Positions 1 to 48,215 of a DNA stretch of 48,215 bases are shown here, one piece after another; positions within the stretch are counted from its first letter, which is position 1, and the number at the start of each line of letters is the position of its first letter. Source of the stretch: Elusimicrobiales bacterium (lineage in GTDB: Bacteria > Elusimicrobiota > Elusimicrobia > Elusimicrobiales > UBA9959); NCBI GenBank assembly GCA_023701245.1, contig JAMPXK010000013.1, forward strand, positions 1-48,215, in the 5' to 3' direction. The position numbers and the translations under genes were made by a program. A model generated the notes under the pieces. The model saw nothing but the letters and a program-made list of their open reading frames with translations. It did not search any database and was not told the DNA's origin.

Positions 1-3
1 CAT
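1..3 (-). other. possible start codon of a gene running off the left edge
   Basis: The first three bases read ATG on the minus strand, and a TATTCT/TATACT stretch lies upstream at about 21-32. Only one codon is inside the window, so nothing can be said about a product. It may be chance. Confidence 0.15.
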
Positions 4-33
4 GTTTTTTACCGGGCGGTAGAATAAGTATAC

Positions 34-65
34 AAAAACGGCCCGCCCGCGGGGCGGACGGGCCG
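34..65 (-). terminator. intrinsic terminator of the FAD/Fe-S dehydrogenase operon
   Basis: On the minus strand a GC-only stem (GGCCCGTCCGCC paired with the GGGCGGGCC arm) is followed at once by GTTTTTG. It lies 18 bp past the stop codon of the gene at 83. Confidence 0.7.
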
Positions 66-82
66 TCGGGCGCGCGGGCGCG

Positions 83-1240
83 CTACTTAAGTTTTTCCTG
101 CCCTGAGAAGGCCCTGTCCAGTTTGAACCCGGCCAGGACCTCGCGGTCCTCGGCGGAGGGGGCGCCGGCGATGTGGGCCGCTATGGCCTCTCCCAGGCCG
201 GGGCCCAGCATGAAGCCCTGCCCGCACATGCCCACCGCCAGGACATAACCCTTTAGGGCGGAGGGGAGATCCACCACCGGGAAGCCGTCCGGGGTCATGG
301 GGTAGAGGCCGCGCCAGGTGCGGCGCACCTTGAGGTTGGCCAGGCCGGGCATCAGCGAGATCATGCGGCGCGAGATTTCGGGCAGGAACTCGGAGGTGGA
401 ACGGCGGTCGTGGCCCCAGATGGGCGGCTGCGGCGTGAGGCAGAACACGATCTGGCCTTCCCAGTTCTGGTAGAAGTAATAGTTCTTGGATTTGTCGCCC
501 GGGCGGATATCCACCACCATCGGTTCGAAGAACCGTTGGGCCGGCTCGGTGATGCCGGCTTCGTGGCAGTCGGGTTTGACCGGCACTTTCACTCCGGCCA
601 GCTCCGACACGGCGGCAGCTTCGGCGCCGGCGGCGTTGACCACCCAGCCCGCGTAATAGCGGCCCTGCGGCGTCAGCACGCCTTTTACCGCGCCGCCTTC
701 GGAAATTATCTCTTTAACCGGTTCCTTGAAACGGAACTCGGCGCCCAGCTTAACCGCCTGCCGGTAGAAAGCGTTGATGGAAAGCAGGGGGGAGGCGGAG
801 CCGTCGCCGGGCGACCAGGTGCCGCCGCGCAGGTCCTTCTCCGCTATCCCGGGCACCAGGGCCCGCACCTTTTCCGGGCCCACCCAGTCTATATCCAGGC
901 CGAACCCCTTCTGCACCTTCAGGAGTTCGCGCAGGACGCGCTCGTCGTTCTCGGTATAGACCGGGAACAGGTAGCCGCCCTTTATCCAGCCTATGTCGTC
1001 GCCGTGCTTCTTCTCCCAGGTGGAGAAGACTTCCAGGCTGCGCAGGCAGGCCTTGATCTTGGAGCCGTCCGAATGGGTGGCCCGCACGCCGCCGATGGCG
1101 CATTTGTTCTGGCCCTGGCCGGGAGAGGCCGCGGCTTCCAGCACCAGGGTTTTGAGCTTGCGGCCGGCCAGCGACATGGCCAGCGGGACGCCGATGCTGC
1201 CCGCGCCTATTATGATGACATCGTAATTATTTTGGGCCAT
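83..1240 (-). CDS. FAD-dependent amino-acid oxidase/dehydrogenase, DAO-family beta-type subunit
   Basis: 385 aa. The N-terminus is a Rossmann FAD-binding motif (VIIIGAGSIGVPLA, residues 9-22), followed by the DAO-fold substrate domain and a C-terminal flavin motif (GMCGQGFMLGPGLGEAIA). It resembles the beta subunits of heterotetrameric sarcosine oxidase, HcnC and the archaeal PDH1 proline dehydrogenase; size and fold fit that family. These enzymes oxidise secondary or primary amines of amino acids such as sarcosine, proline, glycine or opines. The start follows AAGGAACCT and lies 7 bp after the stop of the upstream multi-cofactor gene, so the two are co-transcribed and probably form one complex. 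The substrate cannot be read from the sequence. Confidence 0.85.
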   Translation of the reverse strand: MAQNNYDVIIIGAGSIGVPLAMSLAGRKLKTLVLEAAASPGQGQNKCAIGGVRATHSDGSKIKACLRSLEVFSTWEKKHGDDIGWIKGGYLFPVYTENDERVLRELLKVQKGFGLDIDWVGPEKVRALVPGIAEKDLRGGTWSPGDGSASPLLSINAFYRQAVKLGAEFRFKEPVKEIISEGGAVKGVLTPQGRYYAGWVVNAAGAEAAAVSELAGVKVPVKPDCHEAGITEPAQRFFEPMVVDIRPGDKSKNYYFYQNWEGQIVFCLTPQPPIWGHDRRSTSEFLPEISRRMISLMPGLANLKVRRTWRGLYPMTPDGFPVVDLPSALKGYVLAVGMCGQGFMLGPGLGEAIAAHIAGAPSAEDREVLAGFKLDRAFSGQEKLK

Positions 1241-1247
1241 AGGTTCC

Positions 1248-3344
1248 TTAGAAATTGCTCCAGCTGGCCTTTTCGTCGGCCTCGGTCTGGCACTTTACGC
1301 CGGAGAAGACGCCCAGGGGCGCTTCCACGAAAAGGGGCCGCCGGGTGAAGGCCGTGACCTCTTTGAGGTCTACGCCTTCGCTCCTGAAGATGTTGAGGAG
1401 CATCGCCGAGCAGGTCTTGGAGCCGCAGGCGCCCATGCCGGCGCGCGTGACGGCCTTGAGCTGGTTGAGGTCGCGCATGCCGGCGCGGATGGCCCGGCGG
1501 ATCTCGCCCAGGCTGACGCGCTCGCAGCGGCAGATTATGGTTTCATCTTCGGCCCTGGACAGGTCGGCGGGGGACCTCACGCCTTCCTCCGCGGGATAGA
1601 GCCGCAAGGAGGCCGCGAGGTCCGCCTTTTCGGGAGTGGTCTTCGCGATCACTATCAGGGTGTTCTCGGCCTTGAAGTCCTTTACGTCCGTCACCTCGGC
1701 GTCGCCCAGGTCCGCGCCTTCCCAGCCGGTGAGGCGCACCTTGTCGCCCTTTTTCACCAGGCCGCGGCCTATCTCGAAAGGCAGCGCCACGGTGGGGTTG
1801 GCCTTGTCCTTGCGGTAGTCCACGATGGTCACCGCGAGGCCGGGGCAGATGAGCAGGCACTTGAAGCAGCCTATGCAGTCGCCGGCGAACTTGGGCGTGT
1901 TCATAATGCTCTCGCCGGAGAGCTTGATGGATTTCTTGGGGCAGACGGTCACGCAGGGGTTGCAGGGGATCTCCTGGCGGCAGTGCAGCACCGGGTAGAC
2001 GGGTTTGTCGTGGTCTTTCTGCGCCGGGGCCTTGGTGACGCCGGGGCGGGACTTGAGCACTTCCAGCCGGTCGAACCAGAACTCCGGCACCGGCGCGGCC
2101 ATTACGCCCAGCGACTTGAGCACCTTGTGCGCCGTGATCTTGCCGCTGAACATGGCGGCGGAGGCTTCGGCTATCTCCTCGGCGTCGCCGCAGACGAAGG
2201 AGTCCATGCCGGCCTCGCGGGCCTGGGCGTGGAATTCGTCCACGGAGGAAAGGCCCACCGCTATCAGCAGCGTGTCGGCCTGGAAAGTCTTTTCGGTGCC
2301 CGGCAGGGGCCGGAACTTCTCGTCCACGCCGGCTATGGTCACGCTCTCCAGGCCCTCTTTGCCGTCCGCGCGCAGGATAGTGTGGCGCGTGTAGACCGGG
2401 ATGCCCAGGCGCTTGATCTTGTCCTCGTGCACTTTGTAGCCGCCGCAGGCCGCCTGCGCCTCTATCAGGCCCACTACCTTGATGCCGGCCTGCGCCGCGT
2501 GGTAGGCCGCTATCAGGCCCACGTTGCCGCCGCCCACGATGAACAGGCGCTTGGCCGGCCGTACCAGGTCGCGGTTCACCAGCGTCTGGAAAGCGCCGGC
2601 GCCGTAGACGCCCGGCAGGGTGTTGCCCGGGAAAGCCAGGGACTTCTCCCTGGCCCCGGTGGCGCTGATGATGGCCTTGGGGCGCACGAGGCAATACTTG
2701 TCGCCGCGCAGCACGCCCGCCTTCCTGTCGGAAAAGACCGCCAGGCAGGTGGCGTCCTTCCAGGTCTTAACGGAGGGGTATTCCTTGAGCTGCTCTTCCA
2801 GTTTTTCCGCGATATCGATGCCGCGGGTGCCGGCGTAGCAGTCTTCCACCGAACCGAAGAATTTGTGCGTCTGCAGCACCAGTTTGCCGCCGAAGCGGGC
2901 TTTGTCGTCTATGATAAGGGTGTTGACGCCGAGTTTGCCGAGCTCGGCCGCCGCGGCCAGCCCGGACGGGCCGCCGCCGATTATAAGGGCGTCCACGTCC
3001 AGCTCTTCCACGCGGCCGAATTCCTGCACGCAGGCCACGCGGGGCAGGCGGGCGGCGCCCTTGAGCGTCTCCACCTTCAAGCCTTCCCTGACGGGAGTGA
3101 TGCAGGATTTTACGGTCAGACCGTCGGCTATCACCGAGCACTGCGCGCACTGCCCGTTGGCGCAGAAAATACCCTGGGGGCCGTCGTCCTTCTTATGGCG
3201 GCTGAAGATCTTTATGCCGTTGGCGTAAAGCGCGCTGGAGATAACCTCGCCCTCCAGGGCAAGACAGGGCTTGCCGTCGAAAGTGAAAGCCACCTGCTTC
3301 CTTTCTTCGGGCTGCAGTACGGGGTGTTCTGTTATTCTTTCCAT
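1248..3344 (-). CDS. fused 2Fe-2S / FAD-NAD(P) / 4Fe-4S / BFD electron-transfer subunit of an amino-acid dehydrogenase
   Basis: 698 aa from the ATG at 3344. I prefer that start to the in-frame GTG at 3380 because CGAGGA lies 4-5 nt upstream of it. Domain order: ferredoxin-like 2Fe-2S (C61, C66, C69, C81, the HcnA/sarcosine-oxidase alpha type); FAD motif GGGPSG near residue 123; NAD-type motif GGGNVG near 271; two 4Fe-4S clusters (C455, C461, C464, C468 and C490, C493, C496, C500); C-terminal BFD-like 2Fe-2S (C605, C607, C640, C645). In related complexes these modules are separate subunits (HcnA/HcnB; PDH1 alpha/gamma/delta). Here they form one chain, which would carry electrons from the DAO-type subunit encoded 7 bp downstream to a pyridine nucleotide or another carrier. 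The electron acceptor and the amino-acid substrate are unknown. Confidence 0.85.
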   Translation of the reverse strand: MERITEHPVLQPEERKQVAFTFDGKPCLALEGEVISSALYANGIKIFSRHKKDDGPQGIFCANGQCAQCSVIADGLTVKSCITPVREGLKVETLKGAARLPRVACVQEFGRVEELDVDALIIGGGPSGLAAAAELGKLGVNTLIIDDKARFGGKLVLQTHKFFGSVEDCYAGTRGIDIAEKLEEQLKEYPSVKTWKDATCLAVFSDRKAGVLRGDKYCLVRPKAIISATGAREKSLAFPGNTLPGVYGAGAFQTLVNRDLVRPAKRLFIVGGGNVGLIAAYHAAQAGIKVVGLIEAQAACGGYKVHEDKIKRLGIPVYTRHTILRADGKEGLESVTIAGVDEKFRPLPGTEKTFQADTLLIAVGLSSVDEFHAQAREAGMDSFVCGDAEEIAEASAAMFSGKITAHKVLKSLGVMAAPVPEFWFDRLEVLKSRPGVTKAPAQKDHDKPVYPVLHCRQEIPCNPCVTVCPKKSIKLSGESIMNTPKFAGDCIGCFKCLLICPGLAVTIVDYRKDKANPTVALPFEIGRGLVKKGDKVRLTGWEGADLGDAEVTDVKDFKAENTLIVIAKTTPEKADLAASLRLYPAEEGVRSPADLSRAEDETIICRCERVSLGEIRRAIRAGMRDLNQLKAVTRAGMGACGSKTCSAMLLNIFRSEGVDLKEVTAFTRRPLFVEAPLGVFSGVKCQTEADEKASWSNF

Positions 3345-3383
3345 GGGATCCTCGCTGGCGAACCGGCCTGAAAGCGTCACAAT

Positions 3384-3389
3384 ATACTA
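3384..3389 (-). promoter_or_regulatory. -10 box for the FAD/Fe-S dehydrogenase operon
   Basis: Minus-strand TAGTAT lies in the only AT-rich patch upstream of the ATG at 3344, giving a leader of about 33 nt. No good -35 is visible. Confidence 0.35.
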
Positions 3390-3427
3390 CAAAAAAATCC
3401 GCCCCCGCCTCCCGCGCCTCGTTTTGG

Positions 3428-3433
3428 TATAAT
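3428..3433 (+). promoter_or_regulatory. -10 box TATAAT for the secreted protein at 3455
   Basis: A perfect TATAAT ends 21 nt before the ATG. A strong Shine-Dalgarno GGAGG lies at 3445-3449. No -35 match is evident. Confidence 0.6.
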
Positions 3434-3454
3434 TAGGGAGATACGGAGGGTACA

Positions 3455-3982
3455 ATGAAAAAAATACTTTTAACGTTCGTTCTTTCGGTCTTAGCCGCCG
3501 GCGCCGCCGCCGCGGAGAACCTGGACTTCACCGACAACAGCTTCGCCGCGCAGCTTACCGCCCCGGCGGCCGCCGCCGAAGTGGAGACCCCCGAGGCGCC
3601 CGCGCGCGCCCGGACCGGCCGCTACGTGCAGGTGTCCGGCTACGTCAGCCTCAACGGCAACGGCTGGATGCCCGGCACGGACGGCGGGTTCACCAGCGTG
3701 AACCTGAACGGCTGGGCCACTTTCCGCGACGGCTCCGGCCAGATCACCAGCAACAACGTTTCCATCAACACCTCCGTCTCCCTGTGGGTGCGCCCCAACC
3801 AGTACGTCATGCAGAGCGTCTGGCCCAACGTCTACGCCACGTTCTACCGCAACGGCAAGATGGTGGGCTCCACCAGCATGAGCGGCAGCATCTCGGTTTC
3901 CGGCTGGCCGAGCGGCAGCTTTTTCAGCCTCAGCGGCAGCGGCTACCTCAGCGGCTCCATCTACGTGGAGGACGAGGAATAA
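3455..3982 (+). CDS. secreted Gly/Ser/Asn-rich protein of unknown function
   Basis: 175 aa. A clear Sec signal peptide (MKKILLTFVLSVLAAGAAAA, cleavage near residue 20) is followed by an Ala/Pro/Glu-rich linker to about residue 52. The rest alternates polar and aromatic residues in short strands (VSGYVSLNGNGW, VNLNGWATFRDGSG, SGSISVSGWPSGS, SGSGYLSGSIYVEDEE), which suggests an all-beta domain built from degenerate repeats and ending in an acidic tail. I recognise no family. It is a single-gene transcription unit with its own TATAAT/SD and a strong terminator, suggesting substantial expression. An exported or envelope structural role is a guess from composition. Confidence 0.75.
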   Translation: MKKILLTFVLSVLAAGAAAAENLDFTDNSFAAQLTAPAAAAEVETPEAPARARTGRYVQVSGYVSLNGNGWMPGTDGGFTSVNLNGWATFRDGSGQITSNNVSINTSVSLWVRPNQYVMQSVWPNVYATFYRNGKMVGSTSMSGSISVSGWPSGSFFSLSGSGYLSGSIYVEDEE

Positions 3983-4002
3983 CGCTTCCCGCCGTGCCGG
4001 CG

Positions 4003-4030
4003 AAAAGAGCGGCCAAAAGCCGCTCTTTTT
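4003..4030 (+). terminator. intrinsic terminator after the secreted protein
   Basis: AAAAGAGCGGC (4003-4013) pairs perfectly with GCCGCTCTTTT (4019-4029) around a 5-nt loop and runs into TTTTTGTTTT. The U-tract merges into the -10 region of folD. Confidence 0.85.
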
Positions 4031-4034
4031 GTTT

Positions 4035-4046
4035 TAAAATATAGCT
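4035..4046 (+). promoter_or_regulatory. leaderless-type promoter of folD
   Basis: TAAAAT at 4035-4040 lies 6 nt before the ATG at 4047, and there is no Shine-Dalgarno. Transcription would start at or next to the A of the ATG. No -35 match is apparent, since the upstream bases form a terminator stem. Confidence 0.55.
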
Positions 4047-4961
4047 ATGCGCATACTGGAAGGAAAAACCTTGTCCGCGGAGATCCTGGCCGCCCTGCCG
4101 GCAAGAGCGGAGGCCGTAAGGGCCGCCCTCGGCCGCCCGCCGTCGCTGGCCATCGTCAACTACTACGAGAACTCCCCTTCCGCCGTCTACGTCAAGCGTA
4201 AGATCGCGGCCTGCGCGAAAGCCGGCATCGCCGTCAAGCTTTTCGCGCCGGACCCGGCCGAAGGCTACGCCGCTTTCAAGGCCCTGCTGGCGCGGCTGGG
4301 CGCCGACCCGGCCTACGACGCCATCATGATAGAGCGCCCCCTGCCCGACGGCTTCGAGACCCTGGAAACCTGGGACGCCGTGCCCGCGGCCAAGGACGTG
4401 GACGGGCTTTCCACCATGAACATGGGGCGCCTGTTCGTCTCCAAGAAATTCTCCGAGATAGAGAAGAGCGGTTTTTTTACGCCCTGCACCGCCCTCGCGG
4501 TGGTCCGCCTGCTCAAATTCCACAAGATAGACCCGGCCGGCCTGAATATCGCCGTGGCGGGCCGGTCCGCCATCGTCGGGCGGCCCCTGGCCCAGATGCT
4601 GACGGCCCTGGACGCCACCGTTACCGTCTGCCACACCCGCACCAAGGACATCGCCGCCGTCTTCCGCGCCGCCGACCTGGTGATAACCGCGGTGGGCAAG
4701 GCCAAGTGGCTGAAAAAAGAACTGCTGCCGCCCGGCATGACGGTGATAGACGTGGGCACCAATTTCGACGAGAACGGCAAGATGTGCGGCGACGCCGACT
4801 TCGAAGACCTCCAACAGACCGCGGCCGCCGTGTCGCCGGTGCCGGGGGGGGTGGGGCCGGTGACCCTGGCCTGCCTGCTGGAGGCCACCATGAAAGCCGC
4901 CGAACTCGCCGCCAGGGCCGCGCCCGCGGAAACTAAAAAGGGAGGGATAATCCTCACATGA
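4047..4961 (+). CDS. folD: bifunctional methylenetetrahydrofolate dehydrogenase / methenyl-THF cyclohydrolase
   Basis: 304 aa, normal FolD length. It interconverts 5,10-methylene-, 5,10-methenyl- and 10-formyl-tetrahydrofolate in the cytosol, supplying one-carbon units; glyA elsewhere in this window feeds the same pool. Visible residues: Y48-x3-K52 (SAVYVKRK, catalytic Lys), KDVDG with Asp119, and NADP-site GRSAIVGRPLAQ. The usual VQLPLP motif reads IERPLP here, so the active-site Gln is Glu96 and the next residue Arg97. The stop overlaps the next start (ATGA at 4958). A divergent but functional FolD is most likely; altered cyclohydrolase activity is possible. Confidence 0.9.
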   Translation: MRILEGKTLSAEILAALPARAEAVRAALGRPPSLAIVNYYENSPSAVYVKRKIAACAKAGIAVKLFAPDPAEGYAAFKALLARLGADPAYDAIMIERPLPDGFETLETWDAVPAAKDVDGLSTMNMGRLFVSKKFSEIEKSGFFTPCTALAVVRLLKFHKIDPAGLNIAVAGRSAIVGRPLAQMLTALDATVTVCHTRTKDIAAVFRAADLVITAVGKAKWLKKELLPPGMTVIDVGTNFDENGKMCGDADFEDLQQTAAAVSPVPGGVGPVTLACLLEATMKAAELAARAAPAETKKGGIILT

Positions 4962-5377
4962 AACAACTTGTAAAACTGCTTTTGCCCGCCATGCTGGTGA
5001 CGGCGCTCTGCCTGCCCGCCGCCGCGCAGGAAGAGGGCGCCGCGGCTTCCGGCCAGGGAGAAACCGCCGCGCAGGCGCCGGCCAAGCCGGCCGTAAAAAA
5101 AGCCCCGGCCAAGAAAAAGGCCAAGAAGAAAAAAAAGCCGGCCCCGCCCGTATCGGAGTATAAATTCTCCTCCGGCGAGACCGTGCCCACGTACAAATTC
5201 GACAAGCGGGCCAACCCGATAATAAAAGAGCCCAAGAAAAAGAAGCCGGCCAAGAAAGCCGCCGCCAAAGACGCCAAACCGGCCGCCAAGCTCAAGCCCG
5301 CCAAGCCCATAGCCGAAGAGGGGCAGGCGCAGGACCAGGCCCAGGACCAGCTGCAGGGCCAGCCAGGGGAAGAATAA
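4958..5377 (+). CDS. exported Lys/Ala/Pro-rich low-complexity protein
   Basis: 139 aa. A signal peptide (residues 1-23, ending LPAAAQ) is followed by a disordered chain with blocks of Lys, Ala and Pro (for example KKAPAKKKAKKKKKPAPP), a short non-repetitive segment at about residues 65-90 (VSEYKFSSGETVPTYKFDKR), more Lys/Ala repeats and a Gln/Asp-rich tail. The composition resembles histone H1-like tails, but the signal peptide places it outside the cytoplasm. It overlaps folD by ATGA, with GGAGGG about 12 nt upstream. No family recognised; binding to anionic envelope polymers would be a guess. Confidence 0.7.
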   Translation: MKQLVKLLLPAMLVTALCLPAAAQEEGAAASGQGETAAQAPAKPAVKKAPAKKKAKKKKKPAPPVSEYKFSSGETVPTYKFDKRANPIIKEPKKKKPAKKAAAKDAKPAAKLKPAKPIAEEGQAQDQAQDQLQGQPGEE

Positions 5378-5439
5378 TGGCGGTCCAGGAAAGACTCCTG
5401 GCGGCCGGCAGGGTAAAGGCCGGGCCCCGGCGTTCATGA
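5377..5439 (+). CDS. possible 20-residue coupling ORF
   Basis: A 20-codon ORF begins in the TAATG that ends the preceding gene and stops in the ATGA that begins the methyltransferase gene. It has no recognisable product (MAVQERLL... ending RRS). Its only support is exact coupling at both ends, which could carry ribosomes across the gap. Chance is quite possible. Confidence 0.25.
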   Translation: MAVQERLLAAGRVKAGPRRS

Positions 5440-6182
5440 AAGCTTCCCCCGACTGGCATAAGGGCTTTTTCAGGAATTCCTTCTACAACCCGGCGTCCCC
5501 GGCGGCGCTGGTCAAAGCTCCCGCCGAGGCGGCCTTTGCGCTGAAGCAGCTGAAGCTCAAGAAAGGAGCTGCGCTGCTGGACCTGTGCTGCGGGCCGGGC
5601 CGGCACGCGGTAGAATTCGCCAAAAGAGGCCTGCTCGTCACGGGCTACGATTTCTCGCAGGAATACCTGCGGGAGGCGGCCGCCCGCGCGCGGCGCGCCC
5701 GGGTAAAGGCCGAGTTCCTGCGCGGGGACATGCGCGCCCTCGGGTTCCGGGCCCGGTTCGACGCGGCCGTGAATTTATTCACCAGTTTCGGTTATTTCAC
5801 CCGGTTCTCCGACGATCTGAAAACGCTGAAGGGCGTGGCCGCGGCGCTGAAGCCGGGCGGCCTGTTCCTGATCGACATCGTCAACGGGGATTTCCTGGAG
5901 AAGAATTTCTGCTCGCGGGACTGGGCGGATATGGGCGGGTATTACCTGCTGGAAGAGCGCGCGCGCCTCGCCGGGGGCATAGTCAACCGCTGGACCCGCG
6001 TGCCCAAAAAAGGCGGCCGCCCGGCCTCCCGTACTTTTTATACCCGGCTTTACGGCCGCGCCAGCCTGGGCGCCGCCCTGCGCAAGGCCGGGTTCTCGCC
6101 GCTGCGCTTTTGGGGAGGCTTCACCGGCGGACCGCTCCGCGCGAATTCGCCCCGGCTTCTCTGCCTGGCCCGCAAAGCCTGA
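5436..6182 (+). CDS. class I SAM-dependent methyltransferase, substrate unknown
   Basis: 248 aa. Motif I (LLDLCCGPGRHA, residues about 48-59) and the acidic residue of motif II (VTGYDFS) define a Rossmann-like SAM-binding domain. LKPGGLFLIDIV is the motif after strand 5. The C-terminal half, with an antiparallel-strand pattern (RLYGRASLGAALRKAGFSPLRFWGGF), matches the cupin-less small-molecule methyltransferase type. The start overlaps the 20-codon ORF by ATGA and there is no strong SD. Family and cofactor are clear; neither motifs nor neighbours reveal the acceptor molecule. Confidence 0.8.
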   Translation: MKASPDWHKGFFRNSFYNPASPAALVKAPAEAAFALKQLKLKKGAALLDLCCGPGRHAVEFAKRGLLVTGYDFSQEYLREAAARARRARVKAEFLRGDMRALGFRARFDAAVNLFTSFGYFTRFSDDLKTLKGVAAALKPGGLFLIDIVNGDFLEKNFCSRDWADMGGYYLLEERARLAGGIVNRWTRVPKKGGRPASRTFYTRLYGRASLGAALRKAGFSPLRFWGGFTGGPLRANSPRLLCLARKA

Positions 6183-6191
6183 GCGGACCCG

Positions 6192-6232
6192 AAACAAAAA
6201 ACATACACCCGCCAGGGCGCCGAAAGCCCTGG
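6192..6232 (-). terminator. possible terminator for the response regulator gene
   Basis: CCAGGGC (6212-6218) pairs with GCCCTGG (6226-6232). On the minus strand a TTTTTTG run follows about 10 nt later. The delayed U-tract makes this only moderately convincing. Confidence 0.35.
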
Positions 6233-6285
6233 CACAACCGCTGTCCAAAGGCAGAGAGAGGGGAAGGGGAAAAAGAGGGGCCGGC

Positions 6286-6687
6286 CTAATCGAGGCCGCT
6301 GCGGCCCGGAGCCGAACCCAGCACGGCCCGCACTTCGGCGGCCAGGTTGTCTATACTGCTGGTCTTCGACAGCAGGCGTTTTACCTGCTGGAACTTTGAA
6401 ACTTCCGAACGGCTGCGGCGGGTGAAATGGGTGGCCGTGACCACGATCACGGGGATGACGGAAAGGTCCGGGTAACGGCTGAACTCTTTGAGCATGGCGA
6501 TGGCGTCCATCTCGGGCATGCCGATGTCCGTCACCACGGCCGAGACGCCGCCCTGTTGGCAGAGGGCCAGGCCTTCGAGGCCGTTATGGCCTACGGAGAT
6601 GTCGAACTCTTCCTCCAAGGCGGCGGCCAGGAGGGCGGCGAAGGCCTCGTTGTCTTCCACTATCACGATCTTCCTGCGGCTTTCCAT
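6286..6687 (-). CDS. single-domain response regulator (CheY-like receiver)
   Basis: 133 aa from the second ATG (6687). I prefer this to the ATG at 6693 because TATACT lies exactly 6 nt upstream of 6687, the spacing seen at other genes here. Receiver features: acidic pair E11/D12, phospho-acceptor Asp54 in VVTDIGMPEMD, the Thr of VVTATHF, and a Lys in LLSKTSS in the usual KP position but without the proline. There is no output domain, so it must act through protein contacts. No kinase gene is adjacent. It lies just after rlmN but has its own promoter, so the partner is unknown. Confidence 0.85.
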   Translation of the reverse strand: MESRRKIVIVEDNEAFAALLAAALEEEFDISVGHNGLEGLALCQQGGVSAVVTDIGMPEMDAIAMLKEFSRYPDLSVIPVIVVTATHFTRRSRSEVSKFQQVKRLLSKTSSIDNLAAEVRAVLGSAPGRSGLD

Positions 6688-6699
6688 GGCCATAGTATA
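6688..6699 (-). promoter_or_regulatory. leaderless-type promoter of the response regulator
   Basis: Minus-strand TATACT (6694-6699) is followed by ATGGCC and then the ATG at 6687, with no Shine-Dalgarno. It ends 1 bp from the rlmN stop codon. Confidence 0.5.
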
Positions 6700-7719
6700 T
6701 CAATTCCCGGCCGCCAGCTGCCCGCACGCGGCGCTGATGTCTCCGCCTTTTTCCAGGCGCAGGTAGGTGCGTACCCCGGCGGCTATCAGACGTTTCTGGA
6801 AGTCCTTGGCGCGGGCGGCGCCGGCCTGGGACGCCGCCGCGCCGGCCGTATTCTGCGGTATGAGGTTTACCCGGCAGCTTATGCCCTTTATGAGTTCCAG
6901 CAGTTTGGCCGCGTCGGCCGCCGAGTCGTTGCGACCGTCGAAAAGGATGTACTCGAAAAAGACCTGCGCCTGCCTGGCCCGGCAGTAGTCCCGTACCGCG
7001 CGCACCACTTCCCGCAGCGGGTATTTGGCGTCCATCGGCACCAGGCGGGCCCGCAGCGCCTCGTCCGAGGCCACCAGCGAAACGGCCAGCTTCACCTTCA
7101 GCTCCCCCGCCGCCAGTTCCTTTATCACCGGGATTATGCCCACGGTAGAGACGGTCATCTTGCCCTGGGAGAAATGGTAGCCTCGGTCGTCGGAGAGTAT
7201 CGAAATGGCCTTTTTAACGTTCTCCCAGTTGAGGAACGGCTCCCCCATACCCATGAACACCACGCTGCTGAGCGCGCCCGCCTCGCGCAGGCAGGCGGCG
7301 AACTGCGCCGTTATCTCCGACGGGCGCAGGCTGCGCAGCAGGCCCAGGCGCCCGGTGGCGCAGAAGGAGCAGCCGCAGGCGCAGCCCGATTGGGAAGAAA
7401 GGCAGGCCGACAGCCGGCCCTTGCCTGGCAGCACCACGCATTCGGCCGGGGCGCCGCCCGCGAACCGCAGCAGCAGCTTTTTGGTGCCGTCCCTGGAGGA
7501 AACCGTTTTTTCCACCGGAGAAAAAGCCGGCATGGAAAAAGCGCCGGCCAGGGCCGCCCGCGTCCGCGGCGGAACTCCCTCCAGCGCGCCGAGCGAAGCC
7601 TGGCCCCGGCGGTAGACGGCGCCGAATACGGCGGCAGCGTGGGAGGGTTTTTCGCCGAGCGCGGCCAGCGCGGCTTCCAGTTCCGGCCGGGTCAGGTCCC
7701 TTATGTCGGGTTTGGGCAT
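6700..7719 (-). CDS. rlmN: 23S rRNA A2503 / tRNA A37 C2-methyltransferase (radical SAM)
   Basis: 339 aa. RlmN methylates C2 of A2503 in 23S rRNA (and A37 in some tRNAs) using two SAM molecules. The radical-SAM cluster motif CX3CX2C is C113/C117/C120 (CACGCSFC). MGMGEPFLN is the family SAM/GGE-type motif. The covalent-intermediate Cys is Cys332 in SAACGQL near the C-terminus. The methyl-carrying partner Cys is one of the Cys residues in the cluster region. The A2503-specific family form is RlmN rather than Cfr, judged from length and overall pattern. Moderate-length N-terminal HhH-like domain at residues 1-60. Confidence 0.92.
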   Translation of the reverse strand: MPKPDIRDLTRPELEAALAALGEKPSHAAAVFGAVYRRGQASLGALEGVPPRTRAALAGAFSMPAFSPVEKTVSSRDGTKKLLLRFAGGAPAECVVLPGKGRLSACLSSQSGCACGCSFCATGRLGLLRSLRPSEITAQFAACLREAGALSSVVFMGMGEPFLNWENVKKAISILSDDRGYHFSQGKMTVSTVGIIPVIKELAAGELKVKLAVSLVASDEALRARLVPMDAKYPLREVVRAVRDYCRARQAQVFFEYILFDGRNDSAADAAKLLELIKGISCRVNLIPQNTAGAAASQAGAARAKDFQKRLIAAGVRTYLRLEKGGDISAACGQLAAGN

Positions 7720-7723
7720 GCGG

Positions 7724-7942
7724 CTACCAGGGCTTCTCCAGGTCTGCGGGAACGAATTTGTGCGCGCGGGGGCGGAAGCAGGTGCCGCCGGGGCGGCGGC
7801 GCAGTCCCAGGAAATCCCCGTGGAAAAGCCGGTAAAGGACCGCGGCAGGGGTGAGGACGCCGTAATACACGCCCAGCGCGGCGGCCCGGGTGCAGGCCTC
7901 GCCGGCGGCGGAAAAGACTTTCATCAGCCAGGCGTAGAGCAT
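7724..7942 (-). CDS. small SxtJ-like membrane protein of the carbamoyltransferase cassette
   Basis: 72 aa from the ATG at 7942, which lies one base after the stop of the upstream 50-aa gene (TGATATG). A single hydrophobic segment (residues about 14-32, AAALGVYYGVLTPAAVLYRL) is followed by a basic stretch, HGDFLGLRRRP, and ends FVPADLEKPW. The pattern TPxxxxxRLxxxDxLxLRR resembles the C-terminal half of SxtJ-family proteins, which commonly follow carbamoyltransferase genes. At half the usual size it may be a short variant. It probably sits in the inner membrane with the DUF5989-like partner. Confidence 0.6.
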   Translation of the reverse strand: MLYAWLMKVFSAAGEACTRAAALGVYYGVLTPAAVLYRLFHGDFLGLRRRPGGTCFRPRAHKFVPADLEKPW

Positions 7943-7943
7943 A

Positions 7944-8096
7944 TCAGAAAAGCGTGTAGACGAAGGGCGTGACGGCGGCCCCGCCCGACAGCAGCAGCAG
8001 CGCCCCGGCCAGCAGCAGCGCGGCAATGACCGGCAGCAGCCACCACTTCTTGCGTTCTTTCAGGAAACCCAGCAGGTCTTTCAGGAATTCCATCAT
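7944..8096 (-). CDS. DUF5989-like 50-residue membrane protein
   Basis: 50 aa: an amphipathic, basic N-terminus (MMEFLKDLLGFLKERKKWW), one transmembrane helix (LLPVIAALLLAGALLLL) and the ending VTPFVYTLF. This matches my memory of the DUF5989 family, tiny proteins encoded directly downstream of NodU/TobZ-type carbamoyltransferases. The ATG overlaps the carbamoyltransferase stop (ATGA at 8096-8093), so translation is coupled. It may anchor or assist the carbamoyltransferase at the membrane; no catalytic residues are present. The other in-frame ATG, one codon later, is equally possible. Confidence 0.8.
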   Translation of the reverse strand: MMEFLKDLLGFLKERKKWWLLPVIAALLLAGALLLLSGGAAVTPFVYTLF

Positions 8097-9949
8097 CCCT
8101 CCGCTTTCGCCGCGGGCTGCGCGGCCTTGTCGAAAATGTAATTGCCGATGACCAGGCAGTCCAGCCCGGTGCCCATGAAACACTTGTAGGAATCTTCCGG
8201 CGAGCAGACAATAGGCTCGCCCCGTACGTTGAAACTGGTGTTGAGCAGCACCGCGCAGCCTGTCTTGAGGCGGAAGGCCTCCAGCAGGGCGTGGTAGCGC
8301 GGGTTGGTCTCCCGGTGCACGGTCTGCAGGCGGGCCGTGTAATCCACGTGGGTCACGGCCGGCAGGGAGGACCGCGGCACCAGCACCTTGCGCGGCGGCG
8401 GCAGCTGCTCGTAATCCGGGGGCAGCGGGGCCCGCAGCTCTTCTTTAACGGCGCCCAGCAGCAGCATATACGGCGAAGCGGGACCGGGCTGGAAATAGTC
8501 GGCGGCCCGTTCCGCCGTCACCGACGGGGCGAAAGGCCTGAAGCCCTCGCGCCGCTTGATCTTGAGGTTGACCCGTTCCTGCATGCCGGGCTGGCGTGCG
8601 TCGGCCAGGATGCTGCGGTTGCCCAGCGCCCGGGGGCCCCACTCGGCGCGGCCCTGGTGCCAGCCTACCACGCGTCCGGAGGCCAGCAGGTCCGCGGTCC
8701 TGCCGAAAAGCGCCTCGTCAGGAACTTTTTCCCAGACCGCCCCATGCGAGGCCGCCATGGCCTCTACCTGGGCGTCCGTGAATTCCGGGCCCAGCAGCGC
8801 GCCGCTCATGCCGTCGGCGCCCTCCGGCACGGCGCGCGGCCGGCCGAAGTAGATATGGTGGGCCGCCAGCGCGGCGCCCACCGCGCCGCCGGCGTCCCCG
8901 GCGGCCGGCTGTATCCAGACCCGGTCGAAAAGGCCGGCCCTCAGCAGGGCGGAATTGGCCGCGCAGTTCAGCGCCACGCCGCCGGCCAGGCACAGGTCGC
9001 GCGCGCCGGTAAGGCGCCTGGCCTCCGCGCCCAGCTTTACCAGCGCCTCCTCGGCCAGGCGCTGCCCGGCCAGCGCCAGATCGCAATAGTCGGCCCCCAG
9101 TTCCGTTTCCGGCAGGCGGCGCGCAAAGCCCAGGAGCGCCTCCCACTTCCCGTCCCTGGTCATGCTGAGCCCGGCGGCGTAATCGAAATACTCCTGGTTC
9201 AGCCAGAGGGAGCCGTCGGCCTTGAGTTCCACGGCTTCGGCCAGGAGCTTTCTCTTCAGGGTCTCGGCGCGGGAGGGGTCGCCGTAAGGGGCGAGGCCCA
9301 TCACCTTGTACTCTCCGGAATTTACCTTGAAGCCGGTATAATGCGTGATGGCGGAATAGAGCAGGCCGAGGGAATGCGGAAAGCGCTGCTCCCGCAGCAT
9401 CTCTATGCCCGCTCCGGAGCCGCGGCAGATGGAGCCGCAGGCCCATTCCCCGGCGCCGTCCACGGTTACTATGGCCGCTTCGGAGAACGGTGAGGGATAG
9501 AACGCGCTGGCCGCGTGGGACAGGTGGTGTTCGGGGAAAAGCAGTTTCAGCCGGGCCTGGTCGTAGGGCCCCGCTTCCGCCAGGCCCTCGCGGAGCAGGC
9601 GCTTCATAAAGAGCTTCTCCCGCGCCCAGACCGGGGCGGAAACGGTGAACTGCGCGGCGCCGCGGGGCGCGAAAGCGTAGTAGGTCTCCAGCATCCTTTC
9701 GAATTTAAGCAGCGGCTTTTCGTAGAAGGCCACCGCGTCCAGGTCGTCCACGGAGAGCGCGCCGCCGCCGGGGAGGCGGGCGCCGCCCTGCGCCAGGCAG
9801 GCCTGCACCGCGTTGACCGGGAAAGAGGGGTCGTGCTTGCGGCGCGTGGCGCGCTCTTCCTGCATGGCGAAGACCACCTTGCCGTCCACTATGAGAGCGG
9901 CGGCGGAATCGTGGTAAAAAGCCGAGATGCCTAAGATCTTTGTGGCCAT
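8093..9949 (-). CDS. carbamoyltransferase, NodU/CmcH/TobZ family
   Basis: 618 aa, full family length. These enzymes activate carbamoyl phosphate with ATP to carbamoyl-AMP in an N-terminal Kae1/YrdC-like module and transfer the carbamoyl group to a hydroxyl on a sugar, antibiotic or surface glycan. Visible motifs: N-terminal ILGISAFYHDSAAAL, the metal-ligand His cluster in PEHHLSHAASAFYPSPF, SGEYKVMGLAPYG, LAGGVALNCAAN, and in the C-terminal domain EWGPRALGNRSILADAR and TSFNVRGEPIV. The acceptor is unknown. With the two small membrane proteins downstream and an SGNH hydrolase gene divergent, modification of an envelope or exported polysaccharide is plausible. Confidence 0.93.
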   Translation of the reverse strand: MATKILGISAFYHDSAAALIVDGKVVFAMQEERATRRKHDPSFPVNAVQACLAQGGARLPGGGALSVDDLDAVAFYEKPLLKFERMLETYYAFAPRGAAQFTVSAPVWAREKLFMKRLLREGLAEAGPYDQARLKLLFPEHHLSHAASAFYPSPFSEAAIVTVDGAGEWACGSICRGSGAGIEMLREQRFPHSLGLLYSAITHYTGFKVNSGEYKVMGLAPYGDPSRAETLKRKLLAEAVELKADGSLWLNQEYFDYAAGLSMTRDGKWEALLGFARRLPETELGADYCDLALAGQRLAEEALVKLGAEARRLTGARDLCLAGGVALNCAANSALLRAGLFDRVWIQPAAGDAGGAVGAALAAHHIYFGRPRAVPEGADGMSGALLGPEFTDAQVEAMAASHGAVWEKVPDEALFGRTADLLASGRVVGWHQGRAEWGPRALGNRSILADARQPGMQERVNLKIKRREGFRPFAPSVTAERAADYFQPGPASPYMLLLGAVKEELRAPLPPDYEQLPPPRKVLVPRSSLPAVTHVDYTARLQTVHRETNPRYHALLEAFRLKTGCAVLLNTSFNVRGEPIVCSPEDSYKCFMGTGLDCLVIGNYIFDKAAQPAAKAEG

Positions 9950-9994
9950 GCGTGCCAGGGGAAAGACCGCCCGGGCGCGGTAAGCTGAAATTAG

Positions 9995-10002
9995 ACTATA
10001 AT
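9995..10002. promoter_or_regulatory. divergent -10 boxes of the carbamoyltransferase and SGNH genes
   Basis: TATAAT (9997-10002) on the plus strand gives a leader of about 32 nt before 10041. The overlapping minus-strand TATAGT (9995-10000) could serve the carbamoyltransferase with a leader near 40 nt. The two promoters would be mutually exclusive if both are real. Confidence 0.45.
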
Positions 10003-10040
10003 AAATCTTTGTTCAGCGTGCCAGAGAAAGGTCTAAAACC

Positions 10041-11981
10041 ATGTCCTATATTTACGCGGCGTTAAAACGAACGGCGGTCGCCGCGGCGCTAGTCGGGCTG
10101 CTGCAGGCGCCCTCGCCGGCGGGAGAAGAACACCAGGAGTATTTTTGCCGGGACATAAAAAAGCCCTTCTTTTCCGCGGAGCCCGCCCCCGGCGGCGGCC
10201 TGAAAGTGCGGCCCGGCCGCCCGCGCGCCCTTGCCTTCGAATTCCTGGCCCCTAAACCATCCGGCACGGCGCGGGTATTCGTGATAGGGGAATCGGCCGC
10301 CGGGCTGCTGGGGCGCGGCGAAGACCGCCTGCTGGAGTTCCTGGGCCGCGCCTTCCCGGGTCAAGTCGCTGAGCTGGTGAACTGCGGCATGCCTGGTTAC
10401 GAAAGCCGGCGCGTGCTGGAGGTTTTTGGCCAGGCGCTGGTTTACCAGCCGGACCTGCTGGTAGTGCTGAGCGGCAACAACGAGACAGGGCAGGACTTCT
10501 GCCCGGATTTCAGGTCAGACCTGGACCGGCGCGCCCGCAGGATAAAGACCCGCCTGGCCGGGCTCTCCCTGCCGGCGGCGGAGGCGGCGGGCGCCGTTTC
10601 GCTGGCCATTCACGAAAGCCGCCTCCGGGAGATGGCAGCGCTGGCCCGCAAGGCCAGGGTCCCGGTGCTGTTCTGCACGCTGCCGGCCAACCTGAAAGAT
10701 TTCGCGCCGTCCGGCTATCCGCCGCCGGAGGCGGAGGCCGGCATACGGCTGGCCGGCAAAGATCCCGGGGCGGCGCTGAGCGCCCTCTCGCGGCGCGGTT
10801 TGCGCGGCGAGCCTTTCGCGCTGTTCTATTCCGGCCGGGCCCTGGAAGCGCTCGGGCGCTACGCCGAGGCCAGGGAGAAATACGAGGCCGCCGTAAAATA
10901 CGACCCCGCCCTGGACCGCAGTTCCAGCGAGCGCAACGCCATGATACGGCGCGTAGCCAAAGAGGAAGGCGCCTGCCTGGCCGACCTGGAAGCGGCGTTT
11001 TCCGCCGCCGCCAGCAACGGCATCACGGGCGGAGAACAGCTGGCCGACGGGGTGCACTGGTTCAAGACGTATTCTCCTTTTGTCAGCGCGGAGCTGGGGC
11101 GGGCCGCCGCGGCCTGCCTGGCCGCGGACCCGAGTAAAATTCCGGTCCCGTCCAGCCTGTTGCCGTCCAAGCCGGGCGCGGATGATTTTCAACTGGTGCT
11201 TTCTTATGCCGGAGCCTACGCCATGGACCTGGGGGGCAGCCGCGCGCGCCCCGGCGCGCCCGCGGAGCGCGTCATAACGGCGCTGCAGCGGCTCTACCGC
11301 CTGGACCGCGCCAGGTTGGAGCGCCTGCTGCGGGACCCGGGGTTGCTGCGTAAAGAGCTCCGGGAAAGCAGCTGGACCCCTTCCCTGAAAACAAACCTGG
11401 AAAAATGGCGTCCCGCCCTGCTGCGCGCGGCGGTAGAGATGCTGCGCCGCGCCGGCAGGACCGCCGAAGCCGCTAAGCTGGAGGTCATGCTGCCGCCCGG
11501 AGAAGATCATGAAGCCGCGCCTGCCCCTGAAAGCCAAAGGACGGCGGCGGGGCCCGCTCCGGACAGGCCTCTGCGCGCCGGCGAGGCTCAGGGCAAACGT
11601 TTCGCGGACAAGGCCGGCCGGAAGTTTTCAGCGGGAGACCTGGAGGGGGCGAAAGAACTGCTGGTGCGTGCCACGGAGGCGGACCCGGACAATCTGGGGA
11701 CCCGCCTTACAGCCTGCGCGCTGGCTTCGCGCCTGAAAGCCGCCGAGTTCGGAGAAGAGCAGTGCGGTGAAGCCGTCTACCTGGCGGCTTACCCGCCCAA
11801 GCACGCGCTGCCCGTGCCCGACGCCGAGGCCGCGGCTTTCCTGGGACGGGCCGCCCTGCGCCTGGAAACCGGCGCGGCGGGCGCCTGCGAAGACCTTAAG
11901 CTGGCCCTGAAAAAAGCTTCGTCCTCCTGGGCGCAGGCGGCGCAGGCCAGGGCGTTGGCGCAGGAACGCTGCACCCGCTGA
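10041..11981 (+). CDS. exported SGNH/GDSL-type hydrolase with TPR-like repeats
   Basis: 646 aa. An N-terminal signal sequence (to about residue 28) is followed by an SGNH fold: block I FVIGESAAGLL (GES in place of GDS), an Asn/Gly oxyanion block LSGNNETGQD, and the C-terminal DGVHW block with the Asp/His pair (about residue 340). A TPR-like pair falls near residues 255-300 (FYSGRALEALGRYAEAREKYEAAVKYDP), and another TPR-like region near 535-640. Such proteins often deacylate or esterify glycans. It is divergent from the carbamoyltransferase operon, with which SGNH proteins often cluster, so both may act on one surface polymer. The substrate is not deducible. Confidence 0.75.
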   Translation: MSYIYAALKRTAVAAALVGLLQAPSPAGEEHQEYFCRDIKKPFFSAEPAPGGGLKVRPGRPRALAFEFLAPKPSGTARVFVIGESAAGLLGRGEDRLLEFLGRAFPGQVAELVNCGMPGYESRRVLEVFGQALVYQPDLLVVLSGNNETGQDFCPDFRSDLDRRARRIKTRLAGLSLPAAEAAGAVSLAIHESRLREMAALARKARVPVLFCTLPANLKDFAPSGYPPPEAEAGIRLAGKDPGAALSALSRRGLRGEPFALFYSGRALEALGRYAEAREKYEAAVKYDPALDRSSSERNAMIRRVAKEEGACLADLEAAFSAAASNGITGGEQLADGVHWFKTYSPFVSAELGRAAAACLAADPSKIPVPSSLLPSKPGADDFQLVLSYAGAYAMDLGGSRARPGAPAERVITALQRLYRLDRARLERLLRDPGLLRKELRESSWTPSLKTNLEKWRPALLRAAVEMLRRAGRTAEAAKLEVMLPPGEDHEAAPAPESQRTAAGPAPDRPLRAGEAQGKRFADKAGRKFSAGDLEGAKELLVRATEADPDNLGTRLTACALASRLKAAEFGEEQCGEAVYLAAYPPKHALPVPDAEAAAFLGRAALRLETGAAGACEDLKLALKKASSSWAQAAQARALAQERCTR

Positions 11982-11997
11982 GAGGTAACGGGGAACT

Positions 11998-13007
<1,010 letters not shown>

Positions 13008-13008
<1 letters not shown>

Positions 13009-13745
13009 CAGCCTTTCAGCGTCCATTTGCCGAGGATGTCGGGGTGGTTGGTGAAAATGCCGTCCACGCCGATCTCTTTCATGCGCAGGGCGTCCTTTTT
13101 TTCGTTCACGGTGTAGACACAGGCGCGGAAGCCCGCTTTTTTGATCTTGGAAATATTGAACTTGAAGGCGATGCGCAGGGCCAGGTGGAAGTTCACCGCG
13201 CCCACGGCCCGGGCTTTCTTGAGGGCCGGCAGCAGCAGCACGGTGCTTAGGTTGTGGCCGAGGTAGGCCAGCTTCAGTTCCGGGGAAAGTTCCCGGAAGC
13301 GCCGGAGGGTGCCGTGGTCGAAGCTGGAGACGATGGTCTTTTCGAACAGGCCGGGCTGGCTGCGCAGGAAGGCCAGCAGCTTTTCCTCGATGCCGGGGTA
13401 AACATTGCCGTCGTTCTTCACCTCGAAGTTCAGCCACCGGGAGACCGGGCCGATAACGTCTATGACCTCTTCCAGGCGGGGCACGTGCTGAAAGGCGCGG
13501 TCGCGCTTGAAATGCGCCGCCACGTTGTATTTCTTCAGTTCGGCCCAGGTGAGGTCCGCTATGCGCACGTCCTTGCCGGCGGTGCGCTTGAGGTCGAAGT
13601 CGTGGTGCACCACCAAAATGCCGTCCCGGGTCTGGTGCACGTCGAATTCAAACTCGTGCGAGCCCATCTCTACGGCCAGGGCGAAGGCCTTGAGGGTGTT
13701 TTCTGGCGCGTAGGCGGAGGCGCCGCGGTGGGAGATTATTTTCAT
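13008..13745 (-). CDS. cytosolic glycerophosphodiester phosphodiesterase
   Basis: 245 aa, no signal peptide. GDPD family motifs: HRGASAYAPENTLKAF (catalytic His and ENT), FEFDVHQTRDG (metal-binding E.D), VVHHDFDLKRT (second catalytic His), LNFEVKND, and a C-terminal VYTVNEKKDALRMKEIGVDGIFTNHP. It hydrolyses glycerophosphodiesters to sn-glycerol 3-phosphate and an alcohol, UgpQ-like in size. The ATG at 13745 overlaps the PHP gene stop (ATGA), and its own stop overlaps nadA (TGATG), so the three genes form one coupled operon. A second, exported GDPD is at 18812. Confidence 0.9.
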
Positions 13746-14551
13746 ATGAAAAGCTCGGAAATTCCGGCGAAGGTCTCCTTTGAGTAGTCGAAGCCCGTCA
13801 TCTTGTCCCGCTCGGAGCCGGGGCCGTGGAAATCGCTGCCGGCCGTGACGAAGAGGCCGTGGCGCGCGGCCAGCGAGGTGAACTCGCGGATAACGGCCTG
13901 CGTATGGGCCGGGTAGAAGGCCTCTATGCCGTCCAGCCCGGCGTCCTTCCAGGCGGGCAGGTCCAGCACCTTGGATACCACTCCCGGGTGGGCCAGCACG
14001 GCCTTGCCGCCGGCGTCCTTGATGGTGCGGATGGCCTCTTCCACGGAGGGGCCGTTGGGGCTTACGTAGGCCGCGGCGCCCGGCGCCAGGTAGCGCTTGA
14101 ACGCCTGGCTGCGGGTCGGTACCAGCTTGCGGGCGCGCATCACGTCGGCCACGTGCGGGCGGCCCACGGTGCGGTTGCCGGTCACGGGCAGGTCCTCGAA
14201 GGCGATCTCTATGCCCAGGCCCTTGAGCAATTCCAGGATCTTCTTTATGCGCACCACGCGCCGGCCGCGGAATTCCGCCAGCCGCGCGGCCAGTACGGGG
14301 TCGGCCGGGTTCATGCCGTAGCCCAGGATGTGGAGGTTCTCGTGCAGGCAGGTGCTGATCTCCACGCCGTAGCAGTATTTTATGCCGGCGTCCTTCAGGG
14401 CCGGCTCCAGCTCGGCCCAGCCGCCGGTCATGTCGTGGTCGGTGAGCGAGAAGTAGCCTATGCCGGCGCGCGCGGCTTCCCTGGCCAGGGCGGCCGGGGT
14501 AAGCGTGCCGTCGGAGTAGGTGGAGTGGGAGTGGAGGTTTATGAGAGCCAT
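13742..14551 (-). CDS. PHP-domain phosphoesterase
   Basis: 269 aa. PHP metal-binding motifs: NLHSHSTYSDG near the N-terminus, FSLTDHDMTGG, GVEIS, LAHPGVV and the C-terminal GSDFHGP. Length and arrangement match the YciV/RnmA family (3',5'-nucleotide bisphosphate or short RNA 5' processing phosphoesterases), as opposed to the PHP domains of DNA polymerases. There is no obvious SD or -10 directly before the ATG at 14551; a terminator-like stem with TTTTT ends 4 bp upstream, so expression may depend on read-through from the nifU-like gene. First gene of the coupled operon with GDPD and nadA. Confidence 0.85.
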   Translation of the reverse strand: MALINLHSHSTYSDGTLTPAALAREAARAGIGYFSLTDHDMTGGWAELEPALKDAGIKYCYGVEISTCLHENLHILGYGMNPADPVLAARLAEFRGRRVVRIKKILELLKGLGIEIAFEDLPVTGNRTVGRPHVADVMRARKLVPTRSQAFKRYLAPGAAAYVSPNGPSVEEAIRTIKDAGGKAVLAHPGVVSKVLDLPAWKDAGLDGIEAFYPAHTQAVIREFTSLAARHGLFVTAGSDFHGPGSERDKMTGFDYSKETFAGISELFI

Positions 14552-14555
14552 GTCG

Positions 14556-14598
14556 AAAAACAGCGCGCGGACCGTGGGTAAGCCCCGCCGGTCCGCGC
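14556..14598 (-). terminator. intrinsic terminator/attenuator between the nifU-like gene and the PHP operon
   Basis: On the minus strand GCGCGGACC (14590-14598) pairs with GGTCCGCGC (14565-14573) and is followed by GCTGTTTTT. The U-tract ends 4 bp before the PHP start codon. Confidence 0.7.
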
Positions 14599-14618
14599 AA
14601 GACTGGAACCGTTAAGGC

Positions 14619-14843
14619 TTAACCTACGGCTATTTCCTTGACCTCGGGAACTTCCTGCCGGATCATGCGCTCCACGACGTTCTTGAGGGTCATGGTGGCG
14701 TGGGGGCAGCAGCCGCAGGCGCCGGTCAGGCGCACGGTGACTATGCCTTTCTTCTCGTCCACGGCGACCAGTTCCACGGAACCGCCGTCGGCGGCGAGCA
14801 TGGGCTTTATCTTCTCTATGACTTTGGAGACTTTATCTTTCAT
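14619..14843 (-). CDS. NifU-like C-terminal domain scaffold protein
   Basis: 74 aa from the ATG at 14843. ACGAGGTG precedes it and a TATAAT is further upstream; the longer in-frame reading would cross that promoter. This stand-alone NifU C-terminal (Nfu) domain has the conserved CxxC in ACGCCPHATMTLKN, the pair that binds a 4Fe-4S cluster for delivery to apo-proteins, and the helix DKVSKVIEKIKPMLAADGGS. Cytosolic Fe-S carrier. Possible clients in the window include NadA, RlmN and the Rieske/FTR-like operon; that link is inference. Confidence 0.9.
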   Translation of the reverse strand: MKDKVSKVIEKIKPMLAADGGSVELVAVDEKKGIVTVRLTGACGCCPHATMTLKNVVERMIRQEVPEVKEIAVG

Positions 14844-14867
14844 AATAGTGTGCACCTCGTATACTAA

Positions 14868-14873
14868 ATTATA
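14868..14873 (-). promoter_or_regulatory. -10 box of the nifU-like gene
   Basis: Minus-strand TATAAT lies 24 nt before the ATG at 14843, with ACGAGG in between as SD. No clear -35. Confidence 0.5.
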
Positions 14874-14935
14874 CCATAGCCGCGGTTCCCGGCCGGGAGG
14901 GCGGGGCGGGGCCGCCGGATCGCGGTCGGACACCC

Positions 14936-14963
14936 TTGACAAGTCAAGATATGTCCTTATAAT
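14936..14963 (+). promoter_or_regulatory. consensus sigma-70 promoter of the secreted peptidase operon
   Basis: TTGACA (14936-14941) and TATAAT (14958-14963) are 16 bp apart, both perfect consensus hexamers. The predicted start is near 14970, leaving a leader of about 120 nt before the ATG at 15089. Confidence 0.8.
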
Positions 14964-15088
14964 ATAGATAGGCGCCGTCGATACTTCCTTGAAACACCTC
15001 TCCTGTGGGTCTTTTGGCCTATGCGCCGGTAGGCCGTTGGGCCTTTGATTAAAGTCAACCGATGAGGAAAACTATAGTAGAGACCATT
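14964..15088 (+). promoter_or_regulatory. structured 5' leader with mutually exclusive stems
   Basis: The leader contains ATAGGC (about 14965-14970), a distal GCCTAT and a GGCCTA...TAGGCC hairpin (around 15018-15038) with an 8-nt loop. ATAGGC/GCCTAT and GGCCTA/TAGGCC use the same central bases, so only one pairing can form at a time. A CTTTGATTAAAG mini-stem follows. I do not recognise a known riboswitch class. Confidence 0.35.
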
Positions 15089-16378
15089 ATGAAACGGGTA
15101 CTGCTGACAGCGTTGGCGGCCATGGCCGTCCTGACCGGGGCTTTAAAGGCCCAGGACCTTTCTTTTGACGGTCTCTACAAAGACCTGCCCGCCCCGGCGG
15201 CCGCCCCGGCAGTGCCGGCCCCGGCTTTGGCCGCGCCGCCGCCGGCGGTTCCTCAGGGGGAGCGCGAATGGCTGGTGATGGTCTTCATAAACGGCGTCAA
15301 TGACCTGGGCATACTCGGTTTCGCCGACAAGAGCATAAACGACATGGAGAAAGTGGGGTCCACGGATAAAATGGCAGTGGTGGTGGAGTACGGCATCCTG
15401 GGCGAGGACGGCTCTGACGCCCGCAACCTGCAGTTCCAGCGCGGCTCCAGGACCATCTACGTAACCCGCGACAACGACCCCGGCCGCATAACTTCCGTTC
15501 CTTTCTATTCCTCCAACGACGCAGACATGGGCAGCGCCGCCAACCTGGTGCGTTTCGTGAAGCGGGCCGCGCGCCGGTTCCCCGCCAAACATACCGCCGT
15601 TATAATCTGGAACCACGGCGCCGGGCGCCTGGGCATAGCCTATGACGACGTCACCAAGAACCACATGGAGATAGACCAGCTGGGCCGGGCCCTCGGCCAG
15701 GTGCGCCAGTTCCTGGGCCGCCGCATAGACGTTTTCGCCACCGACGCCTGCCTGATGCAGATGGCCGGTGTAGCCTACGAATTCAAGGACGCCGCCGAAG
15801 TTATAGTGGGTTCGGAAGAAGTCATTCCCGGGGACAGCTATCCTTACGACGCCATACTGGGGCCGCTGGCCGCCAATCCCGGCCTGAACGCGGAGCGGGT
15901 GGGCGCCCTGATGGTGGACGCTTACGGGGACTACTATGCCGGCGACAAGATCACCCTCTCCGCCCTGCGCACCTCTGCTTTGCCCGGTTTCGTGGCCCGC
16001 CTGAACAGTTGGGTGGAGGCTGTTAAGGCCGACCCCAAGGCTTTCAAGGCCGCCACCTCCAGGGCCTCCACGGACGTCACTCAGGCTTTCAGCATGAAGG
16101 ATTCCAAGGACCTGTCCGACTACCTGGGCAATGTTAGCGACCTGCTGGCCAAGAGCCCCGCGGTCAAGGCCGCCGGCGCCGACCTGCGCAGCTATGTTTC
16201 CGGCAGTCTGCTGGTTCGCGACACCGCCGCTCCGGCCCTGCCCAGGGCCTCAGGCCTGGCCATCTATATCCCGTCGCTGCGCTACAATTCGGCCAACTAT
16301 GAGAAGCTGCTGTTCGCCCGCGATTCCCTCTGGGACGATTTCCTGCGGGACATGATGGAGGAGCGGCTTAAGCCGTAA
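15089..16378 (+). CDS. exported clostripain-like (C11) cysteine peptidase
   Basis: 429 aa from the ATG at 15089, the start of a good signal peptide (MKRVLLTALAAMAVLTGALKAQ). An in-frame ATG nine codons upstream (15062) is possible but would add residues before the signal peptide. Peptidase family C11 has a His/Cys dyad in WNHGxG and DACLM; here His176 in IIWNHGAGRLG and Cys221 in FATDACLMQMAG. An Ala/Pro linker (about 35-60) separates the signal from the domain. C11 enzymes cleave after basic residues and many self-process. It is the first gene of a three-gene operon of exported proteins, 3 bp before the next start. Confidence 0.88.
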   Translation: MKRVLLTALAAMAVLTGALKAQDLSFDGLYKDLPAPAAAPAVPAPALAAPPPAVPQGEREWLVMVFINGVNDLGILGFADKSINDMEKVGSTDKMAVVVEYGILGEDGSDARNLQFQRGSRTIYVTRDNDPGRITSVPFYSSNDADMGSAANLVRFVKRAARRFPAKHTAVIIWNHGAGRLGIAYDDVTKNHMEIDQLGRALGQVRQFLGRRIDVFATDACLMQMAGVAYEFKDAAEVIVGSEEVIPGDSYPYDAILGPLAANPGLNAERVGALMVDAYGDYYAGDKITLSALRTSALPGFVARLNSWVEAVKADPKAFKAATSRASTDVTQAFSMKDSKDLSDYLGNVSDLLAKSPAVKAAGADLRSYVSGSLLVRDTAAPALPRASGLAIYIPSLRYNSANYEKLLFARDSLWDDFLRDMMEERLKP

Positions 16379-16381
16379 GTT

Positions 16382-18127
16382 ATGAACGCCCTGCGCGCCA
16401 GAAAGCCGGCCTTTGCCGCCCTCGCGGCGCTGTTCCTGCTTTGCTGCGGCACGGCTTTCGCGCAGAAGGCGGCGGACCGCCTGCTGGCCTACGAGGCGGC
16501 GATCTCGAGCGGCGACCCGGCGGCCGCGGCGGCTTTCCTGAGGGACAGGGAAGCTTTCAACCTTTCGGCGGCGGACGCCCGGAAAGGTCCCGAACTGCTG
16601 GGCAAAGCGGAAGCGCTGAAAGACCTGAAAGATCTGCTGGCCATGCCCTGGGACCGGGAGAAGGCCAATAAACTCAATGGCGCCCTCTCCATAAGGATAG
16701 ATGCGGACAAGCCCCTTGCCAAGGTGGGGGTGGGACCCGAGCCCGAGAAGCTGCTGACCTGGCTGGAAAAGTACCAGCCCTCTTATCCCCAGACCAAAAA
16801 GGCGGTGGTAAAGACCGCCATCCGGCAGTGGGAAGTGGTTTTCGGGACCATGACGGACCTGCGCGAGATGAGCTGGGACCAGGCGCGGATGCTGCAGGGG
16901 CGCGGCGTGACCGTTACCAAGGATAGCTGGGGCTCCATGGTCATCAGCGAGCGCAATGCCGTGATAGCCCAGCTCATGAAACAGGATGACTCTTTCATGA
17001 TCTATAACGACGCGGCGCTGGCGGCCAAGAAAGACATGATGGCGCTGGAGGCCTCGATTAAAAAAGTGCAGAGCAGGCTGACCCCGGAGCAGCTGGCGCA
17101 GCTGGCCGGCAAGCCGCTGGACGACCAAGCCTACCTGCTGGGTAATTTCTTCGACGGCGGCGCCGCCAAGGGCGACGACGACCTGGCGCGCATCCACGCC
17201 GCGCGCGACTCGCTGCCAAAAGAAGTGCTGCCCGCGCAGCAGCGTGACCTGCTGGGCGGCATGGTGGGGCCCGCGGTCTCCAAGGAACTGGCCGGCACCA
17301 AGGCCGGGCAGCGGGTGCTGGCCTTCTACGCCAAAGAAGGCCCCATGAAGATAGTTATCCGGCCCGTGACCGGTAAATATTCCGAATACGATCCCGCCAC
17401 CCGCACCATAGCCCTGAATTCCGAGACCATACAGCAGTATATGCGCATGAAAGGCTACACCGCCGATTCTGTGATGCGCAGCCCGGAGCAGGTGGCTGAG
17501 ATAGCCAAGTACATGTCTCCCGTAGTGGTCTATGAGTCGGCCCACCAGATGCAGGATTCCTGGGCGCGTAATCAGGGCGTCTATAAACCCCATGTGCAGG
17601 AGGACGAAATAGAGGCCCTGTCGCTGGAAGGGCTCTATACCGCAGAGAAACTGCGCAAGGATAAGGCCTTCCGCGGCATCATGGATTCCAGCCGCGGCTT
17701 CTCCAGCTATGCCTCCAAGCGTGTGGACATAGCTACCGAATTCTCCGCCAGCGGCTCCAAAAAATTCGCCACCACTGTGCGCCAGCGCTATTTCTCCGGC
17801 CTGCCCTCGCTGGACGCGGCCGCCTCGCAGGTGCTGAGCGCCGTGTCCGAAGAACTGGCCCGCCGCTCCTCGCTCAGCGTGCAGGAGCGGGCGCAGAACG
17901 ACACCGTGAACCTGACCCTGCAGGAAGCCATGGAGATGACCCCGGAGGAGCTAGCCGGCTCGGCCGGTGAAATAAGTACCGAAGCACTTGCTAAAATAGA
18001 GAGGGACCTGTCCGCGCTCGGAGTTTACAAGAGCCGCTATTCCGCCTCCGAGAGGGACAGCCGCAAGGCGCTTAAAACTCTCAAGACGAACGCGTCGGCC
18101 AAGACGGCCGCGCCGCCCGCTTTATGA
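16382..18127 (+). CDS. exported protein with a metallopeptidase-like YESAHQ motif
   Basis: 581 aa with a signal peptide (residues 1-27, ending TAFAQ). Mostly helical by composition, with several charged helices. The central segment VVYESAHQMQDSW (Y384, E385, H388, Q391) resembles the HExxHxxQ zinc motif, but Tyr replaces the first His. An Asp/Glu-rich segment follows (VQEDEIEALSLEG), where a third ligand would be expected. It may be a degenerate peptidase, or a family with other metal ligands; activity cannot be asserted. The ATG is 3 bp after the C11 peptidase stop, and its end overlaps the next gene by ATGA, so the three exported proteins are made together. Confidence 0.7.
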   Translation: MNALRARKPAFAALAALFLLCCGTAFAQKAADRLLAYEAAISSGDPAAAAAFLRDREAFNLSAADARKGPELLGKAEALKDLKDLLAMPWDREKANKLNGALSIRIDADKPLAKVGVGPEPEKLLTWLEKYQPSYPQTKKAVVKTAIRQWEVVFGTMTDLREMSWDQARMLQGRGVTVTKDSWGSMVISERNAVIAQLMKQDDSFMIYNDAALAAKKDMMALEASIKKVQSRLTPEQLAQLAGKPLDDQAYLLGNFFDGGAAKGDDDLARIHAARDSLPKEVLPAQQRDLLGGMVGPAVSKELAGTKAGQRVLAFYAKEGPMKIVIRPVTGKYSEYDPATRTIALNSETIQQYMRMKGYTADSVMRSPEQVAEIAKYMSPVVVYESAHQMQDSWARNQGVYKPHVQEDEIEALSLEGLYTAEKLRKDKAFRGIMDSSRGFSSYASKRVDIATEFSASGSKKFATTVRQRYFSGLPSLDAAASQVLSAVSEELARRSSLSVQERAQNDTVNLTLQEAMEMTPEELAGSAGEISTEALAKIERDLSALGVYKSRYSASERDSRKALKTLKTNASAKTAAPPAL

Positions 18128-18741
18128 AGAAACTGCTGCCCGTATTGATGCTGCTCGGCCTGTGCGCCGGCGCCCTCCGCGCCGACGGGACGCCCGCCGC
18201 CTCCGCCGCGCCCGCCGCCCCGGCCGCCCCCGCGGTCAAGTTCAAGAAGTACGTGATGGACCACGGGTACTTTTCCTGCACGGTCCCGGTCTCCTGGTCC
18301 ATCAACCGGGAGAAGGACCGGGACGAGGATTACAGGATCTTCGAGGTCCAGCTGCTGGCGCCCAATTCCGACAAGGCGCCCACCAGCATCTTCGTGTCTT
18401 ATTACGCCGCGGAGAACGAGGACTTCGACGGTTATGAGGATTTTATAGACCGCAACGCCTACAACGCCCTGGGCGAGACCAAGAGCGAGCGCGAGAACTA
18501 CGAGCCTGTGCGCAAGATAAAACTGGCCGGCCGCCGCGCCCTGGAACTGGCGCGCGAGAAAATGGTCTTCCTGCACCCCGAGAGCAAATCCGACGAAAGC
18601 GTGCAGCTGAAGGAAAAGCTGTACGTGCTGCCGGCCAAGGCCGGCTTCTACGTGCTGCACTTCTCCGCCCAGAAGGAAGCCTTCGCGGAAAACCTTCCGG
18701 TCTTCGAAAAGGTGGCCCGCAGCTTCAAAGGCAAGCCGTAG
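18124..18741 (+). CDS. exported PsbP/DUF1795-like protein
   Basis: 205 aa. Signal peptide (residues 1-20) and an Ala/Pro linker (about 23-38) precede a domain starting YFSCTVPVSWSINREKD, the 'P.gW' opening typical of PsbP/DUF1795-like alpha-beta folds. A strand-rich body (IFEVQLLAPNS, TSIFVSYYA) and a terminal helix (FAENLPVFEKVARSFKGKP) also fit that fold, which often binds lipids or proteins. Last gene of the operon, overlapping the previous one by ATGA and followed by a strong terminator. Role relative to the two peptidase-like proteins is unknown; an accessory or inhibitor function is only a thought. Confidence 0.65.
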   Translation: MKKLLPVLMLLGLCAGALRADGTPAASAAPAAPAAPAVKFKKYVMDHGYFSCTVPVSWSINREKDRDEDYRIFEVQLLAPNSDKAPTSIFVSYYAAENEDFDGYEDFIDRNAYNALGETKSERENYEPVRKIKLAGRRALELAREKMVFLHPESKSDESVQLKEKLYVLPAKAGFYVLHFSAQKEAFAENLPVFEKVARSFKGKP

Positions 18742-18762
18742 CCGCCCGCGGCCAGGGCCATG

Positions 18763-18795
18763 AAAAAACCGCGCCCTGCCGGCGCGGTTTTTCTT
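18763..18795. terminator. bidirectional intrinsic terminator
   Basis: AAAAAACCGCGCC (18763-18775) pairs with GGCGCGGTTTTT (18781-18792), with U-tracts on both strands. It serves the secreted-protein operon (+) and the exported GDPD (-). Confidence 0.9.
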
Positions 18796-18811
18796 TTCAG
18801 CAAAGAGCCGG

Positions 18812-19696
18812 CTATTTCGCGTTCTTTTTTGCGGCCAGGTGCTCCACGAGGTCGGCGGGGTAATCCGTAATGATGGCGTCCACGCCGGCGGCTATGGCCA
18901 GGTCCCACTCTTTGGGGGTGTTGATGGTCCAGGGGGCCACCTTGATGCCGGCCGCCTGGGCCTCTTTCACGGCCTCGGGGGTTATCCACTTGTAGTTGGG
19001 GCTCCAGATATCCGTCCCGGCGGCCTTCAGGGCCGGCACGATGTCCAGCAGTTCCTCGTACGTCAGCTGGGCGGTGCGGATCTCCGGGGCCGCCAGTTTT
19101 ACCGCCTTCAGCGAGCGTACGTCGAAAGACTGCACTATCACGCGCTTTTCCATTTTGTGCTTTTTCACCGTCTCCGTCACCAGCCTGGCGAATTCCGCCG
19201 GCGCCGGGGTGAGCGAGGGCTCATAAGGGAACAGCTTGGTCTCAATATTGAACTCCACCCGGGCCGCCGCTTCGTAGCCGGACTTCTTCACCAGCTCGAA
19301 AACCTCGTCCAGGGTGGGCATGCGCTCGCCGGGCACGCTGATCTGCCTGGGGAACTTGGCGTTGGGCAGGGAACCGCAGTCGTAGGTCTTCAGTTCCGCC
19401 AGCGTGAGCGACCGGATAGGCACGGCCCGCTCCAGTTTTTCTCCTTCCGGGCCCACGCAGCGTTCCGGGGTGACCTTGGGTTCGTGGGAAACCACCACCA
19501 CCCCGTCCTTTGTCACGCCCAGGTCCATCTCCAGCACGTCGGCGCCGGCCAGCAGCGCAGCTTCGAAAGCGGGAAGGGTGTTCTCCGGCACGGTGCCGCG
19601 GCTGCCGCGGTGGCCGTGCACCAGCGGCAGTTTAAGTTCCGCCGCCCAGCCTGAGGGAACGGCAGCGACCAGCAGCGCGAGAATTATTTTTTTCAT
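18812..19696 (-). CDS. exported glycerophosphodiester phosphodiesterase
   Basis: 294 aa. Signal peptide (about 1-19, PSGWAA) followed by GDPD motifs: HGHRGSRGTVPENTLPAFEAAL (catalytic His and ENT), LEMDLGVTKDG, VVSHEPKVTPE (second His), FNIETK and a C-terminal WTINTPKEW. GlpQ-type periplasmic enzymes release sn-glycerol 3-phosphate from head groups of deacylated phospholipids. A GlpT transporter is encoded at 23347, so product uptake is covered in the same window. The SD CGGAGG lies before the ATG at 19696 and a TACTAT -10 further up. Confidence 0.9.
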   Translation of the reverse strand: MKKIILALLVAAVPSGWAAELKLPLVHGHRGSRGTVPENTLPAFEAALLAGADVLEMDLGVTKDGVVVVSHEPKVTPERCVGPEGEKLERAVPIRSLTLAELKTYDCGSLPNAKFPRQISVPGERMPTLDEVFELVKKSGYEAAARVEFNIETKLFPYEPSLTPAPAEFARLVTETVKKHKMEKRVIVQSFDVRSLKAVKLAAPEIRTAQLTYEELLDIVPALKAAGTDIWSPNYKWITPEAVKEAQAAGIKVAPWTINTPKEWDLAIAAGVDAIITDYPADLVEHLAAKKNAK

Positions 19697-19720
19697 AAGC
19701 AGCCTCCGGGTATTGTCTTA

Positions 19721-19726
19721 ATAGTA
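19721..19726 (-). promoter_or_regulatory. -10 box of the exported GDPD
   Basis: Minus-strand TACTAT, preceded by a TG dinucleotide, lies 24 nt before the ATG, with SD CGGAGG between. No -35 recognised. Confidence 0.4.
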
Positions 19727-19780
19727 CAAAACCAGGGCTTTACATGAAAGCGCAGAACTGGTAAATTCAGGACGCATGCG

Positions 19781-19872
19781 GGGGACGCTGTTGACTTATT
19801 GACTAACCGCCCCGAAGATGGCGGAAACAGGATAGCGAGCCCGAAGTCAGTCAATAAGTCAACAGCATCCCC
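19781..19872. repeat. 92-bp palindromic element with 24-bp arms (REP/MITE-like)
   Basis: The left arm 19781-19804 (GGGGACGCTGTTGACTTA...) is the inverse of the right arm 19849-19872 with one mismatch in 24. The 44-bp centre holds a CCGCC/GGCGG hairpin. It lies between two divergent genes. A related single arm is at 31543-31569. The arms look like target sequences of Y1 (IS200-like, REP-associated) transposases; no transposase is in the window. Confidence 0.75.
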
Positions 19873-19894
19873 TGACGGGGGCGCGGGGAATTGG

Positions 19895-19900
19895 TATCAT
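19895..19900 (+). promoter_or_regulatory. -10 box of the TatD-family gene
   Basis: TATCAT lies 12 nt before the ATG at 19913, predicting a leader of about 6 nt and no Shine-Dalgarno. It begins 23 bp after the palindromic element. Confidence 0.4.
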
Positions 19901-19912
19901 AACTGTAGCGAA

Positions 19913-20653
19913 ATGAAGTATTTCGACGCTCATAATCACCTGCAGAGCTATCCCTCCGACTCCGAGGGCGACGCCGCCATGGCGGCCGCCGAAGCCGCCG
20001 GGGTGGAGGGGATGCTGGTCTGCGGCACTTCTCCGGCGGACTGGGGGACGGTGCTGGAACTTTCGCTGCGGTATCCCGGCATAACGCCTTGTTTCGGCCT
20101 GCACCCGTGGTTCGCGGCCGAAGAAGGCTGGCTGGACCGGTTGGAGGAGTTCCTCTCGCGGGCGCCGTCCTGCGTGGGAGAGATCGGGCTGGACGGCCTG
20201 AAAGGCCTGCCCGGCCACGAGGAAAATTTCGCCGCGCAGCTGGCGCTGGCTAAAAAACTGAAGCGCCCGGCCGTCATCCATTGCGTGAAGAGCTGGGGCA
20301 AACTGCCGGAACTGCTCAGGGCTGCGCGCCCGCCCGCCTTCATGCTGCACGCTTACGGCGGCGCGCCGGAGCAGACCGCGGAACTGGCGGCGCTCGGGGC
20401 CTATTTTTCTTTCGGCCCGGAGCTGGCCGACCCTAAACGGGAAAAACTGCGCGCCGCGCTCGTGGCGGTGCCGCGCGGGCGCCTGCTCCTGGAGAGCGAG
20501 GCGCCGGAAAAAAACGTGCCCGGGCGCCCGGCCGGGCCGGCCGCGGTAGCCGCGGCGGCGGAGGCCGCGGCGGACCTGCTGGGCCTGTCCGAAGATGAAC
20601 TGGCCGGCCTGACGCTGGGCAACGCTGAAAATTTTATCCGCGAAATACAGTAA
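19913..20653 (+). CDS. TatD-family metal-dependent hydrolase
   Basis: 246 aa from the ATG at 19913. An ATG-free in-frame extension upstream would run through the palindromic element and is rejected. TatD proteins are TIM-barrel, two-metal deoxyribonucleases or hydrolases. Seen here: YFDAHNHLQ, CFGLHPWFA, GEIGLDGLKG, VIHCVKSWGKL, LHAYGG and LLLESEAPEKN. The last motif is usually LETDxP, so Thr-Asp is Ser-Glu and a metal-ligand Asp may be Glu. Short for the family but all segments are present. The next gene follows after 33 bp with its own SD. Confidence 0.85.
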   Translation: MKYFDAHNHLQSYPSDSEGDAAMAAAEAAGVEGMLVCGTSPADWGTVLELSLRYPGITPCFGLHPWFAAEEGWLDRLEEFLSRAPSCVGEIGLDGLKGLPGHEENFAAQLALAKKLKRPAVIHCVKSWGKLPELLRAARPPAFMLHAYGGAPEQTAELAALGAYFSFGPELADPKREKLRAALVAVPRGRLLLESEAPEKNVPGRPAGPAAVAAAAEAAADLLGLSEDELAGLTLGNAENFIREIQ

Positions 20654-20686
20654 GGGCCGCGGTCTCAATAGCGGAGGGAGGAGAAC

Positions 20687-21409
20687 GTGAAACATGGTAA
20701 AAAGCTGGTCTTGACGGTTCTGACGCTGAGTTGCGCCGCCTGGACGGCCTTGCGGCCCTGGGGCGGGCCGCCGCCGGATCTGCGCGACGCCCCGGCCTCG
20801 GGCGGGGCGCAATACGTGGCCAGCGACGATCCCAACTACTGGCACGTGGTGAACCAGAAAGTGCTGCCCGGCATGCGCAGGGACTGGAAGAATTATTTCT
20901 CCCAGGCGCGCGTGGGGCAGGTGACGGACTGGGCCGGCGGCAAACTCTACCGCGGCAGTGAAGGCGCGCTGTTCGTGGACGCGGGCGGGGAAGCCATCAT
21001 GCTCTGGAGCCAGTCCATGGACTTTAATTCTCTGGCGCTCAATAACCGGGCCATAGCCGCGCAGTGGTTTCGCCAGTACGGGTTCAGACCGGTTGGCGCG
21101 CCCGTTAACACCCGGGACGGTTTTTCCCCGGATTCCTTCACGCGGCGCATTTCCGCTTACGAGACGGCGCATCCCCTCATCAAGTGGATGGTCCCCATCT
21201 ACAATTCCCTGCGGCCCGGCGGCAGCAGGCGCTGGAAGAACTACACCCTTATCCGCGCCGGCAACCCCGGCTGCCTGCTCATCATGGACGCCGCCGGCGA
21301 AGTGAACCAGCTGTGCGTGGCCGATGACATCCGGGCCAACATGCGGGGCGGTTACGGCGGGTTCCTGGGCGACCTGGCCGACGCGGTAGGCGGTTACCAG
21401 GGCGGCTGA
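20687..21409 (+). CDS. exported protein with internal duplication, unknown function
   Basis: 240 aa, GTG start at 20687 behind GGAGGGAGGAG. A short hydrophobic N-terminus (KKLVLTVLTLSCAAWTAL) suggests export. Two copies of a motif are visible: residues about 64-105 (RRDWKNYFSQARVG... ALFVDAGGEAIML) and about 183-212 (SRRWKNYTLIRAG... LLIMDAAGEVNQL), i.e. R-W-K-N-Y, a variable stretch, hydrophobic residues, then D-A-G/A-G-E. Between them lie a WFRQYGF segment and a Phe/Ser/Asp-rich loop. I recognise no family. It sits between tatD-like and tcdA genes, both on the plus strand, in a likely loose operon. Confidence 0.65.
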   Translation: MKHGKKLVLTVLTLSCAAWTALRPWGGPPPDLRDAPASGGAQYVASDDPNYWHVVNQKVLPGMRRDWKNYFSQARVGQVTDWAGGKLYRGSEGALFVDAGGEAIMLWSQSMDFNSLALNNRAIAAQWFRQYGFRPVGAPVNTRDGFSPDSFTRRISAYETAHPLIKWMVPIYNSLRPGGSRRWKNYTLIRAGNPGCLLIMDAAGEVNQLCVADDIRANMRGGYGGFLGDLADAVGGYQGG

Positions 21410-21426
21410 CCGGGAGGACAACATCG

Positions 21427-22170
21427 ATGAGCGACGACAGGCTGGCGCGCATACGCCTTATGCTGGGCGAGGAGAACCTCGAGCGGCTCAAGAACTCCTT
21501 TGTGACGGTGGTGGGCTTGGGCGCGGTGGGCAGTTACGCCGTGGAAGGCCTGGCCCGGTCCGGCGTGGGCCGCCTGCGGCTGGTGGATTTCGACGTGCTG
21601 CGGGCCAGCAACATCAACCGCCAGCTCTACGCGCTGGGCTCCACGCTGGGCAGGCATAAAGCGGAGGTCGCCGCCGAGCGCGTGCTGGACATCAACCCGC
21701 GGTGCCGGGTGGAAAAGCTTAACGCTTTCGCGGCGGAGGACACTTTCGCGGCCATCCTGGACGGCCGCCCGGACCTGGTGATAGACGCCATAGACTCCCT
21801 TGGGCCAAAGGCCGGGCTGATAGCCGAGACCGTGCGGCGCGGCCTGCCGCTCATAGCGTCCATGGGCGCGGCCCTGCGCACCGACGCGGCCGCGGTGCGG
21901 GTGGGCCCCATCAAGGACGTCAGAGGCTGCCCGCTGGCGGCCAAGGTGCGCAATCTGCTGCGCAAGAGCGGTACGCACCTGGACTTTACCTGCGTCTACT
22001 CACTGGAACCGGTGGGGGAGTTGAGCAAGAGACGCCAGGTGGACCCTGAAACCGAATTTTTCGAGAAGGGCCGCCGCCGGGCGGCCCTGGGCAGCCTGCC
22101 CACCCTGACCGGCATCTTCGGGCTTACCATCGCCAACGCCGCCATCCAGCTGCTTACCGCAAAGCGCTGA
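21427..22170 (+). CDS. tcdA: tRNA threonylcarbamoyladenosine dehydratase (ThiF/MoeB/E1-like)
   Basis: 247 aa. TcdA (CsdL) is an ATP-dependent enzyme that cyclises t6A to ct6A at tRNA position 37. Seen here: the nucleotide-binding VTVVGLGAVGSYAVEGLARSG, the RLRLVDFDVLRASNINRQ motif typical of E1-like enzymes, DAIDSLGPKAGLI and the C-terminal GSLPTLTGIFGLTIAN. A catalytic Cys of ubiquitin-like-activating enzymes is not required in TcdA. SD AGGACAAC precedes the ATG. The preceding gene ends 17 bp upstream. Confidence 0.88.
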   Translation: MSDDRLARIRLMLGEENLERLKNSFVTVVGLGAVGSYAVEGLARSGVGRLRLVDFDVLRASNINRQLYALGSTLGRHKAEVAAERVLDINPRCRVEKLNAFAAEDTFAAILDGRPDLVIDAIDSLGPKAGLIAETVRRGLPLIASMGAALRTDAAAVRVGPIKDVRGCPLAAKVRNLLRKSGTHLDFTCVYSLEPVGELSKRRQVDPETEFFEKGRRRAALGSLPTLTGIFGLTIANAAIQLLTAKR

Positions 22171-22216
22171 CGCCCGGCTTAAAGCCGGTCGAAGGACCTT
22201 AACTTCTGGATCTTTG

Positions 22217-22588
22217 TCAGGGACAAGCCGGGGCCGGCGGACAGTCGGTAGCGGCGCTGGCGGAATCCTGCTCCGAAACCACCTTGATGGTCTTCATGCC
22301 CGTGCCGCAGCTCAGCACGCGCACACAATGAGTGGTGTCGACACCGTTGATCTGCCCGGGCACGTTAAGGCTGATGTCGCTGGGAATGGAACCCGTGAAC
22401 CAGCCGGGATACAGGCTCTGGAAATAGCCGTGACTCCTGGCGCCGGCGGCAACGGCGCGCAGGGTGCGCGACGCCTGCATATAATAACCCAGGATCCATT
22501 TAAGCACCATGACGGCCAGAAGGGACATCATGACCGACATTATCAGTACGTGCAGGAGCACCATACCCCCGCGCAGACGGCTTTTCAT
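22217..22588 (-). CDS. pilin/pseudopilin-like membrane protein
   Basis: 123 aa. The N-terminus (MKSRLRGGMVLLHVLIMS) resembles a PilX/type II secretion minor pilin: a short basic leader, Gly-Gly, then a long hydrophobic helix to about residue 32. The fifth residue after the presumed cut is His, not the usual Glu. The rest holds Cys pairs (THCVRVLSCG and DCPPAPACP), possibly disulphide bonded outside the membrane. Leaderless-type promoter TAGACT-6-ATG. Prepilin peptidase and assembly genes are not in the window, so a pilin function is tentative. Confidence 0.5.
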   Translation of the reverse strand: MKSRLRGGMVLLHVLIMSVMMSLLAVMVLKWILGYYMQASRTLRAVAAGARSHGYFQSLYPGWFTGSIPSDISLNVPGQINGVDTTHCVRVLSCGTGMKTIKVVSEQDSASAATDCPPAPACP

Positions 22589-22600
22589 AGTTAGAGTCTA
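22589..22600 (-). promoter_or_regulatory. leaderless-type promoter of the pilin-like gene
   Basis: Minus-strand TAGACT (22595-22600) lies 6 nt before the ATG at 22588, with no Shine-Dalgarno. Confidence 0.5.
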
Positions 22601-22611
22601 GCAGAGAAACA

Positions 22612-22631
22612 CCGCGGGTTCAATCCCGCGG
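22612..22631 (-). terminator. hairpin after the alpha/beta hydrolase gene
   Basis: CCGCGGG (22612-22618) pairs with CCCGCGG (22625-22631) around a 6-nt loop. On the minus strand TGTTTCTC follows, a weak U-tract. It lies just after the hydrolase stop. Confidence 0.5.
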
Positions 22632-22632
22632 T

Positions 22633-23337
22633 TCAGCGCTTTTCCAGCCAGGCCAGCACCGCCGGCAGTACCGGGGCGTTGGAGAGCATCTGCGCCCCGT
22701 GACCGCTTATCCCGTCGGCAAAAACCGCCGCCGCGGGATAGAGACGCGCCAGCGCGCCGGAACTTTGCCAGGCATAGGAGTCGCCCGGGGCGGCCACCAG
22801 CAGCGTCCGCGGCCGCGCCGCGGGGAAATAGTCCCGCGCGAGCACGCCGGCGTAATCCAGGCCGGGGGAAAGCAGCACCAGCGCCCCGGGTTTAACGGGA
22901 CCCTGAGCCGCGGCTTTCAGGGACAGGTTGGCGCCTATGCTGGCGCCGCAGAAAACAAGCTTGTCCGGGGCAATGCCTTTTTTTACCAGCCAGAGGGCCG
23001 CGGCCGTTATGTCGCCCGAGGCCGCAGCCCAGTCCCGCCGGGTGAAGCGCCGGTAGTCCGCCGGCCGGCCGCCGCAGCTGAGGCTGCGGTTATGCCCGCG
23101 CAGGTCCAGCGAAAGGTAGCCGTGGCCGGCCGCACGCAGCGCCTGCTGCAGGGGGGCCCACTCGTTCTTGGAAGACCCCAGCCCGTGCGTATTTATGAAG
23201 ACAAAGGCGCCCGAGGACGGGGCCAGGTAGAAAGCTTCCAGCCGGCAAGCGTCGGCGGTGGTGAAACCGACCGTCTGCTGTTGCGCGTTCAGCGCCCCGC
23301 CGGCCAGCAGCGCCAGCGCGAATATCATGACCCGCAT
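22633..23337 (-). CDS. exported alpha/beta hydrolase
   Basis: 234 aa with signal peptide (MRVMIFALALLAGGALNAQ). Alpha/beta fold: oxyanion HGLGSSKNEW, LSLDLRGHNRSL, nucleophile elbow FCGASIGANLSL (G-A-S-I-G), acid in LVAAPGDSY, and the His of ISGHGAQML. The extra Cys pair (CRLEAF, CGGRPA) may form a disulphide. Ester substrates of this family vary widely; none is indicated. The SD AAGGAG begins inside the glpT stop region, so it is co-transcribed with glpT, which could hint at lipid-derived substrates. Confidence 0.82.
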   Translation of the reverse strand: MRVMIFALALLAGGALNAQQQTVGFTTADACRLEAFYLAPSSGAFVFINTHGLGSSKNEWAPLQQALRAAGHGYLSLDLRGHNRSLSCGGRPADYRRFTRRDWAAASGDITAAALWLVKKGIAPDKLVFCGASIGANLSLKAAAQGPVKPGALVLLSPGLDYAGVLARDYFPAARPRTLLVAAPGDSYAWQSSGALARLYPAAAVFADGISGHGAQMLSNAPVLPAVLAWLEKR

Positions 23338-23346
23338 CGCCGCTCC

Positions 23347-24720
23347 TTAATCCCGCGCGTGATGTTTCTTCCAGGTGAGGGCCAGCAGGAATATGGCGAG
23401 CACGCAGGAGACCAGCAGCAGCTTGAAGCCGCCGTCCCAGCCCCAGCGGTCCACCACCCGCCCTATCCCCACTTCCGCGATGACCGCGCCGAACATGTAA
23501 CCGAAAAAGCCGGTAAAACCGGCGGCGGTGCCCGCCGCTTTCTTGGGCACCATATCCACGGCGCTCACTCCTATGAGCATGACGGGGCCGTAGATCAAAA
23601 AGCCGATGACGAACAGCGAGGCCGAGTCCACCCAGAAGCGCCCCGCCGGGTTCTGCCAGTACACGTACACGGCCAGCGTGACGAAAAGCATATAGATGAC
23701 GGAGATGGGGCCGCGGCGGCCGTGGAAGAACCTGTCCGACGCCCAGCCGGCCAGCAGGGTCCCGGGAATGCCGGCCCATTCGTAGATGAAGAACTGCCAG
23801 CGCGCCGTGTCCTGCGGGCAGCCTTTAACCGCGGTCAGGTACGTGGGCGCCCAGTCCAGCACGCCGTAGCGGATGACGTAGACGAAAATGTTGGCGAAGG
23901 CGATGATCCACAGCGGCTTGTTCCTGAGGACATGGTTCAGCAGGATCTCCTTGGCGCCCATTTCCCGCTCGGGGTCCGCCACGCCGGTGTCCGGGTAGTC
24001 GCCCGTGTATTCCTCTATGGGCGGCAGGCCGCAGCTCTGCGGCGTGTCGCGCAGGAACACGGCTATCAGCAGGCCCATGCCTATGGCCAGGAAGGCTGGC
24101 ACGTAGAAAATCAGGAAGAACGGCAGCCGCCCGTCCCCGGTGACGGCGGCCAGGCCCAGCAGGGCGGCCAGAGCCAGCGCCCAGTTGACCACGGGGCCCA
24201 CTATGCCGCCGCCCACGTTGTGAGCCAGGTTCCAGACGGCGAACTTGGTGCCGCGTTCGTCGTCCGAGAACCAGTGGGTCAGGGTGCGCGCGCACGGGGC
24301 CCAGCCCATGCCCTGGGCCCAGCCGTTGACGAACCACAGGGCGGCCATGGCCCACAGCGAGCCGGCCAGCGTCGGGAACAGCAGGTTGATGAGGCCGGAA
24401 AGGATAAGGCCGGTGGCCATGAAATAACGCGGGTTGGACCGGTCCGACACGTTGCCCATTACGAACTTGCTCAGCCCGTAGGCCACCGCCAGGCCCGTGG
24501 CGATAAGGCCTACGTCGCCCTTGGAGAAACCGTAGTGGTTTATGAGGTAGGGCTTCGCGAGCGAAAAATTCTTGCGTACCAGGTAGAAGCCGGCGTAGCC
24601 GAAGAAGATGGAGAGCATTACCTGCCAGCGCAGGGCCTTGTAGCGGGCGTCGCGCAGTTCCTGCGGCAGGCGGGGGGTGTGGGAGGCTGGGCGGTAGAGG
24701 GCCAGGAAGCGGTCCAGCAT
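23347..24720 (-). CDS. glpT: glycerol-3-phosphate:phosphate antiporter
   Basis: 457 aa, about 12 transmembrane helices, MFS/OPA family. It strongly resembles E. coli GlpT along its length: FFGYAGFYLVRKNFSLAKPYL with the phosphate-contacting Arg, SKFVMGNVSDRSNPR, GWAQGMGWAPCARTLTHW, RDTPQSCGLPPIEEY, YEWAGIPGTLLAGW and GFLIYGPVMLIG. GlpT imports sn-glycerol 3-phosphate (and fosmidomycin) in exchange for phosphate across the inner membrane. The exported GDPD at 18812 would supply substrate. SD AAAGGAC; CheC-like gene 34 bp upstream on the same strand. Confidence 0.93.
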   Translation of the reverse strand: MLDRFLALYRPASHTPRLPQELRDARYKALRWQVMLSIFFGYAGFYLVRKNFSLAKPYLINHYGFSKGDVGLIATGLAVAYGLSKFVMGNVSDRSNPRYFMATGLILSGLINLLFPTLAGSLWAMAALWFVNGWAQGMGWAPCARTLTHWFSDDERGTKFAVWNLAHNVGGGIVGPVVNWALALAALLGLAAVTGDGRLPFFLIFYVPAFLAIGMGLLIAVFLRDTPQSCGLPPIEEYTGDYPDTGVADPEREMGAKEILLNHVLRNKPLWIIAFANIFVYVIRYGVLDWAPTYLTAVKGCPQDTARWQFFIYEWAGIPGTLLAGWASDRFFHGRRGPISVIYMLFVTLAVYVYWQNPAGRFWVDSASLFVIGFLIYGPVMLIGVSAVDMVPKKAAGTAAGFTGFFGYMFGAVIAEVGIGRVVDRWGWDGGFKLLLVSCVLAIFLLALTWKKHHARD

Positions 24721-24754
24721 GATGTCCTTTAGGCGCGGCTCGCGCGGTCCCGGT

Positions 24755-25375
24755 TCAGGGGGTCAGGCCGTCGTGGGAGCCGGCGGGGGGGCGGAGGTTC
24801 TCCAGTTCCAGGGCCAGTTCTTCCGGCAGCAGCACCAGCAGTTCGCTTTTGGCGGCGGCCTTGTCGGTGCGCATCTCTACGGTGACGGCGATATTGCGGA
24901 AATCCTGCTGCAGCTTGGGTATGCGCTTGAATTCGGCAATGAGGGCCTCTATGCCGCCTTCCGTGAAACGGGGCACCGCCGGCATAAAACTCTTCTTCAA
25001 GGCGTTGAGCAGCGTGCTCATGACGGCGTTGAGGACGATATTGCCGAGTTCGGTCAGCATGATCTCCTCTGCGGGCGTGGTGGCGGCGCTGCGGGGAAAG
25101 GCGTGGCCCGTGAAGCATTCCGAAACGCAGGCCATGTCGGCCCGGTCGAAGAGCATGATGCCGGTAAGCGGCGCGGCGCCAGGCAGCGTGAAATAGACGG
25201 CGGAGGCCGGGCGGGTGAAGTCATGGAGCTTGAGCGCGTCCCGCAGGGAGCCGTAGGCCACCTTGGTCCCCAGCACGTGCCAGGTGCCGGCCGAGACGCG
25301 CGAAATGCGCAGCAGGCATTTGGCCACGCTGAGGGCGGTCAGGCTTTCCAGGGCAAGGCTGGGTTTGGGGCTCAT
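24755..25375 (-). CDS. CheC/CheX-like phosphatase or adaptor
   Basis: 206 aa. The middle holds the CheC-family helix with acidic and Asn residues, EEIMLTELGNIVLNAVMSTLL (E near residue 102, E108, N111), the site of CheY-P dephosphorylation in CheC. The two halves typical of CheC appear only partly, so it might be a one-site member, CheX-like or a fused variant. It starts 5 bp after the stop of a CheY-like gene, consistent with phosphatase and substrate. No chemoreceptor or kinase genes are in the window. The family call rests on the ELGN helix pattern and gene context. Confidence 0.65.
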   Translation of the reverse strand: MSPKPSLALESLTALSVAKCLLRISRVSAGTWHVLGTKVAYGSLRDALKLHDFTRPASAVYFTLPGAAPLTGIMLFDRADMACVSECFTGHAFPRSAATTPAEEIMLTELGNIVLNAVMSTLLNALKKSFMPAVPRFTEGGIEALIAEFKRIPKLQQDFRNIAVTVEMRTDKAAAKSELLVLLPEELALELENLRPPAGSHDGLTP

Positions 25376-25380
25376 GGGTT

Positions 25381-25734
25381 TCAGGCCAGCTTTTTGAGCA
25401 GGGCCTCCAGCTCGTCGTACATGAAAGGTTTGTGGAGGATGCCGGTGGCGCCTTTCTCCATCAGCTCGGTGGTTATCACTTCCTGCTGCACGGCGGTGAC
25501 CATCACCACTTTGGCGGCGGGGTCCAGGGCCTTGAGCTCCGGCAGGGTTTCCAGGCCGGTCTTGCCGGGCATGATAAGGTCCAGCAGCACCAGTTCCGGG
25601 CGCTGTTCCTTGAAGATCTTGATAGCTTCGTTGCCGTCGCCGGCTTCGCCTACCACCAGGTGGCCCATTTCCGTCAACAGGTCCTTTATCATGCTCCTGG
25701 TAAGCACGTTATCGTCAACCACCAGTACTTTCAT
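25381..25734 (-). CDS. CheY-like response regulator
   Basis: 117 aa from the ATG at 25734; the longer in-frame reading begins far upstream across a promoter. Receiver-only protein: acidic pair D7/D8 (LVVDDN), phospho-acceptor Asp52 (LVLLDLIMPGKTG), VMVTAVQQE and the KPF motif (GILHKPFMYDE). High similarity to canonical CheY in length and motifs. The following CheC-like gene suggests a controlled phosphorylation cycle. GGGAG is about 9 nt before the ATG and a TATAAT lies upstream. Confidence 0.9.
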   Translation of the reverse strand: MKVLVVDDNVLTRSMIKDLLTEMGHLVVGEAGDGNEAIKIFKEQRPELVLLDLIMPGKTGLETLPELKALDPAAKVVMVTAVQQEVITTELMEKGATGILHKPFMYDELEALLKKLA

Positions 25735-25776
25735 AGCCGGACTCCCTGAAACCCGTTTCTCACCCGAATAAAATAG

Positions 25777-25782
25777 ATTATA
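25777..25782 (-). promoter_or_regulatory. -10 box of the cheY-like/cheC-like/glpT operon
   Basis: Minus-strand TATAAT in an AT-rich patch, 42 nt before the ATG at 25734. Divergent from the PilZ gene promoter. Confidence 0.55.
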
Positions 25783-25826
25783 TACAAAAATACGCCCCGC
25801 CCGCAGAAGAAAGGGCCGGAGGGGTT

Positions 25827-25862
25827 TTGACTGAACGGGCGGCATATCCTAGAATGAGAGAT
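25827..25862 (+). promoter_or_regulatory. leaderless-type promoter of the PilZ gene
   Basis: TTGACT (25827-25832), 17 bp, TAGAAT (25850-25855), 7 nt, ATG at 25863. Start predicted at the ATG; no Shine-Dalgarno. Confidence 0.7.
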
Positions 25863-26183
25863 ATGAACGGAAAAGATAAAAGGCGCGCGCCGCGCAGTCT
25901 GCGCGATTCCGTAATAGAGATCTTCGACGCCGAAGGCAACGTGGCGGCCACCGGCCGCCTTATAGACTTTTCTGACACGGGGGCGTCTTTCTTCGTGGGC
26001 GACCCGCTGGTGATGCCGGAAAGGTTCCGCGCCCGGCTCCGCTTCCTCGACCGGGGCGTGCTGGACGCGCGGGCCCGCGTGGTGTGGATGCGCCGCGATA
26101 AGAACATGACCCGCTACGGCATAGCTTTCGATTCCCTTAAGCGCGTGCACCCTACCGGCGAATTCAAGAACATCTGGGGATAG
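25863..26183 (+). CDS. PilZ-domain c-di-GMP-binding protein
   Basis: 106 aa from the ATG at 25863. The upstream in-frame ATG (25827) is rejected because it would translate the promoter itself. PilZ domains bind cyclic di-GMP through RxxxR near the N-terminus and a (D/N)xSxxG motif: here KRRAPRSLRD and DFSDTGASFF. A VVWMRRD segment follows on the strand that closes the barrel. With no other domain, it would act by binding partners, for example in motility or exopolysaccharide control. The HD-GYP proteins in this window could set c-di-GMP levels. Confidence 0.9.
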   Translation: MNGKDKRRAPRSLRDSVIEIFDAEGNVAATGRLIDFSDTGASFFVGDPLVMPERFRARLRFLDRGVLDARARVVWMRRDKNMTRYGIAFDSLKRVHPTGEFKNIWG

Positions 26184-26190
26184 AGGTCTT

Positions 26191-27039
26191 ATGGACAAAG
26201 CGGCCGCGGCCAGGGAGATACTGCTGCTGGGCGCGCTGGCCGAGGCCCGCGCCGCGGCGGCGGCGGCCGGGGTGGAGCTGGTGCCGCTTAAAGGCGCCGC
26301 CCTGCTGGAGCTGGGCCTTTACCAGCCCGGGGAGCGGGGGATGACTGACGCGGACGTGCTGGTGCGCCCCCGCGACCTGGAACTTTTCGAGAAAGTGCTG
26401 CGCAAGCTCGGCTACCAGGCCATGCCAGACAGCGCCGACGCCTGGTTCAGACCCTGCGGCGGCAGCGCGCCGCCCGCCATCCTGGACGTGCACACCGGCC
26501 TCTGGCATATCCGCGACACCGAAGAGCTTTTCAGCTGGGGGCTGGAACCGGTCCCGGGGGGCCTGCGCCTGAACCTCGCGGACCTGTTCATCCACGCGGC
26601 CGTGCACCCGCTGCTGCATCACGGCGAGCTGACGGCGCGGGCGCTGGAAGACTGCGCCCGCCTGGCGGCCTCCGCCGCCGGGAGCGGGGAAAAATTCTGG
26701 GCGCTGGTGGCCCGCAAGGCGGCCGTCTACGGCCTGCGGCCGGCGCTCTGGCCCGCCGTCAGGCGCCTGGCGGCCGGTCCGGCGGGGGTGCCCTCGGCCG
26801 CGCTGGCGGCCCTGGAGCCGCGCGGCCCGGAAAAGATAAAGGCGGCCCTCTTCGAGAAGGCCGCCAAAAAACATTCCACCGTCCTGGAGTACCTGCTGCC
26901 GGTGCTCAACCGTCCCGCCCTGCTGGTGCGCTACGCCGTACCGGAAAAACGTTTTATGCTGCGGCGCTACGGCGCGGTGTCCGCGGCGCTTTACCTGCTG
27001 CGCCCGTTCAAACTTGTCTGGTCAATCCTGCGGCGCTAA
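26191..27039 (+). CDS. nucleotidyltransferase-family protein (NTP_transf_5-like)
   Basis: 282 aa. The minimal nucleotidyltransferase pattern appears as LVPLKGAALL, then the Arg/Asp segment ERGMTDADVLVRPRDLE with the catalytic-type D-x-D. A following LDVHTGLWHI and helical C-terminus fit the NTP_transf_5 family, found in polysaccharide or peptide biosynthesis loci; its reaction is not established. It begins 8 bp after the PilZ stop, so the two are co-transcribed. The 3' end overlaps the convergent response regulator gene by 18 bp. Confidence 0.75.
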   Translation: MDKAAAAREILLLGALAEARAAAAAAGVELVPLKGAALLELGLYQPGERGMTDADVLVRPRDLELFEKVLRKLGYQAMPDSADAWFRPCGGSAPPAILDVHTGLWHIRDTEELFSWGLEPVPGGLRLNLADLFIHAAVHPLLHHGELTARALEDCARLAASAAGSGEKFWALVARKAAVYGLRPALWPAVRRLAAGPAGVPSAALAALEPRGPEKIKAALFEKAAKKHSTVLEYLLPVLNRPALLVRYAVPEKRFMLRRYGAVSAALYLLRPFKLVWSILRR

Positions 27040-27411
27040 ACCCTTTACCAGCGTAACCATCTTGAGTATGGCGGCCAGGCGCTCCAGACCCGGCGGCTTC
27101 ACCACGAAATCGAAAGCGCCTTCGCGCACCGCCTTGGCGGCCAGTTCCGCGCCGTCGAGGCTGGTAATGAGGACCACGCAGGCGTCCTTGTTCTTTTCCA
27201 GCGCCTTGAAGGAGAATTCCAGGCCGCTGGCGCCGCGCAGGTAAATGTCCGCCAGGACCACGTCGAAGGGCCGCTCCGCCAGCAGGGCGCGGGCCTGTTC
27301 CGCGTCGGAGACCTGCGTGACCTCGAAATAGGGAAAAGCCGCCAGGATGGCGTTCACGCGCTCCAGCACGTACCCTTCGTCCTCTATGAAAAGCAGTTGT
27401 TTTTTGGACAT
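27022..27411 (-). CDS. receiver-domain response regulator
   Basis: 129 aa from the ATG at 27411, which shares an A with the HD-GYP stop (TGATG); an in-frame ATG 5 codons earlier is less likely. Receiver features: acidic E10/D11, phospho-acceptor Asp55 (VVLADIYLRGASG), Thr/Ser in VLITSLDG and VVKPPG with the conserved Lys-Pro. It is translationally coupled to an HD-GYP protein, so it may relay phosphorylation to c-di-GMP degradation. No kinase is adjacent. Confidence 0.85.
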   Translation of the reverse strand: MSKKQLLFIEDEGYVLERVNAILAAFPYFEVTQVSDAEQARALLAERPFDVVLADIYLRGASGLEFSFKALEKNKDACVVLITSLDGAELAAKAVREGAFDFVVKPPGLERLAAILKMVTLVKGLAPQD

Positions 27412-28628
27412 CACCAGTCCGTCCACCAGCGGCCCAGCTCCACTTTGATTGCGAACTTGGGGTTGCGGGCGCGCAGTTCGCTCATGGCCACCGGGCGCTC
27501 TATGGAAGTGAGCGGGTGCTCCAGCAGGTCCACTATCTCGGGGTTGATCTGGGCGAAATCCGGGTCCAGCAGGGTCTCCACCAGCGGGCGCGTCAGCGAA
27601 CCGCGGTTCACTTTGAGCACGCGGCCTATTTCGCCGGTGGACAGCAGCACTATGGAGCCGGGCGGGTAGATGGAGACGGCCGAGATAAGGGCCTTTACGG
27701 TCTTGGCGGTAAAGCCGCGCCCTTCCTTCTCTATCAGTTCTTTTATGACGTCGGGCGAATCCAGCGGCTCGCGCCAGGCGCGGGGATGCGTCATGGCCTC
27801 GTAGACGTCGGCTATGCCTATGAGCTGCGCCAGGGGATCTATGGCCTCGCTGGAGAGCCTGTCCGGGTAGCCGGAGCCGTCTATGCGCTCATGCGTCTGG
27901 AAAATTATGCGTTTGGCCCGGTCCTTTATCTTGTAGTCCAGGTCCACTATCCGGTCCAGCTTGGCCACGCCGGATTCCGTGTGCAGCGTTATGGCCGCGA
28001 ACTCCTCCTCGGTCAGGCGGGTTTCGCGGGTGTAAAGATCGGAATATTCGGTCATGCCGATGTCGTGCGCCATGGCGCAGAAACCGAGCAGGCGCAGTTC
28101 CTGGTGGTCCAGGTTCAGGGCGGTGCCCATGGCCAGCGCTATGATGGTGGTGTTGGCCGTATGGGCGCGCAGGTAATCTTCGGCGGAAGAGTAGCGCGTG
28201 TAGTTGAGCAGGACATTATTGGTCTTAAGGACTTCGGCGGCGAGGCCGCAGGTCTGCAGTATGGCCTCGTACTTTTCGGTATAGGGCTGGTTGATGGCGG
28301 ACAGCAGTTCCCCTGCCTGCGTCAGTACGCGGCCGTAAACCTCCTTGGCCTGGGCGTCCAGCTCGCGGAAAGGGCGCTGCGGCTCCGGGGGGGCGCCGCG
28401 GGGCTCCCGCGAGGCCAGGGTATAGGCGGCGGCGTGCTTCTTTACGGCCTCGGCCCTTTCGGAGTGCTCGGGCGCGGGCGCGGGCCGCTGAGGGAGCGGC
28501 TCCACGGCCTCCGCGGCCTCCGGCGCAGGGGCCGGTTTTTCCGCGGCAGGGGCGGGCGCCGCGCGGGCCGGTTTCTTCGGCTCCGCGGCAGGTTCGCTCC
28601 GGGGCTTGTTCAGGTCTGAGAACCGCAT
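27411..28628 (-). CDS. HD-GYP-domain protein, probable c-di-GMP phosphodiesterase
   Basis: 405 aa. The first 95 residues are Ala/Pro/Glu-rich and probably disordered. The HD-GYP domain follows: AMAHDIGM (HD), [20 protein letters not shown] (GYP) and [19 protein letters not shown]. Such domains hydrolyse cyclic di-GMP with two or three metals. A C-terminal segment of about 90 residues, beginning near [12 protein letters not shown], is typical of HD-GYP relatives. The downstream response regulator starts in the stop codon (TGATG). Leaderless-type promoter TATAAT-6-ATG. Confidence 0.88.
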
Positions 28629-28640
28629 ACAGATATTATA
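28629..28640 (-). promoter_or_regulatory. leaderless-type promoter of the HD-GYP gene
   Basis: Minus-strand TATAAT (28635-28640) followed by ATCTGT and the ATG at 28628. No Shine-Dalgarno and no convincing -35. Confidence 0.6.
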
Positions 28641-28673
28641 AGGGAGACAGGTTAAATAAAGATTGCGGAAGAG

Positions 28674-29786
28674 TTACAGCTTCTTCTCGAAAAGGCGGTA
28701 CTTGCGGTACAATTCCCCGCCCAGGGTCTCTATGGTGTTGTTGATGAGCGTATTGTCTTCCAGCGTCCAGGACATCTCGCCGTATTCCCAGCCCATTTTC
28801 TTCGCCGACAGGATGGCCTGCTTTATCATGAGCAGTTCCAGGCCCTTGCCGCGGAATTCCTTTTTGATGCCCAGCGTGAGCAGGCGGCCGCGGTTGAGCT
28901 TGCGGTAGAACCGGTAGAGGAAAGGCAGTATGTTGAGGGGGTTCAGGGCGCCGTTGGCCGCCTTGAGGGCGATGTTGAAATCGGGCAGCAGCAGGGCGAA
29001 CCCGGCCGGCTTGCCCTCGTAGCGCGCGAAATACAGGTACTCGGGCTTGAGCATGGGTTTGAGGGCGCGGGCCAGGTCGTCCATCTCTTCGGCGGTCATG
29101 GGCACGAAGCCCCAGTTCTTCTCCCAGGCGGAGTTGTAGATGTCCTTGACCTCGTCTATGGCCTCGTTCATGCGCTTGATGTCGGTAAAACTGACCGTCA
29201 CCTTGCCGTCCCGGTTCATGCGGGCGAGGATCTTCTCGAACCGGTCCGGAAAGCCGGAGGCGGGGGCGTAGCGGTAGGCGTAAAGGTCCTTGGCCTTATT
29301 GAAGCCCGCGGCCTCCATCAGGTCCAGGTAATAGGGCGGGTTGTAGGGCATCATCACCATGGGCGGCGCGTCGAAACCCTCCAGCAGCATGCCGCAGGTC
29401 TCGTTGGTGGAAGGGTTCACCGGGCCGATGGCGCAGTCCATGCCTTTGGTCTTAAGCCAGGTGCCCGCGGCCGCGAACAACGCCCCCGAAGCTTCCCGGT
29501 CGTTGACGCAGTCGAAGAAGCCGAAGAAGCCGCTCTTGTCGGCGTGGAAATTATTGTGGGCGTGGTTGACGATGGCGGCTATGCGGCCTACGGGCCGTCC
29601 GTCGCGGAAGGCCATCAGCAGGCGGCGCTCGCCGTGCCGCCAGAACGGGTGGCCGGTCTCCAGCAGGTGGCGCACGTCCTTCTTGAGGTCGCCCACCCAG
29701 CAGGGGTCCTCCCTGAACAGCTCGTAGGGATAGTCTATGAAAGCGCCGAGGTCCTTTTCGGCGATATTCCGAATTTCTAACGGCAT
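28674..29786 (-). CDS. GNAT-fold acyltransferase-like protein
   Basis: 370 aa, made of two GNAT-like halves. Motifs: GRIAAIVNHAHNNFHADK, GFFGFFDCVND, IGPVNPSTNETCG and MMPYNPPYY in the N-terminal half; TLGIKKEFRGKGLELLMI, a typical GNAT acyl-CoA-binding RGKG, in the C-terminal half. This long form recurs in many bacteria without a firm function. It lies 32 bp after the serine-palmitoyltransferase-like gene, and GNAT-type proteins act as ceramide synthases in some bacteria, so N-acylation of a sphingoid base is a testable idea. No SD is visible. Confidence 0.75.
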   Translation of the reverse strand: MPLEIRNIAEKDLGAFIDYPYELFREDPCWVGDLKKDVRHLLETGHPFWRHGERRLLMAFRDGRPVGRIAAIVNHAHNNFHADKSGFFGFFDCVNDREASGALFAAAGTWLKTKGMDCAIGPVNPSTNETCGMLLEGFDAPPMVMMPYNPPYYLDLMEAAGFNKAKDLYAYRYAPASGFPDRFEKILARMNRDGKVTVSFTDIKRMNEAIDEVKDIYNSAWEKNWGFVPMTAEEMDDLARALKPMLKPEYLYFARYEGKPAGFALLLPDFNIALKAANGALNPLNILPFLYRFYRKLNRGRLLTLGIKKEFRGKGLELLMIKQAILSAKKMGWEYGEMSWTLEDNTLINNTIETLGGELYRKYRLFEKKL

Positions 29787-29817
29787 AAATTTAACGCGGA
29801 CTGCAGGGGGCCGCGGG

Positions 29818-31026
29818 CTACTTTACCAGCGCGGACGTCTTTTTCTTAAGGACTTTCTTTACGCAGGTCTCGAAGATGTCCAGCGCGCGGTCCAGCTGTT
29901 CCCTGGTGTGGGTGGCGGTGGCCACCACGCGCAGCATGGCGCGCTTGGGCGGCACCGCGGGGCTCACTACCGGGTTGGTGAACAGGCCGTGGTCGTAGAG
30001 CATGCGCCAGAGCATGAAAGTCTTTTCATTGTCGCCTATGATGACCGGGATGATGGGGGTCTGCGTCTCGCCGGTATTGAGGCCCATGGCCTTGAAGCGC
30101 TTCATCAGGTAGGCCGCGTTGTCCCAGAGCTTCTTGATGCGCTGGGGTTCGGCCTCTATGATGTCCAGGGCCTTGGAGATGGCGGCCACGGAGGAAGGCG
30201 GCAGGGAGGCCGAGAAGATCATGGAGCGGGAGATGTGCTGCACGTAGTGGAGGATGTCCGCGTCGCCCACCACGAAACCGCCGACCGAGGCGAAGGACTT
30301 GGAGCAGGTGCCCACCACCAGGTCCACGTCCTTGTGGGACAGGCCGAAATGCTCGCAGGTGCCGCGGCCGTGCTTGCCGAGCACGCCGGTGGCGTGCGCG
30401 TCGTCAACCATCAGGCGGGCGCCGTGGCGGCGGCAGACCTTGGAAATTTCGGGGATGGGGGCGATGTCGCCTTCCATGGAGAAAACGCCGTCCACGATGA
30501 CCAGCTTGCCGTGGTTGGGGCCTATTTCCTTGAGCACCCTTTCCAGGTCGGCCGGGTTATTGTGCCGGAAGCGGCGGAGTTCGCCGTGGGAGAGGCGGCA
30601 GCCGTCGAGGATGCTGGCGTGGTTGAGCTTGTCCACTATGGCGAAATCGCCCTTGCCGACCAGCGCGGAGACCACGCCCAGGTTCATCTGGTAGCCGGTG
30701 GCGTAAATGAGGGCGGCTTCGCGGCCCTTGAATTTGGCCAGCTTGGTCTCCAGCTCGGTGTGGAGGACGGTGTTGCCGTTGAGAAAGCGGCTGCCAGCCA
30801 CGCCGGTGCCGAATTTCTGCACCGCGTCCATGGCGGCCTTCTTCATGCGGGGATCGTTGGCCAGCCCCAGGTAGTTGTTGGAGCCGAACATTATGAACTT
30901 CTTGCCCTTTATGGTGATCTCGGGGGCCTGTTCGCTTTCGAGTTCCTTGAAATAGGGGTAGATGCCTGAGGCGATGAGCTGCTTTACGATGTGGAAATTC
31001 TTGCACTTTTCAAAAATGTCGGTCAT
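29818..31026 (-). CDS. PLP-dependent alpha-oxoamine synthase, serine palmitoyltransferase-like
   Basis: 402 aa. The alpha-oxoamine synthase family (BioF, KBL, ALAS, SPT) condenses an amino acid with an acyl-thioester. Here the PLP-lysine segment is GTCSKSFASVGGFVVGD, which matches bacterial serine palmitoyltransferase-like proteins and differs from the GTLGKALG of BioF/KBL. Other motifs: FGSNNYLGL, GTGVAGSRFLNG, DKLNHASILDGCRLS, VVDGVFSMEGD, VDDAHATGVLG. A BioF role is less likely, since no other biotin genes are near. Own promoter (TATAAT at 31043) and an SD-like AGGATA. With the GNAT gene downstream, sphingolipid-like synthesis is conceivable. Confidence 0.82.
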   Translation of the reverse strand: MTDIFEKCKNFHIVKQLIASGIYPYFKELESEQAPEITIKGKKFIMFGSNNYLGLANDPRMKKAAMDAVQKFGTGVAGSRFLNGNTVLHTELETKLAKFKGREAALIYATGYQMNLGVVSALVGKGDFAIVDKLNHASILDGCRLSHGELRRFRHNNPADLERVLKEIGPNHGKLVIVDGVFSMEGDIAPIPEISKVCRRHGARLMVDDAHATGVLGKHGRGTCEHFGLSHKDVDLVVGTCSKSFASVGGFVVGDADILHYVQHISRSMIFSASLPPSSVAAISKALDIIEAEPQRIKKLWDNAAYLMKRFKAMGLNTGETQTPIIPVIIGDNEKTFMLWRMLYDHGLFTNPVVSPAVPPKRAMLRVVATATHTREQLDRALDIFETCVKKVLKKKTSALVK

Positions 31027-31042
31027 ATTATCCTGATATTTT

Positions 31043-31048
31043 ATTATA
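31043..31048 (-). promoter_or_regulatory. -10 box of the SPT-like gene
   Basis: Minus-strand TATAAT lies 16 nt before the ATG at 31026. Behind it is a tandem GGGCCGGTTGG repeat (31053-31073). Confidence 0.45.
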
Positions 31049-31075
31049 TTTAGGGCCGGTTGGGGCCGGTTGGAT

Positions 31076-31543
31076 TCACTTGCGGCCGAGTTTACGGGCG
31101 AGGGCGGTGGTGGAGCGGCCTTTGAGCAGTGGGACCAGCTTTACCCGGCCGGCGTATTCGGCGCCGACCACGGTCCCGCCGCGGTAGTCCGCGCCTTTTA
31201 CCAGGATGTCGGGGCGCAGGGCCTTTATGAGCTTCAGCGGGGTATCCTCGCCGAAGATCACCACCGCGTCCACCGCCTGCAGGGCGGCCAGGACCAGGGC
31301 TCGGTCCCCCGCCTTGTTGAAGGGGCGGGAGGCGCCTTTGAGGCGGCGTACGGAAGCGTCCGAGTTAAGGCCCAGGAACAGGAAATCCCCGAAAGAGCGG
31401 GCCTTCTCCAGGGAATAGACGTGCCCCGCGTGCAGCAGGTCGAAGCAGCCGTTGGTGAAAACGGCCCGGCGCCCCGCCTTTTTAAGGGCGCTGCGCAAGG
31501 CCAGGGCCTTTTCTAGTGAAACTATCTTGCCGTTGGTTCGCAT
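31076..31543 (-). CDS. rfaE2: D-glycero-beta-D-manno-heptose 1-phosphate adenylyltransferase (cytidylyltransferase fold)
   Basis: 155 aa, the stand-alone C-terminal half of HldE. It adds AMP to heptose 1-phosphate to give ADP-heptose, a precursor of lipopolysaccharide cores. Motifs: FTNGCFDLLHAGHVYSLEKA (HxGH nucleotide site), GLNSDASVRRLKG, KGADYRGGTVVG, and LKGRSTTALARKL in the position of the usual STT motif. No heptose kinase is in the window. The ATG is directly preceded by a solo repeat arm (TTTTGACCTC), with no Shine-Dalgarno. Confidence 0.9.
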   Translation of the reverse strand: MRTNGKIVSLEKALALRSALKKAGRRAVFTNGCFDLLHAGHVYSLEKARSFGDFLFLGLNSDASVRRLKGASRPFNKAGDRALVLAALQAVDAVVIFGEDTPLKLIKALRPDILVKGADYRGGTVVGAEYAGRVKLVPLLKGRSTTALARKLGRK

Positions 31544-31569
31544 GAGGTCAAAAGTAAAGACCTGACCCC
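31543..31569 (-). repeat. solo REP-like arm between accC and rfaE2
   Basis: On the minus strand this 27-bp gap reads GGGGTCAGGTCTTTACTTTT followed by GACCTCA, and it fills the space between the accC stop and the rfaE2 ATG. Like the arms at 19781-19872, it begins with GGGG and carries TT-ACTT-TTGAC, but the other bases differ. The CCTGAC/GTCAGG pair makes a small hairpin at its 3' side on the plus strand. Confidence 0.6.
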
Positions 31570-31570
31570 G

Positions 31571-32935
<1,365 letters not shown>

Positions 32936-32950
32936 AAGTCCTCCAGAATA

Positions 32951-34654
32951 TCAGTTAGGCTGCCTGGGCGGGGGGCCGCCCGGCGGGGGCGGCGGCGGGG
33001 GAGCTTTCTCCACCTTGGCCTTTCCGCTCCAGAGGTTGACGTTGAAAATGAAGATGTCCTGGGTTTCCTGCCGGCGGGTGCGCGGGTTCAGGATCTCCTG
33101 GCGCAGGAATACGCGGTATTCGGGCCCCTTTATATGGGCGGCCATCCACTGGTCCTTGGGCAGGTACTTGGCGTTCTGGGGGCCCAGTTTGGCCTTCATA
33201 GCCTCCAGCTGCTGCCGGCGGGCCTCCGCTATGGGCGGCATGCCCTGCTGGAAGCGGGACTTCTGGGCGAAAGCGATGGCGGCGGCGCCGGCCGTGCCGC
33301 TGAGGTAGGCCAGGCGTTTTTTAGCCTCGTCCCTGGACTGGGCCTCGAAGCATACCCCGTCGGCGGACATCACGTCCTGCAGGGCGCGGTTGTAGTCCTG
33401 CAGGGCCACGTAGGAGTCCGCGCGGTTGAGGTAGAGCGGGCACTGCTCCTTGGCGGTAAGGCCCGGCCATTTCATGAGTTTCTCGTATTCCTGGAGGGCC
33501 ACCCGGTCGCGCTGCAGGTAGCGCAGGCTGTCGGCATAACTGAGGTTGAACCAGTAGAGTTCCTCGCTGGTATAACCCACGGGGTAGGTTTCCGCCCCGT
33601 CTATCACCCGGCGGCAGGATTCCACGGCCTTGTCGTAGATGCCCATGAAGAATTCGGTGGAACAGAGGAAGCCGGAGGAGCGCGGGTCTATGGGGTCGGT
33701 CAGGTACAGTTTCTGGGCCAGGAACAGGGCCTGCGGGAAATCCTGGCGTTTTATCGCGTCGTCTATGGGCGGGAACATGATCCAGATATAGGGGCGGGTC
33801 CAGCGGTTGTGCTCGCGCACGAAGGAAATATAGTCGTTCTTCCACTCCGCCTCGCCTTCTTTGAGCTCGTAGCGGATCATGGCGGCGTTCTTGTCCATGG
33901 TGAAGACCTGGACATTGCGGAACTGCCAGGCGGGAGCCTTGGCGTAGTAGTCCCGGCTGTACTTCACGTATTCCTCCAGGGTGCAGGCGGCCTTGGAGTT
34001 GGTGGAAAGCAGGTCGTAGGCCTTCTCGAAGCGCGCCTCGGAAATAGCCGTGAGATAGGACTTGGCCGTCATGATGAGGCGCAGGCGGGGCAGCGACGGG
34101 GCCATGATCATGTAAATGATGACGAGCAGCACCAGCGTCAGCAGCACGGTCACCACGGGGCCGGAAAAACGGCGGATCAGACCGGACTTCACCGGTTTTG
34201 GCAGCGGCACCTCGCGCATCAGGCGCGACGAGTCCGCCATGAAAGGGGAAGAGCCGGAAGGAGAGGCCGAGGGCCTGGCGGCGGCTTCCTGTTTAGCGGG
34301 CGGCTTGGGCGCGGGCTTGGGCGCTTCGGCCTGTTTCTTCTGTTCGTCGTTGTGCCGGTGGAAAGACTGGGACTTGTCGCTTACGGTGTCCTGGATGGAC
34401 TCCATTTCCAGCTTGGGCGGGGCCTTGGGCTGCTCCGCCTGCGGGGGCGGCGGGGGGGCGGCGTCCCTGGGGGGCGGCGTAAGCGCCAGCAGCGCCCCGC
34501 AGCCGCCGCAATAGTTCTTCTCCACCGCGTTGGCAAAGCCGCATTCGCCGCAGGCTTTTTCAAGCTGCGCTCCGCATTTAAGGCAGGTGTCGCTGATGAT
34601 GTTCGGCTGGTAGCCGCACTTCGGACACTTGATGACGGAAGGCTTTGCCGGCAT
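32951..34654 (-). CDS. double zinc-ribbon, single-TM protein with TPR-like domain
   Basis: 567 aa. The N-terminus carries four CxxC pairs (CPKCG, CLKCG, CGECG, CGGCG; residues about 9-53), a double zinc ribbon. A Pro/Ala-rich linker (about 58-155) is followed by one transmembrane helix (PVVTVLLTLVLLVIIYMIM) and an alpha-rich extracytoplasmic part (from about 190) with TPR-like segments (ALFLAQKLYL... AVESCRRVI... ALQEYEKLM... NRALQDVMSADG). The C-terminus is Pro-rich. Topology: zinc ribbon in the cytosol, TPR domain outside. It sits between accB-like and accC genes with tight spacing, but no link to carboxylation is known. Confidence 0.7.
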   Translation of the reverse strand: MPAKPSVIKCPKCGYQPNIISDTCLKCGAQLEKACGECGFANAVEKNYCGGCGALLALTPPPRDAAPPPPPQAEQPKAPPKLEMESIQDTVSDKSQSFHRHNDEQKKQAEAPKPAPKPPAKQEAAARPSASPSGSSPFMADSSRLMREVPLPKPVKSGLIRRFSGPVVTVLLTLVLLVIIYMIMAPSLPRLRLIMTAKSYLTAISEARFEKAYDLLSTNSKAACTLEEYVKYSRDYYAKAPAWQFRNVQVFTMDKNAAMIRYELKEGEAEWKNDYISFVREHNRWTRPYIWIMFPPIDDAIKRQDFPQALFLAQKLYLTDPIDPRSSGFLCSTEFFMGIYDKAVESCRRVIDGAETYPVGYTSEELYWFNLSYADSLRYLQRDRVALQEYEKLMKWPGLTAKEQCPLYLNRADSYVALQDYNRALQDVMSADGVCFEAQSRDEAKKRLAYLSGTAGAAAIAFAQKSRFQQGMPPIAEARRQQLEAMKAKLGPQNAKYLPKDQWMAAHIKGPEYRVFLRQEILNPRTRRQETQDIFIFNVNLWSGKAKVEKAPPPPPPPGGPPPRQPN

Positions 34655-34656
34655 GT

Positions 34657-35034
34657 TTACCTGGGCTCGATGAAGAAGAGGGGCTGGCCGTATTCCACCG
34701 GCTTGCCCTCTTCTATGGAGATGATGCGCAGCAGCCCGTTGGAGGGGGCCGCGACGCTCTTGAAATCTTTGCCTACTTCCACCACGCCGAGTTCCTGGCC
34801 GGTCTTTACCAGCGTGCCTTCCTTGAGGTGGTTGGTCTTGCCCGGGCGGGCGAAGCGGAAAATGCCGATGGAGTTGGAGAGCACGGGCTCCATGGTCGAA
34901 TTTATGGTGGTGTTGTGCTCCGGGGTGTTGTTGATCTTGAGGCTGATCTTATCGGCCCCGCTGCGCCAGGTGATCTCCTCCAGGTCGGTAGTTTCCATCC
35001 ACTTCGTCAGCTTGGTCAGGGTTTTCACGTCCAT
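34657..35034 (-). CDS. accB: AccB-like biotin carboxyl carrier protein with a degenerate biotinylation motif
   Basis: 125 aa. N-terminal helix and linker, then a biotinyl/lipoyl-like beta domain (SIGIFRFARPG, KEGTLVKTGQELGVVEV, NGLLRIISIEEGKPVEYGQPLFFIE) that aligns with AccB from end to end. The usual EAMKMMN hairpin reads EVGKDFK (residues 86-92): the Lys (Lys89) is kept but both flanking Met residues are lost. In GcvH, lipoyl-Lys lies in a similar setting. So biotinylation of Lys89 cannot be assumed. SD GGAGGT precedes the ATG. In the accC operon, co-transcribed with cdd and mtnP upstream. Confidence 0.8.
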   Translation of the reverse strand: MDVKTLTKLTKWMETTDLEEITWRSGADKISLKINNTPEHNTTINSTMEPVLSNSIGIFRFARPGKTNHLKEGTLVKTGQELGVVEVGKDFKSVAAPSNGLLRIISIEEGKPVEYGQPLFFIEPR

Positions 35035-35050
35035 AGTACCTCCGTAAATT

Positions 35051-35491
35051 CTAAAGTCCGGCTTCCGACGGGTTGAAGGCGTGCGGCAGCAGCCTGCCCG
35101 CGGTGGTCCGGGTGATCTTTTCCTTCTTCTCCAGCGGCTGCCAGTCCACGTAGATTATCTCCGCGTCCTTGGGGGCGAACTCCACTATGACCTGGCGGCA
35201 GGCGCCGCAGGGCTTGGCGGATTTGGCGGCCACGCAAAGGGCCTTTATGCGTTTTTCGCCGTGGCTGACGGCCTTGAAAATGGCCACGCGCTCCGCGCAG
35301 ATGGCCAGGCCGAAAGAGGCGTTCTCCACGTTGCAGCCGGTGTAGATGCGGCCGTTATCCGTAAGCACCGCGGCGCCTACGGGGTAGCGGGAGTAGGGGC
35401 AATAGGCGTTCTTCTGGGCCGCCTTGGCCGCGTCTATGAGCTTGCGGCGCGCGGCGGATTTGGAGCTTTTCTTGGACGCTTTCTTGGCCAT
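35051..35491 (-). CDS. cdd: cytidine deaminase
   Basis: 146 aa. Converts cytidine and deoxycytidine to uridine forms using zinc. The zinc and catalytic motif is ICAERVAIFKA (C-A-E) with PCGACRQ as the second part; GCNVENASFG binds the ribose. A Lys/Ser/Ala-rich N-terminal extension of about 15 residues (MAKKASKKSSKSAARRK) is unusual and may be disordered. The start shares a base with the mtnP stop (TAATG), so translation is coupled and both act in nucleoside salvage. Confidence 0.93.
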   Translation of the reverse strand: MAKKASKKSSKSAARRKLIDAAKAAQKNAYCPYSRYPVGAAVLTDNGRIYTGCNVENASFGLAICAERVAIFKAVSHGEKRIKALCVAAKSAKPCGACRQVIVEFAPKDAEIIYVDWQPLEKKEKITRTTAGRLLPHAFNPSEAGL

Positions 35492-36354
35492 TAGCCCTCC
35501 AGGATCAGTTTCAGCTTGGCGTAGGTCTTGGCCGGGAAGTTCTCCCGGTGGGTCAAAAGCGAGTTCCTGGTGAAGTCCGGACAGCTGTTGCGGCAGCCGG
35601 CCTTGGCTATAAGGGGAATGGTCCGGAGCAGCAGGCGGCGGATGTTCTCCACGTTGGCCTGCACGGTCTCGGAAACCTTGTGCTGGTCCACTTCCTCGCC
35701 TTCCTTCCAGCAGTCGTAGTCGGTGACCAGGGAGACCGGCGCGTAGTGGAAGCCGGCTTCGCGGGCGAGCTTGGCTTCGGTGGCCATGGTCATGCCTATG
35801 ATGGAATAGCCCATCTTGCGGTGGAATTCGGATTCGGCCTTGGTGGAGAAGCCGGGGCCTTCCATGCAGCAGTAGGTGCCGCCCTTATGGCAGGTGATGC
35901 CCAGCTTTTTGGCTTCTTTGTACATCATGTCCGAAATGTTCATGCAGAACGGCTCGGCCAGCGGCACATGCCCCACTATGCCGTTGCCGAAGAAGGTGGA
36001 AGGCCGGCCCTTGGTCTGGTCCACGAACTGGTCGGGAAAGACGAAATGGGTGGGGGCGAGTTCTTGCTTAAGGGAACCCACCGCGCTGGCGGAAATAATG
36101 GTCTTCACGCCTATGGATTTAAGGGCCCACATGTTGGCGCGCTGGTTGATCTCCCCGGGAAGCATGGCGTGCTTGCGGCCGTGGCGGGGCAGGAAAACCA
36201 CCTTGATGCCGGAAAGGGTGCCAAGAATAAGGTTGTCGGAGGGGAGGCCGAAGTGGGTTTTTACCTTTATTTCCCTGAGTATCCGGAGTTCCTTCATGGC
36301 ATAAAGGCCCGTACCGCCTATTACACCTATCTCCGCCAGCACTTTCTTAGCCAT
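35491..36354 (-). CDS. mtnP: S-methyl-5'-thioadenosine phosphorylase
   Basis: 287 aa. PNP-family enzyme that cleaves methylthioadenosine with phosphate to adenine and methylthioribose 1-phosphate. IGVIGGTGLYAM (phosphate-binding loop), FLPRHGRKHAMLPGEINQRAN, SASAVGSLKQELAP, MEGPGFSTKAES and GMTMATEAKLAREAG (substrate-specifying). The C-terminus has an Asn/Cys-rich portion (AGCRNSCPDF) less common in the family. First gene of the mtnP-cdd-accB-like-accC operon. SD AGGAG. A TATCCT -10 lies 22 nt upstream, weakly supported. Confidence 0.92.
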   Translation of the reverse strand: MAKKVLAEIGVIGGTGLYAMKELRILREIKVKTHFGLPSDNLILGTLSGIKVVFLPRHGRKHAMLPGEINQRANMWALKSIGVKTIISASAVGSLKQELAPTHFVFPDQFVDQTKGRPSTFFGNGIVGHVPLAEPFCMNISDMMYKEAKKLGITCHKGGTYCCMEGPGFSTKAESEFHRKMGYSIIGMTMATEAKLAREAGFHYAPVSLVTDYDCWKEGEEVDQHKVSETVQANVENIRRLLLRTIPLIAKAGCRNSCPDFTRNSLLTHRENFPAKTYAKLKLILEG

Positions 36355-36480
36355 TTTTTCTCCTGTCAGCCTTATTTAGGATAAAATCGTCCTATGACCG
36401 GAGGCCCCTGAAGGGCAGTCCCGCCATTATCATTATTTTATAATAATTGGAGGCTTAAAACACGGCAATTTTGGAGGGTC

Positions 36481-36506
36481 GGGGAAGGCCCGCGCCGGCC
36501 TTCCCC
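36481..36506 (-). terminator. hairpin after the secreted protein gene at 36529
   Basis: GGGGAAGGCC (36481-36490) pairs perfectly with GGCCTTCCCC (36497-36506). On the minus strand no U-tract follows, so a Rho-assisted or purely structural role is as likely as intrinsic termination. Confidence 0.4.
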
Positions 36507-36528
36507 CCGGGCATGGCGGCTGTCGCCG

Positions 36529-37440
36529 TCAGCGGCGCTGGCACTCGGCCGGGACCGGGCTGAACATCACCTTGCAGCAGGTGCGCCCGGAAGGGGCTTT
36601 CCAGCAGTCCTTGCTCTCGTCCGTGCCGGAGGGCTTGGGGTTATTGGTCTGCCCGGTGCCGCCGGCGGGGGTTCCGGAAGCGGTTTCTATGGGTTCGGTG
36701 TTCTCGTAAAGTATGGCCCGGGTGCATTCGCCGTCCTGGGTCTTAACTCCGCCCCACCAGCCCCGGCCGCCGCCGCAGGGGCCCCGGGTATGCACGTTCA
36801 GCCACCAGTAGTCTTCTCCCATGTACTTGCCCGCCGCTTTGGGCAGTACGCAGTCGCCTATGCGCGTGGAGGGCTTGCCGCCGGTCCGGTACCAGAGCGT
36901 TACCGCCCCGTAGTCCACTTCGCAGGCGTCGCGCTTCAGGGTGACTTCGCAGGGTTTATTGGAGAGGCGCATGAAAGTGTCCACGTGGGTGATGTCCGAG
37001 GCGAAGCCGAAGTTGCCGCGCCTGCCCATCTGGCTGGCCCGCACGCGGTAGGCCGTGGTGGTGTCCTCGCGCTGGGCGCGCAGGGCCTGTCCCTGCACGG
37101 CCGTGGCCGGGCCGCCCTTGCCGGGGTTCCAGTTGAGGTCTTCCGGCTGGCAGGGGGCGTTAAGGCTCTCTACGGACGCTTCCTTTTCTTCCTGCCTGGC
37201 AGCTGCTTTGGCGCCGCCGGCCGAGGGCGAGAAAGTGGCGGGCTTGAATTTTATTCCCTGCTGTATGCCGGCGCCTCCGGGTGTTGCGGCCTGGCCCTGG
37301 GCCGGGAGGGCCTCCTGGTCACGGGTGTCCGGGGCGGATATTTCCGCGGCAACCTCTTCCTCGCTTTCGGCTGCGTCCTGGGCGAAAGAGTGGCAGGCAA
37401 GCAATAGCGCCGCCGCGGCGGCAAATAGCAGGTTGTTCAT
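36529..37440 (-). CDS. secreted Cys-containing protein of unknown function
   Basis: 303 aa from the ATG at 37440; the longer in-frame reading would translate the promoter. Signal peptide MNNLLFAAAAALLLACHSFA, then a disordered Ala/Glu/Gln/Pro-rich region to about 110. The C-terminal part has eight or more Cys (PCEVTLKRDACEVDYG, GDCVLPK, RGPCGGG, GECTRA, DCWKAPSGRTCC, ECQRR), likely disulphide bonded, with Trp/Tyr-rich strands (AVTLWYRTGG, YWWLNVHTRG). No family recognised. It has the best promoter in the window for leaderless expression. Confidence 0.7.
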   Translation of the reverse strand: MNNLLFAAAAALLLACHSFAQDAAESEEEVAAEISAPDTRDQEALPAQGQAATPGGAGIQQGIKFKPATFSPSAGGAKAAARQEEKEASVESLNAPCQPEDLNWNPGKGGPATAVQGQALRAQREDTTTAYRVRASQMGRRGNFGFASDITHVDTFMRLSNKPCEVTLKRDACEVDYGAVTLWYRTGGKPSTRIGDCVLPKAAGKYMGEDYWWLNVHTRGPCGGGRGWWGGVKTQDGECTRAILYENTEPIETASGTPAGGTGQTNNPKPSGTDESKDCWKAPSGRTCCKVMFSPVPAECQRR

Positions 37441-37475
37441 ATTTGGAGTATACCACCGGGAAAAACCGCTGTCAA
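37441..37475 (-). promoter_or_regulatory. consensus leaderless promoter of the secreted Cys-rich protein
   Basis: On the minus strand TTGACA (37470-37475), 17 bp, TATACT (37447-37452), 6 nt, ATG at 37440. Both hexamers and the spacing are near consensus, and no Shine-Dalgarno exists. Confidence 0.8.
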
Positions 37476-37492
37476 TGGCGGCTGCCGCCAAG

Positions 37493-37520
37493 AAAAAACC
37501 GCGCTTGCGGCGCGGTTTTT
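37493..37520 (-). terminator. intrinsic terminator after glyA
   Basis: AAAAAACCGCGC (37493-37504) pairs with GCGCGGTTTTT (37510-37520). U-tracts exist on both strands; it separates glyA from the promoter of the next gene. Confidence 0.85.
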
Positions 37521-37539
37521 CCCTGAACGGCGGTCCGGG

Positions 37540-38790
37540 CTAATTCTCGAAGCCGGGGTACATGGGGAAGCCCGCGCACAGCAGCTTCACCTGCTCCTTG
37601 ATGCCCTTGAGCGCCTTGTCGTCCTTGGCGTGGGCGATGGCGTCGTCGAACAGGCCGGCGACGATGGAGATCTGCTTCTCCTTCATGCCGCGGGTGGTGA
37701 TGGCGGGGGTGCCCAGGCGCACGCCGCTGGTGATCATGGGCTTCTGGGGGTCGTAGGGGATGGTGTTCTTGTTCACCGTTATCCCGGCCTTGTCCAGCGC
37801 CTGCTCGGCCTCGAGGCCGGTGATGTTCTTGGCGCGCAGGTCCACGCTCATCAGGTGGCAGTCGGTGCCGCCCGAGACTATGCGGTAGCCGCGGCCCTGC
37901 AGCTCGCGCGCGAGCTTGCGGGAGTTCTTGAGCACCTGGGTCTGGTATTCCTTGAACTTCGGGCTCAGCGCTTCCTTGAAGCAGATGGCCTTGCCGGCTA
38001 TGGCGTGCATCAGCGGGCCGCCCTGGTTGCCGGGGAAGTTGGTGCGGTCCACGTTCTTGGCGTAGCAGCCCTTGGAGAGGATCAAGCCGCCGCGCGGGCC
38101 GCGCAGGGTCTTGTGCGTGGTGGTGGTGACGATGTCGGCGTACTCCACGGGCGACGGGTAGATGCCGGCGGCGATGAGGCCGGCGTAATGGGCGATGTCG
38201 GTCACCAGGAAGGCTTTCCAGGTGTCGGCGGCGCGCTTGATGCGGGCCCAGTCCCATTTGCGGGAGTAGTTGGAGGCGCCGGCCATGATGAGCTTGGGGC
38301 GGTGCTTCTCTATGAGCTTCTCCATCTCGTCGTAATCTATCAGCTCGGTCTCCTGGGAGACGTTCATGGTGACGATCTTGAAGTAGCGGCCGGAGAAGTT
38401 GAGCGGGTGGCCGTGGCTGAGGTGGCCGCCGTGGGAGAGGTTGAGGCCCATCACGGTGTCGCCGGGGTTGATGAGCGAGAGGTAGGCCGCGATATTGGCC
38501 TGGGTGCCGGAGTGGGGCTGGACGTTGGCGTGCTCGGCGCCGAAGAGCTTTTTGGCGCGCTCGATGGCCAGTTTCTCGGCCACGTCAACGTGTTCGCAGC
38601 CGCCGTAATAGCGCTTGCCGGGGTAGCCTTCGGCGTATTTGTTGGTGAGGACGCTGCCCAGGGCCTCGAGCACGGCCTTGGAGGTGTAGTTCTCGGAGGC
38701 GATGAGTTCCAGGTTGTTCTGCTGGCGCAGGACTTCGCCTTTGATGGCTGCGTAAAGCTGGGGATCGTTCTTTTTTATCTCGTCGTACAT
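37540..38790 (-). CDS. glyA: serine hydroxymethyltransferase
   Basis: 416 aa. PLP enzyme that converts serine and tetrahydrofolate to glycine and 5,10-methylene-THF, the substrate of FolD. Motifs: LELIASENYTSKAV, EGYPGKRYYGG, NVQPHSGTQANIAAY, PLP-Lys in TTTTHKTLRGPRGG, and NFPGNQGGPLMHA. In VTDIAHYAGLIAAG, Ile and Tyr replace the more usual Met and Ile/Val. Strong SD (AAAGGAGACC). Last gene of the HD-GYP/rsmI/phosphatase/glyA series on the minus strand. Confidence 0.95.
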   Translation of the reverse strand: MYDEIKKNDPQLYAAIKGEVLRQQNNLELIASENYTSKAVLEALGSVLTNKYAEGYPGKRYYGGCEHVDVAEKLAIERAKKLFGAEHANVQPHSGTQANIAAYLSLINPGDTVMGLNLSHGGHLSHGHPLNFSGRYFKIVTMNVSQETELIDYDEMEKLIEKHRPKLIMAGASNYSRKWDWARIKRAADTWKAFLVTDIAHYAGLIAAGIYPSPVEYADIVTTTTHKTLRGPRGGLILSKGCYAKNVDRTNFPGNQGGPLMHAIAGKAICFKEALSPKFKEYQTQVLKNSRKLARELQGRGYRIVSGGTDCHLMSVDLRAKNITGLEAEQALDKAGITVNKNTIPYDPQKPMITSGVRLGTPAITTRGMKEKQISIVAGLFDDAIAHAKDDKALKGIKEQVKLLCAGFPMYPGFEN

Positions 38791-38824
38791 GTTGGTCTCC
38801 TTTGTCTGCAGCGAAAGCGTAGGT

Positions 38825-39283
38825 TTATTTTACTTCTTTTTTCAGCTTTTCCAGCGCGGCCTTGACGGCGGTCTTGATGAGCTTGAAGATCTCGAAGTAG
38901 AAAAAGTCGTCGCGGCCGTAGGGGTCGGCGATGTCGCCGTTGCCGAAGCCGGCGTACTCTATCAGGGTTTGGGTCTTTTTGGCGGCGCGCGGATAGCGCC
39001 GTATTATCTCGTCCTTGTGGCCGGCGGTGAGGGCCAGCACCAGGTCGCTGCTCTTTATGAGCTTGCCGGTCAGCATTACCGGGACGTTCTTGAAATCCTT
39101 TATGCCTTCCTTGGCCAGCAGGTCGGCCACGGCCCTGGGCTGTGGGATATCTTTTTCGGCCGCCAGACCGGCGGAGGAGAACTGGAGTTGCAGGTGTTCT
39201 TCCGCGGCCAGCTTGGCCGCGTACTGGTGGGCCAGGACGCTGCGGCAGGTGTTGCCGGTGCAGACGAAGAGGACTTTTTTCAA
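38825..39283 (-). CDS. low-molecular-weight protein phosphatase, LMW-PTP/YwlE type
   Basis: 152 aa with a TTG start at 39283 that overlaps the rsmI stop (TTGA); the upstream ATG lies inside rsmI in another frame and is rejected. The N-terminal P-loop VLFVCTGNTCRSVLA gives the CX5R site, and the Asp loop is ADPYGRDD. Thr directly after the Cys (CTGNTCR) is the signature of YwlE-like protein arginine phosphatases, whereas tyrosine phosphatases often have Leu/Ile there. No McsB-type arginine kinase is present here, so the target is unknown. Confidence 0.85.
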   Translation of the reverse strand: MKKVLFVCTGNTCRSVLAHQYAAKLAAEEHLQLQFSSAGLAAEKDIPQPRAVADLLAKEGIKDFKNVPVMLTGKLIKSSDLVLALTAGHKDEIIRRYPRAAKKTQTLIEYAGFGNGDIADPYGRDDFFYFEIFKLIKTAVKAALEKLKKEVK

Positions 39284-39999
39284 GGCAGGTCCGCCATGGG
39301 GTCCGGGTTGGCGGGTTCTTCCTCTTCTGTCGCCTGCGGCGGGCGGAGAAGCACCACTACTTCGCCTTTCACGTCGCCCGCGGCGGCTATTCTGGCTATG
39401 GTCTCGTCTATGAGCCCGCCGGTCCACTCTTCGTAGATCTTGCTGATCTCCCTTGCCACCAGGGCGGTCAGGCCGGGGCCGAACTCTTCGCGCGCCAGGG
39501 CCAGGAATTTCTTGAGCCGGAAGGGGGACTCGAACAGGATCACAGTCTTGTTAAGGGTGAAGGCCGCCGTCAGGGCCTTTACGATCTTGCCGCGCGAGCG
39601 CGGCAGGAAGCCCAGGAAAATAAAGGAGTCGCAGGGCAGGCCGGAGCCGGCTGCCGCGGCTATTACTGCGGAAGGGCCGGGCAGGGCGGTCACCTTTATG
39701 CCGGTCTGCCTGGCCAGGGCCACCAGCTTCCGGCCCGGGTCGGAAATGCAGGGGGACCCGCCGTCCGTGACGAGGGCGGCGCTTTTGCCGGACCGCAGCC
39801 AGGCCATGGCGCCGGCCACGGAGCGCTCGTCGTGCTCGTTGTAGCGGAAGAGCTTCTTGGTTATGCCGAAGTGGTTGAGCAGGTTGAGGGTGCGGCGGGT
39901 GTCCTCGCAGAAAACGGCGTCGGCCGCCTTCAGCGCTTCCAGCGCGCGCAGCGTGATGTCCTGGAGGTTGCCTATCGGGGTAGGGACTATGGAAAGCAC
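39280..39999 (-). CDS. rsmI: 16S rRNA C1402 2'-O-methyltransferase
   Basis: 239 aa with a GTG start at 39999, 4 bp after the HD-GYP stop. Tetrapyrrole-methylase-fold enzyme: VPTPIGNLQDITLRAL, AVFCEDTRRTLNLLNHF, YNEHDE, LVTDGGSPCISDPG, ALPGPSAVIAAAAGSGLP, FLGFLPRS, and ILFESPFRLKKFL. It methylates the 2'-O of C1402 in the ribosomal decoding region with SAM. The C-terminus (TEEEEPANPDPMAD) is acidic. Coupled to the phosphatase gene through a TTGA overlap. Confidence 0.94.
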   Translation of the reverse strand: MLSIVPTPIGNLQDITLRALEALKAADAVFCEDTRRTLNLLNHFGITKKLFRYNEHDERSVAGAMAWLRSGKSAALVTDGGSPCISDPGRKLVALARQTGIKVTALPGPSAVIAAAAGSGLPCDSFIFLGFLPRSRGKIVKALTAAFTLNKTVILFESPFRLKKFLALAREEFGPGLTALVAREISKIYEEWTGGLIDETIARIAAAGDVKGEVVVLLRPPQATEEEEPANPDPMADLP

Positions 40000-40003
40000 G
40001 GTC

Positions 40004-41233
40004 TTACTTCTCGGCCGGGGGCCAATTCTCGGTTTCCAGTTTAAGGAAAGCCTTTACCACCTGCGGGTCGAACTGGCGCCCCGCGCCCTTGGTCAGTTCG
40101 CTCTCGGCTATTTCGCGGCTGAGGGCTTTGCGGTAGGGGCGGTCGCTGCGCATGGCGTCCCAGGCGTCTATGGTGGCCACTATGCGCGCGCCCAGGGGGA
40201 TCTCCTCGCCTTTGAGGCCTTCCGGGTAGCCCATGCCGTTGAACCACTCCTGGTGGTAAAGCACCATCTGGGCCACGGGCCCGAGGAAATGGATGGGGGA
40301 AAGGATCTGGTAGCCTATGGCGGGGTGCTTCTTTATCTCGTCGTATTCTTCGGCGGTCAGCTTGCCGGGTTTGGAGAGGATGCCGCCGTCTATGCCGATC
40401 TTGCCGATGTCGTGCAGCAGCGCCGCGTACTCCACGTAGCGCAGCATCTGGTCGGGCATGTGCAGTTCCTCGGCGAGGCGGCGGGCCTTCTGCCGGGCGC
40501 GTCCCGCGTGGTCGCCGGTGTAGGAATCCTTGGCGTCTATCACGCGCGCCAGGGTCTGCACCATCTCCAGGTAGAAATTCTCCAGGCTTTCGTAAAGCTT
40601 GATGTTCTCCAGGGTTATGCTGGTCTCGCCGGCCAGCAGCGTCAGGAACTTCAGGTCGTAATCCGTGAAGGATTCCTTTTCGCGCGACAGGTGCAGGTTC
40701 AGCACGCCGAACGGCTTGTCCTTGAGCTTGAGCGGGATGGCGATGAACGGGTCTTTCTGCTCTTCCTTGCCCAGGAAGTCCTTGTACTGGGTGTTCTGGG
40801 CGGGGTCCGTGACGAAAATGGTTTCGCCGGTCTGGAAAGCGCGCCCGGCTATGCCCAGGCCCGGCTTTATGCGGGTGTTCTCTATGACCTCGCGCGAGAT
40901 GTTCTTGGAGGCGGCGATCTTCAGTTCGTCGGCCTGGACGTCGTGGATCATCAGCGAGCCGCGGGGGGAATTGATGAGTTCGCAGGCGGAATCCACCACG
41001 GTCTGGTAGAAATCCTCTTTCTTTATGGTGCCCGCGTTGACGATGCCTATTTCGTGGATGGTCAGCAGGCTGGTGAGCAGTTCGTCGAACTTGCCCCAGG
41101 TGGTCTTAAGGGAGTTGTCGCGGCCGTCGGTGTCCCCGGAATGTTTATCCAGACGCAAGGCGTAGACTTTGCGCAGCAGGGCGGCCACCGCGAAAAGCAG
41201 TATGACTATTACCAGCGAAAGCAGGTATATCAT
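40004..41233 (-). CDS. membrane-anchored GAF/HD-GYP signalling protein
   Basis: 409 aa. One N-terminal transmembrane helix (IYLLSLVIVILLFAVAALL), a short linker, a GAF domain (about 50-205: YQTVVDSACELINSPRGSLMIHD... GVLNLHLSREKESFT), then HD-GYP with LLHDIGKIGI, and HQEWFNGMGYPEGLKGEEIPLGARIVATIDAWDAMRSDRPYR. It probably hydrolyses c-di-GMP in response to a ligand bound by the GAF domain. The first gene of an operon with rsmI, a phosphatase and glyA. Start preceded by TATTCT, 7 nt away, with no SD. Confidence 0.9.
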   Translation of the reverse strand: MIYLLSLVIVILLFAVAALLRKVYALRLDKHSGDTDGRDNSLKTTWGKFDELLTSLLTIHEIGIVNAGTIKKEDFYQTVVDSACELINSPRGSLMIHDVQADELKIAASKNISREVIENTRIKPGLGIAGRAFQTGETIFVTDPAQNTQYKDFLGKEEQKDPFIAIPLKLKDKPFGVLNLHLSREKESFTDYDLKFLTLLAGETSITLENIKLYESLENFYLEMVQTLARVIDAKDSYTGDHAGRARQKARRLAEELHMPDQMLRYVEYAALLHDIGKIGIDGGILSKPGKLTAEEYDEIKKHPAIGYQILSPIHFLGPVAQMVLYHQEWFNGMGYPEGLKGEEIPLGARIVATIDAWDAMRSDRPYRKALSREIAESELTKGAGRQFDPQVVKAFLKLETENWPPAEK

Positions 41234-41246
41234 TAATAAAAGAATA
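41234..41246 (-). promoter_or_regulatory. leaderless-type promoter of the GAF/HD-GYP gene
   Basis: Minus-strand TATTCT (41241-41246) is 7 nt from the ATG at 41233. No SD and no clear -35, so weaker than other cases. Confidence 0.4.
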
Positions 41247-41290
41247 GCAAAAGAGGGCGGGGAAAAGCCACAGAGCGGGGCGCTGACGTT

Positions 41291-41328
41291 TTGCTTTAAG
41301 GGGCTATTAAGAAATATAATTAATTCTT
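41291..41328 (+). promoter_or_regulatory. promoter of dapB, nearly leaderless
   Basis: TTGCTT (41291-41296), 18 bp, TATAAT (41315-41320), 8 nt, ATG at 41329. Predicted leader 0-2 nt; no Shine-Dalgarno. Confidence 0.6.
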
Positions 41329-42063
41329 ATGAAGACCAAGGCTTTAAGGGTCCTGCTCTGCGGCGCCTCCGGGCGCATGGGCAGGGCTGTGCGCGCCGAA
41401 ATAGAGACGGCGTCGGGGGCGTTCCTGCTGGCCGCCGGCATAGACGCCCGCCAGGGGCCCGGCACCGAATCTCCGGACGCTTTCAGCTACCAGCTGGCCG
41501 GGGCGGACGTGGTGGTGGATTTCTCCGTGCCGGCCTCGGCCTGCGGTTACGCGGCGGCCTGCGCCCGCGCGCGCAAGCCTTTCGTCACCGGGGTCACGGG
41601 TTTTTCCCCAAAACAGCTGGCCGCGCTCAAGGCCGCGGCCCGCCGCACCGCCGTTTTTTGCTCCCCCAACATGAGTCCCGCGGTCAACCTGACCTTCGCC
41701 CTGGCCGCCATCGCCGCCGGGCGGCTGCCCAATTTCGACGCGCACGTGAGCGAGGCGCATCATGCCGCCAAGCGCGACGCTCCCAGCGGGACCGCGCTGC
41801 GCTACGCGGAACATATCGCCGCCGCGCGCGGCGGCGCGAGGCCGCCCATTACCAGCGCGCGGGCCGGCGACATCGTGGGCGACCATACCGTGCTGCTGGC
41901 CGGGCCGTACGAGCGCGTGGAACTTACGCACCGCGCCCATTCCCGGGCGGTTTTCGCCGCCGGGGCGCTGCGGGCCGCGGCCTGGGCGGCCGGCCGCAAA
42001 CCCGGCTTTTACGATTACATGGACCTACTCGGCCTTAAGGCCCTCCTCCAAGGAAAACTATGA
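41329..42063 (+). CDS. dapB: 4-hydroxy-tetrahydrodipicolinate reductase
   Basis: 244 aa. Reduces hydroxy-tetrahydrodipicolinate with NAD(P)H on the way to diaminopimelate and lysine. N-terminal nucleotide motif VLLCGASGRMGRAV, DVVVDFSVP, PFVTGVTGFSP, CSPNMSPAVN, the signature SEAHHAAKRDAPSGTAL with the catalytic His and Lys, and HRAHSRAVFAAGAL. The N-terminus is short, as usual. The stop overlaps the next start by ATGA. No other dap gene lies in the window. Confidence 0.94.
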   Translation: MKTKALRVLLCGASGRMGRAVRAEIETASGAFLLAAGIDARQGPGTESPDAFSYQLAGADVVVDFSVPASACGYAAACARARKPFVTGVTGFSPKQLAALKAAARRTAVFCSPNMSPAVNLTFALAAIAAGRLPNFDAHVSEAHHAAKRDAPSGTALRYAEHIAAARGGARPPITSARAGDIVGDHTVLLAGPYERVELTHRAHSRAVFAAGALRAAAWAAGRKPGFYDYMDLLGLKALLQGKL

Positions 42064-43010
42064 GCAAAGCAGAGATGATCAACTGGTTCTTTTTCGCCGT
42101 GGGGGCCATCGCCGCCGCCGCCGTCTACGTTGCCTACCGCAAAAGCGCCGGCATAATACAGCCGGGCCGCAAGCCCGGAGTGGCTTACAGCCCGGACCAG
42201 TACCGGCTGGCCTCCGAAACGGTGGAATTCGTCACCGCCGACGGGGTCAGGCTGAAGGGCTGGTTCATTCCCGCGCCCGGAGAGGAAAACGGCCGCACCA
42301 TCATCTTCTGCCACGGCTGGGGCTCCAACCGCGGCGAGATGCTGCGTGACACCTGGTTCCTGGCCGAGCGCGGCTTCAACCTGTTCTACTTCGACTTCCG
42401 CGCCTCGGGGGAGAGCAAGGGTTCGCTGTCCAGCGTCGGGTATCTCGAGACGCGGGACTTCGACGCGGCCTATGAATTCCTCAAAAACAACCGGCCGTAC
42501 GCCGCGGAATCGGTGGGGGTGTTCGGCACCTCCATGGGCGGGTCCGTGGCCGTTTACGCCGCGGCCAAGTACCCCGAGCTGGCCTGCGTGCTGGCGGAGA
42601 ACACGTTCCTTTCTTACAACAAGGTGGTGGCTTGCTGGAGCTGGAACCGCCTCAAGACGCCGTATTTCCCGCTGGTGGCGCTGACGCTTTTCTTCGTGAG
42701 GCGCAAGCTCAAGGCGGACCCGGAACCTTACAGCCCGCTCTATAACGCCGGGAAGGTGAAAATGCCGGCCATGTTCATTTACGGCGACCACGACGACCTC
42801 GTGCCGGCCGAGGACGCGGAGCGCCTGTTCGGGTTGTGTCCTTCGGAGAAGAAGCAGATGTGGACCATAGCCGGCGCTTCCCACGCCAAATGCGCCGAAG
42901 TGGGCGGCGAGGTCTACCGGCAGAAGGTTTCCGCTTTCTTCGCCGAGCACCTGCGCGAACCGGAGCAGGAAAAACTGCCCGCCCAGACGCCCGCCGCGGC
43001 CAGGCCCTGA
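42060..43010 (+). CDS. membrane-anchored alpha/beta hydrolase
   Basis: 316 aa. One N-terminal hydrophobic helix (WFFFAVGAIAAAAVYVAY) anchors a serine-hydrolase domain: IIFCHGWGSNRGEML (oxyanion), YFDFRASGESKG, nucleophile elbow VFGTSMGGSVAVYAA, acid in FIYGDHDDLVP and the His of IAGASHAKCAE. Similar to BAAT/DLH-like and CocE-distant hydrolases; substrate unknown. The C-terminus is Pro/Ala-rich. The ATG overlaps the dapB stop, so it is in the dapB operon. Confidence 0.82.
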   Translation: MSKAEMINWFFFAVGAIAAAAVYVAYRKSAGIIQPGRKPGVAYSPDQYRLASETVEFVTADGVRLKGWFIPAPGEENGRTIIFCHGWGSNRGEMLRDTWFLAERGFNLFYFDFRASGESKGSLSSVGYLETRDFDAAYEFLKNNRPYAAESVGVFGTSMGGSVAVYAAAKYPELACVLAENTFLSYNKVVACWSWNRLKTPYFPLVALTLFFVRRKLKADPEPYSPLYNAGKVKMPAMFIYGDHDDLVPAEDAERLFGLCPSEKKQMWTIAGASHAKCAEVGGEVYRQKVSAFFAEHLREPEQEKLPAQTPAAARP

Positions 43011-43053
43011 GGGGGGCCTTCGGGCCCGCTGGAAAATATCCGGCAGATAAGTA

Positions 43054-43082
43054 TTGCATTCCCCGGCGGCATAATGTAGTAT
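43054..43082 (+). promoter_or_regulatory. promoter of the tandem-repeat basic protein
   Basis: TTGCAT (43054-43059), 17 bp, TAGTAT (43077-43082). The same -35 and spacing occur before the 31-residue Lys-rich protein at 46282. The 72-nt leader carries a GGAGGAG Shine-Dalgarno. Confidence 0.65.
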
Positions 43083-43160
43083 TTCACTATCGGCCCCGAC
43101 GGGGACGAAATTCTGCCCCGGCGAGAGCAGGGGGGAAAGCAAATACGGAGGAGTAAAAAC

Positions 43161-43397
43161 ATGGCAGAAATGATACAGAAAGTCGGTCTGAAGCGTGAGA
43201 AGGGTTACCTTTATTTCATCGACAAGAAAGGCGACATATCCTGCGCGCTGATGGCCCGCGGCAAAAAGAAGGGCGGCAAAGCCAAGGTTGCCGTGAAGGT
43301 CGGCCTGAAGAAAGAAAAAGGCTACCTGTACTTCATCGATAAGAAGGGCAATGTGTCCCGCGCCATCATGAAGAATTCCGGCAAGAAGAAGAAGTAA
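43161..43397 (+). CDS. small basic protein with two KGYLYFIDKKG repeats
   Basis: 78 aa. Two near-identical units of about 25 residues, KVGLKREKGYLYFIDKKGD (residues 7-25, ending ISCALM) and KVGLKKEKGYLYFIDKKGN (ending VSRAIM), are joined by a Gly/Lys-rich linker and followed by a KNSGKKKK tail. Each unit looks like a short beta hairpin. I recall similar uncharacterised proteins in other bacteria, but no function. The pI must be high, which suggests nucleic-acid or ribosome binding. Strong promoter, SD and terminator point to a single, well-expressed gene. Confidence 0.75.
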   Translation: MAEMIQKVGLKREKGYLYFIDKKGDISCALMARGKKKGGKAKVAVKVGLKKEKGYLYFIDKKGNVSRAIMKNSGKKKK

Positions 43398-43415
43398 TCC
43401 TTCTTTCTCTTGACG

Positions 43416-43450
43416 AACCGCCCGGTCCAAAGCCGGGCGGTTTTTCTTTT
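43416..43450 (+). terminator. intrinsic terminator of the tandem-repeat protein
   Basis: CCGCCCGG (43418-43425) pairs with CCGGGCGG (43433-43440), followed by TTTTTCTTTT. Confidence 0.88.
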
Positions 43451-43462
43451 GAGGGGATTTGG

Positions 43463-43474
43463 TAAAATCTTCCT
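43463..43474 (+). promoter_or_regulatory. leaderless-type promoter of the secreted protein at 43475
   Basis: TAAAAT (43463-43468), 6 nt, ATG at 43475; no SD. The -35 region overlaps the previous terminator's U-tract. Confidence 0.5.
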
Positions 43475-44194
43475 ATGCGCATATTTCTCATTCTGCTGTT
43501 CGCCGCCTCGCAGGCGGCCGCCGCTCCCTGGGGAGAGGCGCAGGACCTTTCCGCCGGCCGGCTGCTCGCCGCCAGGGCGGAGATAGAGGTGATCGGCGGG
43601 GCTCCGCTGCCGGACCTGCTGGCGGCCAAGGACAAGGCCAGCCTGCCGGTGACGCTGGCCGGCATGGATTTCCTCGCTTCGGTGGTCTTCGACGCGGAGT
43701 GGGAGACCTGGTTTACGCTGAAGCCGGCCGCTGGCCTGGGCGCGGGCGCGTGGAAAGAGACCAGCCTGGGCGCCGGCGCGGTCTATAAGTACGGCGGCGC
43801 GCAATTCCTGCTGAAAGCCGCGGACGGCGTGGTGACCATAACCGGGCCCGGCGGGGAGAAGGCCGAGGTGAAGATCTCCGGCCTGTTCGACAAACTTTAT
43901 GCCGATTCGCTCAAGATAACTTTCGGCGGGCTGGTGACCTACGCGGTTTTCCGCAACCTGGAACCGCTCTCCGAAGAGGAAGGGACCGTTACCATGCGGC
44001 TCGGGCATGACGGCCTGTATTACTATTCCGTTACCAGGGACGCCCTGGTGCAGGACTATCCGCGCTGGCTGCTGGCGGTTAACGGGGTGCTTTACGGCCT
44101 CAGGACGGAGGCCGCCTCGCTGCTGTTCGTCTCCAAGAAGATAGACCTGGCCAAACCCGCCCCGGTGTCCCCTGAAAAGCCCCGCGCCCGCTGA
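43475..44194 (+). CDS. secreted protein of unknown function
   Basis: 239 aa with a signal peptide (MRIFLILLFAASQAAAA). The mature part is rich in aromatic and hydrophobic strands (LASVVFDAEWETWFTL, YKYGGAQFLLKAADGVVTI, LITFGGLVTYAVFRNL, GLYYYSVTRDALVQDYP), suggesting a beta-sandwich. No Cys. The C-terminus is Pro-rich and basic. No family recognised. Single-gene unit with its own terminator. Confidence 0.7.
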   Translation: MRIFLILLFAASQAAAAPWGEAQDLSAGRLLAARAEIEVIGGAPLPDLLAAKDKASLPVTLAGMDFLASVVFDAEWETWFTLKPAAGLGAGAWKETSLGAGAVYKYGGAQFLLKAADGVVTITGPGGEKAEVKISGLFDKLYADSLKITFGGLVTYAVFRNLEPLSEEEGTVTMRLGHDGLYYYSVTRDALVQDYPRWLLAVNGVLYGLRTEAASLLFVSKKIDLAKPAPVSPEKPRAR

Positions 44195-44215
44195 GGCGCC
44201 GCGCCGCGAAATGAA

Positions 44216-44247
44216 GGCGGCCCGGTAAACCGGGCCGCCCTTTTTTT
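44216..44247 (+). terminator. intrinsic terminator of the secreted protein at 43475
   Basis: GGCGGCCCGG (44216-44225) pairs with CCGGGCCGCC (44230-44239) around TAAA and is followed by CTTTTTTT. Confidence 0.88.
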
Positions 44248-44259
44248 CCACGGGAGGGG

Positions 44260-44805
44260 TTAAACCTTTTTGCCCTGCTCCTCCTGCCGCGCTTTCGCTT
44301 TCTCGACTTTTTGTTTGCAGCCGTCCGAGAGTTTGCCGGCGTTCTTGAGCAGGCAGTCGCGTACGCGGCCCTCGCCCGGCTTTATCCCGGCGCAGAGTTT
44401 CTGCGCGTCCTCCGCGCAGACCTTGCCCGCCTCTTTGTTCCTCTTGCCCCGGCCTTCGGCGCGGCCCGTTTTGCCCCGCATCTTGAAGCCGCGTTTGAAG
44501 CCGGAGGCGAAACCCTGCCCGTATTCACGCATGCAGGTCCCGCTGGCGCCGCGCCCTTTTTCCCAGCCTTTATTTTCGCCGCGGCGCTCTTTGGCCAGCG
44601 CCTTGCGGTCCCGGCAGGCCTGGGAGAGGTCCTTTTCGTGTTCCTTAAGGCAGGCGGCCACGCGGCCTTCGCCCGGCTTCACGTCCTTGCAGAACCTGGC
44701 CGCGTCCGCGGCGCAGGGGCCGCTGCGCTCCGCGGCGGCAGGCAGCGCGCTTGCCAGCCCCAGGCCCGCGCCTAAAACCATCACCAGCAGTGTTTGTTCT
44801 TTCAT
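44260..44805 (-). CDS. exported protein with two GLG1-like Cys-rich repeats
   Basis: 181 aa. Signal peptide (to about residue 25, PAAAE), then two copies of a Cys pattern C-x-D-x4-C-x-x-(V/I)-K-P-G-E-G-R-V-x-x-C-L-x9-S-x-x-C, residues about 31-64 and 129-162. This matches the Cys-rich GLG1/FGF-receptor repeat (PF00839), best known from the eukaryotic Golgi protein GLG1 and found in some bacteria. The middle (about 70-125) is Lys/Arg/Gly-rich. The repeats are likely disulphide bonded outside the cytosol. Function in bacteria is unknown. Confidence 0.72.
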   Translation of the reverse strand: MKEQTLLVMVLGAGLGLASALPAAAERSGPCAADAARFCKDVKPGEGRVAACLKEHEKDLSQACRDRKALAKERRGENKGWEKGRGASGTCMREYGQGFASGFKRGFKMRGKTGRAEGRGKRNKEAGKVCAEDAQKLCAGIKPGEGRVRDCLLKNAGKLSDGCKQKVEKAKARQEEQGKKV

Positions 44806-44862
44806 AACCTCGCTCCTGTTCCCGTGTACAGGTATAACGGGCGGGAGGCGGGTTTTATTGCG

Positions 44863-45219
44863 TCAGGGCAGGTCTACGTAGATCGCCCCGTCCCGCAGGA
44901 CCACCGGCCAGGTCTTGAGGCCGCGGGTCTTAAGGGCGGGATCTTCGGGGTCGGGGTGGACGCTGGCGGGGGCCTTGGGAACCGGTCCGCTCAGGGCTTC
45001 GCCGCTGCGGATGTCGAATTGCGCGTAATGCAGCGGGCAGGTGAGGATCCAGCCGGTCAGTGCGCCGCGCTCCAGATGGGCGTTGGCGTGGCCGCAGGCG
45101 CGCTCCACGGCGTAAAAAGTTCCCTCGTAATTGCAGAGGACCAGGCTATGCCCGCCAAGTACGGCGGCTTTCATGCCGCCGGGGGCTATCTCGTCTATTG
45201 CCGCGGCTTTTGTCAGCAT
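44863..45219 (-). CDS. Rieske-type ferredoxin (second copy of the operon)
   Basis: 118 aa. Rieske 2Fe-2S ligands Cys42-x-His44 (ACGHANAH) and Cys61-x2-His64 (TCPLHYAQFD). It lacks the extra disulphide pair of the first Rieske protein, so it is a ferredoxin type like those serving dioxygenases. No transmembrane or signal segment, so it acts in the cytosol. It starts 1 nt after the FTR-like stop (TGATATG), as the last gene of the operon. Possible electron donor or acceptor for the FTR-like protein. Confidence 0.88.
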   Translation of the reverse strand: MLTKAAAIDEIAPGGMKAAVLGGHSLVLCNYEGTFYAVERACGHANAHLERGALTGWILTCPLHYAQFDIRSGEALSGPVPKAPASVHPDPEDPALKTRGLKTWPVVLRDGAIYVDLP

Positions 45220-45220
45220 A

Positions 45221-45556
45221 TCAGTTCTTTTCGAACCGGGCGGGCGGTATTTGTTTTAGCGCGTCCGGGTTTGTCACGTCCTTGTGCACGAACAGCCCGC
45301 ACCAGCAGCGGCGCATGGCGTCGTAGTGTTCGCGGTGGAAGGGGATGCAGGGGCAGACTATCTTCATGTTCTCGGCGCGGTCTTTGGACCGGGCCTGGCA
45401 GGGACAGTACGGCGCGCCGTATTGGGCCTCCAGCAGGGCCTCCTGCTCCAGCAGGAAGTCCGCGTCCTCTTCGTTGGGCGTGAACTTGTACCCCAGCTTT
45501 TCCGCCAGCGGGGCGAAAAGGTAGCGCAGGGCTTTTTTGCGCGGCTCGGCGGTCAC
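45221..45556 (-). CDS. ferredoxin-thioredoxin reductase catalytic-chain-like protein
   Basis: 111 aa from a GTG at 45556 that overlaps the glutaredoxin stop (GTGA). The FtrB signature is present as C51-P-C53, 14 residues, C68-P-C70, 13 residues, C84-W-C86; plant-type FTR has CPC-x16-CPC-x8-CHC. Thus all six Cys that hold the 4Fe-4S cluster and redox disulphide are there, with changed spacings and Trp in the last motif. FTRs reduce a thioredoxin-like disulphide with electrons from ferredoxin; here the neighbouring glutaredoxin and Rieske proteins are natural candidates. Confidence 0.85.
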   Translation of the reverse strand: MTAEPRKKALRYLFAPLAEKLGYKFTPNEEDADFLLEQEALLEAQYGAPYCPCQARSKDRAENMKIVCPCIPFHREHYDAMRRCWCGLFVHKDVTNPDALKQIPPARFEKN

Positions 45557-45804
45557 TTCTTCTCCAGCAGTTTCTCGAACTCGTCGGGATCGTAGCCCTG
45601 CACGCAGGCGCTCCCTATTTTGGTGAAGGGGAAGGAACCGGTGCAGCCGGCGGCGCGCATCTCCTCCATCATCTTTTCCTGCTTCTCTTGCGGCTGCTTG
45701 TCGTAGTCCACGGCCTCGAAAGGCACTTTCCTCTCCTCGAAATATTTCTTGGTCTTTTTGCACCACAGGCAGGTGGTGAGCGCGTAGACGGTTATTTTTT
45801 TCAT
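45553..45804 (-). CDS. glutaredoxin-like protein
   Basis: 83 aa. Thioredoxin fold with the redox motif TTCLWCKKTKKYF (Cys12 and Cys15), the cis-Pro region GSFPFTKIG in place of the usual TVP, and GYDPDEFEKLL. CLWC is unlike the CPYC of glutaredoxins and suggests a distinct redox potential or partner. The ATG overlaps the first Rieske gene's stop (ATGA), and the stop overlaps the FTR-like start (GTGA), so the proteins are made in fixed proportion. Confidence 0.88.
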   Translation of the reverse strand: MKKITVYALTTCLWCKKTKKYFEERKVPFEAVDYDKQPQEKQEKMMEEMRAAGCTGSFPFTKIGSACVQGYDPDEFEKLLEKK

Positions 45805-46112
45805 GATATCCCCAGGAACACTTTTTCTCCCCGCAGTTCGACGGGGTACTTCTTCAGCGCTATCTCCCCGGCGGCCAGCAGGCGGCCGTCGCGGATGTCG
45901 AAGGTCCAGTCATGGCAGGGACAGCGCAGGGAGTAACCCTCCAGTGAGCCCGACGTCAGCGGGCAGCCCATGTGGGCGCAGCGGTTCTCCAGCGCGAAGA
46001 GTTCGCCGCCGCGCCTTATCAGCAGCACGGGGAGCCCCTTCGGAAAAAAAGCCCGGGGCCGGCCGTCGGCCAGCGCCGCGAGGCTTGCGATCTCCAGCCA
46101 ATCCTGTACCAT
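45801..46112 (-). CDS. Rieske-type 2Fe-2S protein (first gene of the redox operon)
   Basis: 103 aa from the ATG at 46112; an in-frame ATG 5 codons upstream lies beyond the TATAAT spacing and is rejected. Ligands Cys45-x-His47 and Cys64-x2-His67 in RCAHMGCPL and CPCHDWTFD, with the additional Cys50/Cys66 pair seen in bc1-type and some soluble Rieske proteins. No signal or transmembrane segment. First of four coupled genes: Rieske, glutaredoxin, FTR-like, Rieske. A leaderless-type TATAAT promoter drives it. Confidence 0.88.
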   Translation of the reverse strand: MVQDWLEIASLAALADGRPRAFFPKGLPVLLIRRGGELFALENRCAHMGCPLTSGSLEGYSLRCPCHDWTFDIRDGRLLAAGEIALKKYPVELRGEKVFLGIS

Positions 46113-46124
46113 GCGGAAATTATA
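46113..46124 (-). promoter_or_regulatory. leaderless-type promoter of the redox operon
   Basis: Minus-strand TATAAT (46119-46124), TTCCGC, ATG at 46112. No Shine-Dalgarno. Confidence 0.6.
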
Positions 46125-46211
46125 CAACTTCGCGCGCGGCTCTTTTTTGCCTCAAAACTCCGCCTGGAAACCGCGCGTTGAAAATAAAGCCGGAAAAAAA
46201 TAAAAAAAGTG

Positions 46212-46240
46212 TTGCATTTTACCGGAACAATATATAGAAT
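46212..46240 (+). promoter_or_regulatory. promoter of the 31-residue Lys-rich protein
   Basis: TTGCAT (46212-46217), 17 bp, TAGAAT (46235-46240). The -35, spacing and CCGG within the spacer match the promoter at 43054-43082. An AAGGAG Shine-Dalgarno lies at about 46265-46270. Confidence 0.7.
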
Positions 46241-46281
46241 TCAAATCAGCGCTAAGTACTGCGCAAGGAGAACAAAGAAAA

Positions 46282-46377
46282 ATGCCTAAAGCTAAAAAGA
46301 AAGTGGCGAAGAAAGTAGCCAAAAAAAAGACGGCGAAGAAGTCCGTGAAAAAAGCGAAGAAAGGTAAAAAGAAGTAA
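46282..46377 (+). CDS. 31-residue Lys-rich protein (histone-H1-tail-like)
   Basis: 31 aa, of which 18 are Lys and most of the rest Ala, Val, Ser, Thr and Gly (begins MPKAKKKVAKKVAKKKT, ends KKGKKK). No cleavable signal peptide. Support for a real gene: consensus-like promoter, AAGGAG SD spaced 11 nt from the ATG, and a strong intrinsic terminator that begins 18 bp after the stop. Composition resembles the Lys/Ala tails of histone H1 and HU relatives, suggesting nucleic-acid binding or compaction. Too short for most gene callers. Confidence 0.75.
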   Translation: MPKAKKKVAKKVAKKKTAKKSVKKAKKGKKK

Positions 46378-46395
46378 TTCGCAAAAGAACTAGGA

Positions 46396-46438
46396 AGGCG
46401 GCGCTGGAGCGGATGCTTCAAGCGCCGCCTCTCTTTTT
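46396..46438 (+). terminator. intrinsic terminator of the Lys-rich protein
   Basis: AGGCGGCGCT (46396-46405) pairs with AGCGCCGCCT (46421-46430), followed by CTCTTTTT. Confidence 0.88.
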
Positions 46439-46458
46439 GTACGACGGGAGCAAACTGC

Positions 46459-46470
46459 TAGAATAGCGAT
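46459..46470 (+). promoter_or_regulatory. leaderless-type promoter of the diacylglycerol-kinase-like gene
   Basis: TAGAAT (46459-46464), AGCGAT, ATG at 46471, with TTGTAC 16 bp further upstream as a weak -35. No Shine-Dalgarno. Confidence 0.55.
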
Positions 46471-47391
46471 ATGGCGAGCACGGTCTTTATCCTGAACCCG
46501 GCGGCCGGCCACGGCCGGGCCGGGCGCGTCTGGGCGGGCCTGAAGAACGCCGCCCTGCGCCTGCAGCCGGATTCCCAATGCCTGGTCACGGAGCGAGCGG
46601 GGCACGCGGCCCAGCTGGCGCGCGCGCTGACAGAGCGCGGGGTTTCGCGCCTTATCGCCGTTGGCGGCGACGGCACGTTCAGCGAAATGCTGGAAGGCGT
46701 GATGGCCGCGCCCGAACATCTGCGGCGCGGCGTCACGCTGGGCGCCGTTCCGGCCGGCTCCGGCTGCGACCTGGCGCGCCACCTGCGCTACCCCGCGGAC
46801 CGCGACGGGCTGGTGGCCCTGCTGGCCCGCGGCCGGGCCAGGCCGCTCGACGTGGGCCGCCTGCGCTTCACCCGGGACGACGGTGCCCCCGCCGAAAGGC
46901 ACTTCATCAACATCGCCGCGTTCGGCCTGGCGGGGGACGTGGCGCACGGCATAAAAGCGATGGGGAAGCCTCTGGGCGGAACGCTTTCTTACGCCGTCGC
47001 CTCCGTGAAGGCCATGCTGACCGCGCGCGCGAAGGAGCTTCGCCTCATAGCCGACGGAAAGGATATTTCGGGACGCTATCACCTGGGCGTGCTGGCCAAT
47101 ACGTCTTCCATGGGCGGCGGCATGCTGATAGCCCCGGGTACCGCGGACGACGACGGGCTGATGGACCTGGTGCTGGTCTCCGATATGGGCCGCCTGGCCC
47201 TGGCAAGGAATTTCCCGAAGCTGTACGCCGGCACGCACCTCGGGGAGCCGGGGATCACCCTTACGCGGGTGCGCCGGCTGGAAGCCTCCTGCGGCGAGAC
47301 CGTTTACCTCAACATAGACGGCGAAGCCGACGGCAGGTTCCCGGCGGTTTTTGAAGTGCTGCCCAAAGCGATAAAGGTGCTTGCCCCATGA
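46471..47391 (+). CDS. diacylglycerol/sphingoid-base kinase-like lipid kinase
   Basis: 306 aa. DAGK catalytic fold: FILNPAAGHGRAGRVW, the ATP motif LIAVGGDGTFSEMLEG, VPAGSGCDLARHL, NIAAFGLAGDVA, and a late NIDGEADGRFPAVFEVLP. The family (DgkB, YegS, eukaryotic sphingosine kinase) phosphorylates lipid hydroxyls on the membrane. Its lipid substrate is not evident; the SPT-like gene in this window makes a sphingoid base one option alongside diacylglycerol. The stop overlaps the hemolysin III start (ATGA). Confidence 0.88.
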   Translation: MASTVFILNPAAGHGRAGRVWAGLKNAALRLQPDSQCLVTERAGHAAQLARALTERGVSRLIAVGGDGTFSEMLEGVMAAPEHLRRGVTLGAVPAGSGCDLARHLRYPADRDGLVALLARGRARPLDVGRLRFTRDDGAPAERHFINIAAFGLAGDVAHGIKAMGKPLGGTLSYAVASVKAMLTARAKELRLIADGKDISGRYHLGVLANTSSMGGGMLIAPGTADDDGLMDLVLVSDMGRLALARNFPKLYAGTHLGEPGITLTRVRRLEASCGETVYLNIDGEADGRFPAVFEVLPKAIKVLAP

Positions 47392-48002
47392 AAAAACCCG
47401 AGCTCTTCAACTGCGTCACTCATATCGCCGGAGCGGTGCTGGCCCTGGCCGGTCTGGTGGTGCTGGTGGTTTCCGCGTCCATGCGCGGAGACGCCTGGCG
47501 CATCACCAGTTTCTCCATTTACGGGGCCACGCTGTTCCTGCTCTATCTTTCCTCCTCGCTTTACCACAGCGCCACCGGCAACGTCAAGAAGGTCCTGCGC
47601 GTTATCGACCATCAGAGCATTTACCTGCTGATAGCCGGCACCTATACGCCGTTCACGCTGGTGACGCTGCGCGGTCCCTGGGGCTGGTCGCTGTTCGGGG
47701 TGGTCTGGGGACTGGCCGCTTTCGGCGTGGTGCTGGACGCGCTGCACGGCAGCGGCCGGCGCATCCCGCAGCTGATCATCTATCTCCTTATGGGCTGGCT
47801 TATAGTCCTGGCGCTGGGGCCGCTCTTTCGCGCGCTGCCACCCTGGGGCGTTGGCTGGCTTATGGCGGGCGGCCTGTTCTATACCTCGGGCGTGGCCTTT
47901 TACGTCATGGACAAGCGCTTCCCGTATTTCCACGGTGTCTGGCACCTGTTCGTCCTGGCCGGCAGCCTGTGCCACTATTTCGCCGTGCTGTTCTATATTT
48001 AG
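47388..48002 (+). CDS. trhA: hemolysin III family (PAQR) membrane protein
   Basis: 204 aa, seven predicted transmembrane helices. PAQR/HlyIII signature residues: N-terminal FNCVTHIAGAVLA, SLYHSATG, IDHQSIYLLIAGTYTPFTL and the C-terminal FPYFHGVWHLFVLAGSLCHY, where the His, Asp and Ser form the zinc site. TrhA-type proteins influence membrane lipid homeostasis in bacteria. Its pairing with a lipid kinase through an ATGA overlap supports a lipid role. The tRNA gene follows 49 bp downstream. Confidence 0.92.
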   Translation: MKKPELFNCVTHIAGAVLALAGLVVLVVSASMRGDAWRITSFSIYGATLFLLYLSSSLYHSATGNVKKVLRVIDHQSIYLLIAGTYTPFTLVTLRGPWGWSLFGVVWGLAAFGVVLDALHGSGRRIPQLIIYLLMGWLIVLALGPLFRALPPWGVGWLMAGGLFYTSGVAFYVMDKRFPYFHGVWHLFVLAGSLCHYFAVLFYI

Positions 48003-48031
48003 CCGTCTGGCCAGCGGCGGCCGGAATGTGG

Positions 48032-48037
48032 TAAAAT
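48032..48037 (+). promoter_or_regulatory. -10 box of the tRNA-Val gene
   Basis: TAAAAT ends 14 nt before the tRNA 5' end. No -35 visible. Confidence 0.45.
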
Positions 48038-48051
48038 TTATCCTGTAGCGC

Positions 48052-48126
48052 GGGTGGTTAGCTCAGCGGTAGAGCGCTGTCCTCACACGACAGATGTCAC
48101 AGGTTCAAATCCTGTACCACCCACCA
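48052..48126 (+). tRNA. tRNA-Val (anticodon CAC)
   Basis: A complete cloverleaf: acceptor GGGTGGT pairs fully with ACCACCC, D-arm GCTC/GAGC, anticodon stem CTGTC/GACAG with loop CTCACAC (C34-A35-C36), T-arm ACAGG/CCTGT with loop TTCAAAT, discriminator A, and an encoded CCA at 48124-48126. Reads valine GUG codons. Confidence 0.96.
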
Positions 48127-48144
48127 GATTTAACAAGGTGGTAA

Positions 48145-48166
48145 GCGGGTCATAATGATGACCCGC
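48145..48166 (+). other. 9-bp hairpin downstream of the tRNA
   Basis: GCGGGTCAT (48145-48153) pairs with ATGACCCGC (48158-48166) around AATG. No U-tract follows. It may aid 3' processing or termination of the tRNA transcript. Confidence 0.45.
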
Positions 48167-48202
48167 GGCAGGATTTGAAAGGCGGAGCCGCGAGGGCGGC
48201 AG

Positions 48203-48215
48203 AGATCGGAAGAGC
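48203..48215 (+). other. Illumina adapter remnant at the contig end
   Basis: The last 13 bases, AGATCGGAAGAGC, equal the first 13 bases of the standard TruSeq adapter. This is almost certainly sequencing residue, not biology. Confidence 0.93.

Follow-up and report, generated by a model that had tools for sequence, protein, structure and literature searches.

Electrons are known to enter enzymes of the FTR and FDR kind from plant-type ferredoxin or, in FDR, from a rubredoxin domain. Plant FTR couples a catalytic chain with the motif CPC-x16-CPC-x8-CHC to a variable chain, with the plant [2Fe-2S] ferredoxin as donor and thioredoxin as acceptor, and FDR reduces the glutaredoxin-like methanoredoxin. 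FTR and FDR form a class that reduces disulfides with an active-site [4Fe-4S] cluster (PMC7278568), and the word Rieske does not occur in the main text of that paper. Among titles and abstract openings in the open literature, a scope outside which the main FDR papers lie, no description of a prokaryotic unit of Rieske, FTR and glutaredoxin proteins was found, and the novelty of the unit described here is provisional.

A four-gene redox operon

The minus strand of the window (the whole stretch of 48,215 nucleotides that was analysed) carries four co-oriented genes between positions 46112 and 44863, in the order Rieske 1, glutaredoxin-like protein, a short protein of the FTR catalytic type, and Rieske 2:

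46112-45801, minus strand: Rieske 1, 103 aa, ATG start (PF00355, 63.8 bits, 1.5e-17)
45804-45553, minus strand: glutaredoxin-like protein (Grx), 83 aa (PF00462, 37.7 bits, 2.4e-9)
45556-45221, minus strand: FTR-like protein resembling the catalytic chain, predicted [4Fe-4S] disulfide reductase, 111 aa, GTG start (PF02943, 83.8 bits, 1e-23)
45219-44863, minus strand: Rieske 2, 118 aa (PF00355, 56.6 bits, 2.5e-15)

All four proteins exceeded the Pfam gathering scores. The Rieske 1 and Grx genes overlap through ATGA and the Grx and FTR-like genes through GTGA, with TGATATG joining the FTR-like gene to Rieske 2; coordinates and Pfam matches agree with the four-gene operon and the junctions described in the first-pass annotation. 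A TTG codon at 46127, upstream of the ATG, is a possible alternative start for Rieske 1. Four-base overlaps were also found elsewhere in a scan of genome_contigs, at 22 of 34 loci for Rieske 1/Grx and 29 of 34 for Grx/FTR, as counted with script-picked starts.

Two further frames flank the operon. Just downstream, at 44260-44805 (minus strand), lies a Cys-rich repeat protein (PF00839) whose start appears signal-peptide-like by eye, and a frame resembling it is again found downstream of the operon at locus L076. Upstream, on the opposite strand (46281-46378, plus strand), is a frame for a very lysine-rich mini-protein with a composition that by eye resembles histone H1.

Recurrence and gene linkage in three phyla

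PF02943 was matched in 60 of 294 Elusimicrobiota genomes, and the neighbourhood of every match was taken, giving 61 places including the window. All four genes were present in the same order in 22 genomes of the window genus and three of a sister genus (g2), and neither genus was represented among the PF02943-negative Elusimicrobiota genomes listed. The other 36 places, none with a Rieske gene, mainly held Grx beside an FTR lengthened by a C-terminal rubredoxin, along with a few aberrant forms. By eye, the FTRs of L055 and L057 appear to end in two tandem rubredoxin repeats, and genome G079 has a second, apparently decaying FTR copy (L061:661-1101) with an incomplete CxC pattern and an adjoining Grx-like frame.

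The genome_contigs scan, in which eight FTRs of the Rieske-linked subtype served as queries, returned 34 loci. Their titles named Elusimicrobia, Elusimicrobiales or Elusimicrobiota in 27 cases, 'bacterium' in five, and Bacillota and Methanomassiliicoccales in one each. The archaeal locus (L123) has the four genes ordered as in the window, the Bacillota locus (L122) has Rieske 1, Grx and FTR, and the remaining 32 loci, of Elusimicrobiota type and largely from the same genomes as the phylum survey, have four genes each. Pattern matching against viral contigs gave 28 stretches with no relative among them, and plasmids gave no match.

The phyla of L123 and L122 were surveyed in 292 Thermoplasmatota and 299 Bacillota-phylum genomes, of which 58 and 15, respectively, contained FTR-like matches. 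The Rieske-linked subtype was separated from the other FTR-like matches of these two surveys by a clear gap in score (at least 154.9 bits against at most 60.8). When the three phylum surveys were combined, 137 FTR places were obtained, and 46 of these had the x14/x13 spacing with CWC, 35 without rubredoxin and 11 with an N-terminal rubredoxin. Rieske 1 and Grx lay upstream of all 35 rubredoxin-free FTRs of this form (25 Elusimicrobiota, eight Bacillota-phylum and two archaeal). The 11 N-terminal-rubredoxin FTRs all belonged to Thermoplasmatota (L189, L132, L137, L138, L146, L150, L156, L193, L199, L200 and L216) and had neither a Grx gene closer than 1.5 kb nor a Rieske gene closer than 2 kb. 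At 77 places x14/x12 spacing and CYC or CFC accompanied a C-terminal rubredoxin, with Grx within 1.5 kb of the FTR in 74 and a Rieske gene beside none.

Fused rubredoxin was called by pattern, with which PF21349 agreed in 77 of 77 C-terminal and 11 of 11 N-terminal cases, and it was present at 88 of the 102 FTR places other than the 35. No Rieske gene was found within 2 kb at any of these 102 places, the flank being shorter than 2 kb on one side in 66 and shorter than 1 kb in 15. Neither carrier, rubredoxin or Rieske, was seen at 14 of the 137 places, which comprise four short CHC forms, two with an unreadable motif and eight others and include several contig ends; carrier partners are thus not a universal feature. 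The short CHC FTRs, at L062, L063, L066 and L185 in Elusimicrobiota and the Bacillota phylum, had no Grx, Rieske or rubredoxin in the stretch examined.

The association of FTR, Rieske and Grx that the first-pass annotation proposed to look for across genomes is therefore not confined to the window contig, and a dedicated unit of Rieske, FTR-like protein and Grx, found at 35 of 35 loci in three phyla, is strongly supported. The gene order of the window was kept in the other two phyla, whose FTRs are 53-63% identical to that of the window. The records named here are metagenome-assembled genomes, which would leave room for an assembly or binning artefact or a chance neighbourhood; the same order was found in dozens of assemblies, and in the archaeal genome G463 the operon lies inside a contig of 1,818,080 bases that also carries an N-terminal-rubredoxin FTR. 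Chance and artefact were ruled out on this ground, and what probability they retain is negligible. Of the two Rieske proteins, both of which had been placed in the relay by the earlier reading, Rieske 1 is present at all 35 loci, but Rieske 2 is not a core member, as it was found in 27 operons and was missing from all eight of Bacillota.

Features of the operon proteins

With 83.8 bits against a cut-off of 22, the FTR-like protein belongs to the FTR catalytic chain family, and it is the sole PF02943 match in the source genome bin (92.8% complete). Its cysteines C51, C53, C68, C70, C84 and C86 form the motif CPC-x14-CPC-x13-CWC. All six cluster and disulfide cysteines claimed earlier are thus present by motif, and the three CxC pairs were invariant in 18 of 18 rows of an alignment of the subtype (A3). 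The closest solved chains are 4tpu, which we take to be the FDR of Methanosarcina acetivorans, and 7pwe. Pfam found no rubredoxin domain in the FTR-like protein, the rubredoxin pattern was missing from all 35 Rieske-linked FTRs, and no FTR variable (alpha) chain was present among the nine window proteins scanned with Pfam.

Both gaps had been called altered, and the last pair had been described as CWC in place of CHC. The second gap does set the Rieske-linked FTRs apart, being 13 residues long against 12 in their C-terminal-rubredoxin kin, but the first gap is ordinary, since x14 was found at 135 of 137 places and the remaining two had no readable motif. Likewise CWC (C84, C86) was borne out, whereas CHC is not the norm from which it departs: CHC was found at four of 137 places, and CYC or CFC occupies this position in the C-terminal-rubredoxin kin. 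Further subtype residues are the Ile, Pro and His of C-P-C-I-P-x-H at the second pair, present in 35 of 35 Rieske-linked FTRs at positions where the rubredoxin types most often have another residue or a gap, and a Gln instead of Arg that follows the first CPC in 33 of 35.

Grx has the active site CLWC (C12, C15), as had been noted for the window. The sequence between the cysteines is not conserved, with CPWC, CYHC, CFHC and CFYC in other operons, which leaves CxxC alone as the common feature. The closest solved chains are the glutaredoxins 3nzn, 5cax and 3ic4, followed by residues 4-77 of 7pwe. The latter chain is named ferredoxin-thioredoxin reductase subunit B, and its residues 101-174 match the window FTR.

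Both Rieske proteins carry the [2Fe-2S] motif C-x-H ... C-x-x-H, with the ligands assigned by motif as C45, H47, C64 and H67 in Rieske 1 and C42, H44, C61 and H64 in Rieske 2. Among solved chains both are nearest by sequence to dioxygenase ferredoxins (2qpz, 1fqt and others), Rieske 2 having phmmer matches to 2qpz and other ferredoxins of ring-hydroxylating dioxygenases, and both score under the NCBIfam cut-offs. In Rieske 1, residues C45, H47, G49, C50, C64, P65, C66, H67, D68 and W69 were invariant in 14 of 14 rows of alignment A5 and at least 97% conserved in the 35 operons. Its motif D-W-x-F stands where bc1-type Rieske proteins have the potential-raising G-S-x-Y, and by general structure-function rules this replacement would point to a low potential.

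The conserved residues of Rieske 1 include an additional cysteine pair, C50/C66, which occupies the position of the loop disulfide of bc1-type Rieske proteins. This pair could itself be the substrate, with the FTR-like protein and Grx serving Rieske 1 as a thiol switch or repair unit for the carrier. Although the near-complete conservation of C50/C66 and its absence from Rieske 2 would suit such a role, in other Rieske proteins such a pair forms a structural disulfide, and a role as substrate would not account for the swap of Rieske and rubredoxin between sister enzymes. We consider this role very unlikely.

Rieske census and genome-wide redox context

Across the 294 Elusimicrobiota genomes, PF00355 was matched in 74 and PF02943 in 60, and the 25 with both are exactly the operon genomes. 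Each of the 25 has two Rieske matches, both inside the operon, and the 35 Elusimicrobiota genomes with other FTRs had no PF00355 match. A Rieske 1 profile scored at least 147 bits in eight of 299 Bacillota-phylum and two of 292 Thermoplasmatota genomes, the same genomes as contain the FTR subtype, while the next scores, in other genomes, were 88.7 and 73.5 bits, respectively; nine of those ten members had been used to build the profile, so the high scores are partly built in, but the absence of further members is not.

Eighteen genomes were chosen for a wider inspection, namely 16 operon genomes of the three phyla (six of Elusimicrobiota) and the rubredoxin-type relatives G086 and G045. Rieske matches were present in all 16 operon genomes and in neither relative, and one Rieske gene beyond the operon was found in four of the 16 (the archaeal G463 and G821, plus G672 and G739). 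PF14759, a domain of the reductases from which Rieske ferredoxins usually receive electrons, was matched in none of the 18 genomes and in three of 14 control genomes, and a reductase of this family was accordingly rejected as the Rieske donor. Thioredoxin reductase (TIGR01292) scored above its cut-off in 16 of the 18, the two exceptions being archaea, so the relay is not the sole disulfide-reducing route and runs beside other systems.

When the neighbours at 25 of the 35 operon loci were clustered, none of the best 40 clusters spanned all three phyla apart from the operon genes and their shadow frames. A cluster common to the Elusimicrobiota and Bacillota loci was set aside, consisting by eye of two-component signalling proteins with promiscuous domains. 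At 83-3380 (minus strand) of the window, 41 kb from the operon, a gene of the DAO family is paired with one for a Fer2_4/FAD/BFD oxidoreductase of 710 aa. The three g2 loci seem to have this pair downstream of the operon, adjoining it in L079 and L084 and one gene further in L076, as judged with Pfam for the window pair and the large L076 protein. The Rieske-less G086 and G045 have a thioredoxin-reductase-like match in frames about as long as the g2 downstream gene. As this FAD/2Fe-2S oxidoreductase neighbours the operon only in the three g2 loci and similar frames occur in Rieske-less genomes, a role as dedicated Rieske donor is a lead only.

These data bear on whether the Rieske proteins supply some other enzyme, an oxygenase or another oxidoreductase, and are merely co-expressed with the Grx/FTR pair. 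Their resemblance to dioxygenase ferredoxins, albeit at scores below the NCBIfam cut-offs, is what such a role would lead one to expect, as is the large oxidoreductase with its DAO-like neighbour downstream in the three g2 loci. Against it, the 25 Elusimicrobiota operon genomes, although incomplete bins, hold no third Rieske gene and hence no Rieske oxygenase, so that a donor role for an oxygenase is ruled out by the census in these hosts; the PF14759 reductase is missing from all 18 genomes; frames comparable to the g2 gene exist where there is no Rieske gene to serve; and in the Bacillota-phylum and Thermoplasmatota surveys Rieske 1 at or above 147 bits never occurred without this FTR subtype. 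Supply of another enzyme is accordingly improbable.

Phylogeny and probable transfer of the unit

The FTR tree comprised 134 rows; left out were two places whose motif was unreadable and one that was either identical or too short. The 35 Rieske-linked FTRs formed one side of a branch with support of 100/99, although with few alignment columns, a midpoint root and long branches the placement of the group is uncertain. Because the operon FTRs form one group, the 35 co-occurrences probably reflect one origin, kept and transferred, rather than 35 independent events. The archaeal L123 stood next to Elusimicrobiota (support 100/89), which suggests transfer, and Bacillota was not resolved as a single group in this tree.

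In trees of the four operon proteins, Bacillota formed one side for FTR, Rieske 1 and Grx. FTR and Grx recovered both Elusimicrobiota and Elusimicrobiota with L123, whereas Rieske 1 recovered neither, and distances of Rieske 1 and Rieske 2 outside Elusimicrobiota were uncorrelated (r = -0.03, n = 51). The conflict at the Elusimicrobiota/L123 fork and the uncorrelated distances argue against a tight unit. Transfer of the whole unit together is likely, not proven.

A proposed relay from Rieske proteins to glutaredoxin

The four co-oriented genes, the FTR subtype, the linkage in three phyla and the mutual exclusion with fused rubredoxin were computed directly, and Rieske 1 tracks the FTR subtype. 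As the Rieske genes are found where the rubredoxin domain is missing, the Rieske proteins most likely do the work of rubredoxin, that is, one-electron supply to the cluster. We therefore read the operon as encoding every part of a relay that reduces disulfides in the manner of FTR/FDR, with free Rieske proteins in the place of the rubredoxin domain, and give this reading a probability of about 0.7. The relay in the first-pass annotation holds in so far as the Rieske/FTR/Grx unit is a dedicated one, but the place it gave to the Rieske proteins has to be revised from that of plant-type ferredoxin to that of the rubredoxin domain, which 88 of the 102 other FTRs carry.

The course of electrons proposed here is predicted from sequence. 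Rieske 1, with Rieske 2 where present, would deliver electrons one at a time to the FTR-like protein, at its [4Fe-4S] cluster, the ligands of which are by homology C51, C68, C70 and C84. Two successive electrons would then open the active-site disulfide C53-C86, and thiol-disulfide exchange would hand the reduction on to the CxxC pair of Grx, the product of the adjacent gene; Grx in its reduced form may in turn reduce proteins of the cell. Grx as acceptor is the best supported of these predicted steps, given the Grx genes beside rubredoxin-type FTRs and the presence of Grx and FTR parts in 7pwe. The Rieske proteins would most likely receive their electrons from ferredoxin, a source favoured by the failure to find PF14759.

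The direction of flow depends on the potentials. Dioxygenase-type Rieske ferredoxins have a potential of about -0.15 V, above many CxxC disulfides, so reduction of CxxC would need favourable ratios or unusual potentials, and flow could run in reverse. The Grx dithiol and the FTR-like protein would then feed the Rieske proteins and through them a terminal acceptor, in thiol oxidation or redox sensing. By these potentials a dioxygenase-type Rieske protein would more readily accept electrons from a CxxC dithiol than donate them, and the D-W-x-F of Rieske 1 in place of G-S-x-Y was counted on the same side. Set against this, characterised FTR/FDR enzymes are known as reductases, Grx is common to the rubredoxin-type enzymes too, and the best 40 neighbour clusters from 25 loci included no acceptor gene shared across the three phyla. 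Reverse flow is thus unlikely, and flow from the Rieske proteins towards Grx is preferred.

A broader proposal is tentative and, in our estimate, has odds clearly below even. With the unit, the FTR superfamily may have a third branch as regards electron input, in the form of a disulfide reductase that depends on Rieske proteins. Rieske 1 would be a dedicated carrier of low potential, which the conserved C50/C66 would make a thiol switch as well as a one-electron carrier; the genes would have moved as a unit between Bacteria and Archaea, and a rubredoxin domain could be exchanged for them in the course of evolution. Rieske input to an FTR-type enzyme would give Rieske carriers a new function besides those in oxygenases, bc complexes and nitrite reductase, and would offer a natural experiment that shows which carriers of single electrons are able to power the two-electron chemistry of disulfides. 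The redox control of uncultured Elusimicrobiota would be linked with that of archaea and Bacillota through the apparent transfer of a whole operon.

Comparison with known systems

Compared with the plant and cyanobacterial FTR catalytic chain, the operon FTR shares PF02943 and the six cysteines but differs in having x14/x13 and CWC instead of x16/x8 and CHC. The dioxygenase Rieske ferredoxins resemble the operon Rieske proteins and differ in their partners, which here are Grx and FTR with no PF14759 reductase in 18 of 18 genomes; no Rieske oxygenase is available as partner either, since the source genome and the 24 other Elusimicrobiota operon genomes hold only the two operon Rieske genes.

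In 7pwe, the Grx and FTR parts lie in one chain of 196 residues, which they nearly fill, whereas the operon encodes separate proteins together with Rieske genes. The 11 Thermoplasmatota FTRs with an N-terminal rubredoxin have the same CPC-x14-CPC-x13-CWC motif as the operon, but their rubredoxin is fused and neither Grx nor Rieske lies beside them; in the midpoint-rooted tree they are on the same side as the operon FTRs, a join that may be a long-branch effect. The rubredoxin-type FDR has in common with the operon an FTR domain with CPC-x14-CPC and a third CxC pair, the aromatic residue within that last pair, and an adjacent Grx-like gene (35 of 35 operons and 74 of 77 C-terminal-rubredoxin places). 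From this FDR the operon FTR is distinguished by its lack of rubredoxin, a gap of 13 rather than 12, CWC rather than CYC or CFC, and the free Rieske proteins encoded with it.
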